Origin: Candidatus Omnitrophota bacterium
GTDB lineage: Bacteria; Omnitrophota; Gorgyraeia; Gygaellales; Profunditerraquicolaceae
Assembly: GCA_003598025.1 (NCBI GenBank)
Contig: QZKH01000006.1
Location: forward strand, 1 to 44,034
Length of the DNA: 44,034 nucleotides
Direction: 5' to 3'
A program made the translations under genes and the position numbers. The notes below the pieces were generated by a model that saw only the letters and a list, made by a program, of their open reading frames with translations, was not told the origin of the DNA and did not search any database. Below are positions 1-44,034 of the stretch, piece after piece (position 1 is the stretch's first letter; the number at the start of each line of letters is the position of its first letter).

Positions 1-14
1 CTAAAAACAAAGCA

Positions 15-52
15 GGACTGTCCCTTAGATAAGAGGGGGACACTTCCTTCAT
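15..52. repeat. short imperfect hairpin upstream of PilZ gene
   Basis: TGTCCC near 19-24 can pair with GGGACA near 38-43, within a G-rich stretch. It resembles the small GGACTGTCCC-type intergenic palindromes seen in many genomes. There is no T tract, so I do not call a terminator. I see no recognisable riboswitch or clear promoter in the remaining 1-149 region. Confidence 0.3.
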
Positions 53-149
53 AGCTCTTTTGATGGTAAGGGCTTAGAGGGAAACGGTCCTAGAAGATAT
101 TTGGATGACGGAAGCAATCTTTGAGGGGCAGGAGAAATGGTCATAGGAT

Positions 150-854
150 ATGGAACAAAGAGATAGACAAGAACATAGAACTGTTGTAAGATGGGGTATT
201 AATAGGCCAGCAGGGTTGATGCTTGATGGCGCCTGTGCTTATTCTGGATGTCGCATAAAAGATATTAGCTTTAAAGGACTTAGGATAATTTTAGGCCAAA
301 AGCTTAGTTCAGATAGTTTCATTAAGTTTAAGCTTTTTATCTGCGAAGAATGCCACATAGAAATAGAAGCCTGGGTAGCCTGGCATAGTAAATTTTCTGA
401 CTTAAACGTCTACGGGTTATATTTCACCAAAATAAAAGACAGCGACAAAGCAATTATATATAGGTATATTCAAAAGAATTTTCCCCAGGAAATATCCAAA
501 AATATTTGGGGTGACCAAGAGGAAGAAAGGGGTGAGGTAATGGAGGATAAGAGGATTTTTGCGCGCATAAATGCTAAATTTGCCTTGCGTTTCATTGATT
601 CTGACACAGGCAAAGAAGGTTCGGCGCAAACTTTGGATATCAGCGCAAAGGGGATAGGTTTTATTACGAAAGAGGAGGTCCCGCGTCCCAGTTCTTTAGA
701 AATGTGGCTTGATATTCCTGACCAGGGTGAGTCTTTTTATACTCGGGGCCAGGTTGCCTGGTCCAAAAGGTTAAGCCCAGCGCAGAATAGAATAGGTATT
801 GAGCTGGAAAAAGCAGATTTGATGGGTTTATCCCGTGTATTAAGGCTTGATTAA
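150..854 (+). CDS. tandem PilZ domain protein (putative c-di-GMP receptor)
   Basis: A 234-residue soluble protein made of two PilZ-like domains. The first (about 1-115) has RTVVR followed by DISFKG, and the second (about 127-234) has RIFAR followed by DISAKG. Both fit the RxxxR and D/NxSxxG pair that binds cyclic di-GMP in PilZ proteins, so both copies look ligand-competent. There is no signal peptide or membrane segment. Established for the family: PilZ proteins transmit c-di-GMP levels to motility, secretion or polysaccharide machinery; the partner here is unknown. The gene stands alone, about 150 bp before the sugar transporter operon, and I see no direct link to it. The ATG at 150 has only a weak AGGA three bases upstream, so the start is less certain than the domain call. 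Confidence 0.8.
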   Translation: MEQRDRQEHRTVVRWGINRPAGLMLDGACAYSGCRIKDISFKGLRIILGQKLSSDSFIKFKLFICEECHIEIEAWVAWHSKFSDLNVYGLYFTKIKDSDKAIIYRYIQKNFPQEISKNIWGDQEEERGEVMEDKRIFARINAKFALRFIDSDTGKEGSAQTLDISAKGIGFITKEEVPRPSSLEMWLDIPDQGESFYTRGQVAWSKRLSPAQNRIGIELEKADLMGLSRVLRLD

Positions 855-890
855 ACAGGATATCCTGATAAAAAAGCAGCATAAAAAACC

Positions 891-919
891 TTGACCCAGC
901 TTTAATTATATGTTAAATT
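891..919 (+). promoter_or_regulatory. possible sigma70-type promoter for sugar ABC operon
   Basis: TTGACC (891-896), a 17-base spacer and TAAATT (914-919) lie about 90 bases before the substrate-binding protein start. The -35 is good and the -10 matches four of six positions. Confidence 0.4.
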
Positions 920-1006
920 TTATTACCGTTGTTCTTTAAATTCAGGGTCAGTATTTCTTCCCGACATAATAATTTCCAAAAAAATTTTTTAGGAGGCGGA
1001 GGATAA

Positions 1007-2308
1007 ATGAAGCGTATATTGTATTTCGCTGTTACAGCGGTTTTCTTGTTTCAATTTATAGGCTGCAGTCAACCCCTAAGCAAAGATAGCGGCAAGGTGA
1101 TCACTGTCTGGCATTGGATGACGGATAGAGAAGCTGCTTTTGCCGAACTTGCAAAAAGGTATGAAGTTGCCAGCGGTATAAAAATAAATTTTGAACTATA
1201 TGCCCCTTCCGACGCATACTCACAGAAGGTGCGGGCAGCTGCCCAGGGCGGAACGCTTCCTGACGTATTTGGCATACTGGGTGAGAAAAGGGATTTTGGT
1301 TCTTTTATAAAAGCAGGCCACATACTTGACCTTACCCCATACATGCAGGAAAACCAGAATGAATGGAAAAATGTTTTCTTCACGAAGGCGCTTGAAGTAA
1401 ACGAATTTACCGAAGGCAACAGTTATTCAGTCCCCCCGGGAATTTATGCTGTTCCAATCGATATAATGACCATACAGATGGTCTATAATAAAGAGCTGTT
1501 TAAAAAACTCGGCTTAAATCCTAATCGCCCACCTCAGACTTTTCAGGAACTACTTGATATAGGCAATAAAATTAAAGCTAACAATATGCAGGGGTTAGTT
1601 TCCGGATGGGGCGAAGTGTGGATGATTGATTGTCTTGCTAATAATTATGCTTTCAATATTATGGGTAAAGATAAAGTCCTGGCAACCATAAAGGGAGAAG
1701 TGCCTTATACTGATCCGGATTGGATAAAAGTCCTTACCTTATTTAAAGAGATGCAGGACTCAGGTGTCCTTTCAAGCGGGTTGGTTACTATGATCAATAA
1801 GACCGCCGAACAGTTATTTGCAAACGAAAAGGCGGTTTTTGCTTTTAACGGTTCATGGTGTGTAAATGTTTATAACAGCATGAACCCGAATTTAGCCTAT
1901 GGGGTCTTTTTGCCTCCTAAGGCTTCAGACAAGTACCCTATGAGCATATGGGGAGGCGCCGGTTCTTCTTTTATGGTCAATGCCCGCTCAAAGAATAAAG
2001 AAGAAGCGGTTAAATTTTTAAAATGGATTACGGAGCGCCAACAACAGGTTTTTCTAGCCGAAGAGACAAAGAATTTGCCGGCTAATAAGAGCAGTTTAAG
2101 CAAGATATCCGAAGTTTTGAAGCAATTCGCTGATGACATGGATGCGACCACACATCCTAATACCTGGGGTGTATCGGAATTCCCAGCAGTAATAGAGGCT
2201 TTTGATAAAGGTATCCAGTCTATAATAATCGGGGAAAAAACCCCCGAACAGGCCGCTTCCGACGTCCAGAAAATAAAAGAACGGGAAATGGCCAAAAGAA
2301 AAAAATAG
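1007..2308 (+). CDS. sugar ABC transporter substrate-binding lipoprotein
   Basis: A 433-residue extracytoplasmic solute-binding protein of the family 1 (MalE/UgpB) type. The N-terminus has charged residues, a hydrophobic stretch and a lipobox ending FIGC, so Cys20 is probably lipidated and the protein anchored in the periplasm. The mature part shows the usual pattern of this family: ITVWHWMTDREAAFAEL near the start, YNKELFKKLGL in the first lobe, and GSWCVNVYNSMNP plus WGGAGSSFMVN in the second lobe. AGGAGG sits eight to ten bases before the ATG. Two permease genes follow at once, so this is the capture subunit of a CUT1-type importer. The glycosidases downstream suggest an oligosaccharide ligand, but which one cannot be read from the sequence. 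Confidence 0.9.
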   Translation: MKRILYFAVTAVFLFQFIGCSQPLSKDSGKVITVWHWMTDREAAFAELAKRYEVASGIKINFELYAPSDAYSQKVRAAAQGGTLPDVFGILGEKRDFGSFIKAGHILDLTPYMQENQNEWKNVFFTKALEVNEFTEGNSYSVPPGIYAVPIDIMTIQMVYNKELFKKLGLNPNRPPQTFQELLDIGNKIKANNMQGLVSGWGEVWMIDCLANNYAFNIMGKDKVLATIKGEVPYTDPDWIKVLTLFKEMQDSGVLSSGLVTMINKTAEQLFANEKAVFAFNGSWCVNVYNSMNPNLAYGVFLPPKASDKYPMSIWGGAGSSFMVNARSKNKEEAVKFLKWITERQQQVFLAEETKNLPANKSSLSKISEVLKQFADDMDATTHPNTWGVSEFPAVIEAFDKGIQSIIIGEKTPEQAASDVQKIKEREMAKRKK

Positions 2309-2325
2309 TTTGAGTTTTAGGCGAG

Positions 2326-3216
2326 ATGGATAAAGTCCTGAAAATAAAATCCACACTTGAAAATTACTTCTTTGTACTTCCTGCCGTATTAATTTTTTCA
2401 ATTTTTTATGTCATTCCTTTTGTCTGGGTCTTCAGGCTCGGTTTATATGAGTGGGATGGTATTATGCCTACCATGAGCTTTGTGGGCATGTCAAATTTTA
2501 AAGAAATAATCCTTCAGGACAGAATATGGTGGGACTCGATGTTAAATGCCGGCTACATCACTTTAATTGCACTTACGTTGCAGAATGCGGTGGCGTTTTT
2601 ATTGGCCTGGGCATGCGACAGGGAGATCCGCCTTAAAAACTTTTACCGGGTCATATTCTTTATACCTCCGGTTCTTTCGGAGGTCGTAGTCGGTTTGGTT
2701 TGGCAGTGGATCCTTGATGGCAACTACGGCTTGCTCAATAATTGGCTTACTCATTTAGGGCTGGCTAATTTTACCAGGAACTGGCTGGCTGACCCAAATA
2801 CTGCCCTGACTACTGTGGCTATAGTGCATTCATGGAAAGGGTTTGGTTGGGGATTCCTTATATTTCTGGCGGGTTTGCAGACAATACCAAGAGAATTGTA
2901 TGAAGCAGCCAGGGTAGACGGCGCCAATGCCTGGCAGTCCTTTACGAGGGTAACCTTACCTTTAATGGTGCCCGTAGCGGTATTAGTCGGCATATTGACG
3001 ATTTTGGGAACTATGCAGGCATTCGTGCTTATTATAGCAATGACCGGAGGCGGTCCGGCTTATCATACTCAGGTACCGGTTTTAAGGATACTTGCTTCAA
3101 TGCGTGCTTCTTCAAGATTCGGATATGCCTGCGCACAGGGTATAGTTTTCGGGTTTATCCTTATGGCTATATCATTTATTCAGTATAGATTTTCAAAGAA
3201 GTTCAAACACGCTTAA
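2326..3216 (+). CDS. sugar ABC transporter permease, MalF/UgpA type
   Basis: A 296-residue inner-membrane permease with about six hydrophobic helices, beginning with the LPAVLIFSIFYVIPFVWVF segment. The cytoplasmic EAA loop reads EAARVDGANAWQSFTRVTLP, the motif that docks the ATPase. It lies 17 bases after the binding-protein gene and two bases before the second permease, so the three are one transcript. Its size is typical for CUT1 permeases. No ATPase gene occurs in this operon. By analogy with MsmX/MsmK systems, a shared ATPase encoded elsewhere probably energises it; that is inference. Confidence 0.92.
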   Translation: MDKVLKIKSTLENYFFVLPAVLIFSIFYVIPFVWVFRLGLYEWDGIMPTMSFVGMSNFKEIILQDRIWWDSMLNAGYITLIALTLQNAVAFLLAWACDREIRLKNFYRVIFFIPPVLSEVVVGLVWQWILDGNYGLLNNWLTHLGLANFTRNWLADPNTALTTVAIVHSWKGFGWGFLIFLAGLQTIPRELYEAARVDGANAWQSFTRVTLPLMVPVAVLVGILTILGTMQAFVLIIAMTGGGPAYHTQVPVLRILASMRASSRFGYACAQGIVFGFILMAISFIQYRFSKKFKHA

Positions 3217-3218
3217 TT

Positions 3219-4082
3219 ATGCAAAATAAAAGAATAAAAACAGAGCGGTATTATAAGACAAAAAAGACGGCGATAAACCTTATAATCCATTTATTCCTGA
3301 TAACAGTTGCGGTTACCTGTGTTTTCCCTCTTTTTTGGATGATTGCCTCAAGCTTAAAGACGCAGGAGACAATATTCAGGGATATGTCGCTGTTCCCTAA
3401 AGAGCTTCATTTTGAGAACTATTATTTGGCATGGAAGGAAGGCGGTTTTGGCAGGTATTTCTTAAACAGCATCTTTTATACAGCTTCAGTCGTATTGGGA
3501 ATAGTAATAATTTCTTCGCTGGCAGCATATGCCTTTGCCCGCTTCAGGTTCCCGGGCAGAAATCTGCTTTTCTTCATGTTTATGGCAGCGATGATGATCC
3601 CTATCCAGGGAAGTTTTGTCGCGCTCTACGTATTACTTAATAAATTACATCTCAGGAATACGCCGCTGGGATATATACTTGCGATGGTAAATGTCGGATT
3701 GTCTACCAGTATTTTTATGCTTAAGACATTTTTTGATAAGATGCCTAAGGAGTTAGAGGACGCAGCCAGGATAGACGGATGCTCTAAGCTTGGCACATGG
3801 TGGCATGTAGCATTGCCTTTATCAAAGCCTGTACTTGCGGTTGTCGTAGTGTTTAACGCGTTAAACGTATGGAATGAATATGTGCTGGCATTGATAATCT
3901 TTGATAGCAAGCCTCTCATGCCGCTTCAGGTCGCGCTTATGACTTTTCAGGGAGAATTTATAACCCGCTATCCGTTGCTTATGGCAGGATTAACACTTAC
4001 CGCTGTACCTATAATTATACTTTATCTTTTGATGCAGAAATATATTGTTAAGGGAGTAACCCAGGGGGCGCTTGTAGGATGA
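3219..4082 (+). CDS. sugar ABC transporter permease, MalG/UgpE type
   Basis: A 287-residue inner-membrane permease, the second half of the channel. The EAA loop reads EDAARIDGCSKLGTWWHVALP, and a conserved late segment (NVWNEYVLALI) matches CUT1 partners. Six hydrophobic segments are visible, the first after a basic N-terminus. Its stop codon overlaps the ATG of the following glycosidase as ATGA at 4079-4082, so translation of import and hydrolysis genes is probably coupled. I see no Shine-Dalgarno at the start, which lies two bases after the previous stop and may rely on reinitiation. Confidence 0.92.
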   Translation: MQNKRIKTERYYKTKKTAINLIIHLFLITVAVTCVFPLFWMIASSLKTQETIFRDMSLFPKELHFENYYLAWKEGGFGRYFLNSIFYTASVVLGIVIISSLAAYAFARFRFPGRNLLFFMFMAAMMIPIQGSFVALYVLLNKLHLRNTPLGYILAMVNVGLSTSIFMLKTFFDKMPKELEDAARIDGCSKLGTWWHVALPLSKPVLAVVVVFNALNVWNEYVLALIIFDSKPLMPLQVALMTFQGEFITRYPLLMAGLTLTAVPIIILYLLMQKYIVKGVTQGALVG

Positions 4083-6424
4083 CACGTCAAGTCACAAAGT
4101 CACAAAGTCACAAAGTCACAAGGCAAAGGGTAAATATTTTTATTCTTTTTGTGTCCCTGTGTTCTTGTGTCCTCGTGTCCTTGTTTACCCCTGCTCATGC
4201 TCAAGAAAAGCCGTCTTCCGGAGAGCTTACAGTAAAATCCTGGGAGGCTCATGGGAAAAAAGATATCGAGGAAACTTTTAAATATACCCAGGAATGCATT
4301 GATTTATACAAAGAACAGGCAGATAAAGAGCAGGCTTCTTTAAAAAGTATGCCTAAGGGCAGAAAATATATTGAAGAAGTGCAGTCTTTAAATGACGTTG
4401 CCACATGTTATTTTATACAGGCAGAATCCTATAGAGACCAGGGCAAGAATGAAGACGCAATTAAGACTTTTAAGATAGTTGTGGATAAATATTCTTACGG
4501 CCAGGCCTGGGATCCCAGAGGCTGGTTCTGGAGCATCGCCAAGGCAGCCCAGGAAAGCATTGACAAGCTTGAGGGCAGGACACCCGTACAAAAGCCGGAA
4601 GTAAAGACGCAGGTCAGCCAGCTTCCCACTAAGGTAAGTCTTTATGATCCAGGGAAAGAAGCGCTGATAGATTATAATAAATACGGAGAGTTCACTAATA
4701 TAGGAACGAAGGATTACAAATATGTAGTCCGTGATCAGGAAGCCTTAGTGCAGGCAGCAGGTGAAGGCGTTTATCCTAATACTACTTCGGTTAGGTGGGA
4801 CCCGGAATTTAAAAAGGCGATCAAGGAAAAGAGGCTGGTAGGCAGCCACTGGGATTTTGTGCATTCTCCGGATTTAGAAGCAGCATTTTTAAAGTGGGCT
4901 ACAGCACCTGAACCGCAGGGCGTCAAGCTATTCTATACTGGCCTTATCCTTGAGAAGTCAGGGCTAATCCAACAGGCAATAAAATGTTATTATGCGATCG
5001 TAGTGCATTTCCCGGGAAGTTACGGATGGACATATTGGCATACTCCATGGTATATAGGCCAGGCCGCGATAGCTAAAATCAATTATTTATTGAAACAGAA
5101 CCCATCAATAGGATATAAGCTTGAGGGAGCCGATATTAAAATAATAAATGGTTTTGATAATGATGTATCAAACGATATTGTAATAACGACCCCGGGCGCA
5201 TTTGTCAAGTCCGGATTCTTAAATAGTGTTAAGAAAAAATTAGCCTCGAATAAAGAGCTGTTAAGCATTAAAAAAAGGCGGGGTAAAGGTAAGGTGCACC
5301 TTATACAGCACGAAAACAGTGATTGGCAGTTAATTGTAAATGGCAAGCCTTACATTATTAAAGGTATTACTTATGCCCCGACTAAAATAGGTCAGTCTCC
5401 TGATAACGGCACGCTTGGCAACTGGATGGAGGAAGATTTTAACGGAAACGGCAGGGCTGATGGCCCATACGATGCTTTTGCAGACATAAATGGAAATAAC
5501 AAAAAGGATAAAAATGAGCGTGCAGTGGGCGATTTCCAGCTGATGAAAGATATGGGAGTAAATACGATCAGGTTATATCACCATCCTGCCAAAGTAGATA
5601 AAGAATTATTAAGAGAGTTGTATGATAAGTACGGGATAATGGTAATAATGGGTGATTTCCTCGGTAAATACGCCATAGGTTCAGGAGCAAAATGGAATCC
5701 CGGTACAGATTATAGTAATGAAGAGCATAGAAAAAACATGCTGGCTTCTGTGACCGAGATGGTCGAGGAATACAAAGACGAGCCATATATTTTATTCTGG
5801 CTCTTAGGCAATGAGAATGTCTACGGCTATGCCTGCAATGCGGATAAAGACCCTGAAACCTTCTTTAAGTTTGTTGATGAGGTAGCCAGGCATATTAAAT
5901 CAATTGATCCTGAGCATCCCGTGGCAATAAGCAGCGGCGATGTCCTATACCTGGATATATTCGGCAAGCATGCTCCTTCTGTGGATATATTCGGAGCTAA
6001 TGCTTATAGGGGAGATTATGGGTTTGGTTTTCTATGGAGGCAGGTCAAGGCTAATGCAGACAGGCCTGCATTTTTAACCGAATATGGATGCCCTGCTCTT
6101 GCTGAAGGCAGAAGTAAAGATGAATCTGAAGAACTCCAGGCGCAGTATCATAAAGCAGCTTGGGAAGATATAGAGGATAATATGGCTTTTGGCGAGGGTT
6201 CAGGTAATGCCATCGGCGGCGTTGCTTTTGAATGGCTTGATGAATGGTGGAAGCAGTATGAACCGTTTACTCATGATGAGAGAGGCGTTGCCCAGGGGCC
6301 GTTTCCTGACGGATATTTTCACGAAGAATGGTTTGGGCTTTGCGGGCAGGGTGACGGCAGCCAAAGCCCTTATTTGAGGCAGCTTAGAAAAGCTTATTTC
6401 ATGTATAAGAAGCTTTGGAAATAA
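4079..6424 (+). CDS. secreted TIM-barrel glycoside hydrolase with TPR-like N-terminal half
   Basis: A 781-residue protein. Residues 1-42 form a signal peptide ending in an AHA-type cleavage site; unusually, it is encoded by tandem 8-bp repeats. Residues about 50-340 contain TPR-like helices. Residues about 415-781 form a TIM-barrel glycosidase related to GH2-type catalytic domains. LLGNENVYG places the likely acid/base at Glu579, and FLTEYGCPA places the likely nucleophile at Glu668; FEWLDEWWKQYE supplies substrate-facing aromatics. An insert near 451-480 has two DxNxN loops that could bind calcium. The gene overlaps the upstream permease by four bases. The paralogue at 7823 shares the catalytic core but not the N-terminal half or the insert. 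Substrate is unknown; a glucan hydrolase or transglycosylase is my best guess. Confidence 0.75.
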   Translation: MTRQVTKSQSHKVTRQRVNIFILFVSLCSCVLVSLFTPAHAQEKPSSGELTVKSWEAHGKKDIEETFKYTQECIDLYKEQADKEQASLKSMPKGRKYIEEVQSLNDVATCYFIQAESYRDQGKNEDAIKTFKIVVDKYSYGQAWDPRGWFWSIAKAAQESIDKLEGRTPVQKPEVKTQVSQLPTKVSLYDPGKEALIDYNKYGEFTNIGTKDYKYVVRDQEALVQAAGEGVYPNTTSVRWDPEFKKAIKEKRLVGSHWDFVHSPDLEAAFLKWATAPEPQGVKLFYTGLILEKSGLIQQAIKCYYAIVVHFPGSYGWTYWHTPWYIGQAAIAKINYLLKQNPSIGYKLEGADIKIINGFDNDVSNDIVITTPGAFVKSGFLNSVKKKLASNKELLSIKKRRGKGKVHLIQHENSDWQLIVNGKPYIIKGITYAPTKIGQSPDNGTLGNWMEEDFNGNGRADGPYDAFADINGNNKKDKNERAVGDFQLMKDMGVNTIRLYHHPAKVDKELLRELYDKYGIMVIMGDFLGKYAIGSGAKWNPGTDYSNEEHRKNMLASVTEMVEEYKDEPYILFWLLGNENVYGYACNADKDPETFFKFVDEVARHIKSIDPEHPVAISSGDVLYLDIFGKHAPSVDIFGANAYRGDYGFGFLWRQVKANADRPAFLTEYGCPALAEGRSKDESEELQAQYHKAAWEDIEDNMAFGEGSGNAIGGVAFEWLDEWWKQYEPFTHDERGVAQGPFPDGYFHEEWFGLCGQGDGSQSPYLRQLRKAYFMYKKLWK
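4091..4190. repeat. inverted arrays of degenerate 8-bp repeats inside signal-peptide codons
   Basis: GTCACAAA occurs at 4091, 4099 and 4107, with GTCACAAG at 4115. A second 8-bp-period array follows at 4151-4182 (GTGTCCCT, GTGTTCTT, GTGTCCTC, GTGTCCTT), which is a related word in the opposite orientation. GGGTAAA (4128-4134) and TTTACCC (4184-4190) form matching inverted arms. The whole block lies within the first 38 codons of the glycosidase. Because the unit is 8 bp, loss or gain of one copy would shift the reading frame. Confidence 0.8.
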
Positions 6425-6450
6425 GTTTTTGTACGTTCGCGGCCACAAAA

Positions 6451-6470
6451 CCGCACCTTTAAAGGTGCGG
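6451..6470. repeat. perfect 20-bp palindrome after glycosidase gene
   Basis: CCGCACCTTTAAAGGTGCGG is a perfect dyad with no loop bases, 27 bases after the stop codon. It could form a cruciform or RNA stem, but no T tract follows, so a terminator is doubtful. A second small hairpin, AGGCT-AA-AGCCT, lies at 6511-6522. Otherwise 6425-6636 holds nothing I recognise. Confidence 0.5.
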
Positions 6471-6636
6471 ATGGAGTGTGTACGCTCAGTATTTCGCTCC
6501 AAGAAACTTCAGGCTAAAGCCTAAGGAGCTTCATTTTATATATTAAGCCGGTTCTGGGATTGGAAATTGTTATCTGAGAATTTATTGGGGGGGTTAGAAA
6601 GGAGGCAGCAAAGGCAGCGAGTTCAGTAATTGATAT

Positions 6637-6665
6637 TTGAAAAATGATTCTAAAGAGTGTATACT
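6637..6665 (+). promoter_or_regulatory. sigma70-type promoter with dyad over -10
   Basis: TTGAAA (6637-6642), a 17-base spacer and TATACT (6660-6665) form a strong promoter about 30 bases before the carbohydrate-binding gene. The -10 is covered by an inverted repeat AGAGT-GTAT-ACTCT (6654-6667), a plausible operator. The 6694-10770 genes therefore probably form a separately controlled unit. Confidence 0.65.
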
Positions 6666-6693
6666 CTATTAATGTAAACAGGAGGTGTCATAG

Positions 6694-7842
6694 ATGAAAA
6701 AAATATTGATAATCGGCTTGGCCGCAGTTTTTATGATATTGCCTTTGTTGGCCAATGCCCAGGAAGCAAATCAAGGCAAAGAGTTTGTGGTTTACACGGA
6801 TAAGAACGCCAAGGATAACCATTATATCCCTTCAGGCTGGATGGGTGACTACGGAGATATCAAACTTAACGACCAGTCAGCTGATAACCCTCATTCCGGG
6901 CCGACTTGTATCCAATTTTCTTATTCCGGTAAAAAATCACAGGGACAGGGTTGGGCAGGGGTATATTGGCAGAATCCTGCGAATAACTGGGGAAACAAGA
7001 AGGGTGGTTTTGACCTTACTGGTATGACCAAGCTTACCTTTTGGGCAAGAGGCGCTAAGGGTGGCGAGGTGATACAGAAATTCATGGTTGGCGGCATAAA
7101 AGGTACCTATGCTGACAGTGCAAATATTGAATTCGGGCCAGTTGAATTAACTGATACCTGGAAAGAATACACAATAAACCTATCAGGCAAGGACCTCTCC
7201 TATATAAACGGCGGTTTTGGTTGGACAACTACATCTGATCTTAATCCCGAAGGAGCAACTTTCTATCTTGATAATGTGAAATTTGTAGCTGATCCATCTA
7301 TGAAGCCGGAAGGCCGTAAGCAGGAGGCGATGCCTTTTTATATTTATGCTGATAGGTCTTCAATGGGCAACCATTTTATCCCTTCAGGCTGGATGGGCGA
7401 TTATGGTGATTTGAAATTAGATGTCGGTTCAAAAGAAGACCCGTATTTAGGCGATACTTGTGTTAAGATTGCCTATAGCGGACAGGCAACACAGGGTGCA
7501 CGTTGGGCAGGTATTTACTGGCAGAATCCTCCGAATAACTGGGGTAATGTTGATGCCGGTTTTGATCTGTCTAAGGCAAACAAGCTTACCTTCTGGGCAA
7601 AAGGCTCAAAAGGCGGCGAGCGTATTGAAGAATTCAAAGTTGGTGGTATAATGGGTGAGTTTTCCGATTCAGACGCAGCAGTTATCGGGCCGGTTATCCT
7701 CAACAAAGATTGGACTCAATACACCATCGATTTAAAAGGCAAAGATATGTCTTATATTATCGGTGGTTTTGCATGGGCAACAAACATCGATGTTAATCCC
7801 GAAGGAGCAACTTTCTATCTTGATGAAGTCAAGTTTGAATAA
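6694..7842 (+). CDS. secreted protein with two carbohydrate-binding-like repeats
   Basis: A 382-residue exported protein with a clear signal peptide (cleavage near ANA-QE, residue 22) and nothing but two homologous modules, about 29-203 and 217-382. Each module has the same landmarks: SGWMGDYGD, WAG(V/I)YWQNPxNNWGN, KLTFWA(R/K)G and, at the end, NPEGATFYLD(N/E)VKF. The jelly-roll-like pattern with many Trp residues resembles carbohydrate-binding modules, but I cannot assign a CBM family. No catalytic residues are evident. It has an excellent AGGAGGTG ribosome site and its own promoter. It probably holds a glycan for the glycosidase encoded immediately downstream, whose start lies within its last codons. 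Confidence 0.7.
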   Translation: MKKILIIGLAAVFMILPLLANAQEANQGKEFVVYTDKNAKDNHYIPSGWMGDYGDIKLNDQSADNPHSGPTCIQFSYSGKKSQGQGWAGVYWQNPANNWGNKKGGFDLTGMTKLTFWARGAKGGEVIQKFMVGGIKGTYADSANIEFGPVELTDTWKEYTINLSGKDLSYINGGFGWTTTSDLNPEGATFYLDNVKFVADPSMKPEGRKQEAMPFYIYADRSSMGNHFIPSGWMGDYGDLKLDVGSKEDPYLGDTCVKIAYSGQATQGARWAGIYWQNPPNNWGNVDAGFDLSKANKLTFWAKGSKGGERIEEFKVGGIMGEFSDSDAAVIGPVILNKDWTQYTIDLKGKDMSYIIGGFAWATNIDVNPEGATFYLDEVKFE

Positions 7843-9121
7843 ACAGCATGGAAGAAGCCCCGAATTAAAAACAAGAAACAATACAAGCCGCAAGATATTT
7901 TCACTTGCGGCTTGTTTATTGATAGGGCTCTTGATACTCGGGATGTCTTCTAAGCCCAGGCCAAAAGTTTATATTAAAAAGCTGAAGAACAGCCAATATA
8001 AGCTTATGGCCGGCGGCAAACCCTATATTGTCAAAGGTGTTTGTTACAGCCCTGCGCCTATTGGGCAGGACCATTCTTACGACTGGTGGTCTGATCCCAA
8101 CAAGCCTTGGCTTGTTGACGGCAAGCTTATGAAAGAAATGGGGATTAACACGATAAGGATATATCAGCCTGGTGAGAATGCGGAAAGCGTTAAAAGGGTC
8201 ATAAGGGATTTATATGATAAGTTTGGTATCAGGACGATACTGGGACATTGGCTCGGTTTTTGGGAATATCCCTGTCCGTTTTACGGAGATAAATTTTTTC
8301 AGGATAAAATAAAAGAAGAAGTCTTAAACCTGGTGAATGCCTATAAAGATGAACCGGGAGTATTGCTTTGGATATTAGGCAATGAAAATAATTATTCATG
8401 CCTTGGGCAGATCAATGCGTGGTCCACTGAAGAGATAGATAAAGAGAAGGACCCCCAGAAACAAAAGCAGATGCGTGCCCATATTTATTATTCATACGTG
8501 AACGAGTTAGCAAAAGAAATACATAAGATAGACCCTGATCATCCAGTCGCTCTTGGGAACGGGGAATTAATCGGTTTAGATGTTGCCTCTCAAGTATGCA
8601 CGGATATAGATTTGGTTGCTTGTATTATTTACAGAGGCAAAACATTCGGCAACCTGTTTGGCTCGCTTAAGGCTACCTTTGATAAGCCTATACTCCTTTC
8701 CGAATTTGGCGCTGATTGTTATGATGCATACCAGAATAAAGAAGACCAGAATATGCAGGCGTTTTTCCTGGAATCCCAGTGGCGGCAAATATACCAGAAT
8801 TTAGCCGGCAATAAAGAGGGTATGGGAAATTGTATAGGCGGGACAATGTTTGAATGGACAGATGAGTGGTGGAAGCACGACCAGAATAATCCTGATTCCT
8901 GGTTTGTCCATGACACAGAGTCTAACTGGTCAAATGGCAGCTACTATTTTGACATAAAAGCAAAGGGCAATAAGAATATGAATGAAGAATGGTTTGGCAT
9001 AGTCGCTTTATCCAAGGATGAGAAGGAATTCGGTCTGGATAAAAGGATACCGCGCAAAGCTTATTATGTTATAAGAGAATTCTGGAAACATCCTACGCAG
9101 AAGAAGGGGAGTGCAAAATGA
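7823..9121 (+). CDS. exported TIM-barrel glycoside hydrolase, paralogue of the 4079 gene
   Basis: A 432-residue glycosidase consisting of an N-terminal hydrophobic export segment (about 25-41, KIFSLAACLLIGLLILG) and a TIM barrel. ILGNENNYS puts the likely acid/base at Glu188 and LLSEFGAD puts the nucleophile at Glu294; MFEWTDEWWKHDQ matches the aromatic motif of the larger paralogue. The opening strand (KPYIVKGVCYSPAPIGQ) is almost the same as in the 4079 gene. The start is uncertain. The ATG at 7823 overlaps the preceding gene by 20 bases and keeps the export segment; an in-frame GTG at 7763 would overlap far more, and an ATG at 7940 would delete the export segment. Substrate is unknown. Confidence 0.75.
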   Translation: MKSSLNKQHGRSPELKTRNNTSRKIFSLAACLLIGLLILGMSSKPRPKVYIKKLKNSQYKLMAGGKPYIVKGVCYSPAPIGQDHSYDWWSDPNKPWLVDGKLMKEMGINTIRIYQPGENAESVKRVIRDLYDKFGIRTILGHWLGFWEYPCPFYGDKFFQDKIKEEVLNLVNAYKDEPGVLLWILGNENNYSCLGQINAWSTEEIDKEKDPQKQKQMRAHIYYSYVNELAKEIHKIDPDHPVALGNGELIGLDVASQVCTDIDLVACIIYRGKTFGNLFGSLKATFDKPILLSEFGADCYDAYQNKEDQNMQAFFLESQWRQIYQNLAGNKEGMGNCIGGTMFEWTDEWWKHDQNNPDSWFVHDTESNWSNGSYYFDIKAKGNKNMNEEWFGIVALSKDEKEFGLDKRIPRKAYYVIREFWKHPTQKKGSAK

Positions 9122-10770
9122 AAAAGGCCAGGCTTTTAGAAGGTTATAATTTTGGATCCAGCAAGTTTATATTTTCTGCTGCATTAGTTTTAATCTTTTT
9201 ATTTATAACTTTATATGGTACAGAGGCTTTTGCTTTTGATAAATCTAAAGCTGATAAGCTTGGCAAGCAGATCATATCTTCTAAGAATGATGCTGATCTA
9301 AACAAGGCTTTTGCAGAAATCAGGGATTTATATCTTAATGATTATAAATTCAGCGAATTCGTAGAATATTTGAAATCGTTGTCGAAAAAGAAGAAAACAT
9401 TAGAGCCTTTTATAAACTATTATATCGCCTACACAAGATTTTATCAGCTGAAGTATTTGGAAGAGAACCAGAATTGGGATGAATATTTTGCTAACGGAAA
9501 TGATTACAGGGATGAATTGACCAGCTATGCTCAGAAAGCCGCCGATTCCACCACTGCCAAAGATGAAGTTGGCGTTGATTCCAGGCTGCTTTTATGGGTT
9601 TTTCATAAAGGCCAGCAGGATGCTTTTAGTGAGAAAGCCCTTGAAGACCTCATTGGCGCAATGGATAAGTATTCGCAGGATGGCGGTAATGCCACTGTAA
9701 TAAAGACAGTTGCAGATTGGCTGGGTTCTTATGGTGAGAAGGCTAAAGCCAGGAAGCTATACGGCATATATCTGAATAAAATAATTTCTGCAAATGTTTC
9801 GCTGGCGGATCTCCTTCAGATATCAAGGCAATTCTATGACGAGAATAACGTTGAATTATCAAAATCAGCCTATGACATTTATATCGAGAGGGCTTCAAAG
9901 GAACTTCCGGCAGATAAATTCATCCCGGAGTTTATTAATATCGCTAAAATGTTTTCATATAACGATTCAGGGATAAACGATCCTCTCTATGCCGAAAAAG
10001 TATTTTCTAAAATCGAAGATACCGGTGTTAAATCAGTCTTCGACCAGGAGCTTATATATCTAAGGGCTTTTAATCTTGAGAAGGCAAAAGAATTAAAAGG
10101 CGCAGGGGCAAGGTATGATGAACTTTTAAAGCAATTCCCCGATTCCGAGCATGCCCAAGAGGCCGATTACAAGGTTGGAATAATACAAGCGTATGTTTTA
10201 AGGGATATAGCACAAGCAAGGGTCTATTTTGAAAAGCTTGCTAAAGGTATAGATAAACCTTCCAGTTGGGTTATATCGAGTTTATATCAGCTGGGGCTGT
10301 TATCGCAATGGGAAGGAGATATCACCGCGGCAAAAGATTATTACAATAAATTGATTGGTTCTGCCGGGCAAGGTTATAATGATACCGCTCAACTGGCAAA
10401 ATTGAGATTAGCCGAAATTCAAGAATCAAGGCCGATGGAATACAACCTGAAGACATTTATGGACCTTTCTTTAAAACCGGAAAACAGCGCATATGATATG
10501 AACAAAATAGCGCTTAAGTCTCGTCCCTACCTTGGTAAGCCTCAAGAAGAAGTGCAGGTTGCTTCGGAGGCCTTTATGCCGGAGAGCGGATGTATGCAGG
10601 TTGACCTGCAATACCTATGGTCCGGTCATACTGGAAGCGCTAAGCCGGCGGCCCAGGACCAAGCGTTTAATACGAAATTTACCAGCGACGGAACGAAAGA
10701 AATAAATTTAGTAGTTGTATCTCCCCAGGGCGTAGTTGACCGCAATATTGATTTGGTGGATGTGCGATAA
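9118..10770 (+). CDS. exported TPR-repeat protein
   Basis: A 550-residue protein with an N-terminal hydrophobic segment (about 18-35) ending in TEAFA, probably a signal peptide. The rest is mostly helical, with TPR-like repeats. Clear examples are near 320-350 (AKELKGAGARYDELLKQFPD) and 385-420 (LGLLSQWEGDITAAKDYYNKL), resembling periplasmic tetratricopeptide scaffolds. The last 90 residues look more like a beta-rich tail. It overlaps the glycosidase stop by ATGA, so it is translationally coupled to the glycan genes. It has no catalytic signature. It may act as an envelope scaffold for the hydrolases, but this rests on position only. Confidence 0.65.
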   Translation: MKKARLLEGYNFGSSKFIFSAALVLIFLFITLYGTEAFAFDKSKADKLGKQIISSKNDADLNKAFAEIRDLYLNDYKFSEFVEYLKSLSKKKKTLEPFINYYIAYTRFYQLKYLEENQNWDEYFANGNDYRDELTSYAQKAADSTTAKDEVGVDSRLLLWVFHKGQQDAFSEKALEDLIGAMDKYSQDGGNATVIKTVADWLGSYGEKAKARKLYGIYLNKIISANVSLADLLQISRQFYDENNVELSKSAYDIYIERASKELPADKFIPEFINIAKMFSYNDSGINDPLYAEKVFSKIEDTGVKSVFDQELIYLRAFNLEKAKELKGAGARYDELLKQFPDSEHAQEADYKVGIIQAYVLRDIAQARVYFEKLAKGIDKPSSWVISSLYQLGLLSQWEGDITAAKDYYNKLIGSAGQGYNDTAQLAKLRLAEIQESRPMEYNLKTFMDLSLKPENSAYDMNKIALKSRPYLGKPQEEVQVASEAFMPESGCMQVDLQYLWSGHTGSAKPAAQDQAFNTKFTSDGTKEINLVVVSPQGVVDRNIDLVDVR

Positions 10771-10820
10771 TCACTATTGCTGCCTCTTGCCAGCGAAATC
10801 CTGAATCCCTGCCTTAAAAC

Positions 10821-10961
10821 AAATACTAATTCTTTTAAAAAGTATTTCTCAGGCGTTTATTATCCTTTGTGCAGCAATATGTTTGGATAATTTTAGCCAA
10901 AAGACCATAAAACAGAAAAATACTTGACTTGTTCTATCTTTAGTAGTATAAAATACTTAAC
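10821..10961. promoter_or_regulatory. ROK gene promoter with repeated AATACT/AGTATT sites
   Basis: TTGACT (10924-10929), a 17-base spacer and TATAAA (10947-10952) make a strong promoter. A dyad AGTAT-AAA-ATACT (10945-10957) covers the -10. Further copies form AAATACT (10821-10827) facing AGTATTT (10841-10847), and ATACTTGAC (10920) repeats as ATACTTAAC (10953). The cluster looks like operators, possibly for the repressor's own control. Confidence 0.55.
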
Positions 10962-11012
10962 ATCTTTAATCATTTTTTTCTCTATGCCACGGAGAAAGGT
11001 TTAAAGACCTTA

Positions 11013-12248
11013 ATGAAGCACCCGGATTTTATAAAAGACGAACTAAATGAAAAAGAAAAACGCAACATTGACATCATTGAGATATTAAGAAGGCGCGGGC
11101 CCATAAGCAGGCCTGATATATCCAAAGAAATGGGGATAAATGTTGTCACTATTTCAAACTATATTGACGACTTTATCAAAAACAATCTGGTTTACGAAAA
11201 AGAATTAGATGTATCTGAGGGCGGAAGAAGGCCTGTGCTGCTTGATTTAAATCCCCAGGCGGGTTTTGCAATTGGAGTGGGCCTGAACCTGATGAATATG
11301 GTGGGCCTCTTAGTAGACTTAAAAGGCAATATTATAACCAAGACGCAGATAGTCAGGCCAAAGCCCTCGGTAAAAGATATCACAGAGTGCCTGCTTGAAA
11401 TCGTGCGCGAGATACTCAGGCGTTCTAAGAATTACACGGCTAATATTAAGGGCATAGGGGTAGGTATCGCCGGATTGGTCAATAAAAAAGATGGTTCGAT
11501 ACATTGGCCGCAGAAGATTGACCAGCATTATGCCTATGCTTCTGTTGATTTGCCGCTTAAAGGTCTGATAGAGAGAGAATTTAATCTCCCGGTCCTCATT
11601 GAAAATGATGCCACAGCCGCATGTTTCGGAGAGCATTGGCTTGACCTGGAGCGGGGATACAAGAATGTCGTTTATATGTTCTCTGGCGTTGGCTGCGGTA
11701 TAATGATAGGCGGAGAAATATACACCGGAGCAAACGGCTATGCCGGAGAGGTGGCCATCTATAACTATAAAGAGGACAATGCGTTTAATTGTGAGCCGGG
11801 AAACAGTTGTTTTATTAAACGTTGGGAAGCAGACTTAGGTATAGTAGATGATGCCAGGAAATTATTGATTAAGGATAAAAACGCGGCTGACGAATTTTTC
11901 AAACTCACTTCAAGTAATATTGATAACGTAGATTTAAAAAGTGTGTTTATTGCCGCCAGGGCTAATAACGCGATAGCGATAGATGTGTTGGATAAGGCCG
12001 CAAAGAGGCTGGGCGTAAAGATCGCCTACTTAGTGAACCTGTTGAATCCCCAGATCGTAGTTGTTGGCGGCGGGCTTGAAGAAGCAGGAGAAAGATTTTT
12101 GAATAGAGTTTCTTTGACGGTAAAAGAATGGGCTTTTAGAGAATCCGTCGAGGACCTCAAGATAGTTTATTCTCAGCTCAGGGAAAATGCCGTGGCATTG
12201 GGTTCAGCCAGCTTATTGCTGCAAAGGGTTTTTGCTCAGCTGCGCTAA
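11013..12248 (+). CDS. ROK family transcriptional regulator (NagC/XylR type)
   Basis: A 411-residue protein with an N-terminal winged helix (about 17-65, NIDIIEILRRRGPISRPDISKEM followed by a recognition helix) and a sugar-kinase fold (about 85-400). The kinase part keeps the ENDATAACFGEHW motif with its Asp and a late VVVGGGLEEAG loop. The zinc motif of canonical ROK proteins (CxCGxxGC) is reduced to CEPGNSC after GYAGEVAIYNYKE, so metal binding is doubtful. Established for the family: these repressors release DNA when they bind a sugar or sugar phosphate. Position directly after the glycan cluster makes that cluster the obvious target. A strong promoter with overlapping dyads suggests autoregulation. 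Confidence 0.88.
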   Translation: MKHPDFIKDELNEKEKRNIDIIEILRRRGPISRPDISKEMGINVVTISNYIDDFIKNNLVYEKELDVSEGGRRPVLLDLNPQAGFAIGVGLNLMNMVGLLVDLKGNIITKTQIVRPKPSVKDITECLLEIVREILRRSKNYTANIKGIGVGIAGLVNKKDGSIHWPQKIDQHYAYASVDLPLKGLIEREFNLPVLIENDATAACFGEHWLDLERGYKNVVYMFSGVGCGIMIGGEIYTGANGYAGEVAIYNYKEDNAFNCEPGNSCFIKRWEADLGIVDDARKLLIKDKNAADEFFKLTSSNIDNVDLKSVFIAARANNAIAIDVLDKAAKRLGVKIAYLVNLLNPQIVVVGGGLEEAGERFLNRVSLTVKEWAFRESVEDLKIVYSQLRENAVALGSASLLLQRVFAQLR

Positions 12249-12290
12249 ACTTACGGCACAGGAAATTTCAACCTTTATTAAGGAGGGATG

Positions 12291-13466
12291 ATGGAGGATA
12301 AATCAAAATTTATTATCATCGGACTAATAGGCTTATTAGTCGTATCGCTGTTTTTCTCTCTGCAGATTAATGCAGCAAAAGGCAGTGTAGAAAAACAGAG
12401 AGATGAGTTACAGAAAGAGAATGCCGCGTTGAATAAGAAAATAGATGTTACAGTGCAGGAAGCGCGGCGCTTAGAAGATAGGGCCTCCACCTTGAGCAGG
12501 GACCTGGATAAAATATCAAAGCAAAAGGATGACCTCCAGAAAAGATTTGAAATGCTTAACCGTGAGAGGGATGCCCTGGTTGATAAATTAAAAGAACAGG
12601 TGCAGGCGCCTAAAGCCCCGGCTGCAGCTCCTGCGATGATATCGGCAGGCTCAGCAATGGAGGAATCTTATTGGGCAAGCGTCATAAAATCAAACGCAGA
12701 TATTAAGCTACAGTTAGAAAATAGCCGCAATGAGCTAAGGACGGTCCAGATTAAGAATGAGGAGTTACAGAGATTAAAGACCAGCCTGGAATTAGAGATC
12801 AAGAATTTAAACCGCGATAAGGATGAGCTGCAGAAGCAATTGGCTTACAATCAGAAAATAGTGGATAACATATCAGTGGAGTTGGCTACGGAAAAGACAA
12901 GCAAGTTCCAGATGCAGGACAGCCTGCAAGCGATTAAAGGGGAGAATGTAACCTTAAGGCGCAGGCTCGAGGCTTTAGACAGCATGAAGATAGACCTTGA
13001 GAATAAATTACAGGATGTAACCACACAAAAAGAGAATCTGGAAAGAAAGTTTGGCAACATGGAGTCTACTCTGCAGTCTAAGGTAGATGAGATATGCAGG
13101 CTCAAAGAAAAATTAGGCCAGATTACAGATGTTTCCGTAAAAGATATAAGTTCTTCTAAGAGCGCTATAGATTTGTCTCCGATAATAGTAAAGCCTCAGT
13201 CCGACAGCAAGTCAATGGTAAGCATAACTTCTGCTGCAAGGCCTGCATCTCTGGAAGCCAGAGTTTTGGTTGTAAACAGGGATGATAATTTTGTCGTTGT
13301 AGACGCTGGCCAGGATGCTGGCTTAAGAGCCGGCGATACATTTAAGATTTACAGGCAGGGAAATCAGATAGGCAGTGTCAGGGTAATCCAGCTGAGAAAT
13401 GATGTGGCTGCCTGTGATATACAAAACGAAAGTACGCCTATTAAGGTCGGAGATATCGCCAAGTAA
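12291..13466 (+). CDS. membrane-anchored coiled-coil protein with C-terminal beta domain
   Basis: A 391-residue protein. One transmembrane helix (about 7-28) is followed by a long coiled coil (about 32-285, heptads rich in E, K, L and Q with one Ala/Pro break near 110). A compact C-terminal domain (about 320-391) contains FVVVDAGQDAGLRAGDTFKIY, a small beta-barrel pattern resembling those in FlgT-like and other envelope proteins. I chose the ATG at 12291, four bases after AGGAGG; an adjacent ATG at 12288 would add one Met but is too close to that site. It sits between two regulators and its job is unknown. A structural or envelope-spanning role fits best. Confidence 0.6.
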   Translation: MEDKSKFIIIGLIGLLVVSLFFSLQINAAKGSVEKQRDELQKENAALNKKIDVTVQEARRLEDRASTLSRDLDKISKQKDDLQKRFEMLNRERDALVDKLKEQVQAPKAPAAAPAMISAGSAMEESYWASVIKSNADIKLQLENSRNELRTVQIKNEELQRLKTSLELEIKNLNRDKDELQKQLAYNQKIVDNISVELATEKTSKFQMQDSLQAIKGENVTLRRRLEALDSMKIDLENKLQDVTTQKENLERKFGNMESTLQSKVDEICRLKEKLGQITDVSVKDISSSKSAIDLSPIIVKPQSDSKSMVSITSAARPASLEARVLVVNRDDNFVVVDAGQDAGLRAGDTFKIYRQGNQIGSVRVIQLRNDVAACDIQNESTPIKVGDIAK

Positions 13467-13515
13467 TTTTAAAGTCAAGTTCGTTCTTAAAAAACGTCTT
13501 TATAAATTTTACTTC

Positions 13516-14538
13516 ATGGTTCGCAGAAAAAATCCTACCAAAACCAGTCCTGTTTCTATAAATGACGTAGCCCGGCTAGCCGGAGTATCGATTACTACCG
13601 TTTCCCGGGTAATAAACAAATTCTCTTCCGTAAAAGAAAAGAATAAGATTAGAGTACTTGATGCCGTAAAACAGCTGAATTTTCAGCCATCGGTTTTTGC
13701 CCAGCGCCTTGCTACAGGCAAGAATAATGTTGTGGCTTTGGTCATTCCCAGATACGAGGGGATGTTTTATTCTTTTTATGTGCTTGAACTTATCCGTGGT
13801 ATAGGAACATTATGCGAGGTGCTAAAGCTTGATCTTTTGCTTAAGCTTACTGATAATAAATCTACAGTTAATTTAAGAGGAGTGGGCGGCATTATTTTTG
13901 CGGATATTATCGGCAACCGCACGCTGCTCGAAGAAGCATTAGGGACTAAAACACCGTGCATAGTAATCAATAATAATGTAGAGGATTTAAAAGTCAGTTG
14001 TATTTCGATAGATAATGCCGGCGGCGCTTTTAATGCGGTAAATTACCTGGCAGGTTTAGGGCATAAAAAAATCGCCCATATAACAGGTGATTTGATAACC
14101 CAGGCTGCATCTCAAAGGCTTGAAGGTTATAAACAGGCTTTAGTAAAAAATAATATAGAAATCAGAGAAGAATATATTATTAAAACTGATTATTCCCGCG
14201 GACAGGCCAGGTCAGCTTCCGAAAAGCTTATAAATATGCAGGATCCTCCTACAGCAGTTTTTGTTGCTTCAGATTCTATGGCGCTGGAAGTTATAACCGT
14301 AGCAAGAGAATCGGGTAAGGAGATTCCGCAGGATTTATCGATAGTGGGGTTTGATGATAATCCTTCTGGACTGTATGGCCCGGTTGCGCTGACTACAGTG
14401 AGGCAGCCGTTGATAAAGATGGCTCAGGACAGTGTTAAAATGTTAAGTGCTTTAATAGAAGGAACCGTTGACAAACCAAGAAAAATCATTCTGCCGACCG
14501 AGCTGGTGGTCAGGGAATCTTGTCGCGCTCTTAAATAA
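13516..14538 (+). CDS. LacI/GalR family transcriptional regulator
   Basis: A 340-residue repressor. The N-terminal helix-turn-helix (about 12-60) contains INDVARLAGVSITTVSRVIN, the family hallmark, followed by the hinge region ending FAQRLATGKNN. The rest is a periplasmic-binding-protein-like sensor domain with AGLGHKKIAHI and the late GFDDNPSGLYGPVALTTV motif that frames the ligand site. I chose the ATG at 13516; an upstream in-frame ATG at 13399 would overlap the previous gene by 68 bases and add a sequence with no family match. Together with the ROK protein it probably controls sugar genes; the effector cannot be inferred. Confidence 0.9.
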   Translation: MVRRKNPTKTSPVSINDVARLAGVSITTVSRVINKFSSVKEKNKIRVLDAVKQLNFQPSVFAQRLATGKNNVVALVIPRYEGMFYSFYVLELIRGIGTLCEVLKLDLLLKLTDNKSTVNLRGVGGIIFADIIGNRTLLEEALGTKTPCIVINNNVEDLKVSCISIDNAGGAFNAVNYLAGLGHKKIAHITGDLITQAASQRLEGYKQALVKNNIEIREEYIIKTDYSRGQARSASEKLINMQDPPTAVFVASDSMALEVITVARESGKEIPQDLSIVGFDDNPSGLYGPVALTTVRQPLIKMAQDSVKMLSALIEGTVDKPRKIILPTELVVRESCRALK

Positions 14539-14541
14539 AAT

Positions 14542-14588
14542 ACACAACAAATTGTATCCTCTATTTTCTAAGATACTATATATTGTAT
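14542..14588. promoter_or_regulatory. two NrdR boxes upstream of nrdJ
   Basis: ACACAACAAATTGTAT (14542-14557) and ATACTATATATTGTAT (14573-14588) both fit the 16-bp NrdR box consensus (acaCwAtATaTwGtgt). Their starts are 31 bp apart, the known helical spacing for paired NrdR boxes. The second box abuts the -35 element at 14589, so repression of nrdJ by NrdR-ATP/dATP is strongly suggested. Confidence 0.85.
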
Positions 14589-14616
14589 TTGACAAAACAA
14601 TACGCAATGTTATAAT
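14589..14616 (+). promoter_or_regulatory. consensus sigma70 promoter of nrdJ
   Basis: TTGACA (14589-14594), a 16-base spacer and TATAAT (14611-14616): both hexamers are perfect matches. It directly follows the second NrdR box. Confidence 0.85.
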
Positions 14617-14670
14617 TAGCGCCAGGGTTAACATTACAACTTTTCTACAATCTACGGGGAGGGTGAAGAG

Positions 14671-16965
14671 ATGCCGTTGAAACTTTCGGATAATGCTTTG
14701 AAGGTTCTTGAGCGCAGGTATCTAATAAAAGATGAAACTGGCAATGTCATTGAGACTCCGCAGCAACTATTTGAACGTGTTGCTTCAGCAATAGCCAATG
14801 CTGAAAAACTTTATAATAAATCCGATAAAGAGATCACAAGCCTTAAAGAGGATTTTTATAATGCCATGGTTGAGCTGGAATTCCTTCCTAATTCTCCCTG
14901 CCTTATGAATGCAGGAAAGGATTTAGGCCAGCTGAGCGCCTGTTTTACTCTCCCTATAGCGGATTCCATGGACTCAATATTTGAAACATTAAAGGCCACT
15001 GCAATGATACATAAGAGCGGCGGCGGGACAGGATTTTCCTTTTCAAGGCTGAGGCCCAAAAATTCTGTCGTAAAGACTACCGGAGGTGTGGCTTCGGGTC
15101 CGGTATCTTTTATGAAGGTTTATGATGCCGCAACGGAAGCAGTAAAACAGGGTGGTACGCGCCGGGGAGCTAATATGGGCATATTACAAATAGATCACCC
15201 GGACATCCTGGAATTCATCACCTGCAAAGAGAATAATAAAGAAATAAATAATTTTAATATATCGGTCGCAGTTACCGATGACTTTATGGAGAAATTTAAG
15301 AAGGGTCAAGATTATGATTTAATCGACCCTCATGCAAAACAGGTAGTAACCCGACTTAATACAAAAGAAGTCTTTGATCTGATAGTCAAACAGGCTCATA
15401 AAAACGGAGAACCTGGTATTATTTTCATTGATAAGATAAATCAGGATAATCCTACTCCTAAGCTTGGGAGGATAGAGAGCACTAACCCTTGCGGCGAACA
15501 GCCAATCCTGCCTTATGAAAGCTGTGATCTTGGTTCAATAAACCTCTCCAAAGTTTACAAGAAAATCGGGGCAGGCTCGCGGTATGATATTGATTGGGAC
15601 AAGTTAAAGAAGATAACACAGTTGGCGGTACATTTCTTGGATAACCTGATAGATGTTAACAAATTCCCTATCCCGGAGATAGAAAAAGCTACAAAACTTA
15701 CGCGCAAAATCGGGTTGGGCGTTATGGGCTGGTCGAGCCTTCTTATACGCTTAGGGATTCCTTACAACAGCGAAGAAGCTATAGAACTGGCAGAAAAGAT
15801 AATGTCGTTTATCTTTGAAGAAGCTACGAAGAAATCCCAGGAACTTGCTAAATATAAAGGAGTTTTTCCTGCCTTTAGAGGCAGTATATTTGATAGGAAG
15901 AATAATCCTATTAAAATCCGCAATGCCACCCTTACTACTATTGCCCCTACAGGTACGATCAGTATAATAGCAGGGCCGTGCTCTTCCGGTATAGAGCCGC
16001 TTTTTGCTATTTCTTATTACCGTAATGTCATGGATAATGATAAGCTCGTAGAGGTTGAGCCATTGTTTGAAGAGATAGCAAAGCAGAGGGGTTTCTATAG
16101 CAGGGAGTTAATGGAGAAGATCGCCGAAAAGGGTTCAATCCAGGATTTTAGCGAAATCCCCGAAGAGATAAGAAAATTGTTTGTGACTGCTCATGATATA
16201 AGTGCTGAATGGCATGTGAGGATGCAGGCTGCGTTTCAGCGTTATACCTCTAACGCAGTAAGCAAGACTATTAATTTCCCTCATGATGCTACTATTGCCG
16301 ATGTAGAAAAAGCTTATCTGCTTGCTTATGAGCTTAACTGTAAGGGGATTACTGTTTATCGTGATGGTAGCAGGGAAGAGCAGGTGTTGAATATAAAGCG
16401 CAGCACTAAACAGGAGCAGAAATCAATCGTTGAGCCGGGTAAAATCGGTCCCCGCCCGCGCCCAGAAGTTATATTGGGGACAACTACCAAGGTCGCCACA
16501 GGTTGCGGCAATCTCTATGTAACAATAAATATAGATGAAGAAGGCAAGCCTTTTGAGCTTTTTACCCAGATGGGCAAGGCTGGCGGTTGTGCCGCTTCTC
16601 AGCTTGAGGCATTAGGCAGGCTGGTGTCACTGGGTTTCCGTTCAGGCATAGAGGTTAAATCTATAATCGAACAGTTAAGGAATATACGCTGTCCGTCTCC
16701 TTCATGGGAGAAAGGGCAGAGGATATTTTCATGCTCTGATGCTATTGCCAGGGTGATTGAAAAACGGCTGGCTAATAATACGCTTGAAGCTGCAAAGGTA
16801 GAGTCTACCCCAGTCGCCATGAAGCATTCTCATAATGATGACGCTGTCCCGGCAGGGGTCAGCCTGCACGGTGACATAGTTGGAGTATGCCCTGATTGCG
16901 GTGGAGCGCTTAGGCATGAAGAAGGCTGTGTAAAATGCCAGGCTTGCGGATACTCCAAGTGCTAA
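14671..16965 (+). CDS. nrdJ: adenosylcobalamin-dependent (class II) ribonucleotide reductase
   Basis: A 764-residue enzyme reducing ribonucleotides to deoxyribonucleotides without needing oxygen. The barrel carries NSPCLMNAGKDLGQLSACFTLP, SGGGTGFSFSRLRP, STNPCGEQPILPYESCDLGS (active-site Cys and Glu in NPCGEQ) and APTGTISIIAGPCSSGIEP, all typical of NrdJ. After the barrel come a TSCPD domain (about 595-690, ATGCGNLYVTIN and MGKAGGCAASQLEAL) and a C-terminal zinc ribbon of CPDCGG and CQACGYSKC type. GGGGAGGG lies before the ATG. The gene is monocistronic, with NrdR boxes and a consensus promoter. Dependence on B12 implies the cell makes or imports cobalamin. Confidence 0.95.
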   Translation: MPLKLSDNALKVLERRYLIKDETGNVIETPQQLFERVASAIANAEKLYNKSDKEITSLKEDFYNAMVELEFLPNSPCLMNAGKDLGQLSACFTLPIADSMDSIFETLKATAMIHKSGGGTGFSFSRLRPKNSVVKTTGGVASGPVSFMKVYDAATEAVKQGGTRRGANMGILQIDHPDILEFITCKENNKEINNFNISVAVTDDFMEKFKKGQDYDLIDPHAKQVVTRLNTKEVFDLIVKQAHKNGEPGIIFIDKINQDNPTPKLGRIESTNPCGEQPILPYESCDLGSINLSKVYKKIGAGSRYDIDWDKLKKITQLAVHFLDNLIDVNKFPIPEIEKATKLTRKIGLGVMGWSSLLIRLGIPYNSEEAIELAEKIMSFIFEEATKKSQELAKYKGVFPAFRGSIFDRKNNPIKIRNATLTTIAPTGTISIIAGPCSSGIEPLFAISYYRNVMDNDKLVEVEPLFEEIAKQRGFYSRELMEKIAEKGSIQDFSEIPEEIRKLFVTAHDISAEWHVRMQAAFQRYTSNAVSKTINFPHDATIADVEKAYLLAYELNCKGITVYRDGSREEQVLNIKRSTKQEQKSIVEPGKIGPRPRPEVILGTTTKVATGCGNLYVTINIDEEGKPFELFTQMGKAGGCAASQLEALGRLVSLGFRSGIEVKSIIEQLRNIRCPSPSWEKGQRIFSCSDAIARVIEKRLANNTLEAAKVESTPVAMKHSHNDDAVPAGVSLHGDIVGVCPDCGGALRHEEGCVKCQACGYSKC

Positions 16966-17008
16966 TAAAAAAAATCTCCTATTGTTTAGTTATATCCCAC
17001 CAATAATT

Positions 17009-17050
17009 CTATAAGGACGGTTCTGCCCAGATACATCACCGTCCTTATAG
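17009..17050. repeat. 13-bp perfect stem-loop before mnmG
   Basis: CTATAAGGACGGT (17009-17021) pairs perfectly with ACCGTCCTTATAG (17038-17050) around a 16-base loop. No T tract follows. It could end nrdJ transcripts with help, protect RNA ends, or be a remnant of a mobile palindrome. Confidence 0.6.
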
Positions 17051-17051
17051 C

Positions 17052-17086
17052 TATGAACTATCAACTTTGAACTATGAACTATTATG
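17052..17086 (+). repeat. five 7-bp TATGAAC-like repeats overlapping the mnmG start
   Basis: Units TATGAAC, TATCAAC, TTTGAAC, TATGAAC and TATTATG follow each other at 17052-17086. The fourth unit contains the mnmG ATG (17074). The same word, in the same and the opposite orientation, recurs at 29233-29253 and 34080-34100. Confidence 0.8.
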
Positions 17087-18933
17087 ATGTTATAGTTATA
17101 GGTGCCGGGCATGCCGGCATAGAAGCAAGCCTTGCAAGTGCCAGGATGAAGTGCGTAACCGCTCTTTTGACAATGGACCCGGATAGGATCGGATTTTTAA
17201 GCTGTAATCCCGCAATAGGAGGAGTAGGCAAGGGACAGCTTGTAAAGGAAATAGATGCTTTGGGCGGAAAGATGGCTAAGGCAGCAGATAGCTGTGCCAT
17301 ACAATTCAGAATGCTTAACGCATCTAAGGGGGCAGCTGTGCATTCATCAAGGGCGCAGATAGATAGTAAGATGTATAACCTTTATATGAGTAATGCGGTT
17401 AGAAAACAGCCCGGGCTTAGCATTATAAAAGCCCAGGCCATTGAGATTATAATAGAGCATGGAAGCGTAATAGGAGTTAAGACCAGCAATAATGAAGAGA
17501 TTTTCTCGAAGGCTGTAATTGTCTGCCCTGGCACATTTCTCGATGGGATAATACACATAGGCTTAAAGCATTTTAGCGGAGGCAGGCTCGATGAGCCGGC
17601 TTCAATTAATCTTGCCTCGAATTTAAAAGAGATAGGTTTTAACCTTCTTAGGTTTAAGACCGGCACTTGCCCCCGCCTTGATAAAAATACTATAGATTTT
17701 AGCTCTCTTATAATACAGCAGGCGGATCATTGCCCTGTTCCTTTTTCATTCTCCACAAAGAGTATCAGGCAAAAACAGGTACCCTGTTTTATTACCTATA
17801 CCAATACAGGGACACACGCAATTATTAAGAACGGATTATCCCGTTCACCGCTTTATACCGGTAAGATAAAATCTACAGGCGTAAGATATTGTCCTTCGAT
17901 CGAGGATAAAATAGTCAGGTTTTCCGATAAAGAGAAACACCAGGTATTTCTGGAGCCGGAAGGGTTAAGTTCGGAGTTAATATATCCAAATGGTCTCTCG
18001 ACCAGCTTGCCGGAGGATGTCCAGCTTGAAATGATCCATTCCATAGACGGGCTTAAGGAAGCAAAGATTGTCCGTTTTGGCTATGGTATAGAGCACACTG
18101 TGGCAGAGCCAACCCAGCTATTCCCTACACTTGAAACAAAATTGATAAAAAACCTGTATTTGGCAGGCCAGATAAACGGGACAACCGGCTATGAAGAGGC
18201 AGCAGCTCAAGGTCTGATTGCAGGGATAAACGCAGCTTTAAGGGTAAAGGGTAGAGAACAGGTTATACTTGACCGTTCTTCAAGCTATATCGGGGTGTTA
18301 ATCGATGATTTGACAACTAAAGGTACGCTTGAACCTTACCGGATGTTTACTTCTCGTGTTGAATACCGGCTTATCGTGCGTCAAGATAACGCTGACCACA
18401 GGCTAAGCAGGATCGGTTATGAAGCAGGGCTTGTGTCCAAGAAAGATTATGAGCAGGTACAGAAAAAATATAAGCATATAGCCGCCGGTATAGATTTGTT
18501 AAAAAAAACAAAGATTAAGCCAGTTCCCCGGGTTATCGCAAGCTTGTCCAGAATAAAAATACCGGCTATAAACAGGGTAATCAGCTTAGAAGAGATATTA
18601 AGGAGGCCGCAAGTTCATATTAAGGATTTGGTTAAGGCCGGATTAATCCGCCTAAAGATCCCTGATTTTGCTTTGCCTCAGGTCGAAACAGAGGTAAAAT
18701 ATTCTGGGTTTATTCAGAGGCAGCTTAAGGATGTAGAGAGATTCAAGAATTTAGAGAGAATTAAGATACCCGAGAGCATCGACTATAAAAATATCAGCGG
18801 CGTCTCTCATGAAATAAAAGAGAAGCTGGCAAGATTCAGGCCGCTGAATCTGGGACAGGCCTCGCGTATTTCGGGCGTTACTCCAGCGGCAATTTCATTA
18901 TTAATGGTTTATTTAAAGAAGATCAATGGATAA
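17074..18933 (+). CDS. mnmG: tRNA uridine-5-carboxymethylaminomethyl modification enzyme MnmG (GidA)
   Basis: A 619-residue FAD protein that, with MnmE, places the cmnm5 group on wobble U34 of certain tRNAs. The N-terminus has the dinucleotide motif VIVIGAGHAGIEA, followed by LSCNPAIGGVGKGQL. TGVRYCPSIEDKIVRF and GYEEAAAQGLIAGINAA are the two family signatures, and a helical C-terminal domain (about 530-619) binds tRNA and MnmE. Length is normal. There is no Shine-Dalgarno; the start codon lies inside an array of 7-bp repeats, which may have replaced the native leader. MnmE is not in the window. The next gene overlaps by eight bases. Confidence 0.95.
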   Translation: MNYYDVIVIGAGHAGIEASLASARMKCVTALLTMDPDRIGFLSCNPAIGGVGKGQLVKEIDALGGKMAKAADSCAIQFRMLNASKGAAVHSSRAQIDSKMYNLYMSNAVRKQPGLSIIKAQAIEIIIEHGSVIGVKTSNNEEIFSKAVIVCPGTFLDGIIHIGLKHFSGGRLDEPASINLASNLKEIGFNLLRFKTGTCPRLDKNTIDFSSLIIQQADHCPVPFSFSTKSIRQKQVPCFITYTNTGTHAIIKNGLSRSPLYTGKIKSTGVRYCPSIEDKIVRFSDKEKHQVFLEPEGLSSELIYPNGLSTSLPEDVQLEMIHSIDGLKEAKIVRFGYGIEHTVAEPTQLFPTLETKLIKNLYLAGQINGTTGYEEAAAQGLIAGINAALRVKGREQVILDRSSSYIGVLIDDLTTKGTLEPYRMFTSRVEYRLIVRQDNADHRLSRIGYEAGLVSKKDYEQVQKKYKHIAAGIDLLKKTKIKPVPRVIASLSRIKIPAINRVISLEEILRRPQVHIKDLVKAGLIRLKIPDFALPQVETEVKYSGFIQRQLKDVERFKNLERIKIPESIDYKNISGVSHEIKEKLARFRPLNLGQASRISGVTPAAISLLMVYLKKING

Positions 18934-19606
18934 AGAGATTAATTATCGCTTGCTTAAGAATTTTTGCCTGGATTCCGGAATGGACTTGTTCGGCGTCGCC
19001 GATATAAGCAAAATCAAGAATACTTTTGAGTTTGATGCCAACACCCTTAAAAAACTGAATTTAGCTGTTTGTCTTGGATTGGGTTTATCCCGCTCTGTAC
19101 TCTATGGAATCAGCGATAAGCCTACCCGTCTTTACTCCCATCATTATCGAACTGTAAATGATTTCCTTGATCAAATGGCGTTAAAAGCGGCAATTCTTAT
19201 ACAAAGGAAAGGATTTACCGCACTACCCGTACCTGCTTCCCAGATATTGGACTGGCAGAGCCAGAAGGCCCACCTTTCCCATAAAAAACTTGGCCAGTTG
19301 GCAGGCTTAGGCTGGATAGGCAGGAATAATCTCTTAGTAAATAAGCGGCTTGGAAGCCAATTTAGGATTGTTTCAATACTTACTGATATGCCGCTAAAGA
19401 AAGATAAGCCTGTAGATGACGGTTGTCAAAACTGTATGCTTTGTATCAGGGCCTGCCCGGTCAAGGCAATAAAGAAAGACCGGAAGGATTTTAATCATAT
19501 TAAGTGTTTTGAAAAATTAAAGGAATTCGCCAGGCAGCATGTGGTTGAACAGTACATTTGCGGAGTATGTGTTAATGTTTGCAGAGGAGAATTAAAAAAT
19601 GGTTAA
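18926..19606 (+). CDS. short QueG-like double [4Fe-4S] protein
   Basis: A 226-residue cytoplasmic protein related to epoxyqueuosine reductase QueG. It has the LGWIGRNNLLVNKRLGS segment and a ferredoxin-like domain with Cys167, 170, 173 and 177 (CQNCMLCIRACP), then KCFEKL and CGVCVNVCRG for a second cluster. QueG is usually 300-380 residues and carries a catalytic Asp in a conserved YARGRDYH-type stretch. Here the matching place reads LYSHHYRTVNDF and the C-terminal HEAT part is absent, so queuosine activity is not assured. It overlaps mnmG by eight bases, and MnmG and QueG both act on tRNA position 34, so a tRNA or redox role is plausible. Confidence 0.7.
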   Translation: MDKEINYRLLKNFCLDSGMDLFGVADISKIKNTFEFDANTLKKLNLAVCLGLGLSRSVLYGISDKPTRLYSHHYRTVNDFLDQMALKAAILIQRKGFTALPVPASQILDWQSQKAHLSHKKLGQLAGLGWIGRNNLLVNKRLGSQFRIVSILTDMPLKKDKPVDDGCQNCMLCIRACPVKAIKKDRKDFNHIKCFEKLKEFARQHVVEQYICGVCVNVCRGELKNG

Positions 19607-21206
19607 AGAGATAATTTTTGGAGTTGTCGGAGGCTTAGGACTATTTATTTATGGTATTTGGCAGATGAGCGAAGGTTTGCATAAAGCAAGCGGCGAGAGG
19701 ATGCGCAGAATACTCCATAATTTTACCGGCAGTCCCATAAAGGGAGTATTAGTCGGTGCAGGCATAACAAGCCTTGTGCAGTCATCATCGGCTACAACCG
19801 TTATGGTGGTTGGCTTTGTCAATGCAGGGCTTATGACTTTGATGCAGGCGCTAGGAGTAATATTCGGGGCAAATATAGGTACCACAGTAACTGCGCAATT
19901 AGTCGCTTTTAAGCTTACAGAGTATGCTTTACCGATAATCGGCTTAGGTATGTTTATGCTTTTTGTGGCAAAAAAGAAGTCGCATAAACATATAGGCGAG
20001 TTCCTGCTTGGTTTTGGTATTCTTTTTCTTGGCTTGAATATCCTCACCGGAGTTATAAAACCTTTAAGTAACTCCGATGTTTTTAATCATATTCTTCTTA
20101 CATTCAGCGCAAGCCCTTTGTTGGGTATCCTTGCGGGTGCGGCAGTGACTGCAATATTACAGAGCAGTTCAGTTACCACAGGTATGGTTTTAGGCTTAGC
20201 TATGGCCAACCTTATTGACCTTAAGGCTGCCATTCCTTTAATCCTAGGTTGTAATATAGGCACCTGCGTTACCGCCTTACTTGCCTCAATCGGGGCTAAT
20301 ATTTCAGCAAAGAGGGCTGCTCTGGCGCATATTATGTTTAATGTGATAGGCGTTTTAATATTTTTTCCTTTTTTAGGCTTGTTTACCGGGATAGTAATGC
20401 GCACTTCCGGAGAAATACCCAGGCAGATAGCCAATGCGCACACGTTATTTAATGTGATTAACACGTTTATTTTCTTACCCTTTGTGCCGCTGTATGCTAA
20501 ATTTCTGACAAATGTAATTAAAGGTGAAGAAGAGGAGGAGATAGAATATTTACCGAAATACCTGGAGAAACATTTATTGCATACTCCCCCGATCGCTATT
20601 GAGGCAGCCACAAAAGAAATCGTAAGGACTTTACAGCTCACTCAGAAAATGGTCAGTTCATCTATGAAGAATTTCTTTACTCCGGATGAGAAATCGCTTG
20701 CCAGGGTAGCAAAAAGAGAAGAAGCGGTAGACGCTTTAAGGGAGGGGATAACTAATTATCTGGTTGAGCTTATGCAGCGTGAGCTTAGCGAAGAAGAATC
20801 AAAGAAGATACCTCCGCTTATCCATGTTATTAACGATGTTGAGAGAATAGGTGACCATGCCGAAAACCTTATGCAACTTGCCCGGCAGAAGATGGATTCA
20901 AGCCTGTCATTTTCGGGTATGGCCAATGAAGAATTGAGGGGTATGCACGTTGACCTTGACGAGATGATTAATTGCTCTGTAAGGGCGCTTAGTGCGAATA
21001 GCACAGACGAGGCAAGGCGGGTTTTAGAACAGGAGTGCAAGATCAATTCTTTAAGAGACGGCCTTAAGTCTAATCATGTCAAAAGGCTTGAGAGAGGGCA
21101 GTGTAATGTATTATCAGGAGTTGTATTCCTTGATACAATTAGCAACCTCGAGAAAATAGGAGACCATCTTAATAACGTGGCTCAGGCTGTTATGGAAGGG
21201 CTTTAA
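19599..21206 (+). CDS. Na+/phosphate symporter with C-terminal PhoU-like domain
   Basis: A 535-residue inner-membrane protein of the Na/Pi cotransporter (NptA/YjbB) family. Two inverted membrane repeats carry the paired substrate motifs VQSSSATTVM (about 50-60) and LQSSSVTTGM (about 187-196), each followed by a GANIGT or GCNIGT turn. From about 335 onward the protein is cytoplasmic and helical with PhoU-like features (VINDVERIGDHAENL and SNLEKIGDHLNNVAQ). It overlaps the QueG-like gene by eight bases and precedes phoB by six, tying sodium-driven phosphate transport to the Pho regulators. It may import or, like YjbB, export phosphate; the direction cannot be read. Confidence 0.88.
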   Translation: MVKEIIFGVVGGLGLFIYGIWQMSEGLHKASGERMRRILHNFTGSPIKGVLVGAGITSLVQSSSATTVMVVGFVNAGLMTLMQALGVIFGANIGTTVTAQLVAFKLTEYALPIIGLGMFMLFVAKKKSHKHIGEFLLGFGILFLGLNILTGVIKPLSNSDVFNHILLTFSASPLLGILAGAAVTAILQSSSVTTGMVLGLAMANLIDLKAAIPLILGCNIGTCVTALLASIGANISAKRAALAHIMFNVIGVLIFFPFLGLFTGIVMRTSGEIPRQIANAHTLFNVINTFIFLPFVPLYAKFLTNVIKGEEEEEIEYLPKYLEKHLLHTPPIAIEAATKEIVRTLQLTQKMVSSSMKNFFTPDEKSLARVAKREEAVDALREGITNYLVELMQRELSEEESKKIPPLIHVINDVERIGDHAENLMQLARQKMDSSLSFSGMANEELRGMHVDLDEMINCSVRALSANSTDEARRVLEQECKINSLRDGLKSNHVKRLERGQCNVLSGVVFLDTISNLEKIGDHLNNVAQAVMEGL

Positions 21207-21212
21207 GAGGGG

Positions 21213-21902
21213 ATGAAGGAAAGAGTTTTAATAGTTGATGACGAGAAAGATATAGTTAAGATGCTTGAGTATAACCTTAAGAAAGAAGGTTATATCACTT
21301 ATTCTGCTTTTGATGGGGAAGAAGCATTGAATCAGGTAGCAGCTAAGAAGCCGGATATTATTATACTGGATTTGATGTTACCGAAGATTGACGGCCTAGA
21401 AGTATGCAAAACTATAAAAAAAGATGATGAGCTTGCCTTTATACCGGTGATCATGCTCACGGCAAAAACGCAGGAGGCGGATAAAGTGGCGGGCTTAGAG
21501 ATCGGGGCTGATGACTATATTACTAAACCTTTCAGCCCGAGAGAGCTAATTGCCAGGGTTAAGGCAGTGCTCCGCCGGGTAAAAGAGAAAGACAGAGCCC
21601 CTCAAATCTTTAATATCGGGAAGTTGATGGTAGATTTGAGTAAAATAACGGTTACGGTGAATAATACGGCGGTAGATTTGACTTCCAAGGAATTTGAATT
21701 ACTGGCTGCTTTGATTAAAGCCAGGGGAAGGGTGCTCTCCCGTGAATATCTTTTAGATAATATTTGGGGCTATGATAATGCAATCGATATCCAGACCAGG
21801 ACCGTGGATGTGCACATAATGGCCCTGCGCAGGAAATTGAAATCCGAAGCCAAGAGAATAATTACTGTCAAGAATTATGGCTATAAATTTAAGATAGAAT
21901 AG
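21213..21902 (+). CDS. phoB: phosphate regulon response regulator PhoB
   Basis: A 229-residue OmpR/PhoB-class regulator. The receiver domain (1-120) has the acidic pair in VDDEKD, the phospho-acceptor Asp53 in IILDLMLP, Thr in MLTAK and Lys in YITKPF. The winged-helix domain (about 130-229) includes LTSKEFELLAALIKARGRVLSREYLLDNIWG and ends with VKNYGYKFKIE. It lies between the phosphate symporter and a PhoR-like kinase, and a Pho-box-like repeat is found 20 bases after phoR, so the PhoB assignment is firm for a family with many paralogues. Confidence 0.92.
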   Translation: MKERVLIVDDEKDIVKMLEYNLKKEGYITYSAFDGEEALNQVAAKKPDIIILDLMLPKIDGLEVCKTIKKDDELAFIPVIMLTAKTQEADKVAGLEIGADDYITKPFSPRELIARVKAVLRRVKEKDRAPQIFNIGKLMVDLSKITVTVNNTAVDLTSKEFELLAALIKARGRVLSREYLLDNIWGYDNAIDIQTRTVDVHIMALRRKLKSEAKRIITVKNYGYKFKIE

Positions 21903-21909
21903 GCAAAAT

Positions 21910-23121
21910 ATGCTGTTATTCAATGCCAAAAACAGAAGAATCAGGGAATTAACGGATAAATTAAATGCTATAGCTAGCGGAAGCCAAGACTACAAGTTTC
22001 GAACTGATTACAAAGATGGCATTGGGTCTTTATCAGAAGCGATTAGCCTTTGTGTCTCTTTATTCAGGGAGAAAGTCTCTGCCCTTGAGAAGGAAGTCGC
22101 AAAATCACATGCAATATTAAACAGCATGGCTGAAGGCGTTATTATAACCGATATAGAATCAAGGATCGTCTCTTTTAATCCCAGTATAGAAGAAATATTC
22201 CATGTTACCAGGGCAGCATCTCAGGGAAAATTCTTCCTTGAAGTAATAAGTAATACCGACATTTCCGAAGTTATAAGCGAAGTTTTAAGAAACAAAGAAT
22301 TTATTTCGAGAGAAATTTCATTGTTATGGCCGGTACAAAGGGTATTCCATGTCAACGCCTCGCCTCTTTTGGAGGAGGAACGGATAAGCGGATGCCTGGT
22401 TGTAATCCATGATATAACTGAAATCAGAAGGCTCGAAGCTATGCGCCGTGATTTTATCGCTAATATATCGCATGAAATAAAAACTCCGCTTACTTCAATA
22501 AAAGGCTATGTTGAAACACTGTTAGAAGGGGCAATGGATGATAAAGAAAACCGTATTGAATTTCTTAATATCATACGTAATCATACCAACCGCCTGAATA
22601 CTTTAATAGAAGATCTTCTGAACCTCTCGTATCTTGAATCAGGGAGCGCAGCTTTAGATAAAACCGCTGTTAATTTATACAATCTAACGCAAGAAGTATT
22701 GTCAGGATTCAAAGGCCAGGCTTTAAGAAGGAATATAAAGATAGTAAATAACCTGCCTTCAGATATATCGGTTGCAGCCGATAAAAACATGATGTATCAA
22801 GTCTTTAATAATCTCTTAGACAATGCGTTTAAGTTCAATAAAGATAACACAAGCATAAAAATATACTCTGAAACAATCAGTGGCTTGATAAAAGTTACTA
22901 TAGAAGATTCAGGTTGTGGTATCCCTGAGAAAGAAGCCGGACGCATATTTGAGCGTTTCTATAGGGTTGATAAGGCGCGCTCCAGGGAATTAGGAGGCAC
23001 AGGATTAGGCCTTTCTATAGTAAAGCATATAATTGAATTACACCTTGGGACTGTCGGCGTAGATAGTATTGAAGGCATAGGCTCAAAATTTTGGTTTACC
23101 ATTCCTTGTTTGAGCGAATAG
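21910..23121 (+). CDS. phoR: PhoR-like sensor histidine kinase lacking transmembrane segments
   Basis: A 403-residue kinase: an N-terminal helical linker (about 1-70), a PAS domain (about 72-172, ILNSMAEGVIITD), a DHp domain with His188 in NISHEIKTPLTSIKGY, and an ATPase domain with N box (NNLLDNAFKFN), DSGCGIP and GTGLGLSIVKH. Canonical PhoR begins with membrane helices. Here residue 1 starts the cytoplasmic part and the gene begins eight bases after phoB, so there is no room for an anchor. The kinase should be soluble and take its phosphate signal through the Pst complex and PhoU. Confidence 0.88.
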   Translation: MLLFNAKNRRIRELTDKLNAIASGSQDYKFRTDYKDGIGSLSEAISLCVSLFREKVSALEKEVAKSHAILNSMAEGVIITDIESRIVSFNPSIEEIFHVTRAASQGKFFLEVISNTDISEVISEVLRNKEFISREISLLWPVQRVFHVNASPLLEEERISGCLVVIHDITEIRRLEAMRRDFIANISHEIKTPLTSIKGYVETLLEGAMDDKENRIEFLNIIRNHTNRLNTLIEDLLNLSYLESGSAALDKTAVNLYNLTQEVLSGFKGQALRRNIKIVNNLPSDISVAADKNMMYQVFNNLLDNAFKFNKDNTSIKIYSETISGLIKVTIEDSGCGIPEKEAGRIFERFYRVDKARSRELGGTGLGLSIVKHIIELHLGTVGVDSIEGIGSKFWFTIPCLSE

Positions 23122-23142
23122 CCCGTTTAACCTTCCTCAAAT

Positions 23143-23170
23143 TTTACACAGTTTTTACATATTCTATAAA
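23143..23170 (+). promoter_or_regulatory. Pho-box-like repeats and promoter for the pst operon
   Basis: TTTTACA ends at 23148, is repeated 11 bp later ending at 23159, and CTATAAA follows in the same 11-bp register. Seven-base units separated by four bases are the layout of PhoB/PhoP boxes. A -10 TATAAA (23165-23170) stands 17 bases after TTTTAC (23142-23147). Confidence 0.6.
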
Positions 23171-23235
23171 TGAAATTCATATGTATACGTTATATTTATC
23201 CTGTATCCTATCAACATATTAAAAAAGGAGGCAGG

Positions 23236-23889
23236 ATGAAGAGATTTTTAGTTGCAGCTGCTGGTTTATTTCTTATGGCAATAAGTTCAGCTTACAGTTA
23301 TGACGACGGTGATTTTCAGGTCTGGCATACCGAAACGCAGGAAAAGGAAATAAATAACAGCTTAAAAGTTGGATTAGAAGAAGAGGTGCGTTTTGGCGGT
23401 AGCGCAAGTGAATTGTATTATCACCATTATGACCTTGGTTTTGTAAAAAGCATAAATAAGAACCTTGATATAGGTGTCAATTACCGTCAGGTGTATGAAA
23501 AGAAAAGCGGCAAATTCAAGGAAGAGAACCGGCCGCATATTAACGCGGTATTGAAAACAAGTTTTTTGGGATGCCAGATAGATGACCGTAACCGTTTTCA
23601 ATACAGGCACTTTGATTACAAGGCTGACCTTTGGCAATACAGGAATAAGCTTACGGTAAGGCTGCCTTTTAAATTCAGCCGCTTTGAATTTAAACCCTAT
23701 ATTAGTGATGAAGTATTTATTGACCTGGATGATAACGGTTTAAGCAGGAATAGATTTTACTCGGGGCTTGCTTTTAAATTATTCAAGGACCTTAAAGGTG
23801 AAATCTACTATTTGCTCCAAAGCAGCAAGGGTGCTACCCACTGGACAGATGCCAATGTTTTGGGAACCAAGGTTAAACTATCTTTTTAA
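23236..23889 (+). CDS. DUF2490-like outer-membrane beta-barrel protein
   Basis: A 217-residue protein with a signal peptide (about 1-22, ending AYS-YD). The body alternates hydrophobic and polar residues like membrane beta-strands, and ends in a terminal Phe (KVKLSF), the usual outer-membrane insertion signal. The pattern WHTETQEKEINNSLKVGLEEEVRFG and the later RNRFQYRHFDY match the DUF2490 family. I chose the ATG at 23236 because it has AGGAGG just upstream and starts a signal peptide; the ATG at 23170 adds an unrelated stretch. It is the first gene of the Pho-box-led pst operon, so it may be a phosphate-starvation porin; that is inference. Confidence 0.75.
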   Translation: MKRFLVAAAGLFLMAISSAYSYDDGDFQVWHTETQEKEINNSLKVGLEEEVRFGGSASELYYHHYDLGFVKSINKNLDIGVNYRQVYEKKSGKFKEENRPHINAVLKTSFLGCQIDDRNRFQYRHFDYKADLWQYRNKLTVRLPFKFSRFEFKPYISDEVFIDLDDNGLSRNRFYSGLAFKLFKDLKGEIYYLLQSSKGATHWTDANVLGTKVKLSF

Positions 23890-23922
23890 TGAAAATATAC
23901 TAAGAATACGGAGGGTTTTATT

Positions 23923-24777
23923 ATGAAGAAAAATATATTTATGCTGGTTGTTTCTGTATGCATTTGGTTAAATCCGCTTTTTGCCGCTTCTACTGATTCA
24001 ATGCAAATCAAGGGTTCTGACACCATGGTAAACCTGGTTCAGTCCTGGGCTGAAGAGTATATGAATATAAACCATGATGACTTTATTGCTGTTACCGGGG
24101 GAGGTTCAGGTACCGGGATTGCAAGCCTGATAAGCGGTACTTGCGATATCGCCATGAGTTCGCGGGAGATTAAGACTAAAGAGATTGATATGGCTAAGCA
24201 AAGAGGCATAGAGCCCCATGAGATGAAAGTTGCCCTTGACGGTTTAGCTGTGGTAGTAAATCCGAAGAACCCGGTTGATAAACTTACCATAAACCAATTA
24301 GCTGATATCTTTACCGGCAGGATAAAGAATTGGAAAGAGTTAAACGGGCCCGATCAGAAAATCGTGATCTTATCCAGAGAAGTAAATTCCGGGACGCATG
24401 TATATTTTAAAGAACACGTCTTAAGAAATAATGATACGGCGTCGAAAAAGGAATTTGCGCCTTCGGCTTTGCTGCTTTCTTCTTCACAGGCTATTGCTGA
24501 TGAAATTGCATCAAATCCTGCGGCGATCGGTTATTACGGTATGGGCTATATAAGCAAAGCCCAAAAAGCAATAGCTGTAGCAAAGGATGCGCGCTCTGCC
24601 TATATTACACCTACAATAGATAATGTTATTGACGGCAAATACCCAATATCAAGGCCGCTGTTTTTTTATACTAAGGGCTTACCCCAAGGAATTGTAAAAA
24701 GTTTTATAGATTTTATACTCTCTTCAAAAGGGCAGGAGATAGTTATAGATACGGATTTTGTGCCTATCAAACGATAA
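23923..24777 (+). CDS. pstS: phosphate-binding protein PstS
   Basis: A 284-residue periplasmic protein with a signal peptide (about 1-22, ending FAA). Phosphate-binding loops are visible as IKGSDTMVNL, TGGGSGTGI, MSSREIK and LSREVNSGTHVYFKEH. It delivers phosphate to PstCA. GGAGG precedes the ATG, 33 bases after the barrel gene. No lipobox is seen, so it should be free in the periplasm. Length is short but normal for the PstS group with one compact binding domain. Confidence 0.94.
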   Translation: MKKNIFMLVVSVCIWLNPLFAASTDSMQIKGSDTMVNLVQSWAEEYMNINHDDFIAVTGGGSGTGIASLISGTCDIAMSSREIKTKEIDMAKQRGIEPHEMKVALDGLAVVVNPKNPVDKLTINQLADIFTGRIKNWKELNGPDQKIVILSREVNSGTHVYFKEHVLRNNDTASKKEFAPSALLLSSSQAIADEIASNPAAIGYYGMGYISKAQKAIAVAKDARSAYITPTIDNVIDGKYPISRPLFFYTKGLPQGIVKSFIDFILSSKGQEIVIDTDFVPIKR

Positions 24778-24784
24778 TTATTTT

Positions 24785-25648
24785 ATGCGCAAATTCAAGG
24801 AATCCATTATTGAGAAACTGATAATTGTATGCGGATTAGCATCCATATTTTTCGTAATACTCATTTTACTTTTTTTGTTAAAGGAAGGATTATCGGTATT
24901 CAAGACGGCAGGTTTTGTTGATTTTATTCTTGGCAGGAAATGGTATCCCATTTCTGAGCCTGCGCAGCTGGGCATATTACCATTGATTATCGGCTCTCTG
25001 CTTGTTACCTTTGGAGCGGTTGTTATTTCTGTGCCTATAGGTGTTGCTTGTGCTGTGTTTATTGCAGAGGTTGCTCCATCCAGGATAAAAGAGCTGCTTA
25101 AAGCGACAGTTGAGCTTTTATCAGCCATACCAAGCGTAGTCCTGGGTTTTGTCGGTATGGTAACTTTGGTGCCGTGGATAAAAAATATATTTCACTTACC
25201 TACCGGACTTACTGCTTTTTCAGGATCAATAATGCTTGCTTTTATGGCTATGCCGACAATTGTTTCTATCGCTGAAGATGCCTTATATTCTGTACCTAAA
25301 ACATATAAGGAAGGCGCTTTAGCATTAGGTGCTACCCATTGGCAGGCTATCTATCGCGTAATGTTGCCCGCTGCTTCTTCCGGAATTCTGGCAGCAGTGA
25401 TGCTGGGGATAGGCAGGGTTATCGGTGAAACAATGGCAGTAATGATGATAACCGGTAATGCCGCCGTTATCCCGACAAGTTTATTCCAGCCAGTAAGGAC
25501 ACTTACTGCGACTATTGCTGCAGAAATGGGTGAAACTGTTGTAGGCAGCGAACATTATTTCGCACTTTTTGCTATTGGTATTGTGCTGTTTATTATCAGT
25601 TTTTTAATAAATGTAACAGCGGACCTGTTTTTACATAAAAAAAGATGA
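24785..25648 (+). CDS. pstC: phosphate ABC transporter permease PstC
   Basis: A 287-residue inner-membrane permease with six predicted helices. Family motifs include ISVPIGVACAVFIAEVAP, LSAIPSVVLGFVGM, GALALGATHWQAIYRVMLP (ATPase-docking loop) and GIGRVIGETMAVMM. I chose the ATG at 24785, seven bases after pstS; an in-frame TTG at 24758 would overlap pstS by 20 bases and add nothing conserved. It pairs with PstA, whose start overlaps its stop. Confidence 0.93.
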   Translation: MRKFKESIIEKLIIVCGLASIFFVILILLFLLKEGLSVFKTAGFVDFILGRKWYPISEPAQLGILPLIIGSLLVTFGAVVISVPIGVACAVFIAEVAPSRIKELLKATVELLSAIPSVVLGFVGMVTLVPWIKNIFHLPTGLTAFSGSIMLAFMAMPTIVSIAEDALYSVPKTYKEGALALGATHWQAIYRVMLPAASSGILAAVMLGIGRVIGETMAVMMITGNAAVIPTSLFQPVRTLTATIAAEMGETVVGSEHYFALFAIGIVLFIISFLINVTADLFLHKKR

Positions 25649-26496
25649 AACATAATCCGAAGAGGTCACAAAATATCGCTTTTTTCTTTATGCTCCTGGC
25701 TACGTTTTTGATAGTCCTGCCCGTAGGCCTGATAGTTTTTGCAATTATAAAGAAAGGTATACCGGCTATTAGCTGGGAGTTCCTTACGGAAATGCCTAGG
25801 CAGGGAATGCGCGCAGGAGGCATTTTCCCTGCTATAATCGGGACTTTCTACCTTGTCTCCGGGGCCATTCTATTTGCTTTGCCTATAGGCCTGCTTTCTG
25901 CGATATATTTGAGCGAATATGCCAAAGACAATTTGCTTACGCGCATAATCAAACTGGCTATAGTTAATCTGGCAGGCGTACCTTCGGTAGTTTACGGGTT
26001 GTTCGGACTTGCTTTATTTGTCATCTTCCTCAAATTCGGGGCTTCCATTTTATCAGGTTCGCTTACCTTGGGGATTATGATTTTACCGATAATTATTACT
26101 TCTTCCCGTGAGGCTTTAGAGAGTGTTCCATATTCTTTCAGGGAGGCAAGCTGGTCGCTTGGGGCAAGCAAATGGCAGACGATAAGGTATGTAGTTTTAC
26201 CTAATGCCATCCCCGGTATTCTGACCGGGACAATTTTAGGATTGGGCAGGGCAGCAGGAGAAACCGCTCCCATACTTTTTACAGTAGCCGCTTTCTATCT
26301 GCCCAGGCTGCCAAAGTCCATTTTTGACCAGGCCATGGCTCTGCCTTATCATCTTTATGTGATTTCAACGCAGGTTCCCAATGTGGACGAGAAGATAAGA
26401 TATGGGACTGCTCTGGTTTTGTTGTCATTAGTTTTATTCATGAATCTGATAGCGATAGTTATAAGGTACCATTTTAGGAAAAAGAAAAAATGGTAA
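25645..26496 (+). CDS. pstA: phosphate ABC transporter permease PstA
   Basis: A 283-residue inner-membrane permease, partner of PstC. Motifs: FALPIGLLSAIYLSEYA, LAGVPSVVYGLFGLALF, ASWSLGASKWQTIRYVVLP (docking loop) and LGLGRAAGETAPILF. Its ATG overlaps the pstC stop (ATGA, 25645-25648). Two PstB ATPases are encoded immediately downstream, so each permease docking loop may meet a different ATPase. Confidence 0.93.
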   Translation: MKHNPKRSQNIAFFFMLLATFLIVLPVGLIVFAIIKKGIPAISWEFLTEMPRQGMRAGGIFPAIIGTFYLVSGAILFALPIGLLSAIYLSEYAKDNLLTRIIKLAIVNLAGVPSVVYGLFGLALFVIFLKFGASILSGSLTLGIMILPIIITSSREALESVPYSFREASWSLGASKWQTIRYVVLPNAIPGILTGTILGLGRAAGETAPILFTVAAFYLPRLPKSIFDQAMALPYHLYVISTQVPNVDEKIRYGTALVLLSLVLFMNLIAIVIRYHFRKKKKW

Positions 26497-26526
26497 ACAG
26501 GCGCATTTATCACAGAGGTTTTACGA

Positions 26527-27273
26527 ATGGTTAAATTCAGCATAAAAGATCTCAATGTATGGTTTGGCCAGGTTACTGCCTTAAGAGAGGTGAGCCTTGA
26601 TATACAAGAAAACGAAATACTCAGTATCATAGGTCCGTCCAACAGCGGCAAGACAACTTTCTTAAGGATGCTTAACCGTTTAAACGAGCTTCAACCCGGA
26701 TTCAGGATGTTCGGAAGAGTATTGCTGGATAACAGGAATATCATGAATATTGACGCTGAATTATTACGCAGGCAGGTGGGAATGGTTTTTGCATTGCCGT
26801 TACCTTTACCTATGTCTATATTTGACAATGTTGCTTATGGCATAAAGATGCAGGGAGGCTTTAGCCGGCAAGAGACGATGGAGATTGTGGAGAGTTCTTT
26901 AGAAAGCGCATATATCTGGGATGAAGTTAAAGACAGGCTTAATGAGTCGGCTTTTAAGTTGTCAGGAGGTCAGCAGCAACGTCTATGCATAGCGCGTACA
27001 CTGGCTGTGCGGCCGAAGGTAATCCTGTTTGACGAGCCGTGTTCCGGGCTTGACCCGGTCTCAACGGCAAAAGTAGAAGAAGCAATGTTGGAATTAAAGA
27101 AAAAATACTCAATAGTATTGGTTACTAACAACGTTAAACAAGCTGCCAGGGTTGGGGATAAGACTGGATTCTTTCTTTCGGGAGAACTTATAGAATTGGA
27201 CACGACTGAAAAGATCTTTACCGGGCCTTCTGATAAGCGTACTGAAGAGTATATAATGGGTAAATTTGGTTAG
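26527..27273 (+). CDS. pstB: phosphate ABC ATPase PstB1, degenerate Q-loop and switch His
   Basis: A 248-residue ABC ATPase. Walker A (GPSNSGKTT, Lys42), signature (LSGGQQQR, 145-149) and Walker B (ILFDEP, Asp169-Glu170) are intact. The Q-loop Gln, normally in [10 protein letters not shown], is Ala89 ([10 protein letters not shown]), and the switch His, normally in VTHN, is Asn201 (VTNN). I checked both changes codon by codon. The nearby second copy has the opposite pattern of loss. In an ABC dimer each site combines Walker/Q/H residues of one subunit with the signature of the other, so PstB1 should provide a good signature but a poor catalytic face. The gene lies 30 bases after pstA. Confidence 0.9.
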
Positions 27274-27284
27274 CAGGGTTAAAA

Positions 27285-28040
27285 ATGAAAAAAATAACTA
27301 CAATTAATTTGAACTTATGGTATGACAAATTCCACGCCTTAAAAGACGTCAATACCGCTTTTGAAGAGAAAATGATAACGGCCATTATAGGGCCTTCGGG
27401 TTGCGGGAAGTCTACGTTGTTGAGGGTTTTTAACCGTATGAATGACCTTATAGACGGAGTTTCTGTTAAAGGCCAGGTGAAGATCGATGATACCGATATC
27501 CTTAGCGAGAAAGTAGATTTAGTTAACCTGCGCAAAGAAGTAGGTATGGTATTCCAGCGTCCTAATCCATTTCCTCTTTCTATTTACGAGAACATAGTTT
27601 TTGGGTCCAGAATCCATGGCCAGCAATTAAGCAGAAGCCAGTTAGATAGCCTCGTTGAGAGCAATTTAAAGTCAGTGTTCCTTTGGGAAGAGGTCAAAAA
27701 TAGATTGCAGAAATCTGCCTTGGCGCTTTCTTTGGAGCAGAAACAGCGCCTGTGTATCGCAAGATTACTATCAACAAAGCCACAAGTCTTATTGATGGAT
27801 GAACCTTGTTCTGCGCTGGACCCGCAGGCTACAGGGCGCATAGAAGAATTGATGCGCGAACTGAAAAAATATTATACAATAGTCATTGTAACGCATAATA
27901 TGCAACAGGCAGCGCGTGTCTCTGATGATACCGGTTTTATGTTATTGGGAGAATTAATTGAGTTTGGCAGGACTAATGATATATTCAGAGCTCCGCGTGA
28001 CAAAAGAACCGAAGATTATATAGTTGGTAAGTATGGATAA
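27285..28040 (+). CDS. pstB: phosphate ABC ATPase PstB2, degenerate signature motif
   Basis: A 251-residue ABC ATPase, 11 bases after the first pstB gene. Walker A (GPSGCGKST, Lys42), Q-loop Gln91 ([10 protein letters not shown]), Walker B (LLMDEP, Asp172-Glu173) and switch His204 (VTHN) are all canonical. The signature, LSGGQ in nearly all PstB proteins, reads LSLEQ (148-152). It should therefore form a working ATP site only with the LSGGQ of PstB1, while the opposite composite site has defects on both faces. Its end overlaps arsC by eight bases. Confidence 0.9.
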
Positions 28041-28452
28041 TACAGCCAAGAACATATTATTCTTATGCATTGAGAATTCCTGCAGGAGCCAGATTGCCGA
28101 GGGGCTTATGAAGCATTTTAGTAAAGGGGCAATTAACGCATTTAGTGCCGGGTCCAGGCCGGGGGCAAAAGTGAATGAATATGCCGTAAAAGTCATGCAA
28201 GAAATCGGAATAGATATTTCTTTAGCCGTGCCAAAAGGTTTTAACGAGCTTCCAACGGCAAAATTTGATTATGTTGTAACTCTTGGATGTAAAGATGTTT
28301 GCCCGTTTTATCCATCGGATAAATATATTGAGTGGGATATAGAGGATCCTAAAGGAAAAGATATAAATTTTTTCCGGAAAACAAGAGATCAGATAAAAGA
28401 TAAGGTACTGAAGTTAATAAGCGATATAGAGTCGGGTAACAACAGGAGGTAG
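28033..28452 (+). CDS. arsC: arsenate reductase, low-molecular-weight phosphatase type
   Basis: A 139-residue protein of the thioredoxin-coupled ArsC/LMW-phosphatase fold. The phosphate-binding loop [14 protein letters not shown] fits CX5R, and [13 protein letters not shown] gives the two further Cys typical of the arsenate reductase branch with short spacing. The late [10 protein letters not shown] is also typical. I chose the ATG at 28033; a TTG at 28024 would add three residues. It overlaps pstB2 by eight bases. Arsenate enters through phosphate transporters, so co-expression with pst makes sense as protection. A protein-tyrosine phosphatase role is less likely given the extra Cys pair. 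Confidence 0.85.
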
Positions 28453-28456
28453 TTCG

Positions 28457-29125
28457 ATGGAGCGCTATTTTGATGAAGAGATGAGGCAGTTAAATAAGGA
28501 TATACTGAAAATGGCGGTGGCCTCCCAGGAGGCGATTTACAAATCAGTAGAAGCATTAAAAAACAGAGATAAAGAGATGGCGGCATTGGTCATAAATTCA
28601 GACGAGAAAATTGATAAAATGGAGTTAGCCAATGATGAAAAGTGCATTGATCTGATTGCCAGGCACCAGCCTATGGCAGGAGATTTAAGGTTTATTACAA
28701 CCGCATTAAAAATTAACTCTGAATTGGAGCGGATTGCAGACCTGTCTGTAGACATTTCAGAGCGGGTTATAGAAATATCAAACAAGCCGTTATTAAAACC
28801 GCTTATTGATATCCCGAAACTTTCCCAGGTTGCCCAGGAGATGGTAGGGGGCGCAATAAGAGCATTCGTCGAGAGAGACGTTGCTTTAGCTAAAAAAGTA
28901 GTTCTTGCTGATTCAGAAGCTGATAAATTACGCAATGCCATCCAGGAAGAGTTAATAAAGGATTATATGTCTAAGGATGTAAAGAGTGTAGACAGGGCTG
29001 TTCCCCTATTATTAGTTGCGCGGCACCTTGAGCGGATTTGCGACCATGCAACCAATATTGCTGAGGATGTTATATATATGGTCGAAGCCAGGGTAGTAAA
29101 GCATCATACTGAAGAGCTTAAGTAA
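28457..29125 (+). CDS. phoU: phosphate signalling protein PhoU
   Basis: A 222-residue cytoplasmic, all-helical protein with two homologous three-helix halves. Each half has the metal-site pattern: INSELERIADLSVDISERV near 95-113 and ARHLERICDHATNIAEDVIY near 189-208. AGGAGG precedes the ATG, five bases after arsC. PhoU links Pst to PhoR and damps kinase activity when phosphate is plentiful. With a PhoR that has no membrane anchor, PhoU is the obvious physical bridge. Confidence 0.94.
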   Translation: MERYFDEEMRQLNKDILKMAVASQEAIYKSVEALKNRDKEMAALVINSDEKIDKMELANDEKCIDLIARHQPMAGDLRFITTALKINSELERIADLSVDISERVIEISNKPLLKPLIDIPKLSQVAQEMVGGAIRAFVERDVALAKKVVLADSEADKLRNAIQEELIKDYMSKDVKSVDRAVPLLLVARHLERICDHATNIAEDVIYMVEARVVKHHTEELK

Positions 29126-29129
29126 TTTA

Positions 29130-29260
29130 TAGAAGTATTGCGTATAGAGTAGTGCGTATGGTGTCTTTGCGACCGTAGGGAGTCCTGAGCGGAGCCGAAG
29201 GATGTCTTTGTGACTAGCTACTCCCCATATTCTATGAACCATGAACTATGAACTAACCTA
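29130..29260. repeat. dispersed intergenic element, inverted partner of 34080-34190
   Basis: The stretch contains TATTGCGTATAGAG, GTAGTGCGTATGG, TCCTGAGCGGAGCCGAAGGA, GTCTTTGTGACTAGC, ACTCCCCATAT and three TATGAAC-like units (29233-29253). The 21 bases at 29233-29253 are an exact reverse complement of 34080-34100, and flanking words match in the same inverted order. No coding potential is seen. Confidence 0.75.
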
Positions 29261-29283
29261 TTTTACCTACTATCTAATACCCC

Positions 29284-29311
29284 TTGACCCTCCTAAAAAA
29301 TATGATATTAT
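29284..29311 (+). promoter_or_regulatory. sigma70-type promoter for nadE-lrp
   Basis: TTGACC (29284-29289), a 16-base spacer and TATTAT (29306-29311), followed by an 86-base leader without obvious hairpins apart from GGC/GCC around 29373-29386. Confidence 0.55.
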
Positions 29312-29397
29312 AAAATTATTAAATTTCTCAAAGGGATTTATCAAATTTTCCCCCTGTTAAAATACAAAACTGGCCTTCAGAAGCCTATAAATATACG

Positions 29398-30117
29398 ATG
29401 AAAAGCAAAATTATAAGGTGGTTAGCAAAGGAAGTAAAATCTTCCGGAGCTAAGGGTATTGTTTTGGGATTAAGCGGAGGCATAGATTCCTGCGTTGTGT
29501 CTGCTTTAGCTAAGGCTGCAGTAGGCAAAAATAATGTTTTAGGATTGATGATGCCTTGCCATAGCCATCCTTCTGATTTAAAGGACGCCAAAATTTCTGC
29601 TAAAAAATTAAACATACAAACTAAAATTATTGACCTGACAAGCACGTATGATGGCTTACGCAGGGTCCTTCCACCGTCAAAAGGGCTTGCGGCAGTAAAT
29701 TTACGCCCCCGCCTACGTATGCTGGTTTTATATTATTTTGCCAACAAACTTGATTATCTGGTTTGCGGCACGGGGAATAAATCGGAGTTAATGGTAGGTT
29801 ATTTTACAAAATACGGTGATGGCGGAGTTGACCTTTTGCCGATAGGGGATTTGACAAAAACCCAGGTTAGGTCTTTAGCCAGAGAATTGGAGATACCCGG
29901 CCATATTATAACTAAGCCGCCTAGCGCAGGTTTATGGGTTGGCCAGACGGACGAAGGGGAGATGGGGATTACCTATGCCGAGCTGGATGATATCCTGTCA
30001 AGGCTTGAAAGAGGGCTCAAGCAGGTAGCTGCTAAAGACAAAGTGAAAAAAGTTAAAGATATGATAAACAGGTCGCAGCACAAGAGAGAAAAAGCAAAGA
30101 TTTGCAAAGTCAGCTAA
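29398..30117 (+). CDS. nadE: NAD+ synthetase, ammonia-type (no glutaminase domain)
   Basis: A 239-residue enzyme that amidates nicotinic acid adenine dinucleotide to NAD+. The ATP loop GLSGGIDSCVVSALA, the GTGNKSELMVGYFTKYGDGG stretch and the PPSAGLWVGQTDEGEMG substrate loop are all present. It lacks the nitrilase domain, so it should use free ammonia. A second, glutamine-dependent NAD synthetase is encoded at 34367, so the cell has both types. I see no Shine-Dalgarno at the ATG. The Lrp-type regulator follows directly. Confidence 0.92.
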   Translation: MKSKIIRWLAKEVKSSGAKGIVLGLSGGIDSCVVSALAKAAVGKNNVLGLMMPCHSHPSDLKDAKISAKKLNIQTKIIDLTSTYDGLRRVLPPSKGLAAVNLRPRLRMLVLYYFANKLDYLVCGTGNKSELMVGYFTKYGDGGVDLLPIGDLTKTQVRSLARELEIPGHIITKPPSAGLWVGQTDEGEMGITYAELDDILSRLERGLKQVAAKDKVKKVKDMINRSQHKREKAKICKVS

Positions 30118-30129
30118 ATGGAGGAAATT

Positions 30130-30618
30130 ATGGATGAGATACTGGAAATACTGGAGAATGATGCCCGCATAAGCCCTGAGGATATCGGTAAAATGCTTAA
30201 AAAAAATCCTGCCAAGATAAAGCAGGCGATTAAGAAATACGAGAAAGAAGGGGTTATATTGAAATACAAGACAGTGATAAATAAAGAGTTAGTCAGGGAA
30301 GCTAATTCTCAAGGCGTGCGCGCACTTATAGAGGTCAATATAACTCCTCAGAAGGATCTTGGTTTTGACAGGATCGCAGAGAGGATTTATTCCTTTCCTG
30401 AGGTTTCAAGCTGTTATCTGGTGTCAGGCACTTATGATTTATTACTAATAGTAGAAGGAAGGGATTTACAGACAGTGGCCAGGTTTGTGGCGGAAAAACT
30501 TTCTCCTCTAGAGAATGTCAGGGGTACAGCCACCCATTTCCTTCTTAAGAAATATAAAGAAGACGGAGTTATATTAAAACACAGGGATGAGAATAAAAGG
30601 ATAGCTATTTCTTATTGA
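30130..30618 (+). CDS. Lrp/AsnC family transcriptional regulator
   Basis: A 162-residue regulator with an N-terminal winged helix (about 1-55, EILENDARISPEDIGKMLKKNPAKIKQAIKKY style) and a ligand-sensing RAM domain (about 65-140, VRALIEVNITPQ and SSCYLVSGTYDLLLIVEG). I chose the ATG at 30130 because GGAGG lies five bases upstream; an ATG at 30118 sits directly after the nadE stop and has no site. The family senses amino acids and often sits beside the gene it controls. Here that is the aminotransferase downstream. Confidence 0.88.
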   Translation: MDEILEILENDARISPEDIGKMLKKNPAKIKQAIKKYEKEGVILKYKTVINKELVREANSQGVRALIEVNITPQKDLGFDRIAERIYSFPEVSSCYLVSGTYDLLLIVEGRDLQTVARFVAEKLSPLENVRGTATHFLLKKYKEDGVILKHRDENKRIAISY

Positions 30619-30680
30619 AATCTCAAATCCCAAAACCCCATTAAGTACAGGGTTTAGGGTGTAGAATATAGAGCATAGAC

Positions 30681-31841
30681 ATGAAGAGAGATTGGATATC
30701 TAAAAAAGTAGAAGAGATGCCGCCTTCCGGGATACGGGCTTTTTTCGACCTCGTGCTTGGTATGAAAGATGTTATCTCCCTGGGTGTGGGTGAGCCGGAT
30801 TTTGTTACCCCCTGGCAGATAAGAGAGGCCGGCATTTATTCTCTTGAGCAGGGGTATACTTCTTATACTTCAAATAAAGGTCTCTACAGGCTCAGGCTTG
30901 AAATTGCGCGTTTTTTGAATAATAAACACGGACTTAAATACTCTGCTGATGACCAGATCCTGATTACGGTGGGTGTAAGTGAGGCTATGGATTTGGCACT
31001 GCGAGCTTTAATAAATCCCAATGATAAGATATTAATCCCTACTCCGAGCTATGTCTCTTATGCTCCTTTGGTTAAATTTTGCGGAGGGGTGCCTGTGATT
31101 ATGGATACCTCAAAGACAGATTTTAAAATCACCCCTTCTTTACTTGAAAGAAATATAGATAAAAAAGTAAAGGCGATGATATTTAATTATCCTACTAACC
31201 CGACAGGGGTCTCTTATAATAAGAAAGAGCTTGAGCGACTTAGCAAGGTCTTGTGTAAGCACAATATTCTCTGCATATCAGATGAAATATATTGTGACCT
31301 CACTTATGATTTTGAACACACACCTTTTGCTACATTGCCCGGGGCAAAAGATAATACCCTGTATTTAGACGGTTTTTCAAAGAGCTATGCTATGACCGGA
31401 TGGCGCGTGGGTTTTGCCTGCGGCCCAAAAGAAATAATTGCTGCAATGACTAAAATACACCAGTATACTATTATGTGTGTTCCTATTGCCAGCCAGATGG
31501 CTGCCTGCGAGGCTTTACAGACAGGCAGAAAGTCTGTTGAGGAGATGAAGCGGGAATATAAGAGGCGCAGGAACCTTATGGTAGAGGGCTTAAACAGGCT
31601 TGGGATTACATGTTCCCAGCCGCAGGGCGCTTTTTATATTTTTGCTTCGATAAAAAATACCGGCATGGGTTCGCTTGAGTTTGCCGAGAAGCTGCTCAAG
31701 GACCAGAAGGTAGCAGTTGTCCCGGGAGTAGCCTTTGGCAAAGACTATAATGATTACATAAGGATTTCTTATGCTGCAGGTTATGATAAACTCAAGGAAG
31801 CGTTAAACAGGATAGAGAAATTCATTAAAAAGCAAAAATAG
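30681..31841 (+). CDS. PLP-dependent aminotransferase, class I/II
   Basis: A 386-residue fold-type I aminotransferase of the aspartate/aromatic/alanine group. It shows LGVGEPDF, TSNKGLYRLR, ILITVGVSEAMDLA, NYPTNPTGV, SDEIYCDLTY, the PLP lysine in DGFSKSYAMTGWRVGF and a late RISYA with the carboxylate-binding Arg. Length is normal. Substrate cannot be fixed from sequence. Its neighbours, an Lrp regulator and glutamine synthetase, suggest glutamate-linked amino acid metabolism. The 62-base gap before it has word-like sequence (GGTTTAGGGTGTAG) but no clear promoter. Confidence 0.9.
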   Translation: MKRDWISKKVEEMPPSGIRAFFDLVLGMKDVISLGVGEPDFVTPWQIREAGIYSLEQGYTSYTSNKGLYRLRLEIARFLNNKHGLKYSADDQILITVGVSEAMDLALRALINPNDKILIPTPSYVSYAPLVKFCGGVPVIMDTSKTDFKITPSLLERNIDKKVKAMIFNYPTNPTGVSYNKKELERLSKVLCKHNILCISDEIYCDLTYDFEHTPFATLPGAKDNTLYLDGFSKSYAMTGWRVGFACGPKEIIAAMTKIHQYTIMCVPIASQMAACEALQTGRKSVEEMKREYKRRRNLMVEGLNRLGITCSQPQGAFYIFASIKNTGMGSLEFAEKLLKDQKVAVVPGVAFGKDYNDYIRISYAAGYDKLKEALNRIEKFIKKQK

Positions 31842-31844
31842 GTA

Positions 31845-31877
31845 TTGTTCGCTGTGCGCTGTTCACAGTGAACGGGC
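31845..31877. repeat. small word-repeat and GTTCAC/GTGAAC dyad before glnA1
   Basis: GTTCGCTGTGCGCTGTTCAC contains near-direct copies of GCTGT, and GTTCACAGTGAAC is a dyad with one central base. It is another short intergenic repeat of the kind found at 17052 and 33232. Confidence 0.45.
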
Positions 31878-31895
31878 TTGCAAAACGGAGGAGAT

Positions 31896-33227
31896 ATGGC
31901 TAAAAAAACAAAAGCAGATATTATGAAGTTGGTCAAAGAGCATAAGGTAAAATTCATACGTTTATGGTTTACCGATGTTTTAGGAATATTAAAAGGTTTC
32001 GCTATCTCTCCAAATGAACTGGAGGGTGCGCTGGAAGAAGGCATGGGTTTTGACGGTTCTTCCATAGAAGGGTTTGCGCGTATTGAAGAGTCAGACATGA
32101 TAGCCAGGCCTGACCCGGATACTTTTGCGATCCTTCCCTGGCGTTCTGGTGATACCCATAGTGTTGCGCGCATGTTTTGTGATATATATGAACCAAGCGG
32201 CAGGCCATTTGCGGGTGATCCGCGTTATGTTTTAAAGAGGATTTTAGCTAAAGCGAAAGAAAAGGGGTACACTTTTAATGTCGGACCGGAATTAGAATAT
32301 TTCTATTTTACCAGTTCCCAGTCACCCCAGCCTTTAGATAAGGGCGGTTATTTTGACCTGGTTCCTTTGGACGTAGCGCAGGATTTAAGAAGGGATACTA
32401 TATTGACTATGCAGGAATTAGGCATTACGGTCGAATATAGCCATCACGAAGTTGCAGCAAGCCAGCATGAGATTGACTTACGTTATTCTGAGGCATTGAA
32501 GATGGCAGATAATGTTATGACTTATCGGCTTGTAGTTAAAGAAGTAGCACGTAAACACGGAGTATATGCGACATTTATGCCCAAGCCGATATTCGGGATT
32601 AATGGCTCAGGCATGCATGTACATCAGTCGCTTTTTAAAGGAGAGAGGAACGCATTCTTTGATCCAAAGGATAAATACCATCTATCTGAGATAGGTAAAT
32701 CTTACACTGCAGGATTACTAAAGCATGCACCGGAGATTACGGCTATAACAAACCAGTGGGTAAATTCTTTTAAGAGGCTTGTACCCGGGTATGAAGCTCC
32801 GGTATATATTTGCTGGGCTCAAATGAACAGGTCAGCTTTAATCAGGGTACCGATGTATAAACCGGGAAAAGAAAAAGCTACCCGTATAGAATTCCGCTCC
32901 CCGGACCCTTCATGCAATCCTTATTTGGCTTTTGCAGTCATGCTGGCAGCGGGATTAGAAGGTATCGAAAAAAAGTACAAATTGAGCGAACCCGCCAATG
33001 ACAATATATACCATATGAGCGAAGGAGAGAGGGAAGCCGCAGGTATTAAATCTTTGCCGGACGACCTCCTGGAGGCAACAAAGATTGCTGAGAAAAGCAA
33101 ATTGGTTAAAGAATGCTTAGGGGAAAAAGTATTCGAGTATTTTATCAGAAACAAAAAAGTAGAATGGGATGAATATAAAGCCCAGGTTACGCAGTATGAA
33201 GTAGATAAATATTTGCCAATCCTTTAA
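31896..33227 (+). CDS. glnA: glutamine synthetase type I (alpha-like)
   Basis: A 443-residue enzyme making glutamine from glutamate, ammonia and [70 protein letters not shown] and EFRSPDPSCNPYLAFA are present. It lacks the 25-residue insert of beta enzymes, and the late segment NDNIYHMSEGERE resembles feedback-inhibited alpha enzymes, with the Arg of GFARIEE in the regulatory position. GGAGGA precedes the ATG at 31896; the TTG at 31878 is less likely. A second, longer GS lies at 39511. No attenuator is seen upstream, so the two probably differ in control. Confidence 0.93.
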   Translation: MAKKTKADIMKLVKEHKVKFIRLWFTDVLGILKGFAISPNELEGALEEGMGFDGSSIEGFARIEESDMIARPDPDTFAILPWRSGDTHSVARMFCDIYEPSGRPFAGDPRYVLKRILAKAKEKGYTFNVGPELEYFYFTSSQSPQPLDKGGYFDLVPLDVAQDLRRDTILTMQELGITVEYSHHEVAASQHEIDLRYSEALKMADNVMTYRLVVKEVARKHGVYATFMPKPIFGINGSGMHVHQSLFKGERNAFFDPKDKYHLSEIGKSYTAGLLKHAPEITAITNQWVNSFKRLVPGYEAPVYICWAQMNRSALIRVPMYKPGKEKATRIEFRSPDPSCNPYLAFAVMLAAGLEGIEKKYKLSEPANDNIYHMSEGEREAAGIKSLPDDLLEATKIAEKSKLVKECLGEKVFEYFIRNKKVEWDEYKAQVTQYEVDKYLPIL

Positions 33228-33231
33228 GAAA

Positions 33232-33324
33232 GTTACATGAGGTTAGTGATGTTGAATGACGTTACATGATGTTGCTTTTGCAACCCCCGGTAAACTTAAT
33301 TAACCTCACGTAATCCCATGTAAC
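33232..33324. repeat. palindromic intergenic element between glnA1 and the ANTAR gene
   Basis: GTTACATG (33232-33239) faces CATGTAAC (33317-33324), and TGAGGTTA (33238-33245) faces TAACCTCA (33301-33308). A central hairpin GTTGC-TTTT-GCAAC lies at 33271-33284. A further GTTACATG copy sits at 33261-33268. It looks like a miniature repeat built of short words, without protein. Confidence 0.65.
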
Positions 33325-33341
33325 ATAATAGATAACTTATA

Positions 33342-34070
33342 ATGAAAAATAAGGAAAACTACGAAGTTTACTTAAAGCATATACAGGCCCTTTCAAAAGT
33401 AGCAAGCTTAATTACTCAGGGGATGTATCTGGATGAGTTGCTGCGTTTAGTCGTTAATGTAACCGCAGAGATCATGAACTCCAAAATCTGTTCTCTTATG
33501 CTGTTAGACCCGGATAAGAATGAGCTGGTAGTCAGAGCAACGCAATCGATATCCGATGAATATAATAAAAAGCCAAACATAAAATTAGGCACTGGCATAG
33601 CAGGCGAGGTTGCAAAATATAATAAGCCTATACACATCCTTGATGTCAAGACAGACCCCAGGTATTTAAACAGGGACATAGCCAAGAAAGAAGGCCTATG
33701 TTCGTTGGCAAGCGTGCCCTTAGCGGTCAAGGGCAGGGTAATAGGCGTACTTAACTGTTACACCTCAAAAAAACACAAGTTCACTAAGCATGAAATAGAC
33801 CTGTTGATCACTTTGGCAAGCCAGGCAGCAGTGGCAATTGAGAACGCCGAACTAGACTTAAGAGCCAGGACCGCAGAAGAAGCCCTCACTACAAGAAAAC
33901 TTATAGAAAGGGCAAAAGATTTACTTTCTCAGGAGGCCAATATCCTTCCTTCAGAGGCCTATCGGCTTATACAAAAGCAAAGCATGGATAAACGTAAAAC
34001 TATGAGAGAAGTAGCCGAAGCAATAATAATGGCCAGTGAGTTGAAGGATAATAGAAAAAATAGTAGGTAG
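33342..34070 (+). CDS. GAF-ANTAR RNA-binding antiterminator
   Basis: A 242-residue soluble protein. Residues about 14-165 form a GAF sensor (LVVNVTAEIMNSKICSLMLL, GIAGEVAKYNKPI, SVPLAVKGRVIGVLNCY). A short coiled coil follows, and residues about 180-235 form an ANTAR domain (RKLIERAKDLLSQEANILPSEAYRLIQKQSMD then KTMREVAEAII). Established for the family: ANTAR domains bind paired hexaloop RNA hairpins and prevent terminator formation. Three such leaders occur within 5.5 kb downstream, upstream of nadE2, the amt operon and glnA2. It follows glnA1 after a repeat element. The GAF ligand is unknown; no receiver or haem motif is visible. Confidence 0.9.
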   Translation: MKNKENYEVYLKHIQALSKVASLITQGMYLDELLRLVVNVTAEIMNSKICSLMLLDPDKNELVVRATQSISDEYNKKPNIKLGTGIAGEVAKYNKPIHILDVKTDPRYLNRDIAKKEGLCSLASVPLAVKGRVIGVLNCYTSKKHKFTKHEIDLLITLASQAAVAIENAELDLRARTAEEALTTRKLIERAKDLLSQEANILPSEAYRLIQKQSMDKRKTMREVAEAIIMASELKDNRKNSR

Positions 34071-34079
34071 AATAAATTA

Positions 34080-34190
34080 GTTCATAGTTCATGGTTCATA
34101 GATATGGGGAGTAACTAGCCACAAGGACACAATAGCGCTTTACTCAATACGCAATACTCTATACGCACTACGCATATGAATATTGAACTA
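34080..34190. repeat. dispersed intergenic element, inverted partner of 29130-29260
   Basis: Three GTTCATA-type units (34080-34100) are followed by ATATGGGGAGTAACTAGCC, CACAAGGACACAA and ACGCAATACTCTATACGCAC. This order is the reverse complement of the element after phoU. It ends just before the nadE2 promoter. Confidence 0.75.
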
Positions 34191-34195
34191 ATCCC

Positions 34196-34223
34196 TTGAC
34201 AAACCATTTTTTTGTGTTATATT
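34196..34223 (+). promoter_or_regulatory. sigma70-type promoter of nadE2 leader
   Basis: TTGACA (34196-34201), a 16-base spacer and TATATT (34218-34223). Transcription would begin about 20 bases before the first hexaloop hairpin. Confidence 0.7.
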
Positions 34224-34246
34224 TGTAATAAATACAGGGTAGTATT

Positions 34247-34310
34247 AAGACATTGAAGTCTTCTGCAAAAAAGCGGAAGGCTTTTTTATTTTAAAGACTA
34301 GGGCGTCTTT
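34247..34310 (+). promoter_or_regulatory. ANTAR-target-like hairpins in the nadE2 leader
   Basis: Hairpin P1 is AAGAC-[ATTGAA]-GTCTT (34247-34262), a hexaloop with A1 and G4. P2 is CTGC-[AAAAAA]-GCGG (34263-34276), A1 but A4. A third hexaloop stem, AAAGAC-[TAGGGC]-GTCTTT (34293-34310), has G4 but U1. P2 overlaps the terminator at 34267 and the third stem overlaps the terminator at 34303, so each pair is mutually exclusive. Confidence 0.7.
34267..34291 (+). terminator. attenuator terminator 1 in nadE2 leader
   Basis: AAAAAAGC-[GGAAG]-GCTTTTTT with the following T-rich run. It uses the loop and 3' arm of P2. Confidence 0.7.
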
Positions 34311-34342
34311 TATCAATTAGTGATAAAAGACGCATTTTTTTT
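34303..34342 (+). terminator. attenuator terminator 2 in nadE2 leader
   Basis: A 13-bp perfect stem (GCGTCTTTTATCA and TGATAAAAGACGC, loop ATTAG) followed by ATTTTTTTT, 25 bases before the nadE2 start. Confidence 0.9.
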
Positions 34343-34366
34343 GCAAAATTCCGTAAAACGAGGCAG

Positions 34367-36043
34367 ATGGAAATGAAGAATCAGAGATTACGTATCGCTT
34401 TGGCCCAGATTAACAGCACTGTTGGCGACCTGGAGGCAAACTCAAGAAAAATATTGCAATATACGCAAAGGGCTCTAAGTTTTGGAGTGGATATCATTTG
34501 TTTTCCTGAACTGGCGCTCTGCGGATACCCTCCGGAAGATTTATTGCTTAAGCCAGGTTTTATTAAAGATAACCTTAAGAGCATAGAGAGATTAAGCAAT
34601 AATATTGATAAAGATATAGTTGTGATAGCGGGTTTTGTAGATAGGATCGATAATAAAATATTTAATTCCGCTGCGGTTATTTACGGTTCCAAGATAATTG
34701 CAAAATACCATAAGATATTACTTCCTAATTACGGGGTCTTTGATGAAAAAAGGTATTTTGAACAGGGCAATAATGCATCTGTTTATTCATTTAAGGATAT
34801 AAAATTTGGGATAAATATATGCGAGGACCTCTGGATGGAAGACGGGCCCATAAAGAAACAAAGCTCCGGCGGCGCCAAATTAATACTCAGTATAAATTCT
34901 TCTCCTTATCATGCCGGTAAGAATAAAGAGAGGCAGGCGCTTATAAGCAGGCAGGCGCAAAAACACAAGGTGTTTATCGCCTATACGAATATGGTAGGAG
35001 GCCAGGATGAATTAGTATTTGACGGACAAAGCATGATTGTAGATATGCAAGGCAAGGTAGTATGCAGGACGCATGCTTTTAGGGAAGACCTGCTTTTGTC
35101 TGATCTGGATATTCCGGTAGCAAAGAAGAGGTGCGCTGTTCTGATTAATACAAATGATAGCCAAAAAAAACCGCTTCCAAAACCAGAATATAAAAAATTA
35201 AACATCGAAGATGAGATTTACGAAGCCCTTGTATTGGGCTTAAGGGATTATGTCTGGAAAAATGGCTTTAAGAGTGTAGTAATTGGCTTAAGCGGAGGAA
35301 TTGATTCAGCCCTTGTTGCTACAATCGCCGCAGATGCATTAGGAAGCCAAAATGTGTTTTGCGTGTTTATGTCTACAAGGTATTCGTCAAAAGAATCCGA
35401 AGAAGATGCATCGCAGCTTGCAAAGAACCTGGGCATAAAAATGATCAATTTATCTATTGAGCAGATTTATAAGATGTACCTTCTTGTATTAGAGCCTTTA
35501 TTTGCAGGCTCGACAAGAGACGTGACCGAAGAAAACCTGCAAGCCCGTATCAGAGGCAACATCCTTATGGCGCTTTCAAATAAATTCGGTTGGCTTGTTT
35601 TAACTACGGGCAATAAGTCCGAAATGAGCACAGGATACGCTACTTTATACGGGGATATGGCAGGGGGCCTTGCCGTGATAAAAGATGTACCAAAGACATA
35701 TGTTTACAGATTGGCCGAAAAAAGGAACTCGCACGGGTTTGTTATACCGGAGCGCATATTTACTAAAGCACCGAGCGCAGAGCTTAAGCCAAATCAGAAA
35801 GACGAGGATTCGCTACCGCCATACGATGTGCTTGACGCTATATTAAAGGCTTATGTAGAGCAGGATTTAAACCTGCCGGGCATGGTTAAGCTTGGCTTTA
35901 AAGAAGGCATGGTCCGTAAGGTCTTGAACATGGTTGACAGGAGCGAATATAAACGCAGGCAATCTCCTCCGGGTATAAAGATTACCCCAAAAGCTTTTGG
36001 CCGGGACAGGAGAATGCCGATTACCAGTAGATACAGAGGATAA
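34367..36043 (+). CDS. nadE: glutamine-dependent NAD+ synthetase
   Basis: A 558-residue two-domain enzyme. The N-terminal nitrilase-like glutaminase (about 7-265) has Glu in CFPELALCGYPPEDL, Lys in YHKILLPNYGVFDE and Cys in GINICEDLW. The C-terminal synthetase (about 275-558) has the ATP loop GLSGGIDSALVATIA, LTTGNKSEMSTGYATLYGDMAGG and KAPSAELKPNQKDEDSLPPYD. It channels glutamine nitrogen into NAD+. GAGG at 34360 serves the ATG at 34367, or a second ATG at 34373 with better spacing. Its leader carries ANTAR-type hairpins and two terminators, so expression should follow nitrogen status. Confidence 0.95.
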   Translation: MEMKNQRLRIALAQINSTVGDLEANSRKILQYTQRALSFGVDIICFPELALCGYPPEDLLLKPGFIKDNLKSIERLSNNIDKDIVVIAGFVDRIDNKIFNSAAVIYGSKIIAKYHKILLPNYGVFDEKRYFEQGNNASVYSFKDIKFGINICEDLWMEDGPIKKQSSGGAKLILSINSSPYHAGKNKERQALISRQAQKHKVFIAYTNMVGGQDELVFDGQSMIVDMQGKVVCRTHAFREDLLLSDLDIPVAKKRCAVLINTNDSQKKPLPKPEYKKLNIEDEIYEALVLGLRDYVWKNGFKSVVIGLSGGIDSALVATIAADALGSQNVFCVFMSTRYSSKESEEDASQLAKNLGIKMINLSIEQIYKMYLLVLEPLFAGSTRDVTEENLQARIRGNILMALSNKFGWLVLTTGNKSEMSTGYATLYGDMAGGLAVIKDVPKTYVYRLAEKRNSHGFVIPERIFTKAPSAELKPNQKDEDSLPPYDVLDAILKAYVEQDLNLPGMVKLGFKEGMVRKVLNMVDRSEYKRRQSPPGIKITPKAFGRDRRMPITSRYRG

Positions 36044-36044
36044 A

Positions 36045-36572
36045 ATGGATTTTTATGTTTTACTAAAGAGGATAGGCCCAACCTTAAAAATGATAACCTA
36101 TAAATTGAGCTGGCGTTATTCTTTCCTGGATCAAGACGATCTTTATCAGGAGGCAGCTATCCATCTTTGGTCGGATTTCCGTGCCAGAAAGTTAGATGAT
36201 AAAACAGACAGCTATATTCTTCAGGGGTGTTATTTTCACCTGAAAAATTACTTACGCAGATCGGAAAACAGGAGTTGTGCCATTAATATAGATTCTTTTC
36301 TTAACGATGATTCTCAAGGTAGCCAGGTTTACGAAAATACCCTGCTGGCTGATTATCGATTTAAGGAAGAAGTCGAGAAATTAAATAGTAAGCTGCTTGT
36401 AGAAACGATATTTAACAATGGGTTAACTAACAGAGAAAAAGAGGTTTTATGGCTATGTTTGGAAGATCTTAAGACAAGAGAGATCGGTAAACGCCTGAAT
36501 ATCTCGCATGTCAGCGTAGTCAAGATTATGAGTAAAATCAGAGAAAAATGCAGAAAACACCTTGAAGGTTGA
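36045..36572 (+). CDS. small sigma-70 family RNA polymerase sigma factor
   Basis: A 175-residue protein with a sigma region 2-like segment (about 22-85, SWRYSFLDQDDLYQEAAIHLW then YFHLKNYLRR) and a region 4-like helix-turn-helix (about 120-172, LTNREKEVLWLCLEDLKTREIGKRLNISHVSVVKI form). Regions 1.1 and 3 are absent, as in ECF or SigH-like factors. I chose the ATG at 36045, one base after the nadE2 stop, with AGAGGA just upstream; the in-frame start at 35997 lies within nadE2. No anti-sigma gene adjoins it. It is co-transcribed with nadE2, hence also under the ANTAR leader, and directly precedes the amt operon, a possible target. Confidence 0.78.
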   Translation: MDFYVLLKRIGPTLKMITYKLSWRYSFLDQDDLYQEAAIHLWSDFRARKLDDKTDSYILQGCYFHLKNYLRRSENRSCAINIDSFLNDDSQGSQVYENTLLADYRFKEEVEKLNSKLLVETIFNNGLTNREKEVLWLCLEDLKTREIGKRLNISHVSVVKIMSKIREKCRKHLEG

Positions 36573-36628
36573 TTGTTTTTGCTCCAGGAAGTTACCAAAA
36601 CCGGGATTTAATTACTTGTAAAGGTATA

Positions 36629-36659
36629 AACACATCGAAGTGTTAAGACAAAGGCGTTT
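36629..36659 (+). promoter_or_regulatory. ANTAR-target module 1 before the barrel-amtB-glnK operon
   Basis: P1 is AACAC-[ATCGAA]-GTGTT (36629-36644) and P2 is AGAC-[AAAGGC]-GTTT (36646-36659). Both hexaloops have A at 1 and G at 4, matching the ANTAR RNA motif closely. P2 uses bases of the terminator that follows. Confidence 0.8.
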
Positions 36660-36679
36660 CTTTAAGAAACGCCTTTTTT
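36650..36679 (+). terminator. attenuator terminator 1, amt leader
   Basis: AAAGGCGTTTC-[TTTAA]-GAAACGCCTTT followed by further T residues. It cannot form together with P2. Confidence 0.9.
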
Positions 36680-36716
36680 ATTATTTAGTAGAATATTTGT
36701 TTTATATCCAAAAATA

Positions 36717-36749
36717 AAGACAGAGGCGTCTTAATGTCCAAAAGCGGAT
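36717..36749 (+). promoter_or_regulatory. ANTAR-target module 2 before the barrel-amtB-glnK operon
   Basis: P1' is AAGAC-[AGAGGC]-GTCTT (36717-36732), A1 and G4. P2' is GTCC-[AAAAGC]-GGAT (36736-36749), A1 but A4. Two complete hairpin-hairpin-terminator modules thus stand in series. Confidence 0.7.
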
Positions 36750-36766
36750 TTTTAAGGCGCTTTTTT
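36740..36766 (+). terminator. attenuator terminator 2, amt leader
   Basis: AAAAGCG (36740-36746) pairs with CGCTTTT (36758-36764), loop of 11, followed by T residues. It overlaps P2'. Confidence 0.75.
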
Positions 36767-36797
36767 ATTTGCTGTTAAATGAGAGAGGAGAAAAACC

Positions 36798-37616
36798 ATG
36801 ATAAGATTTAGAATTCCAAAGTTCTTGATAAGCTCATTTATATCCGGGCTGTGCATCGTAAACTTTGCTTTTGCTACTCCGTCAACGCATATTTGGTCTC
36901 CCTCTACAGATATTCAGCCTTACAAAAAAATCCACATAACCGCTGATACGTATACTCCGACTACCGGCAAAGGGACCAATGCAGATAACTATGACCAGCA
37001 TACTTATGTCCAACAGGTTTATGGCCTGACTTTCAGCTTACTTTCGGATAAACAAGATGACAATGCTTTAGGCAGGATTTGGCAGCCGCTCGGTAAGGTC
37101 ATGGCTGAGACAGGGTTTGACTATAAAAAAGGTTTCGGCTCTTTCTATGATTCAACTCCCTGGTATTTTCATTTCAAGTTTGGCATCCCGGAGGGAGCAT
37201 ATTTTAAGGATATGCCTGCTTTTGCCATCGGAGGATATGATTTAGGGACGAAGACTAACAGGACAAATTATAATATTTGGTATTTTAAGGGCGCTAAAAG
37301 CTTTAACTTAGGCGGTTTAGACTTAGGGAGGTTTTCCGCCGGATATTTCAATGGTAATAAGAAACTACTGCTTGATAAAAACGGAAAGCGCGATAATGAC
37401 GGGATAATGCTTGCCTGGGAACGCACTATGCATGAGATATCCGATAAGCTTTGGCTTTGCGTTGATTACCAGGGGACACAGTCTTCTTACGGCGCGCTTA
37501 ATTTCGGTTTTGCCTGGAAATTCAGTAATAATGTTTCCGCAATAATAGGATATGACATATATAACAATCATAACAGCACGGATACGGTGACTTTCCAGCT
37601 GGATATTGATTTCTAA
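36798..37616 (+). CDS. predicted outer-membrane beta-barrel protein of the ammonium operon
   Basis: A 272-residue protein I do not recognise by family. A signal peptide (about 1-26, ending AFA-TP) is followed by alternating polar and aromatic strands, for example WYFHFKFGIP, NYNIWYFKGAKSFNL and SSYGALNFGFAWKFSNN, and it ends FQLDIDF with a terminal Phe, as outer-membrane barrels do. GAGGAG precedes the ATG. It leads the operon barrel-amtB-glnK behind a double ANTAR leader. A porin that lets ammonium or small nitrogen compounds into the periplasm would fit, but this is position-based. The phosphate operon has the same layout with a DUF2490-like barrel first. Confidence 0.7.
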   Translation: MIRFRIPKFLISSFISGLCIVNFAFATPSTHIWSPSTDIQPYKKIHITADTYTPTTGKGTNADNYDQHTYVQQVYGLTFSLLSDKQDDNALGRIWQPLGKVMAETGFDYKKGFGSFYDSTPWYFHFKFGIPEGAYFKDMPAFAIGGYDLGTKTNRTNYNIWYFKGAKSFNLGGLDLGRFSAGYFNGNKKLLLDKNGKRDNDGIMLAWERTMHEISDKLWLCVDYQGTQSSYGALNFGFAWKFSNNVSAIIGYDIYNNHNSTDTVTFQLDIDF

Positions 37617-37631
37617 AAGGAGGGGCAAAAT

Positions 37632-38957
37632 ATGGATACAAAAGTTGTCTTGGATACAATATGGGTTTTGATAACAGCCATGCTGGTATTTTTCATGAAT
37701 CTAGGTTTTGCAATGGTAGAGTCAGGTTTTGCCAGGGTAAAAAACTGTGTTAATATTTTGTCTAAAAACTTTGTTGTTTTTGCTGTTTCTTCACTCGGGT
37801 TCTTTTTAATAGGCTGGGGTTTAATGTTCGGAGACGGAAATCCGGCCGTTGGACTAAAGGGCCTTTTGTTTTTGAACGGGCTGGATAATTCTCCGGCTGT
37901 CGGAGAGGCTTATAAGGGTGTCTATTCAGCTATATCCTGGACAGGGGTCCCTCTTTTGGCTAAATTTTTCTTCCAGCTTGTCTTTTGCGGCACAGCAGCA
38001 ACTATAGTTTCAGGGGCGGTTGCAGAAAGGATAAAATACAAATCATTCATATTGTTCACATTTATCATGGCGACGTTTATATATCCTATTGTAGGGCATT
38101 GGATTTGGGGTGGAGGATGGCTCGCTTTAAAGGGCATGTTTGATTTTGCCGGCTCAACAGTAGTCCACTCTGTCGGCGGATGGGCGGCATTAGCAGGGGT
38201 TTTGGTTTTAGGGCCGCGTTTCGGTAAATATAATAACGGAAAAATTAACCCTATCCCGGGACATAACTTATCGTTGGCAACATTAGGGGCTTTTGTTTTA
38301 TGGTTTGGATGGTTCGGTTTTAACCCCGGCTCTACCATGGCTGCAGATCCTGCGGCAATAAGCCATGTTGTCGTTACAACCAATATGTCCGCTGCTGCAG
38401 CGATAATGAGTTCGATTGTGCTCTCTTGGGTATTGTTGGGCAAGCCCGATTTAGGTATGACTATCAACGGTTGTCTTGCCGGCTTAGTTGCGATTACTGC
38501 TCCTTGTGCATTCGTCAGCATTGTAAGTTCAATTATCATAGGTTTAATCGCCGGTGCCCTGGTAGTATTGGCAGTAATATTTTTCGACAGAGCCAGAATC
38601 GATGATCCGGTTGGCGCCTTATCCGTACATTTAGTCAACGGCATCTTTGGGACATTAAGCGTTGGATTATTTGCTCAGGATAAAATCGCAGGCATAAATA
38701 CCGGTAATGGTTTATTCTATGGCGGCGGAACAAAGCTGCTTATGTCTCAGTTCTCCGGAGTAATAAGCGTTGGTATTTATACTTTTGTTTTATCTCTGAT
38801 TGCATGGAAGCTTATAAAAGCTAGTATCGGGATAAGGGTAAGTCTATATGAGGAGATCGAAGGGCTTGATATCGGTGAACACGGCAACTCTGCGTATCCG
38901 GAGTTCTTAGGGAGAAAACCGACATACTCATTCCTCGGGATATCGGATAAAGAATAA
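37632..38957 (+). CDS. amtB: ammonium transporter AmtB
   Basis: A 441-residue inner-membrane channel with about eleven helices and no cleaved signal. Family marks are NLGFAMVESGFARVKNC, FFQLVFCGTAATIVSGAVAER, the first pore His in GSTVVHSVGGWAAL, FGWFGFNPGS, and the second pore His in GALSVHLVNGIFGT. AGGAGG lies before the ATG, 15 bases after the barrel gene. GlnK, its usual partner and plug, is encoded next. The cytoplasmic tail (about 400-441) is available for GlnK contact. Confidence 0.96.
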   Translation: MDTKVVLDTIWVLITAMLVFFMNLGFAMVESGFARVKNCVNILSKNFVVFAVSSLGFFLIGWGLMFGDGNPAVGLKGLLFLNGLDNSPAVGEAYKGVYSAISWTGVPLLAKFFFQLVFCGTAATIVSGAVAERIKYKSFILFTFIMATFIYPIVGHWIWGGGWLALKGMFDFAGSTVVHSVGGWAALAGVLVLGPRFGKYNNGKINPIPGHNLSLATLGAFVLWFGWFGFNPGSTMAADPAAISHVVVTTNMSAAAAIMSSIVLSWVLLGKPDLGMTINGCLAGLVAITAPCAFVSIVSSIIIGLIAGALVVLAVIFFDRARIDDPVGALSVHLVNGIFGTLSVGLFAQDKIAGINTGNGLFYGGGTKLLMSQFSGVISVGIYTFVLSLIAWKLIKASIGIRVSLYEEIEGLDIGEHGNSAYPEFLGRKPTYSFLGISDKE

Positions 38958-38982
38958 TTCATTGCAATTACAGGAGGTATAT

Positions 38983-39321
38983 ATGAAAAAGATAGAAGTT
39001 ATTATAAGGCCGGAGAAGTTAGAAGTTGTGCGCCGAGCTCTACAAAACGAAGGGTGCGCTGGGTTGATGATCAGCGAGATAGAAGGGCACGGTAAACAAA
39101 AAGGCATAGTGCAGCAATGGAGAGGCGAAAAATACAGGGTTGAATTGCTGCCGAAGGTTAAAATAGAAGCTGTAGTTAAAGATGGGCAGGTAGATTCGAT
39201 AATTAAAGTTATTATTGATAATGCAAAAACCGGAGAAATAGGCGATGGCAAGATCTTTATTTATAATATCGAAAATGCCATAAGGATTAGGACCGGTGAG
39301 GCGGGCGAGGGCGCATTATAA
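38983..39321 (+). CDS. glnK: nitrogen regulatory protein PII (GlnK)
   Basis: A 112-residue PII trimer subunit. The T-loop has Tyr51 in GEKYRVELLPK, the residue uridylylated in proteobacteria, while position 46 is Trp rather than Tyr (QQWRG). The B-loop TGEIGDGKIF and C-terminal IRIRTGE bind ATP/ADP and 2-oxoglutarate. I chose the ATG at 38983 with CAGGAGG upstream; the in-frame start at 38962 gives an extension unknown in the family. It should control AmtB and perhaps a glutamine synthetase. No GlnD is in the window, so modification of Tyr51 is unproven. Confidence 0.95.
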   Translation: MKKIEVIIRPEKLEVVRRALQNEGCAGLMISEIEGHGKQKGIVQQWRGEKYRVELLPKVKIEAVVKDGQVDSIIKVIIDNAKTGEIGDGKIFIYNIENAIRIRTGEAGEGAL

Positions 39322-39409
39322 TAAATGGGTTATTTCGGTGTTTAAAAAACTAAAAAACAGGTTACCAGAAGGAGGTTATTTTTACTTGTATATATAAGCA
39401 TAAAATTTA

Positions 39410-39462
39410 GGCACAAAGCAGTGCTAAAATAGGCAATAAATTAAAAGGACACAGGCGTTCCT
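39410..39462 (+). promoter_or_regulatory. ANTAR-target hairpins in the glnA2 leader
   Basis: P1 is GGCAC-[AAAGCA]-GTGCT (39410-39425). P2 is AGGAC-[ACAGGC]-GTTCCT with one bulged T (39446-39462). Both hexaloops have A1 and G4. A 20-base linker separates them. P2 overlaps the terminator at 39453. Confidence 0.8.
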
Positions 39463-39485
39463 GATTTAAGGGGGCGCCTTTTTTT
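39453..39485 (+). terminator. attenuator terminator in glnA2 leader
   Basis: AGGCGTTCCT pairs with the G-rich arm ending GCGCCT (39470-39479), loop GATTTAA, then a run of T (39479-39485), 25 bases before glnA2. Confidence 0.85.
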
Positions 39486-39510
39486 ATTTAATGCGAAAGG
39501 GAGGGCTAAA

Positions 39511-41013
39511 ATGCCAAAAAAGAAAGCAGCAACGCCGGTTAAGACAATCAACCCGTTAACTAATGGCTCTTTTGATGAAACAGCAGCCAGAGACGTGATG
39601 AAAATGGTGAAAGAAAAAAACATCCAGATGATCGACTTAAAGTTTAATGACTTGCCAGGATTATGGCAACATTTTACAATCCCCGCATCTGAGCTTAAGG
39701 AGATGGATGATATTACCCGGTCGATCTGGGTGGATGGCATAGGGTTTGATGGTTCATCTATCAGGGGTTTTCAGAAGATCCAGGAATCGGATATGATATT
39801 GATACCCGATCCAAACACTGCTGTTGTGGACCCGGTGTGTGAAGTCCCGACCCTTAGCCTTATATGCGATATATATGACCCGTTGACCAGAAAACCATAT
39901 TCTAGGGATCCCAGGTTTATAGCTAAGAAAGCTGAAAAATTTGTCGGAGATAGCGGTATAGCAGACACTATATATTTTGGCCCGGAAGCCGAATTTTTCT
40001 TGTTTAACGACGTGCGTTTTGACCAGACTGAAAATACAGGATATTATTTTATAGATTCGGATGAGGGAGATTGGAATACCGGAAGAACCGAGAATCCCAA
40101 TTTGGGCTATAAGATAAGGTTTAAAGAGGGATATTTTCCTGTTCCTCCGCATGATTCGTTACAGGACCTGAGAAGCAGGATGATCCTCAAAATGAAAGAG
40201 GCAGGGATTAATGTTGAGGTGCATCATCATGAGGTAGCCACAGCCGGGCAGTGCGAAATAGATATGAAATTCGATAAGCTTGTAAAGATGGCGGACAACC
40301 TGCTGCTTTATAAGTATATAATTAAGAATATGGCGAGGAAGAACAATATGATTGCTACCTTTATGCCTAAGCCGCTTTTTGCCGATAACGGCTCAGGCAT
40401 GCATTGCCATCAGAGCCTTTGGAAAAACGGTGTAAACTTGTTCTACGACAAAAATGGTTACGCGCTGTTAAGCCAGACCGCAAAATATTATATCGGCGGT
40501 TTGCTTAAGCATGCCAAGAGTTTAATGGCATTCTGCGCGCCGACAACCAATTCTTACAAGAGGTTGGTTCCTGGTTATGAAGCGCCGGTTAATTTGGTAT
40601 ATTCTGCCCGTAACAGGTCAGCCGCGGTGAGAATACCGATGTATTCAGACAGCCCCAAATCAAAAAGAATAGAATTCAGGCCGCCTGACCCTTCATGCAA
40701 CGGCTATCTGGCTTTCAGTGCCATGCTCATGGCCGGGTTAGACGGTATAATCAACAAAATAGACCCGGGTAAACCCACTGATAAGGACCTGTTTGAATTA
40801 AGCGAAGAGGAGCTTAAGACTATACCTACAGTCCCTGGGTCATTGTATACTGCACTTAACGCCCTGGAACAGGATAACGAATACCTGCTTAGAGGCGGAG
40901 TGTTTACTAAGGACGTCCTGGATGTTTGGTTAGAATATAAACGCAAAAAAGAGATAGACGGCGTAAGGATGAGGCCTCATCCTTATGAGTTTTACCTGTA
41001 TTTCGATATTTAA
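39511..41013 (+). CDS. glnA: glutamine synthetase type I, beta-like, without the adenylylation Tyr
   Basis: A 500-residue glutamine synthetase with an N-terminal extension (about 1-25) and the insert that marks beta enzymes (around 175-205). Active-site motifs are present: [70 protein letters not shown] and [16 protein letters not shown]. The adenylylation loop, KNLYDLPPEE in E. coli, reads [10 protein letters not shown], with Phe428 in place of the modified Tyr, so GlnE control should be impossible. Its leader has a well-formed ANTAR target and terminator, which may replace that control. A good GGGAGGG site precedes the ATG. Confidence 0.92.
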
Positions 41014-41022
41014 CAAAAACCG

Positions 41023-41053
41023 ATTTTACCCCGCAAAAGCGGGGTAAAATTTT
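41023..41053. terminator. terminator after glnA2
   Basis: A 12-bp stem ATTTTACCCCGC / GCGGGGTAAAAT with loop AAAA, followed by TTT. The A/T flanks make it potentially bidirectional. No hexaloop hairpins adjoin it, so I read it as a plain terminator. Confidence 0.85.
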
Positions 41054-41090
41054 AACCTCCTCTGATTAATTTTTAGGCAAGGATTATAAG

Positions 41091-41477
41091 ATGATTAAAA
41101 TATATATTGCCGATAACGAGGAAAAAATCAAAAGCATACTTTCCGAATTAATAAACGAGAAAGGAAACTTCAGGTTTGAAATATCCAAAAAAGAGAATAT
41201 TTTTCAGATTATGGAAAAAGATTTGAATAATATTGAAAGCAACCCCACTCTTGAAAGCAAGGTAGTTGAGCTTGAAAACTCTTTATACAGAGAAAAGAAA
41301 GGCGTATTATATAAATCGGTGCTCCAGGTTATCGAGAAGCCGTTGATCGAAGCCGTCTTGGAGAGGACCGAAGGCAACCAGCTAAAGGCAGCCAGGATAT
41401 TAGGCATTAACCGCAATACGATGCGGTCAAAGATAAAAAAACTGGGAATAATCGTAGAAAAATTGAAAGGGTATTAA
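41091..41477 (+). CDS. orphan NtrC/Fis-type DNA-binding protein
   Basis: A 128-residue protein. The C-terminal 45 residues (about 82-126) match the DNA-binding domain of NtrC and Fis: IEKPLIEAVLERTEGNQLKAARILGINRNTMRSK in pattern. The N-terminal part begins IKIYIADNEEKIKSIL, like the first strand and helix of a response regulator, but no complete receiver or phospho-Asp site follows, and the AAA+ domain of NtrC is absent. It overlaps the gltB start by one base (TAATG), so it probably regulates glutamate synthase and other nitrogen genes. It may act as an architectural or repressor protein, since it cannot activate sigma54 polymerase alone. Confidence 0.8.
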   Translation: MIKIYIADNEEKIKSILSELINEKGNFRFEISKKENIFQIMEKDLNNIESNPTLESKVVELENSLYREKKGVLYKSVLQVIEKPLIEAVLERTEGNQLKAARILGINRNTMRSKIKKLGIIVEKLKGY

Positions 41478-44034
41478 TGAGTTTTGCGCATTTACCAAAA
41501 GAGCAAGGTTTATATGACCCGAGGTTTGAACACGATGCCTGCGGAGTGGGGTTTGTATGTAATGTAAAAGGCGAGAAATCAAATGAGATAATATCCCAAG
41601 GGCTTGAAGTTTTAAGGCGTTTGTCTCACCGTGGGGCGACTGGCGCTGACCCTGATACAGGAGATGGCGCTGGTTTATTGATACAGCTGCCAACGGAATT
41701 CCTGCTTGAGGAGGCGAAAGCAAGCCGGATAAAAATAAACAATAGGCAATTCTTTGGCATCGGGATGATTTTTTTGCCGACCGAGAAAAACGACTATAAT
41801 TATTGTAAAAAGGTCCTAGAAAATGAAGCAAAGAGACAGAAGCTGGTTGTTCTAGGATGGAGGAGAGTGCCGGTTGATAATTCTTGCATAGGCAAAACCG
41901 CCAGGCAAACACAGCCGGTGATAGAACAGGTTTTTATAGGCGCTCCAGAGGGGATAACTAAAGATGAGGATATCGTATTTGAGAGGAAATTATATATAAC
42001 TAGAAAACTCACCGAGAATGCGATACGCGGTTCCGGTATCAAGCAAAAGACCTTTTTTTATATAACAAATCTTTCCTGCCGTACATTGTCATATAAGGGA
42101 TTGTTGACCCCGGGTCAGATGGACAAGTTCTTCGTAGACCTCAAAAGCAAGAAGCTTAAAAGCTCTTTATGCCTTGTCCATTCCAGGTACAGCACTAACA
42201 CCTTTCCTACATGGGACCTTTCCCAGCCTTTCAGGTTCCTTGCGCATAACGGTGAAATAAATACACTGCGCGGCAATATAAACTGGATGCGCGCCAGGGA
42301 AGGCTTGCTTAAAAGCAGTGAATTCAAAAGCCTGCTTAAGAAGATGCTACCTGTTATCGTGCCTGATGTCAGCGATTCCGCTACTATTGATAATGTTTTT
42401 GAGCTTTTGGTTTTGTCCGGCAGGTCTATGCCGCATGCCATGCTTATGCTTATTCCATCAGCTTGGGAGCACGATAAGCTTATGGATGCAAAATACAGGG
42501 ATTTTTATAAATTCCATGCCTGTTTTATGGAGCCATGGGACGGCCCGGCGGCTATTGCTTTTACTGATGGCACCAGAATTGGTGCCGTACTTGACAGGAA
42601 CGGCCTGCGGCCGGCAAGATATATAGTCACAAAAAATGATTTTGTTGTTATGGCCTCAGAGGTAGGCGTGCTTGATATAAAGCCAAAAGAGGTACTCTCT
42701 TCGGGAAGGCTTGAGCCCGGCAAGATGCTGTTTATAGACACAGTAGCCGGAAAAATTATTGAAGACAGACAGATAAAAAAAGAGATATCCGAAAGCAAGC
42801 CTTATGGAAAGTGGCTAAAGGATAATATCGTCGAGTTAAATAAGATAAAGCCGTCGTTAAAGAAAGAGGAAATAGACCAGGAGAGTGTTTTAGAGCTGAT
42901 GAAGGCCTTTTCTTTCTCCAGGGAAGATTTGAATATAATAGTAAAGCCAATGGCTGAGACTGCCCAGGAGCCGGTAGGCTCTATGGGTAATGATACACCG
43001 CATGCTGTTCTTTCTAATAATGCTCAGCTGCTCTATGATTATTTCAAGCAATTATTTGCCCAGGTTACAAATCCGGCCATTGATCCAATCCGTGAAGAGC
43101 TTGTAATGAGCTTGCAGAGTTTTGTAGGTCCTGAGAAGAATCTACTGGAAGAAAGCCCCAGGCATTGTCATAAATTAAAAGTAGAACAGCCGATATTAAG
43201 GGATGAGGAATTAGCCAAGATAAAAAACATAAGAGAAAAAGGGTTTAAGACAAAAGTCATTTCTATCCTATTTGATGTAGATGATAAGAACTCTTTTAGA
43301 AGTATCCTGGAGAAGATATGCGCAGAGGCAGCAGCTGCTATAAAAGATGGCTATACTTTTTTAATACTGAGTGACAGAGGCGTTGACAGGCAGCATGCTG
43401 CATTGCCTGCCCTGTTAGCTGTAGGGGCAGTCCACCATCATTTAGTAAGAAAAGCTTTACGTACACAGATAGGTATAATCATACAAACCGCAGAGGCAAG
43501 AGAAGTGCACCATTTTGCCCTGTTGTTAGGGTATGGAGCCGATTGCATTAATCCTTATTTATGTTATAAGGCGATAGAAGGCATGATATTGGCAAAGGAG
43601 ATTAACCTTGATACCGAGAAAGCCATATCTAATTACATTAAAGCAGTAGATAAAGGAATATTAAAGGTCCTTTCAAAGATGGGTATTTCGACGCTGCAAA
43701 GCTATCGCGGTGCCCAGATTTTCGAAGCATTGGGTATAGGCCGCCAGGTTATTGATAAATGCTTTCCGGGCACAGTATCCAGGATAGGGGGCGCGGATTT
43801 TAATACGATAGAAAAAGAAGTTATTACAAGACATGCTCAGGCATACCGTAGCCCGCAAATAAATGCACCATATTTATCTAATCCGGGTAAATATCAATGG
43901 AGAAAAGGCGGTGAATTCCATCTTTGGAATCCGGATTCAATCGCTGCCTTACAGGATGCAGTAAGGACAAATAACGTCAACAAATACCGGGAGTTTACGG
44001 AGTTGATTAACAATCAATCGGCTAATCCATGTAC
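41477..44034 (+). CDS. gltB: glutamate synthase large subunit GltB, 5' part (runs off window)
   Basis: 852 complete codons with no stop before the window ends; the full protein is about 1500 residues. The N-terminal class II amidotransferase begins after a 21-residue propeptide, with catalytic Cys22 in HDACGVGFVCNVKG, followed by RRLSHRGATGADPDTGDGAG, HSRYSTNTFPTW and FRFLAHNGEINTLRGN. The central domain is present up to INNQSANPC. It converts glutamine and 2-oxoglutarate to glutamate, closing the GS-GOGAT cycle with the two glutamine synthetases here. The start overlaps the preceding regulator stop by one base. The FMN/Fe-S part and any gltD lie beyond the window. Confidence 0.95.
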   Translation, partial: MSFAHLPKEQGLYDPRFEHDACGVGFVCNVKGEKSNEIISQGLEVLRRLSHRGATGADPDTGDGAGLLIQLPTEFLLEEAKASRIKINNRQFFGIGMIFLPTEKNDYNYCKKVLENEAKRQKLVVLGWRRVPVDNSCIGKTARQTQPVIEQVFIGAPEGITKDEDIVFERKLYITRKLTENAIRGSGIKQKTFFYITNLSCRTLSYKGLLTPGQMDKFFVDLKSKKLKSSLCLVHSRYSTNTFPTWDLSQPFRFLAHNGEINTLRGNINWMRAREGLLKSSEFKSLLKKMLPVIVPDVSDSATIDNVFELLVLSGRSMPHAMLMLIPSAWEHDKLMDAKYRDFYKFHACFMEPWDGPAAIAFTDGTRIGAVLDRNGLRPARYIVTKNDFVVMASEVGVLDIKPKEVLSSGRLEPGKMLFIDTVAGKIIEDRQIKKEISESKPYGKWLKDNIVELNKIKPSLKKEEIDQESVLELMKAFSFSREDLNIIVKPMAETAQEPVGSMGNDTPHAVLSNNAQLLYDYFKQLFAQVTNPAIDPIREELVMSLQSFVGPEKNLLEESPRHCHKLKVEQPILRDEELAKIKNIREKGFKTKVISILFDVDDKNSFRSILEKICAEAAAAIKDGYTFLILSDRGVDRQHAALPALLAVGAVHHHLVRKALRTQIGIIIQTAEAREVHHFALLLGYGADCINPYLCYKAIEGMILAKEINLDTEKAISNYIKAVDKGILKVLSKMGISTLQSYRGAQIFEALGIGRQVIDKCFPGTVSRIGGADFNTIEKEVITRHAQAYRSPQINAPYLSNPGKYQWRKGGEFHLWNPDSIAALQDAVRTNNVNKYREFTELINNQSANPC

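Follow-up and report, generated by a model that had tools for sequence, protein, structure and literature searches.

The DNA analysed here (hereafter, the window) is a stretch of 44,034 nucleotides from a Candidatus Omnitrophota bacterium (contig QZKH01000006.1), in which an operon encoding a putative outer-membrane protein (porin), the ammonium transporter Amt and the PII protein is preceded by a leader with two terminators. The preliminary description of this DNA holds that the leader contains two complete ANTAR modules in tandem, each consisting of P1, P2 and a terminator. The question raised by this locus, then, is whether the second attenuator repeats the first one and, if not, how an ANTAR protein could act on it. 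The leader occupies the region between the end of an ECF-like sigma factor gene (36572) and the start of the operon (36798), and includes the following features.

36045..36572, + strand: ECF-like sigma factor gene, directly 5' of the amt leader (Sigma70_r2 and Sigma70_r4)
36592..36620, + strand: promoter-like motif TTACCA-N15-TACTTGTA, exact 29-nt form, with the same spacing recurring across the phylum
36629..36644, + strand: P1 (recruitment) hairpin of module 1, AACAC[ATCGAA]GTGTT, loop with A1 and G4, 5-bp stem
36646..36659, + strand: P2 (antitermination) hairpin of module 1, AGAC[AAAGGC]GTTT, 4-bp stem, overlapping T1
36650..36679, + strand: terminator T1 with U-run, predicted fold about -15 kcal/mol
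36717..36732, + strand: P2' hairpin of the second unit, AAGAC[AGAGGC]GTCTT, without a P1 of its own
36723..36767, + strand: terminator T2 with U-run, predicted fold about -19 kcal/mol
36736..36749, + strand: apex hairpin of T2, GTCC[AAAAGC]GGAT, the "second P2" of the preliminary description
36798..39321, + strand: controlled operon, putative outer-membrane protein, Amt and PII (Pfam)

The first attenuator is straightforward. Both hairpins of module 1 have six-base loops with A at position 1 and G at position 4 and stems of at least 3 bp, and P2 overlaps an intrinsic terminator: T1 comprises 12 bp starting inside the P2 loop, so that P2 and T1 are incompatible in the predicted folds. The fold of the module (36629-36679) beats those of all 200 dinucleotide shuffles (z -6.3). 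Thus, as far as can be judged from the sequence, module 1 is a canonical ANTAR target, with hexaloop hairpins P1 and P2 and with P2 overlapping the terminator. It shares with the targets of EutV, NasR and AmiR (Ramesh 2012, PMC3369931) the two A1/G4 hexaloops and the placement of P2 over the terminator, and, as in those systems, an ANTAR protein is encoded in the genome and the genes involved are nitrogen-related. The P1-P2 linker is 0-1 nt in the double leaders of the window (1-2 nt for module 1) and spans 4-8 nt in many amt leaders from relatives, compared to 5-12 nt in the eut leaders of Enterococcus faecalis (PMC3369931) and the 2-25 nt accepted in actinobacteria (PMC8164766). A search of Rfam at gathering thresholds yields zero matches, so the ANTAR assignment is based on loop anatomy and comparison; the porin-like protein of the operon, likewise, has no match in Pfam. 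The promoter-like motif predicts a transcription start at about 36627, just 5' of P1. The motif TTACCA-N15-TACTTGTA has three matches in the genome versus none for the reversed control, and the exact 29-nt form is found in the amt and glnA leaders (36592-36620 and 39362-39390). The third match (C9:8323) is 30 nt in total and was set aside; it resembles coding sequence given that it lies within open frames and that near-identical 30-nt matches recur in relatives.

The second unit is built differently. T2 is formed by GAGGCGTCTTAA paired with TTAAGGCGCTTT, and its 5' arm consists of the loop and the 3' strand of the hairpin AAGAC[AGAGGC]GTCTT, so this hairpin and T2 are mutually exclusive, like P2 and T1 in module 1. 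Because it supplies the 5' arm of the terminator, this hairpin holds the position of P2, hence the designation P2'. The AAAAGC hairpin is the top of T2 and, in the predicted folds, can form in either state. The fold of this unit (36717-36767), too, beats those of all 200 dinucleotide shuffles (z -5.0). No P1 for the second unit was found between T1 and P2' in the window or in the other strictly defined double leaders described below; the nearest upstream hairpin in the window, TTTT[ATATCC]AAAA, consists entirely of A-T pairs and has T at loop position 4. Thus, the two terminators and four hexaloop hairpins of the preliminary description are all where it placed them, and loop anatomy, folds and relatives bear out two ANTAR-type attenuators in series before the porin-amt-PII operon. 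The P1-P2-terminator description, however, holds for the first copy but is wrong for the second, which is a single hexaloop with G4 and at least three closing pairs that competes with a terminator and lacks a P1. The pairing of AGAGGC with AAAAGC as P1 and P2 was rejected because T2 overlaps the AGAGGC hairpin and most relatives have something other than a G4 hexaloop at the apex; the AAAAGC hairpin, described previously as a weak second P2, is actually the apex of T2.

Starting from the promoter-like motif, 119 distinct Omnitrophota leaders were identified, two of them from the window. The related genomes are mostly metagenome assemblies, and the relatives are not independent. An automatic terminator scan misassigned some first units with a 3-bp P2; P2-anchored scans and reading by eye were used, and several of the leader counts rest on the latter. 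In the strict scan, a second unit of P2 and terminator is present in 19 of the 83 leaders that have a first one, and none appears in 20 sets of 83 shuffled stretches following T1; reading by eye raises the number of double leaders to 34, from 32 genomes with six family labels in two classes. The second attenuator is thus conserved, contrary to the outcome that the preliminary description named as a refutation. Among the strict double leaders, P1 precedes the first unit in all 19 and the second unit in none, and the gap available before the second unit is sometimes just 9-12 nt. Doubling marks uptake operons and, within the fetched leaders, is found almost only there: 19 of the 62 uptake leaders versus 0 of the 40 glutamine synthetase/glutamate synthase leaders in the strict scan (p 3e-5), and 32 of 62 versus 1 of 40 by eye. 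Several of these leaders show peculiarities of their own. In L015, L018 and L039, palindromic insertions (e.g., GGCGAATCCGCCACGG...CGGAG) separate T1 from P2', with both attenuators intact, and the T2 loop of L009 and L192 contains a long GC-rich palindrome. In L214 (313-2127, + strand), a double ANTAR leader precedes the gene of an amino-acid transporter-like protein apparently fused to a PII-like C-terminal domain.

The search pattern already included G4 for most of the second units, and a pattern-free scan served as a check. When no loop letters are assumed, the hairpins that overlap the 5' arm of a terminator include 114 with six-base loops, 9 with five-base loops and 18 with seven-base loops; those with four-base (50) and eight-base (56) loops probably for the most part repeat these hairpins, drawn with one base pair added or removed. 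G4 is present in 106 of the 114 six-base loops, and the closing pairs are mostly C-G followed by A-T. Given that the pattern-free scan recovers six-base G4 loops, the ANTAR reading is independent of the pattern employed in the preliminary description.

Alternatively, as in the pairing of the preliminary description, the second unit could be a complete dual-hexaloop module whose order is permuted, with P2' first, the T2 apex second and both bound by the ANTAR protein. In favor of this arrangement, a six-base loop closed by G-C pairs can be drawn by eye for 13 T2 apexes of the amt type, 10 of them with G4 (binomial p 1e-4 against 25%, with the selection made after the pattern had been seen and relatedness uncorrected). 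Most of the T2 apexes, however, have loops of other sizes, the sigma-type apexes show no G4 trend, the apex in the window has A at loop position 4, and there is no competition between apex and terminator. A permuted module accordingly appears unlikely, and the G4 hexaloop at the T2 apex is a lead rather than a finding.

P2' itself retains a 4-bp stem, in which 97.9% of the cells are paired, compared to 36-55% when the stem is slid, and changes on both sides of the stem occur in 12 cells, a number that none of 500 shuffles reaches. This covariation amounts to few events because a main part of it comes from a single A-U/G-C difference that separates amt-type from sigma-type units (the latter belong to leaders of the sigma factor gene, see below). 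A MAFFT alignment of the whole P2'-T2 units has misaligned 3' arms, and the covariation derived from it was disregarded. These data bear on the possibility that T2 is an unregulated fail-safe terminator, with P2' being a by-product or tuning the strength of T2 by folding first. Fail-safe terminators in series are common, and the strict cases uniformly lack a P1 before P2'. Nevertheless, the 5' strand of P2' lies outside T2 and still is paired with compensatory changes, the hairpin retains an ANTAR-type loop, and relieving T1 would achieve nothing if T2 were permanently on. On balance, a fail-safe role of T2 seems improbable.

Position 1 of the P2' loop varies: amt-type leaders mostly have A or G there, sigma-type leaders have U, and the window has A. 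In this respect, the Omnitrophota leaders, where G or U can also occupy position 1, differ from the targets of EutV, NasR and AmiR (PMC3369931). Such variation could indicate that P2' is targeted by another regulator, which would either bind RNA or recognize the palindrome AAGACGCAGGCGTCTT in the DNA. At this position, the loops of P2' (G or T) depart from those of the first units, and the GCAGGC form is a near-perfect DNA palindrome. However, the palindrome is broken in many P2' loops that keep six bases and G4, namely AGAGGC, the form in the window, as well as ATAGGC and TAAGGC, and first-unit P2 loops also have G1 in 20 of the 83 leaders. Furthermore, in L150, L176 and L209, P1 is directly followed by a P2'-T2-like unit, as if the two types of P2 were interchangeable. 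We consider a distinct regulator very unlikely. In the EutV-RNA structure, G4 stacks on Tyr164 and A1 has no specific protein contact (PMC8934654), so the variation at position 1 is compatible with binding by an ANTAR protein.

The genome encodes a candidate for this role, with a single ANTAR match, in a gene that adjoins the operons:

33342..34070, + strand: GAF-ANTAR protein, the proposed antiterminator (Pfam ANTAR, 3.9e-17)

The residues of this protein aligned with the RNA contacts R142, K143, K149, Y164 and M172 of EutV are all kept; K147 of EutV is replaced by R and E160 by P. Genes for ANTAR proteins 76-79% identical to this one are also found on contigs labelled Planctomycetales (L006) and Desulfobacterales (L073), both of which are probably mis-binned. 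On both sides of the ANTAR gene in the window (33228-33330 and 34071-34180), there are short near-repeats (GTTACATGA/ATGTAAC; TTCATAGTTCATGGTTCATAG; ACGCAATACTCTATACGCACTACGC).

Two further leaders in the window contain ANTAR-type hairpins.

34231..34342, + strand: nadE/sigma leader, P1-P2-T1-P2'-T2 layout, shared by relatives
34231-34246, + strand: P1 of this leader, AATAC[AGGGTA]GTATT
34247-34262, + strand: P2 of this leader, AAGAC[ATTGAA]GTCTT, with T1 extending to about 34287
34293-34310, + strand: P2' of this leader, AAAGAC[TAGGGC]GTCTTT
about 34303-34342, + strand: T2 of this leader
39410..39486, + strand: glnA leader, single module with terminator
39410-39425, + strand: P1 of the glnA leader, GGCAC[AAAGCA]GTGCT
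39447-39460, + strand: P2 of the glnA leader, GGAC[ACAGGC]GTTC

The leader of the sigma factor gene is also double in most relatives, where the nadE-type double leader, with the P2' loop UAAGGC, lies directly 5' of that gene; in the window, the same leader precedes nadE. In the glnA leader, the P1-P2 linker is 21 nt, and linkers of 13-27 nt, longer than those of the eut leaders, are seen in many related glnA/gltB leaders. Seven leaders (L184, L194, L196, L201, L203, L216.1 and L228, all with one genus label, g4) contain only P2: about 10 nt at most separate the promoter motif from the P2-terminator unit, leaving no room for P1. The gene downstream of one of these (L203) encodes a glutamine synthetase III-type protein. 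Along with the three leaders in which P1 directly precedes a P2'-like unit, these arrangements suggest that P1 is helpful in these leaders without being essential and that the two types of P2 are interchangeable.

The anatomy of the leader, its conservation, the mutual exclusivity of the hairpins and terminators in the predicted folds and the presence of a single ANTAR gene are all compatible with the hypothesis, which we consider probable, that the amt leader is a double ANTAR attenuator, with one recruitment and two antitermination hairpins (P1-P2-T1-P2'-T2), read by the GAF-ANTAR protein. From these observations we infer the following mode of action. When nitrogen is sufficient, the GAF-ANTAR protein would be inactive, T1 would form and most transcripts would stop there, with T2 stopping those that leak past T1. 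The active protein, probably under nitrogen limitation, would be recruited at P1 and would stabilize P2, thus blocking T1; the same dimer, by hand-over, or a second one would then stabilize the lone hexaloop P2' and block T2, allowing the porin-amt-PII operon to be read. Because read-through would need two successive binding events, basal leakage would be the product of the leakages of both terminators, provided that the terminators work independently; the tighter repression and sharper response proposed in the preliminary description are conjectural. The existence of the P2-only leaders supports this explanation. Several points argue against it. Many relatives have G or U at position 1 of the P2' loop, and the GCAGGC form could close to a smaller loop via a G-C pair. 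Furthermore, antitermination by EutV required P1 and was lost when the linker was extended by 20 nt (PMC8934654), whereas P2' is located about 72 nt after P1.

The sigma factor adds another layer to the circuit. All 14 members of the sigma family match Sigma70_r2 and Sigma70_r4 at E values up to 1, the best being 1.7e-6 and 4.5e-5; several matches are below the curated cut-offs, and the protein shows weak PDB similarity to FliA and SigH. Regions 2 and 4 typical of an ECF-type factor are thus recognizable, on weak matches. Relatives of this protein are present in 50 of the 56 genomes with the exact-spaced motif versus 32 of the 229 without it, among 285 genomes of the phylum (p 4e-27 by a hand tally uncorrected for relatedness); by hand tally, ANTAR genes are present in 53 of the same 56. 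The spacing of the motif is near-fixed, and many genomes carry 2-4 copies, mostly 5' of nitrogen genes. As in ECF-type systems, a product with regions 2 and 4 is encoded upstream of a motif with fixed spacing; in contrast to those systems, the similarity is weak, and protein and motif are linked by co-occurrence only. The sigma gene's own leader combines, by eye, a sigma-70-type promoter with the double ANTAR layout. This is suggestive of a cascade, with ANTAR antitermination controlling first the sigma factor and then the targets of the sigma factor. The chances appear evenly balanced that the nitrogen regulon of Omnitrophota relies on the sigma factor and the ANTAR protein in series, with the sigma factor opening the TTACCA-N15-TACTTGTA promoters and a lone hexaloop being sufficient for antitermination. 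If so, the sigma gene would itself lie behind P1-P2-T1-P2'-T2, and each sigma-driven transcript would meet ANTAR attenuators again.

The closest precedents come from work on EutV. The single-hexaloop ANTAR motif proposed from the EutV-RNA structure (PMC8934654) agrees with P2' in that one G4 hexaloop is the minimal target; here, by contrast, the lone hexaloop competes directly with a terminator, follows a full module in series and recurs phylum-wide. An extra single hexaloop is present in EutX RNA, EutV binds isolated single hexaloops, and a dimer has been proposed to be recruited at P1 and then passed on to P2 (PMC8934654). The best account of the Omnitrophota leaders would extend this successive-binding model. 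Unlike the EutV, NasR and AmiR leaders (PMC3369931), these leaders harbor a second attenuator without P1. They share with tandem riboswitches (reviewed in PMC9481103) two serial control elements in one leader, for which multiplied repression is the natural expectation, but would be controlled by a protein rather than a metabolite, and the recognition element of the second unit is reduced. Among the results listed in a search of the openly licensed literature, there were no earlier ANTAR leaders with serial terminators.

Two explanations of the need for two hairpins in ANTAR targets have been considered, simultaneous binding of a dimer and recruitment at P1 followed by transfer, and bioinformatic analysis of single hexaloops has been called for (PMC8934654). 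The natural P1-P2-T1-P2'-T2 series and the P2-only leaders, within one regulon, are ready-made RNAs that separate these models. If the proposed regulon is real, a lone hexaloop would be enough, either by hand-over of the P1-recruited dimer or directly, as in the P2-only leaders, and the recruitment-hairpin model would be settled. For the Omnitrophota, which were described in 2023 without any isolate (PMC10066038), these observations indicate a layered nitrogen-control circuit.
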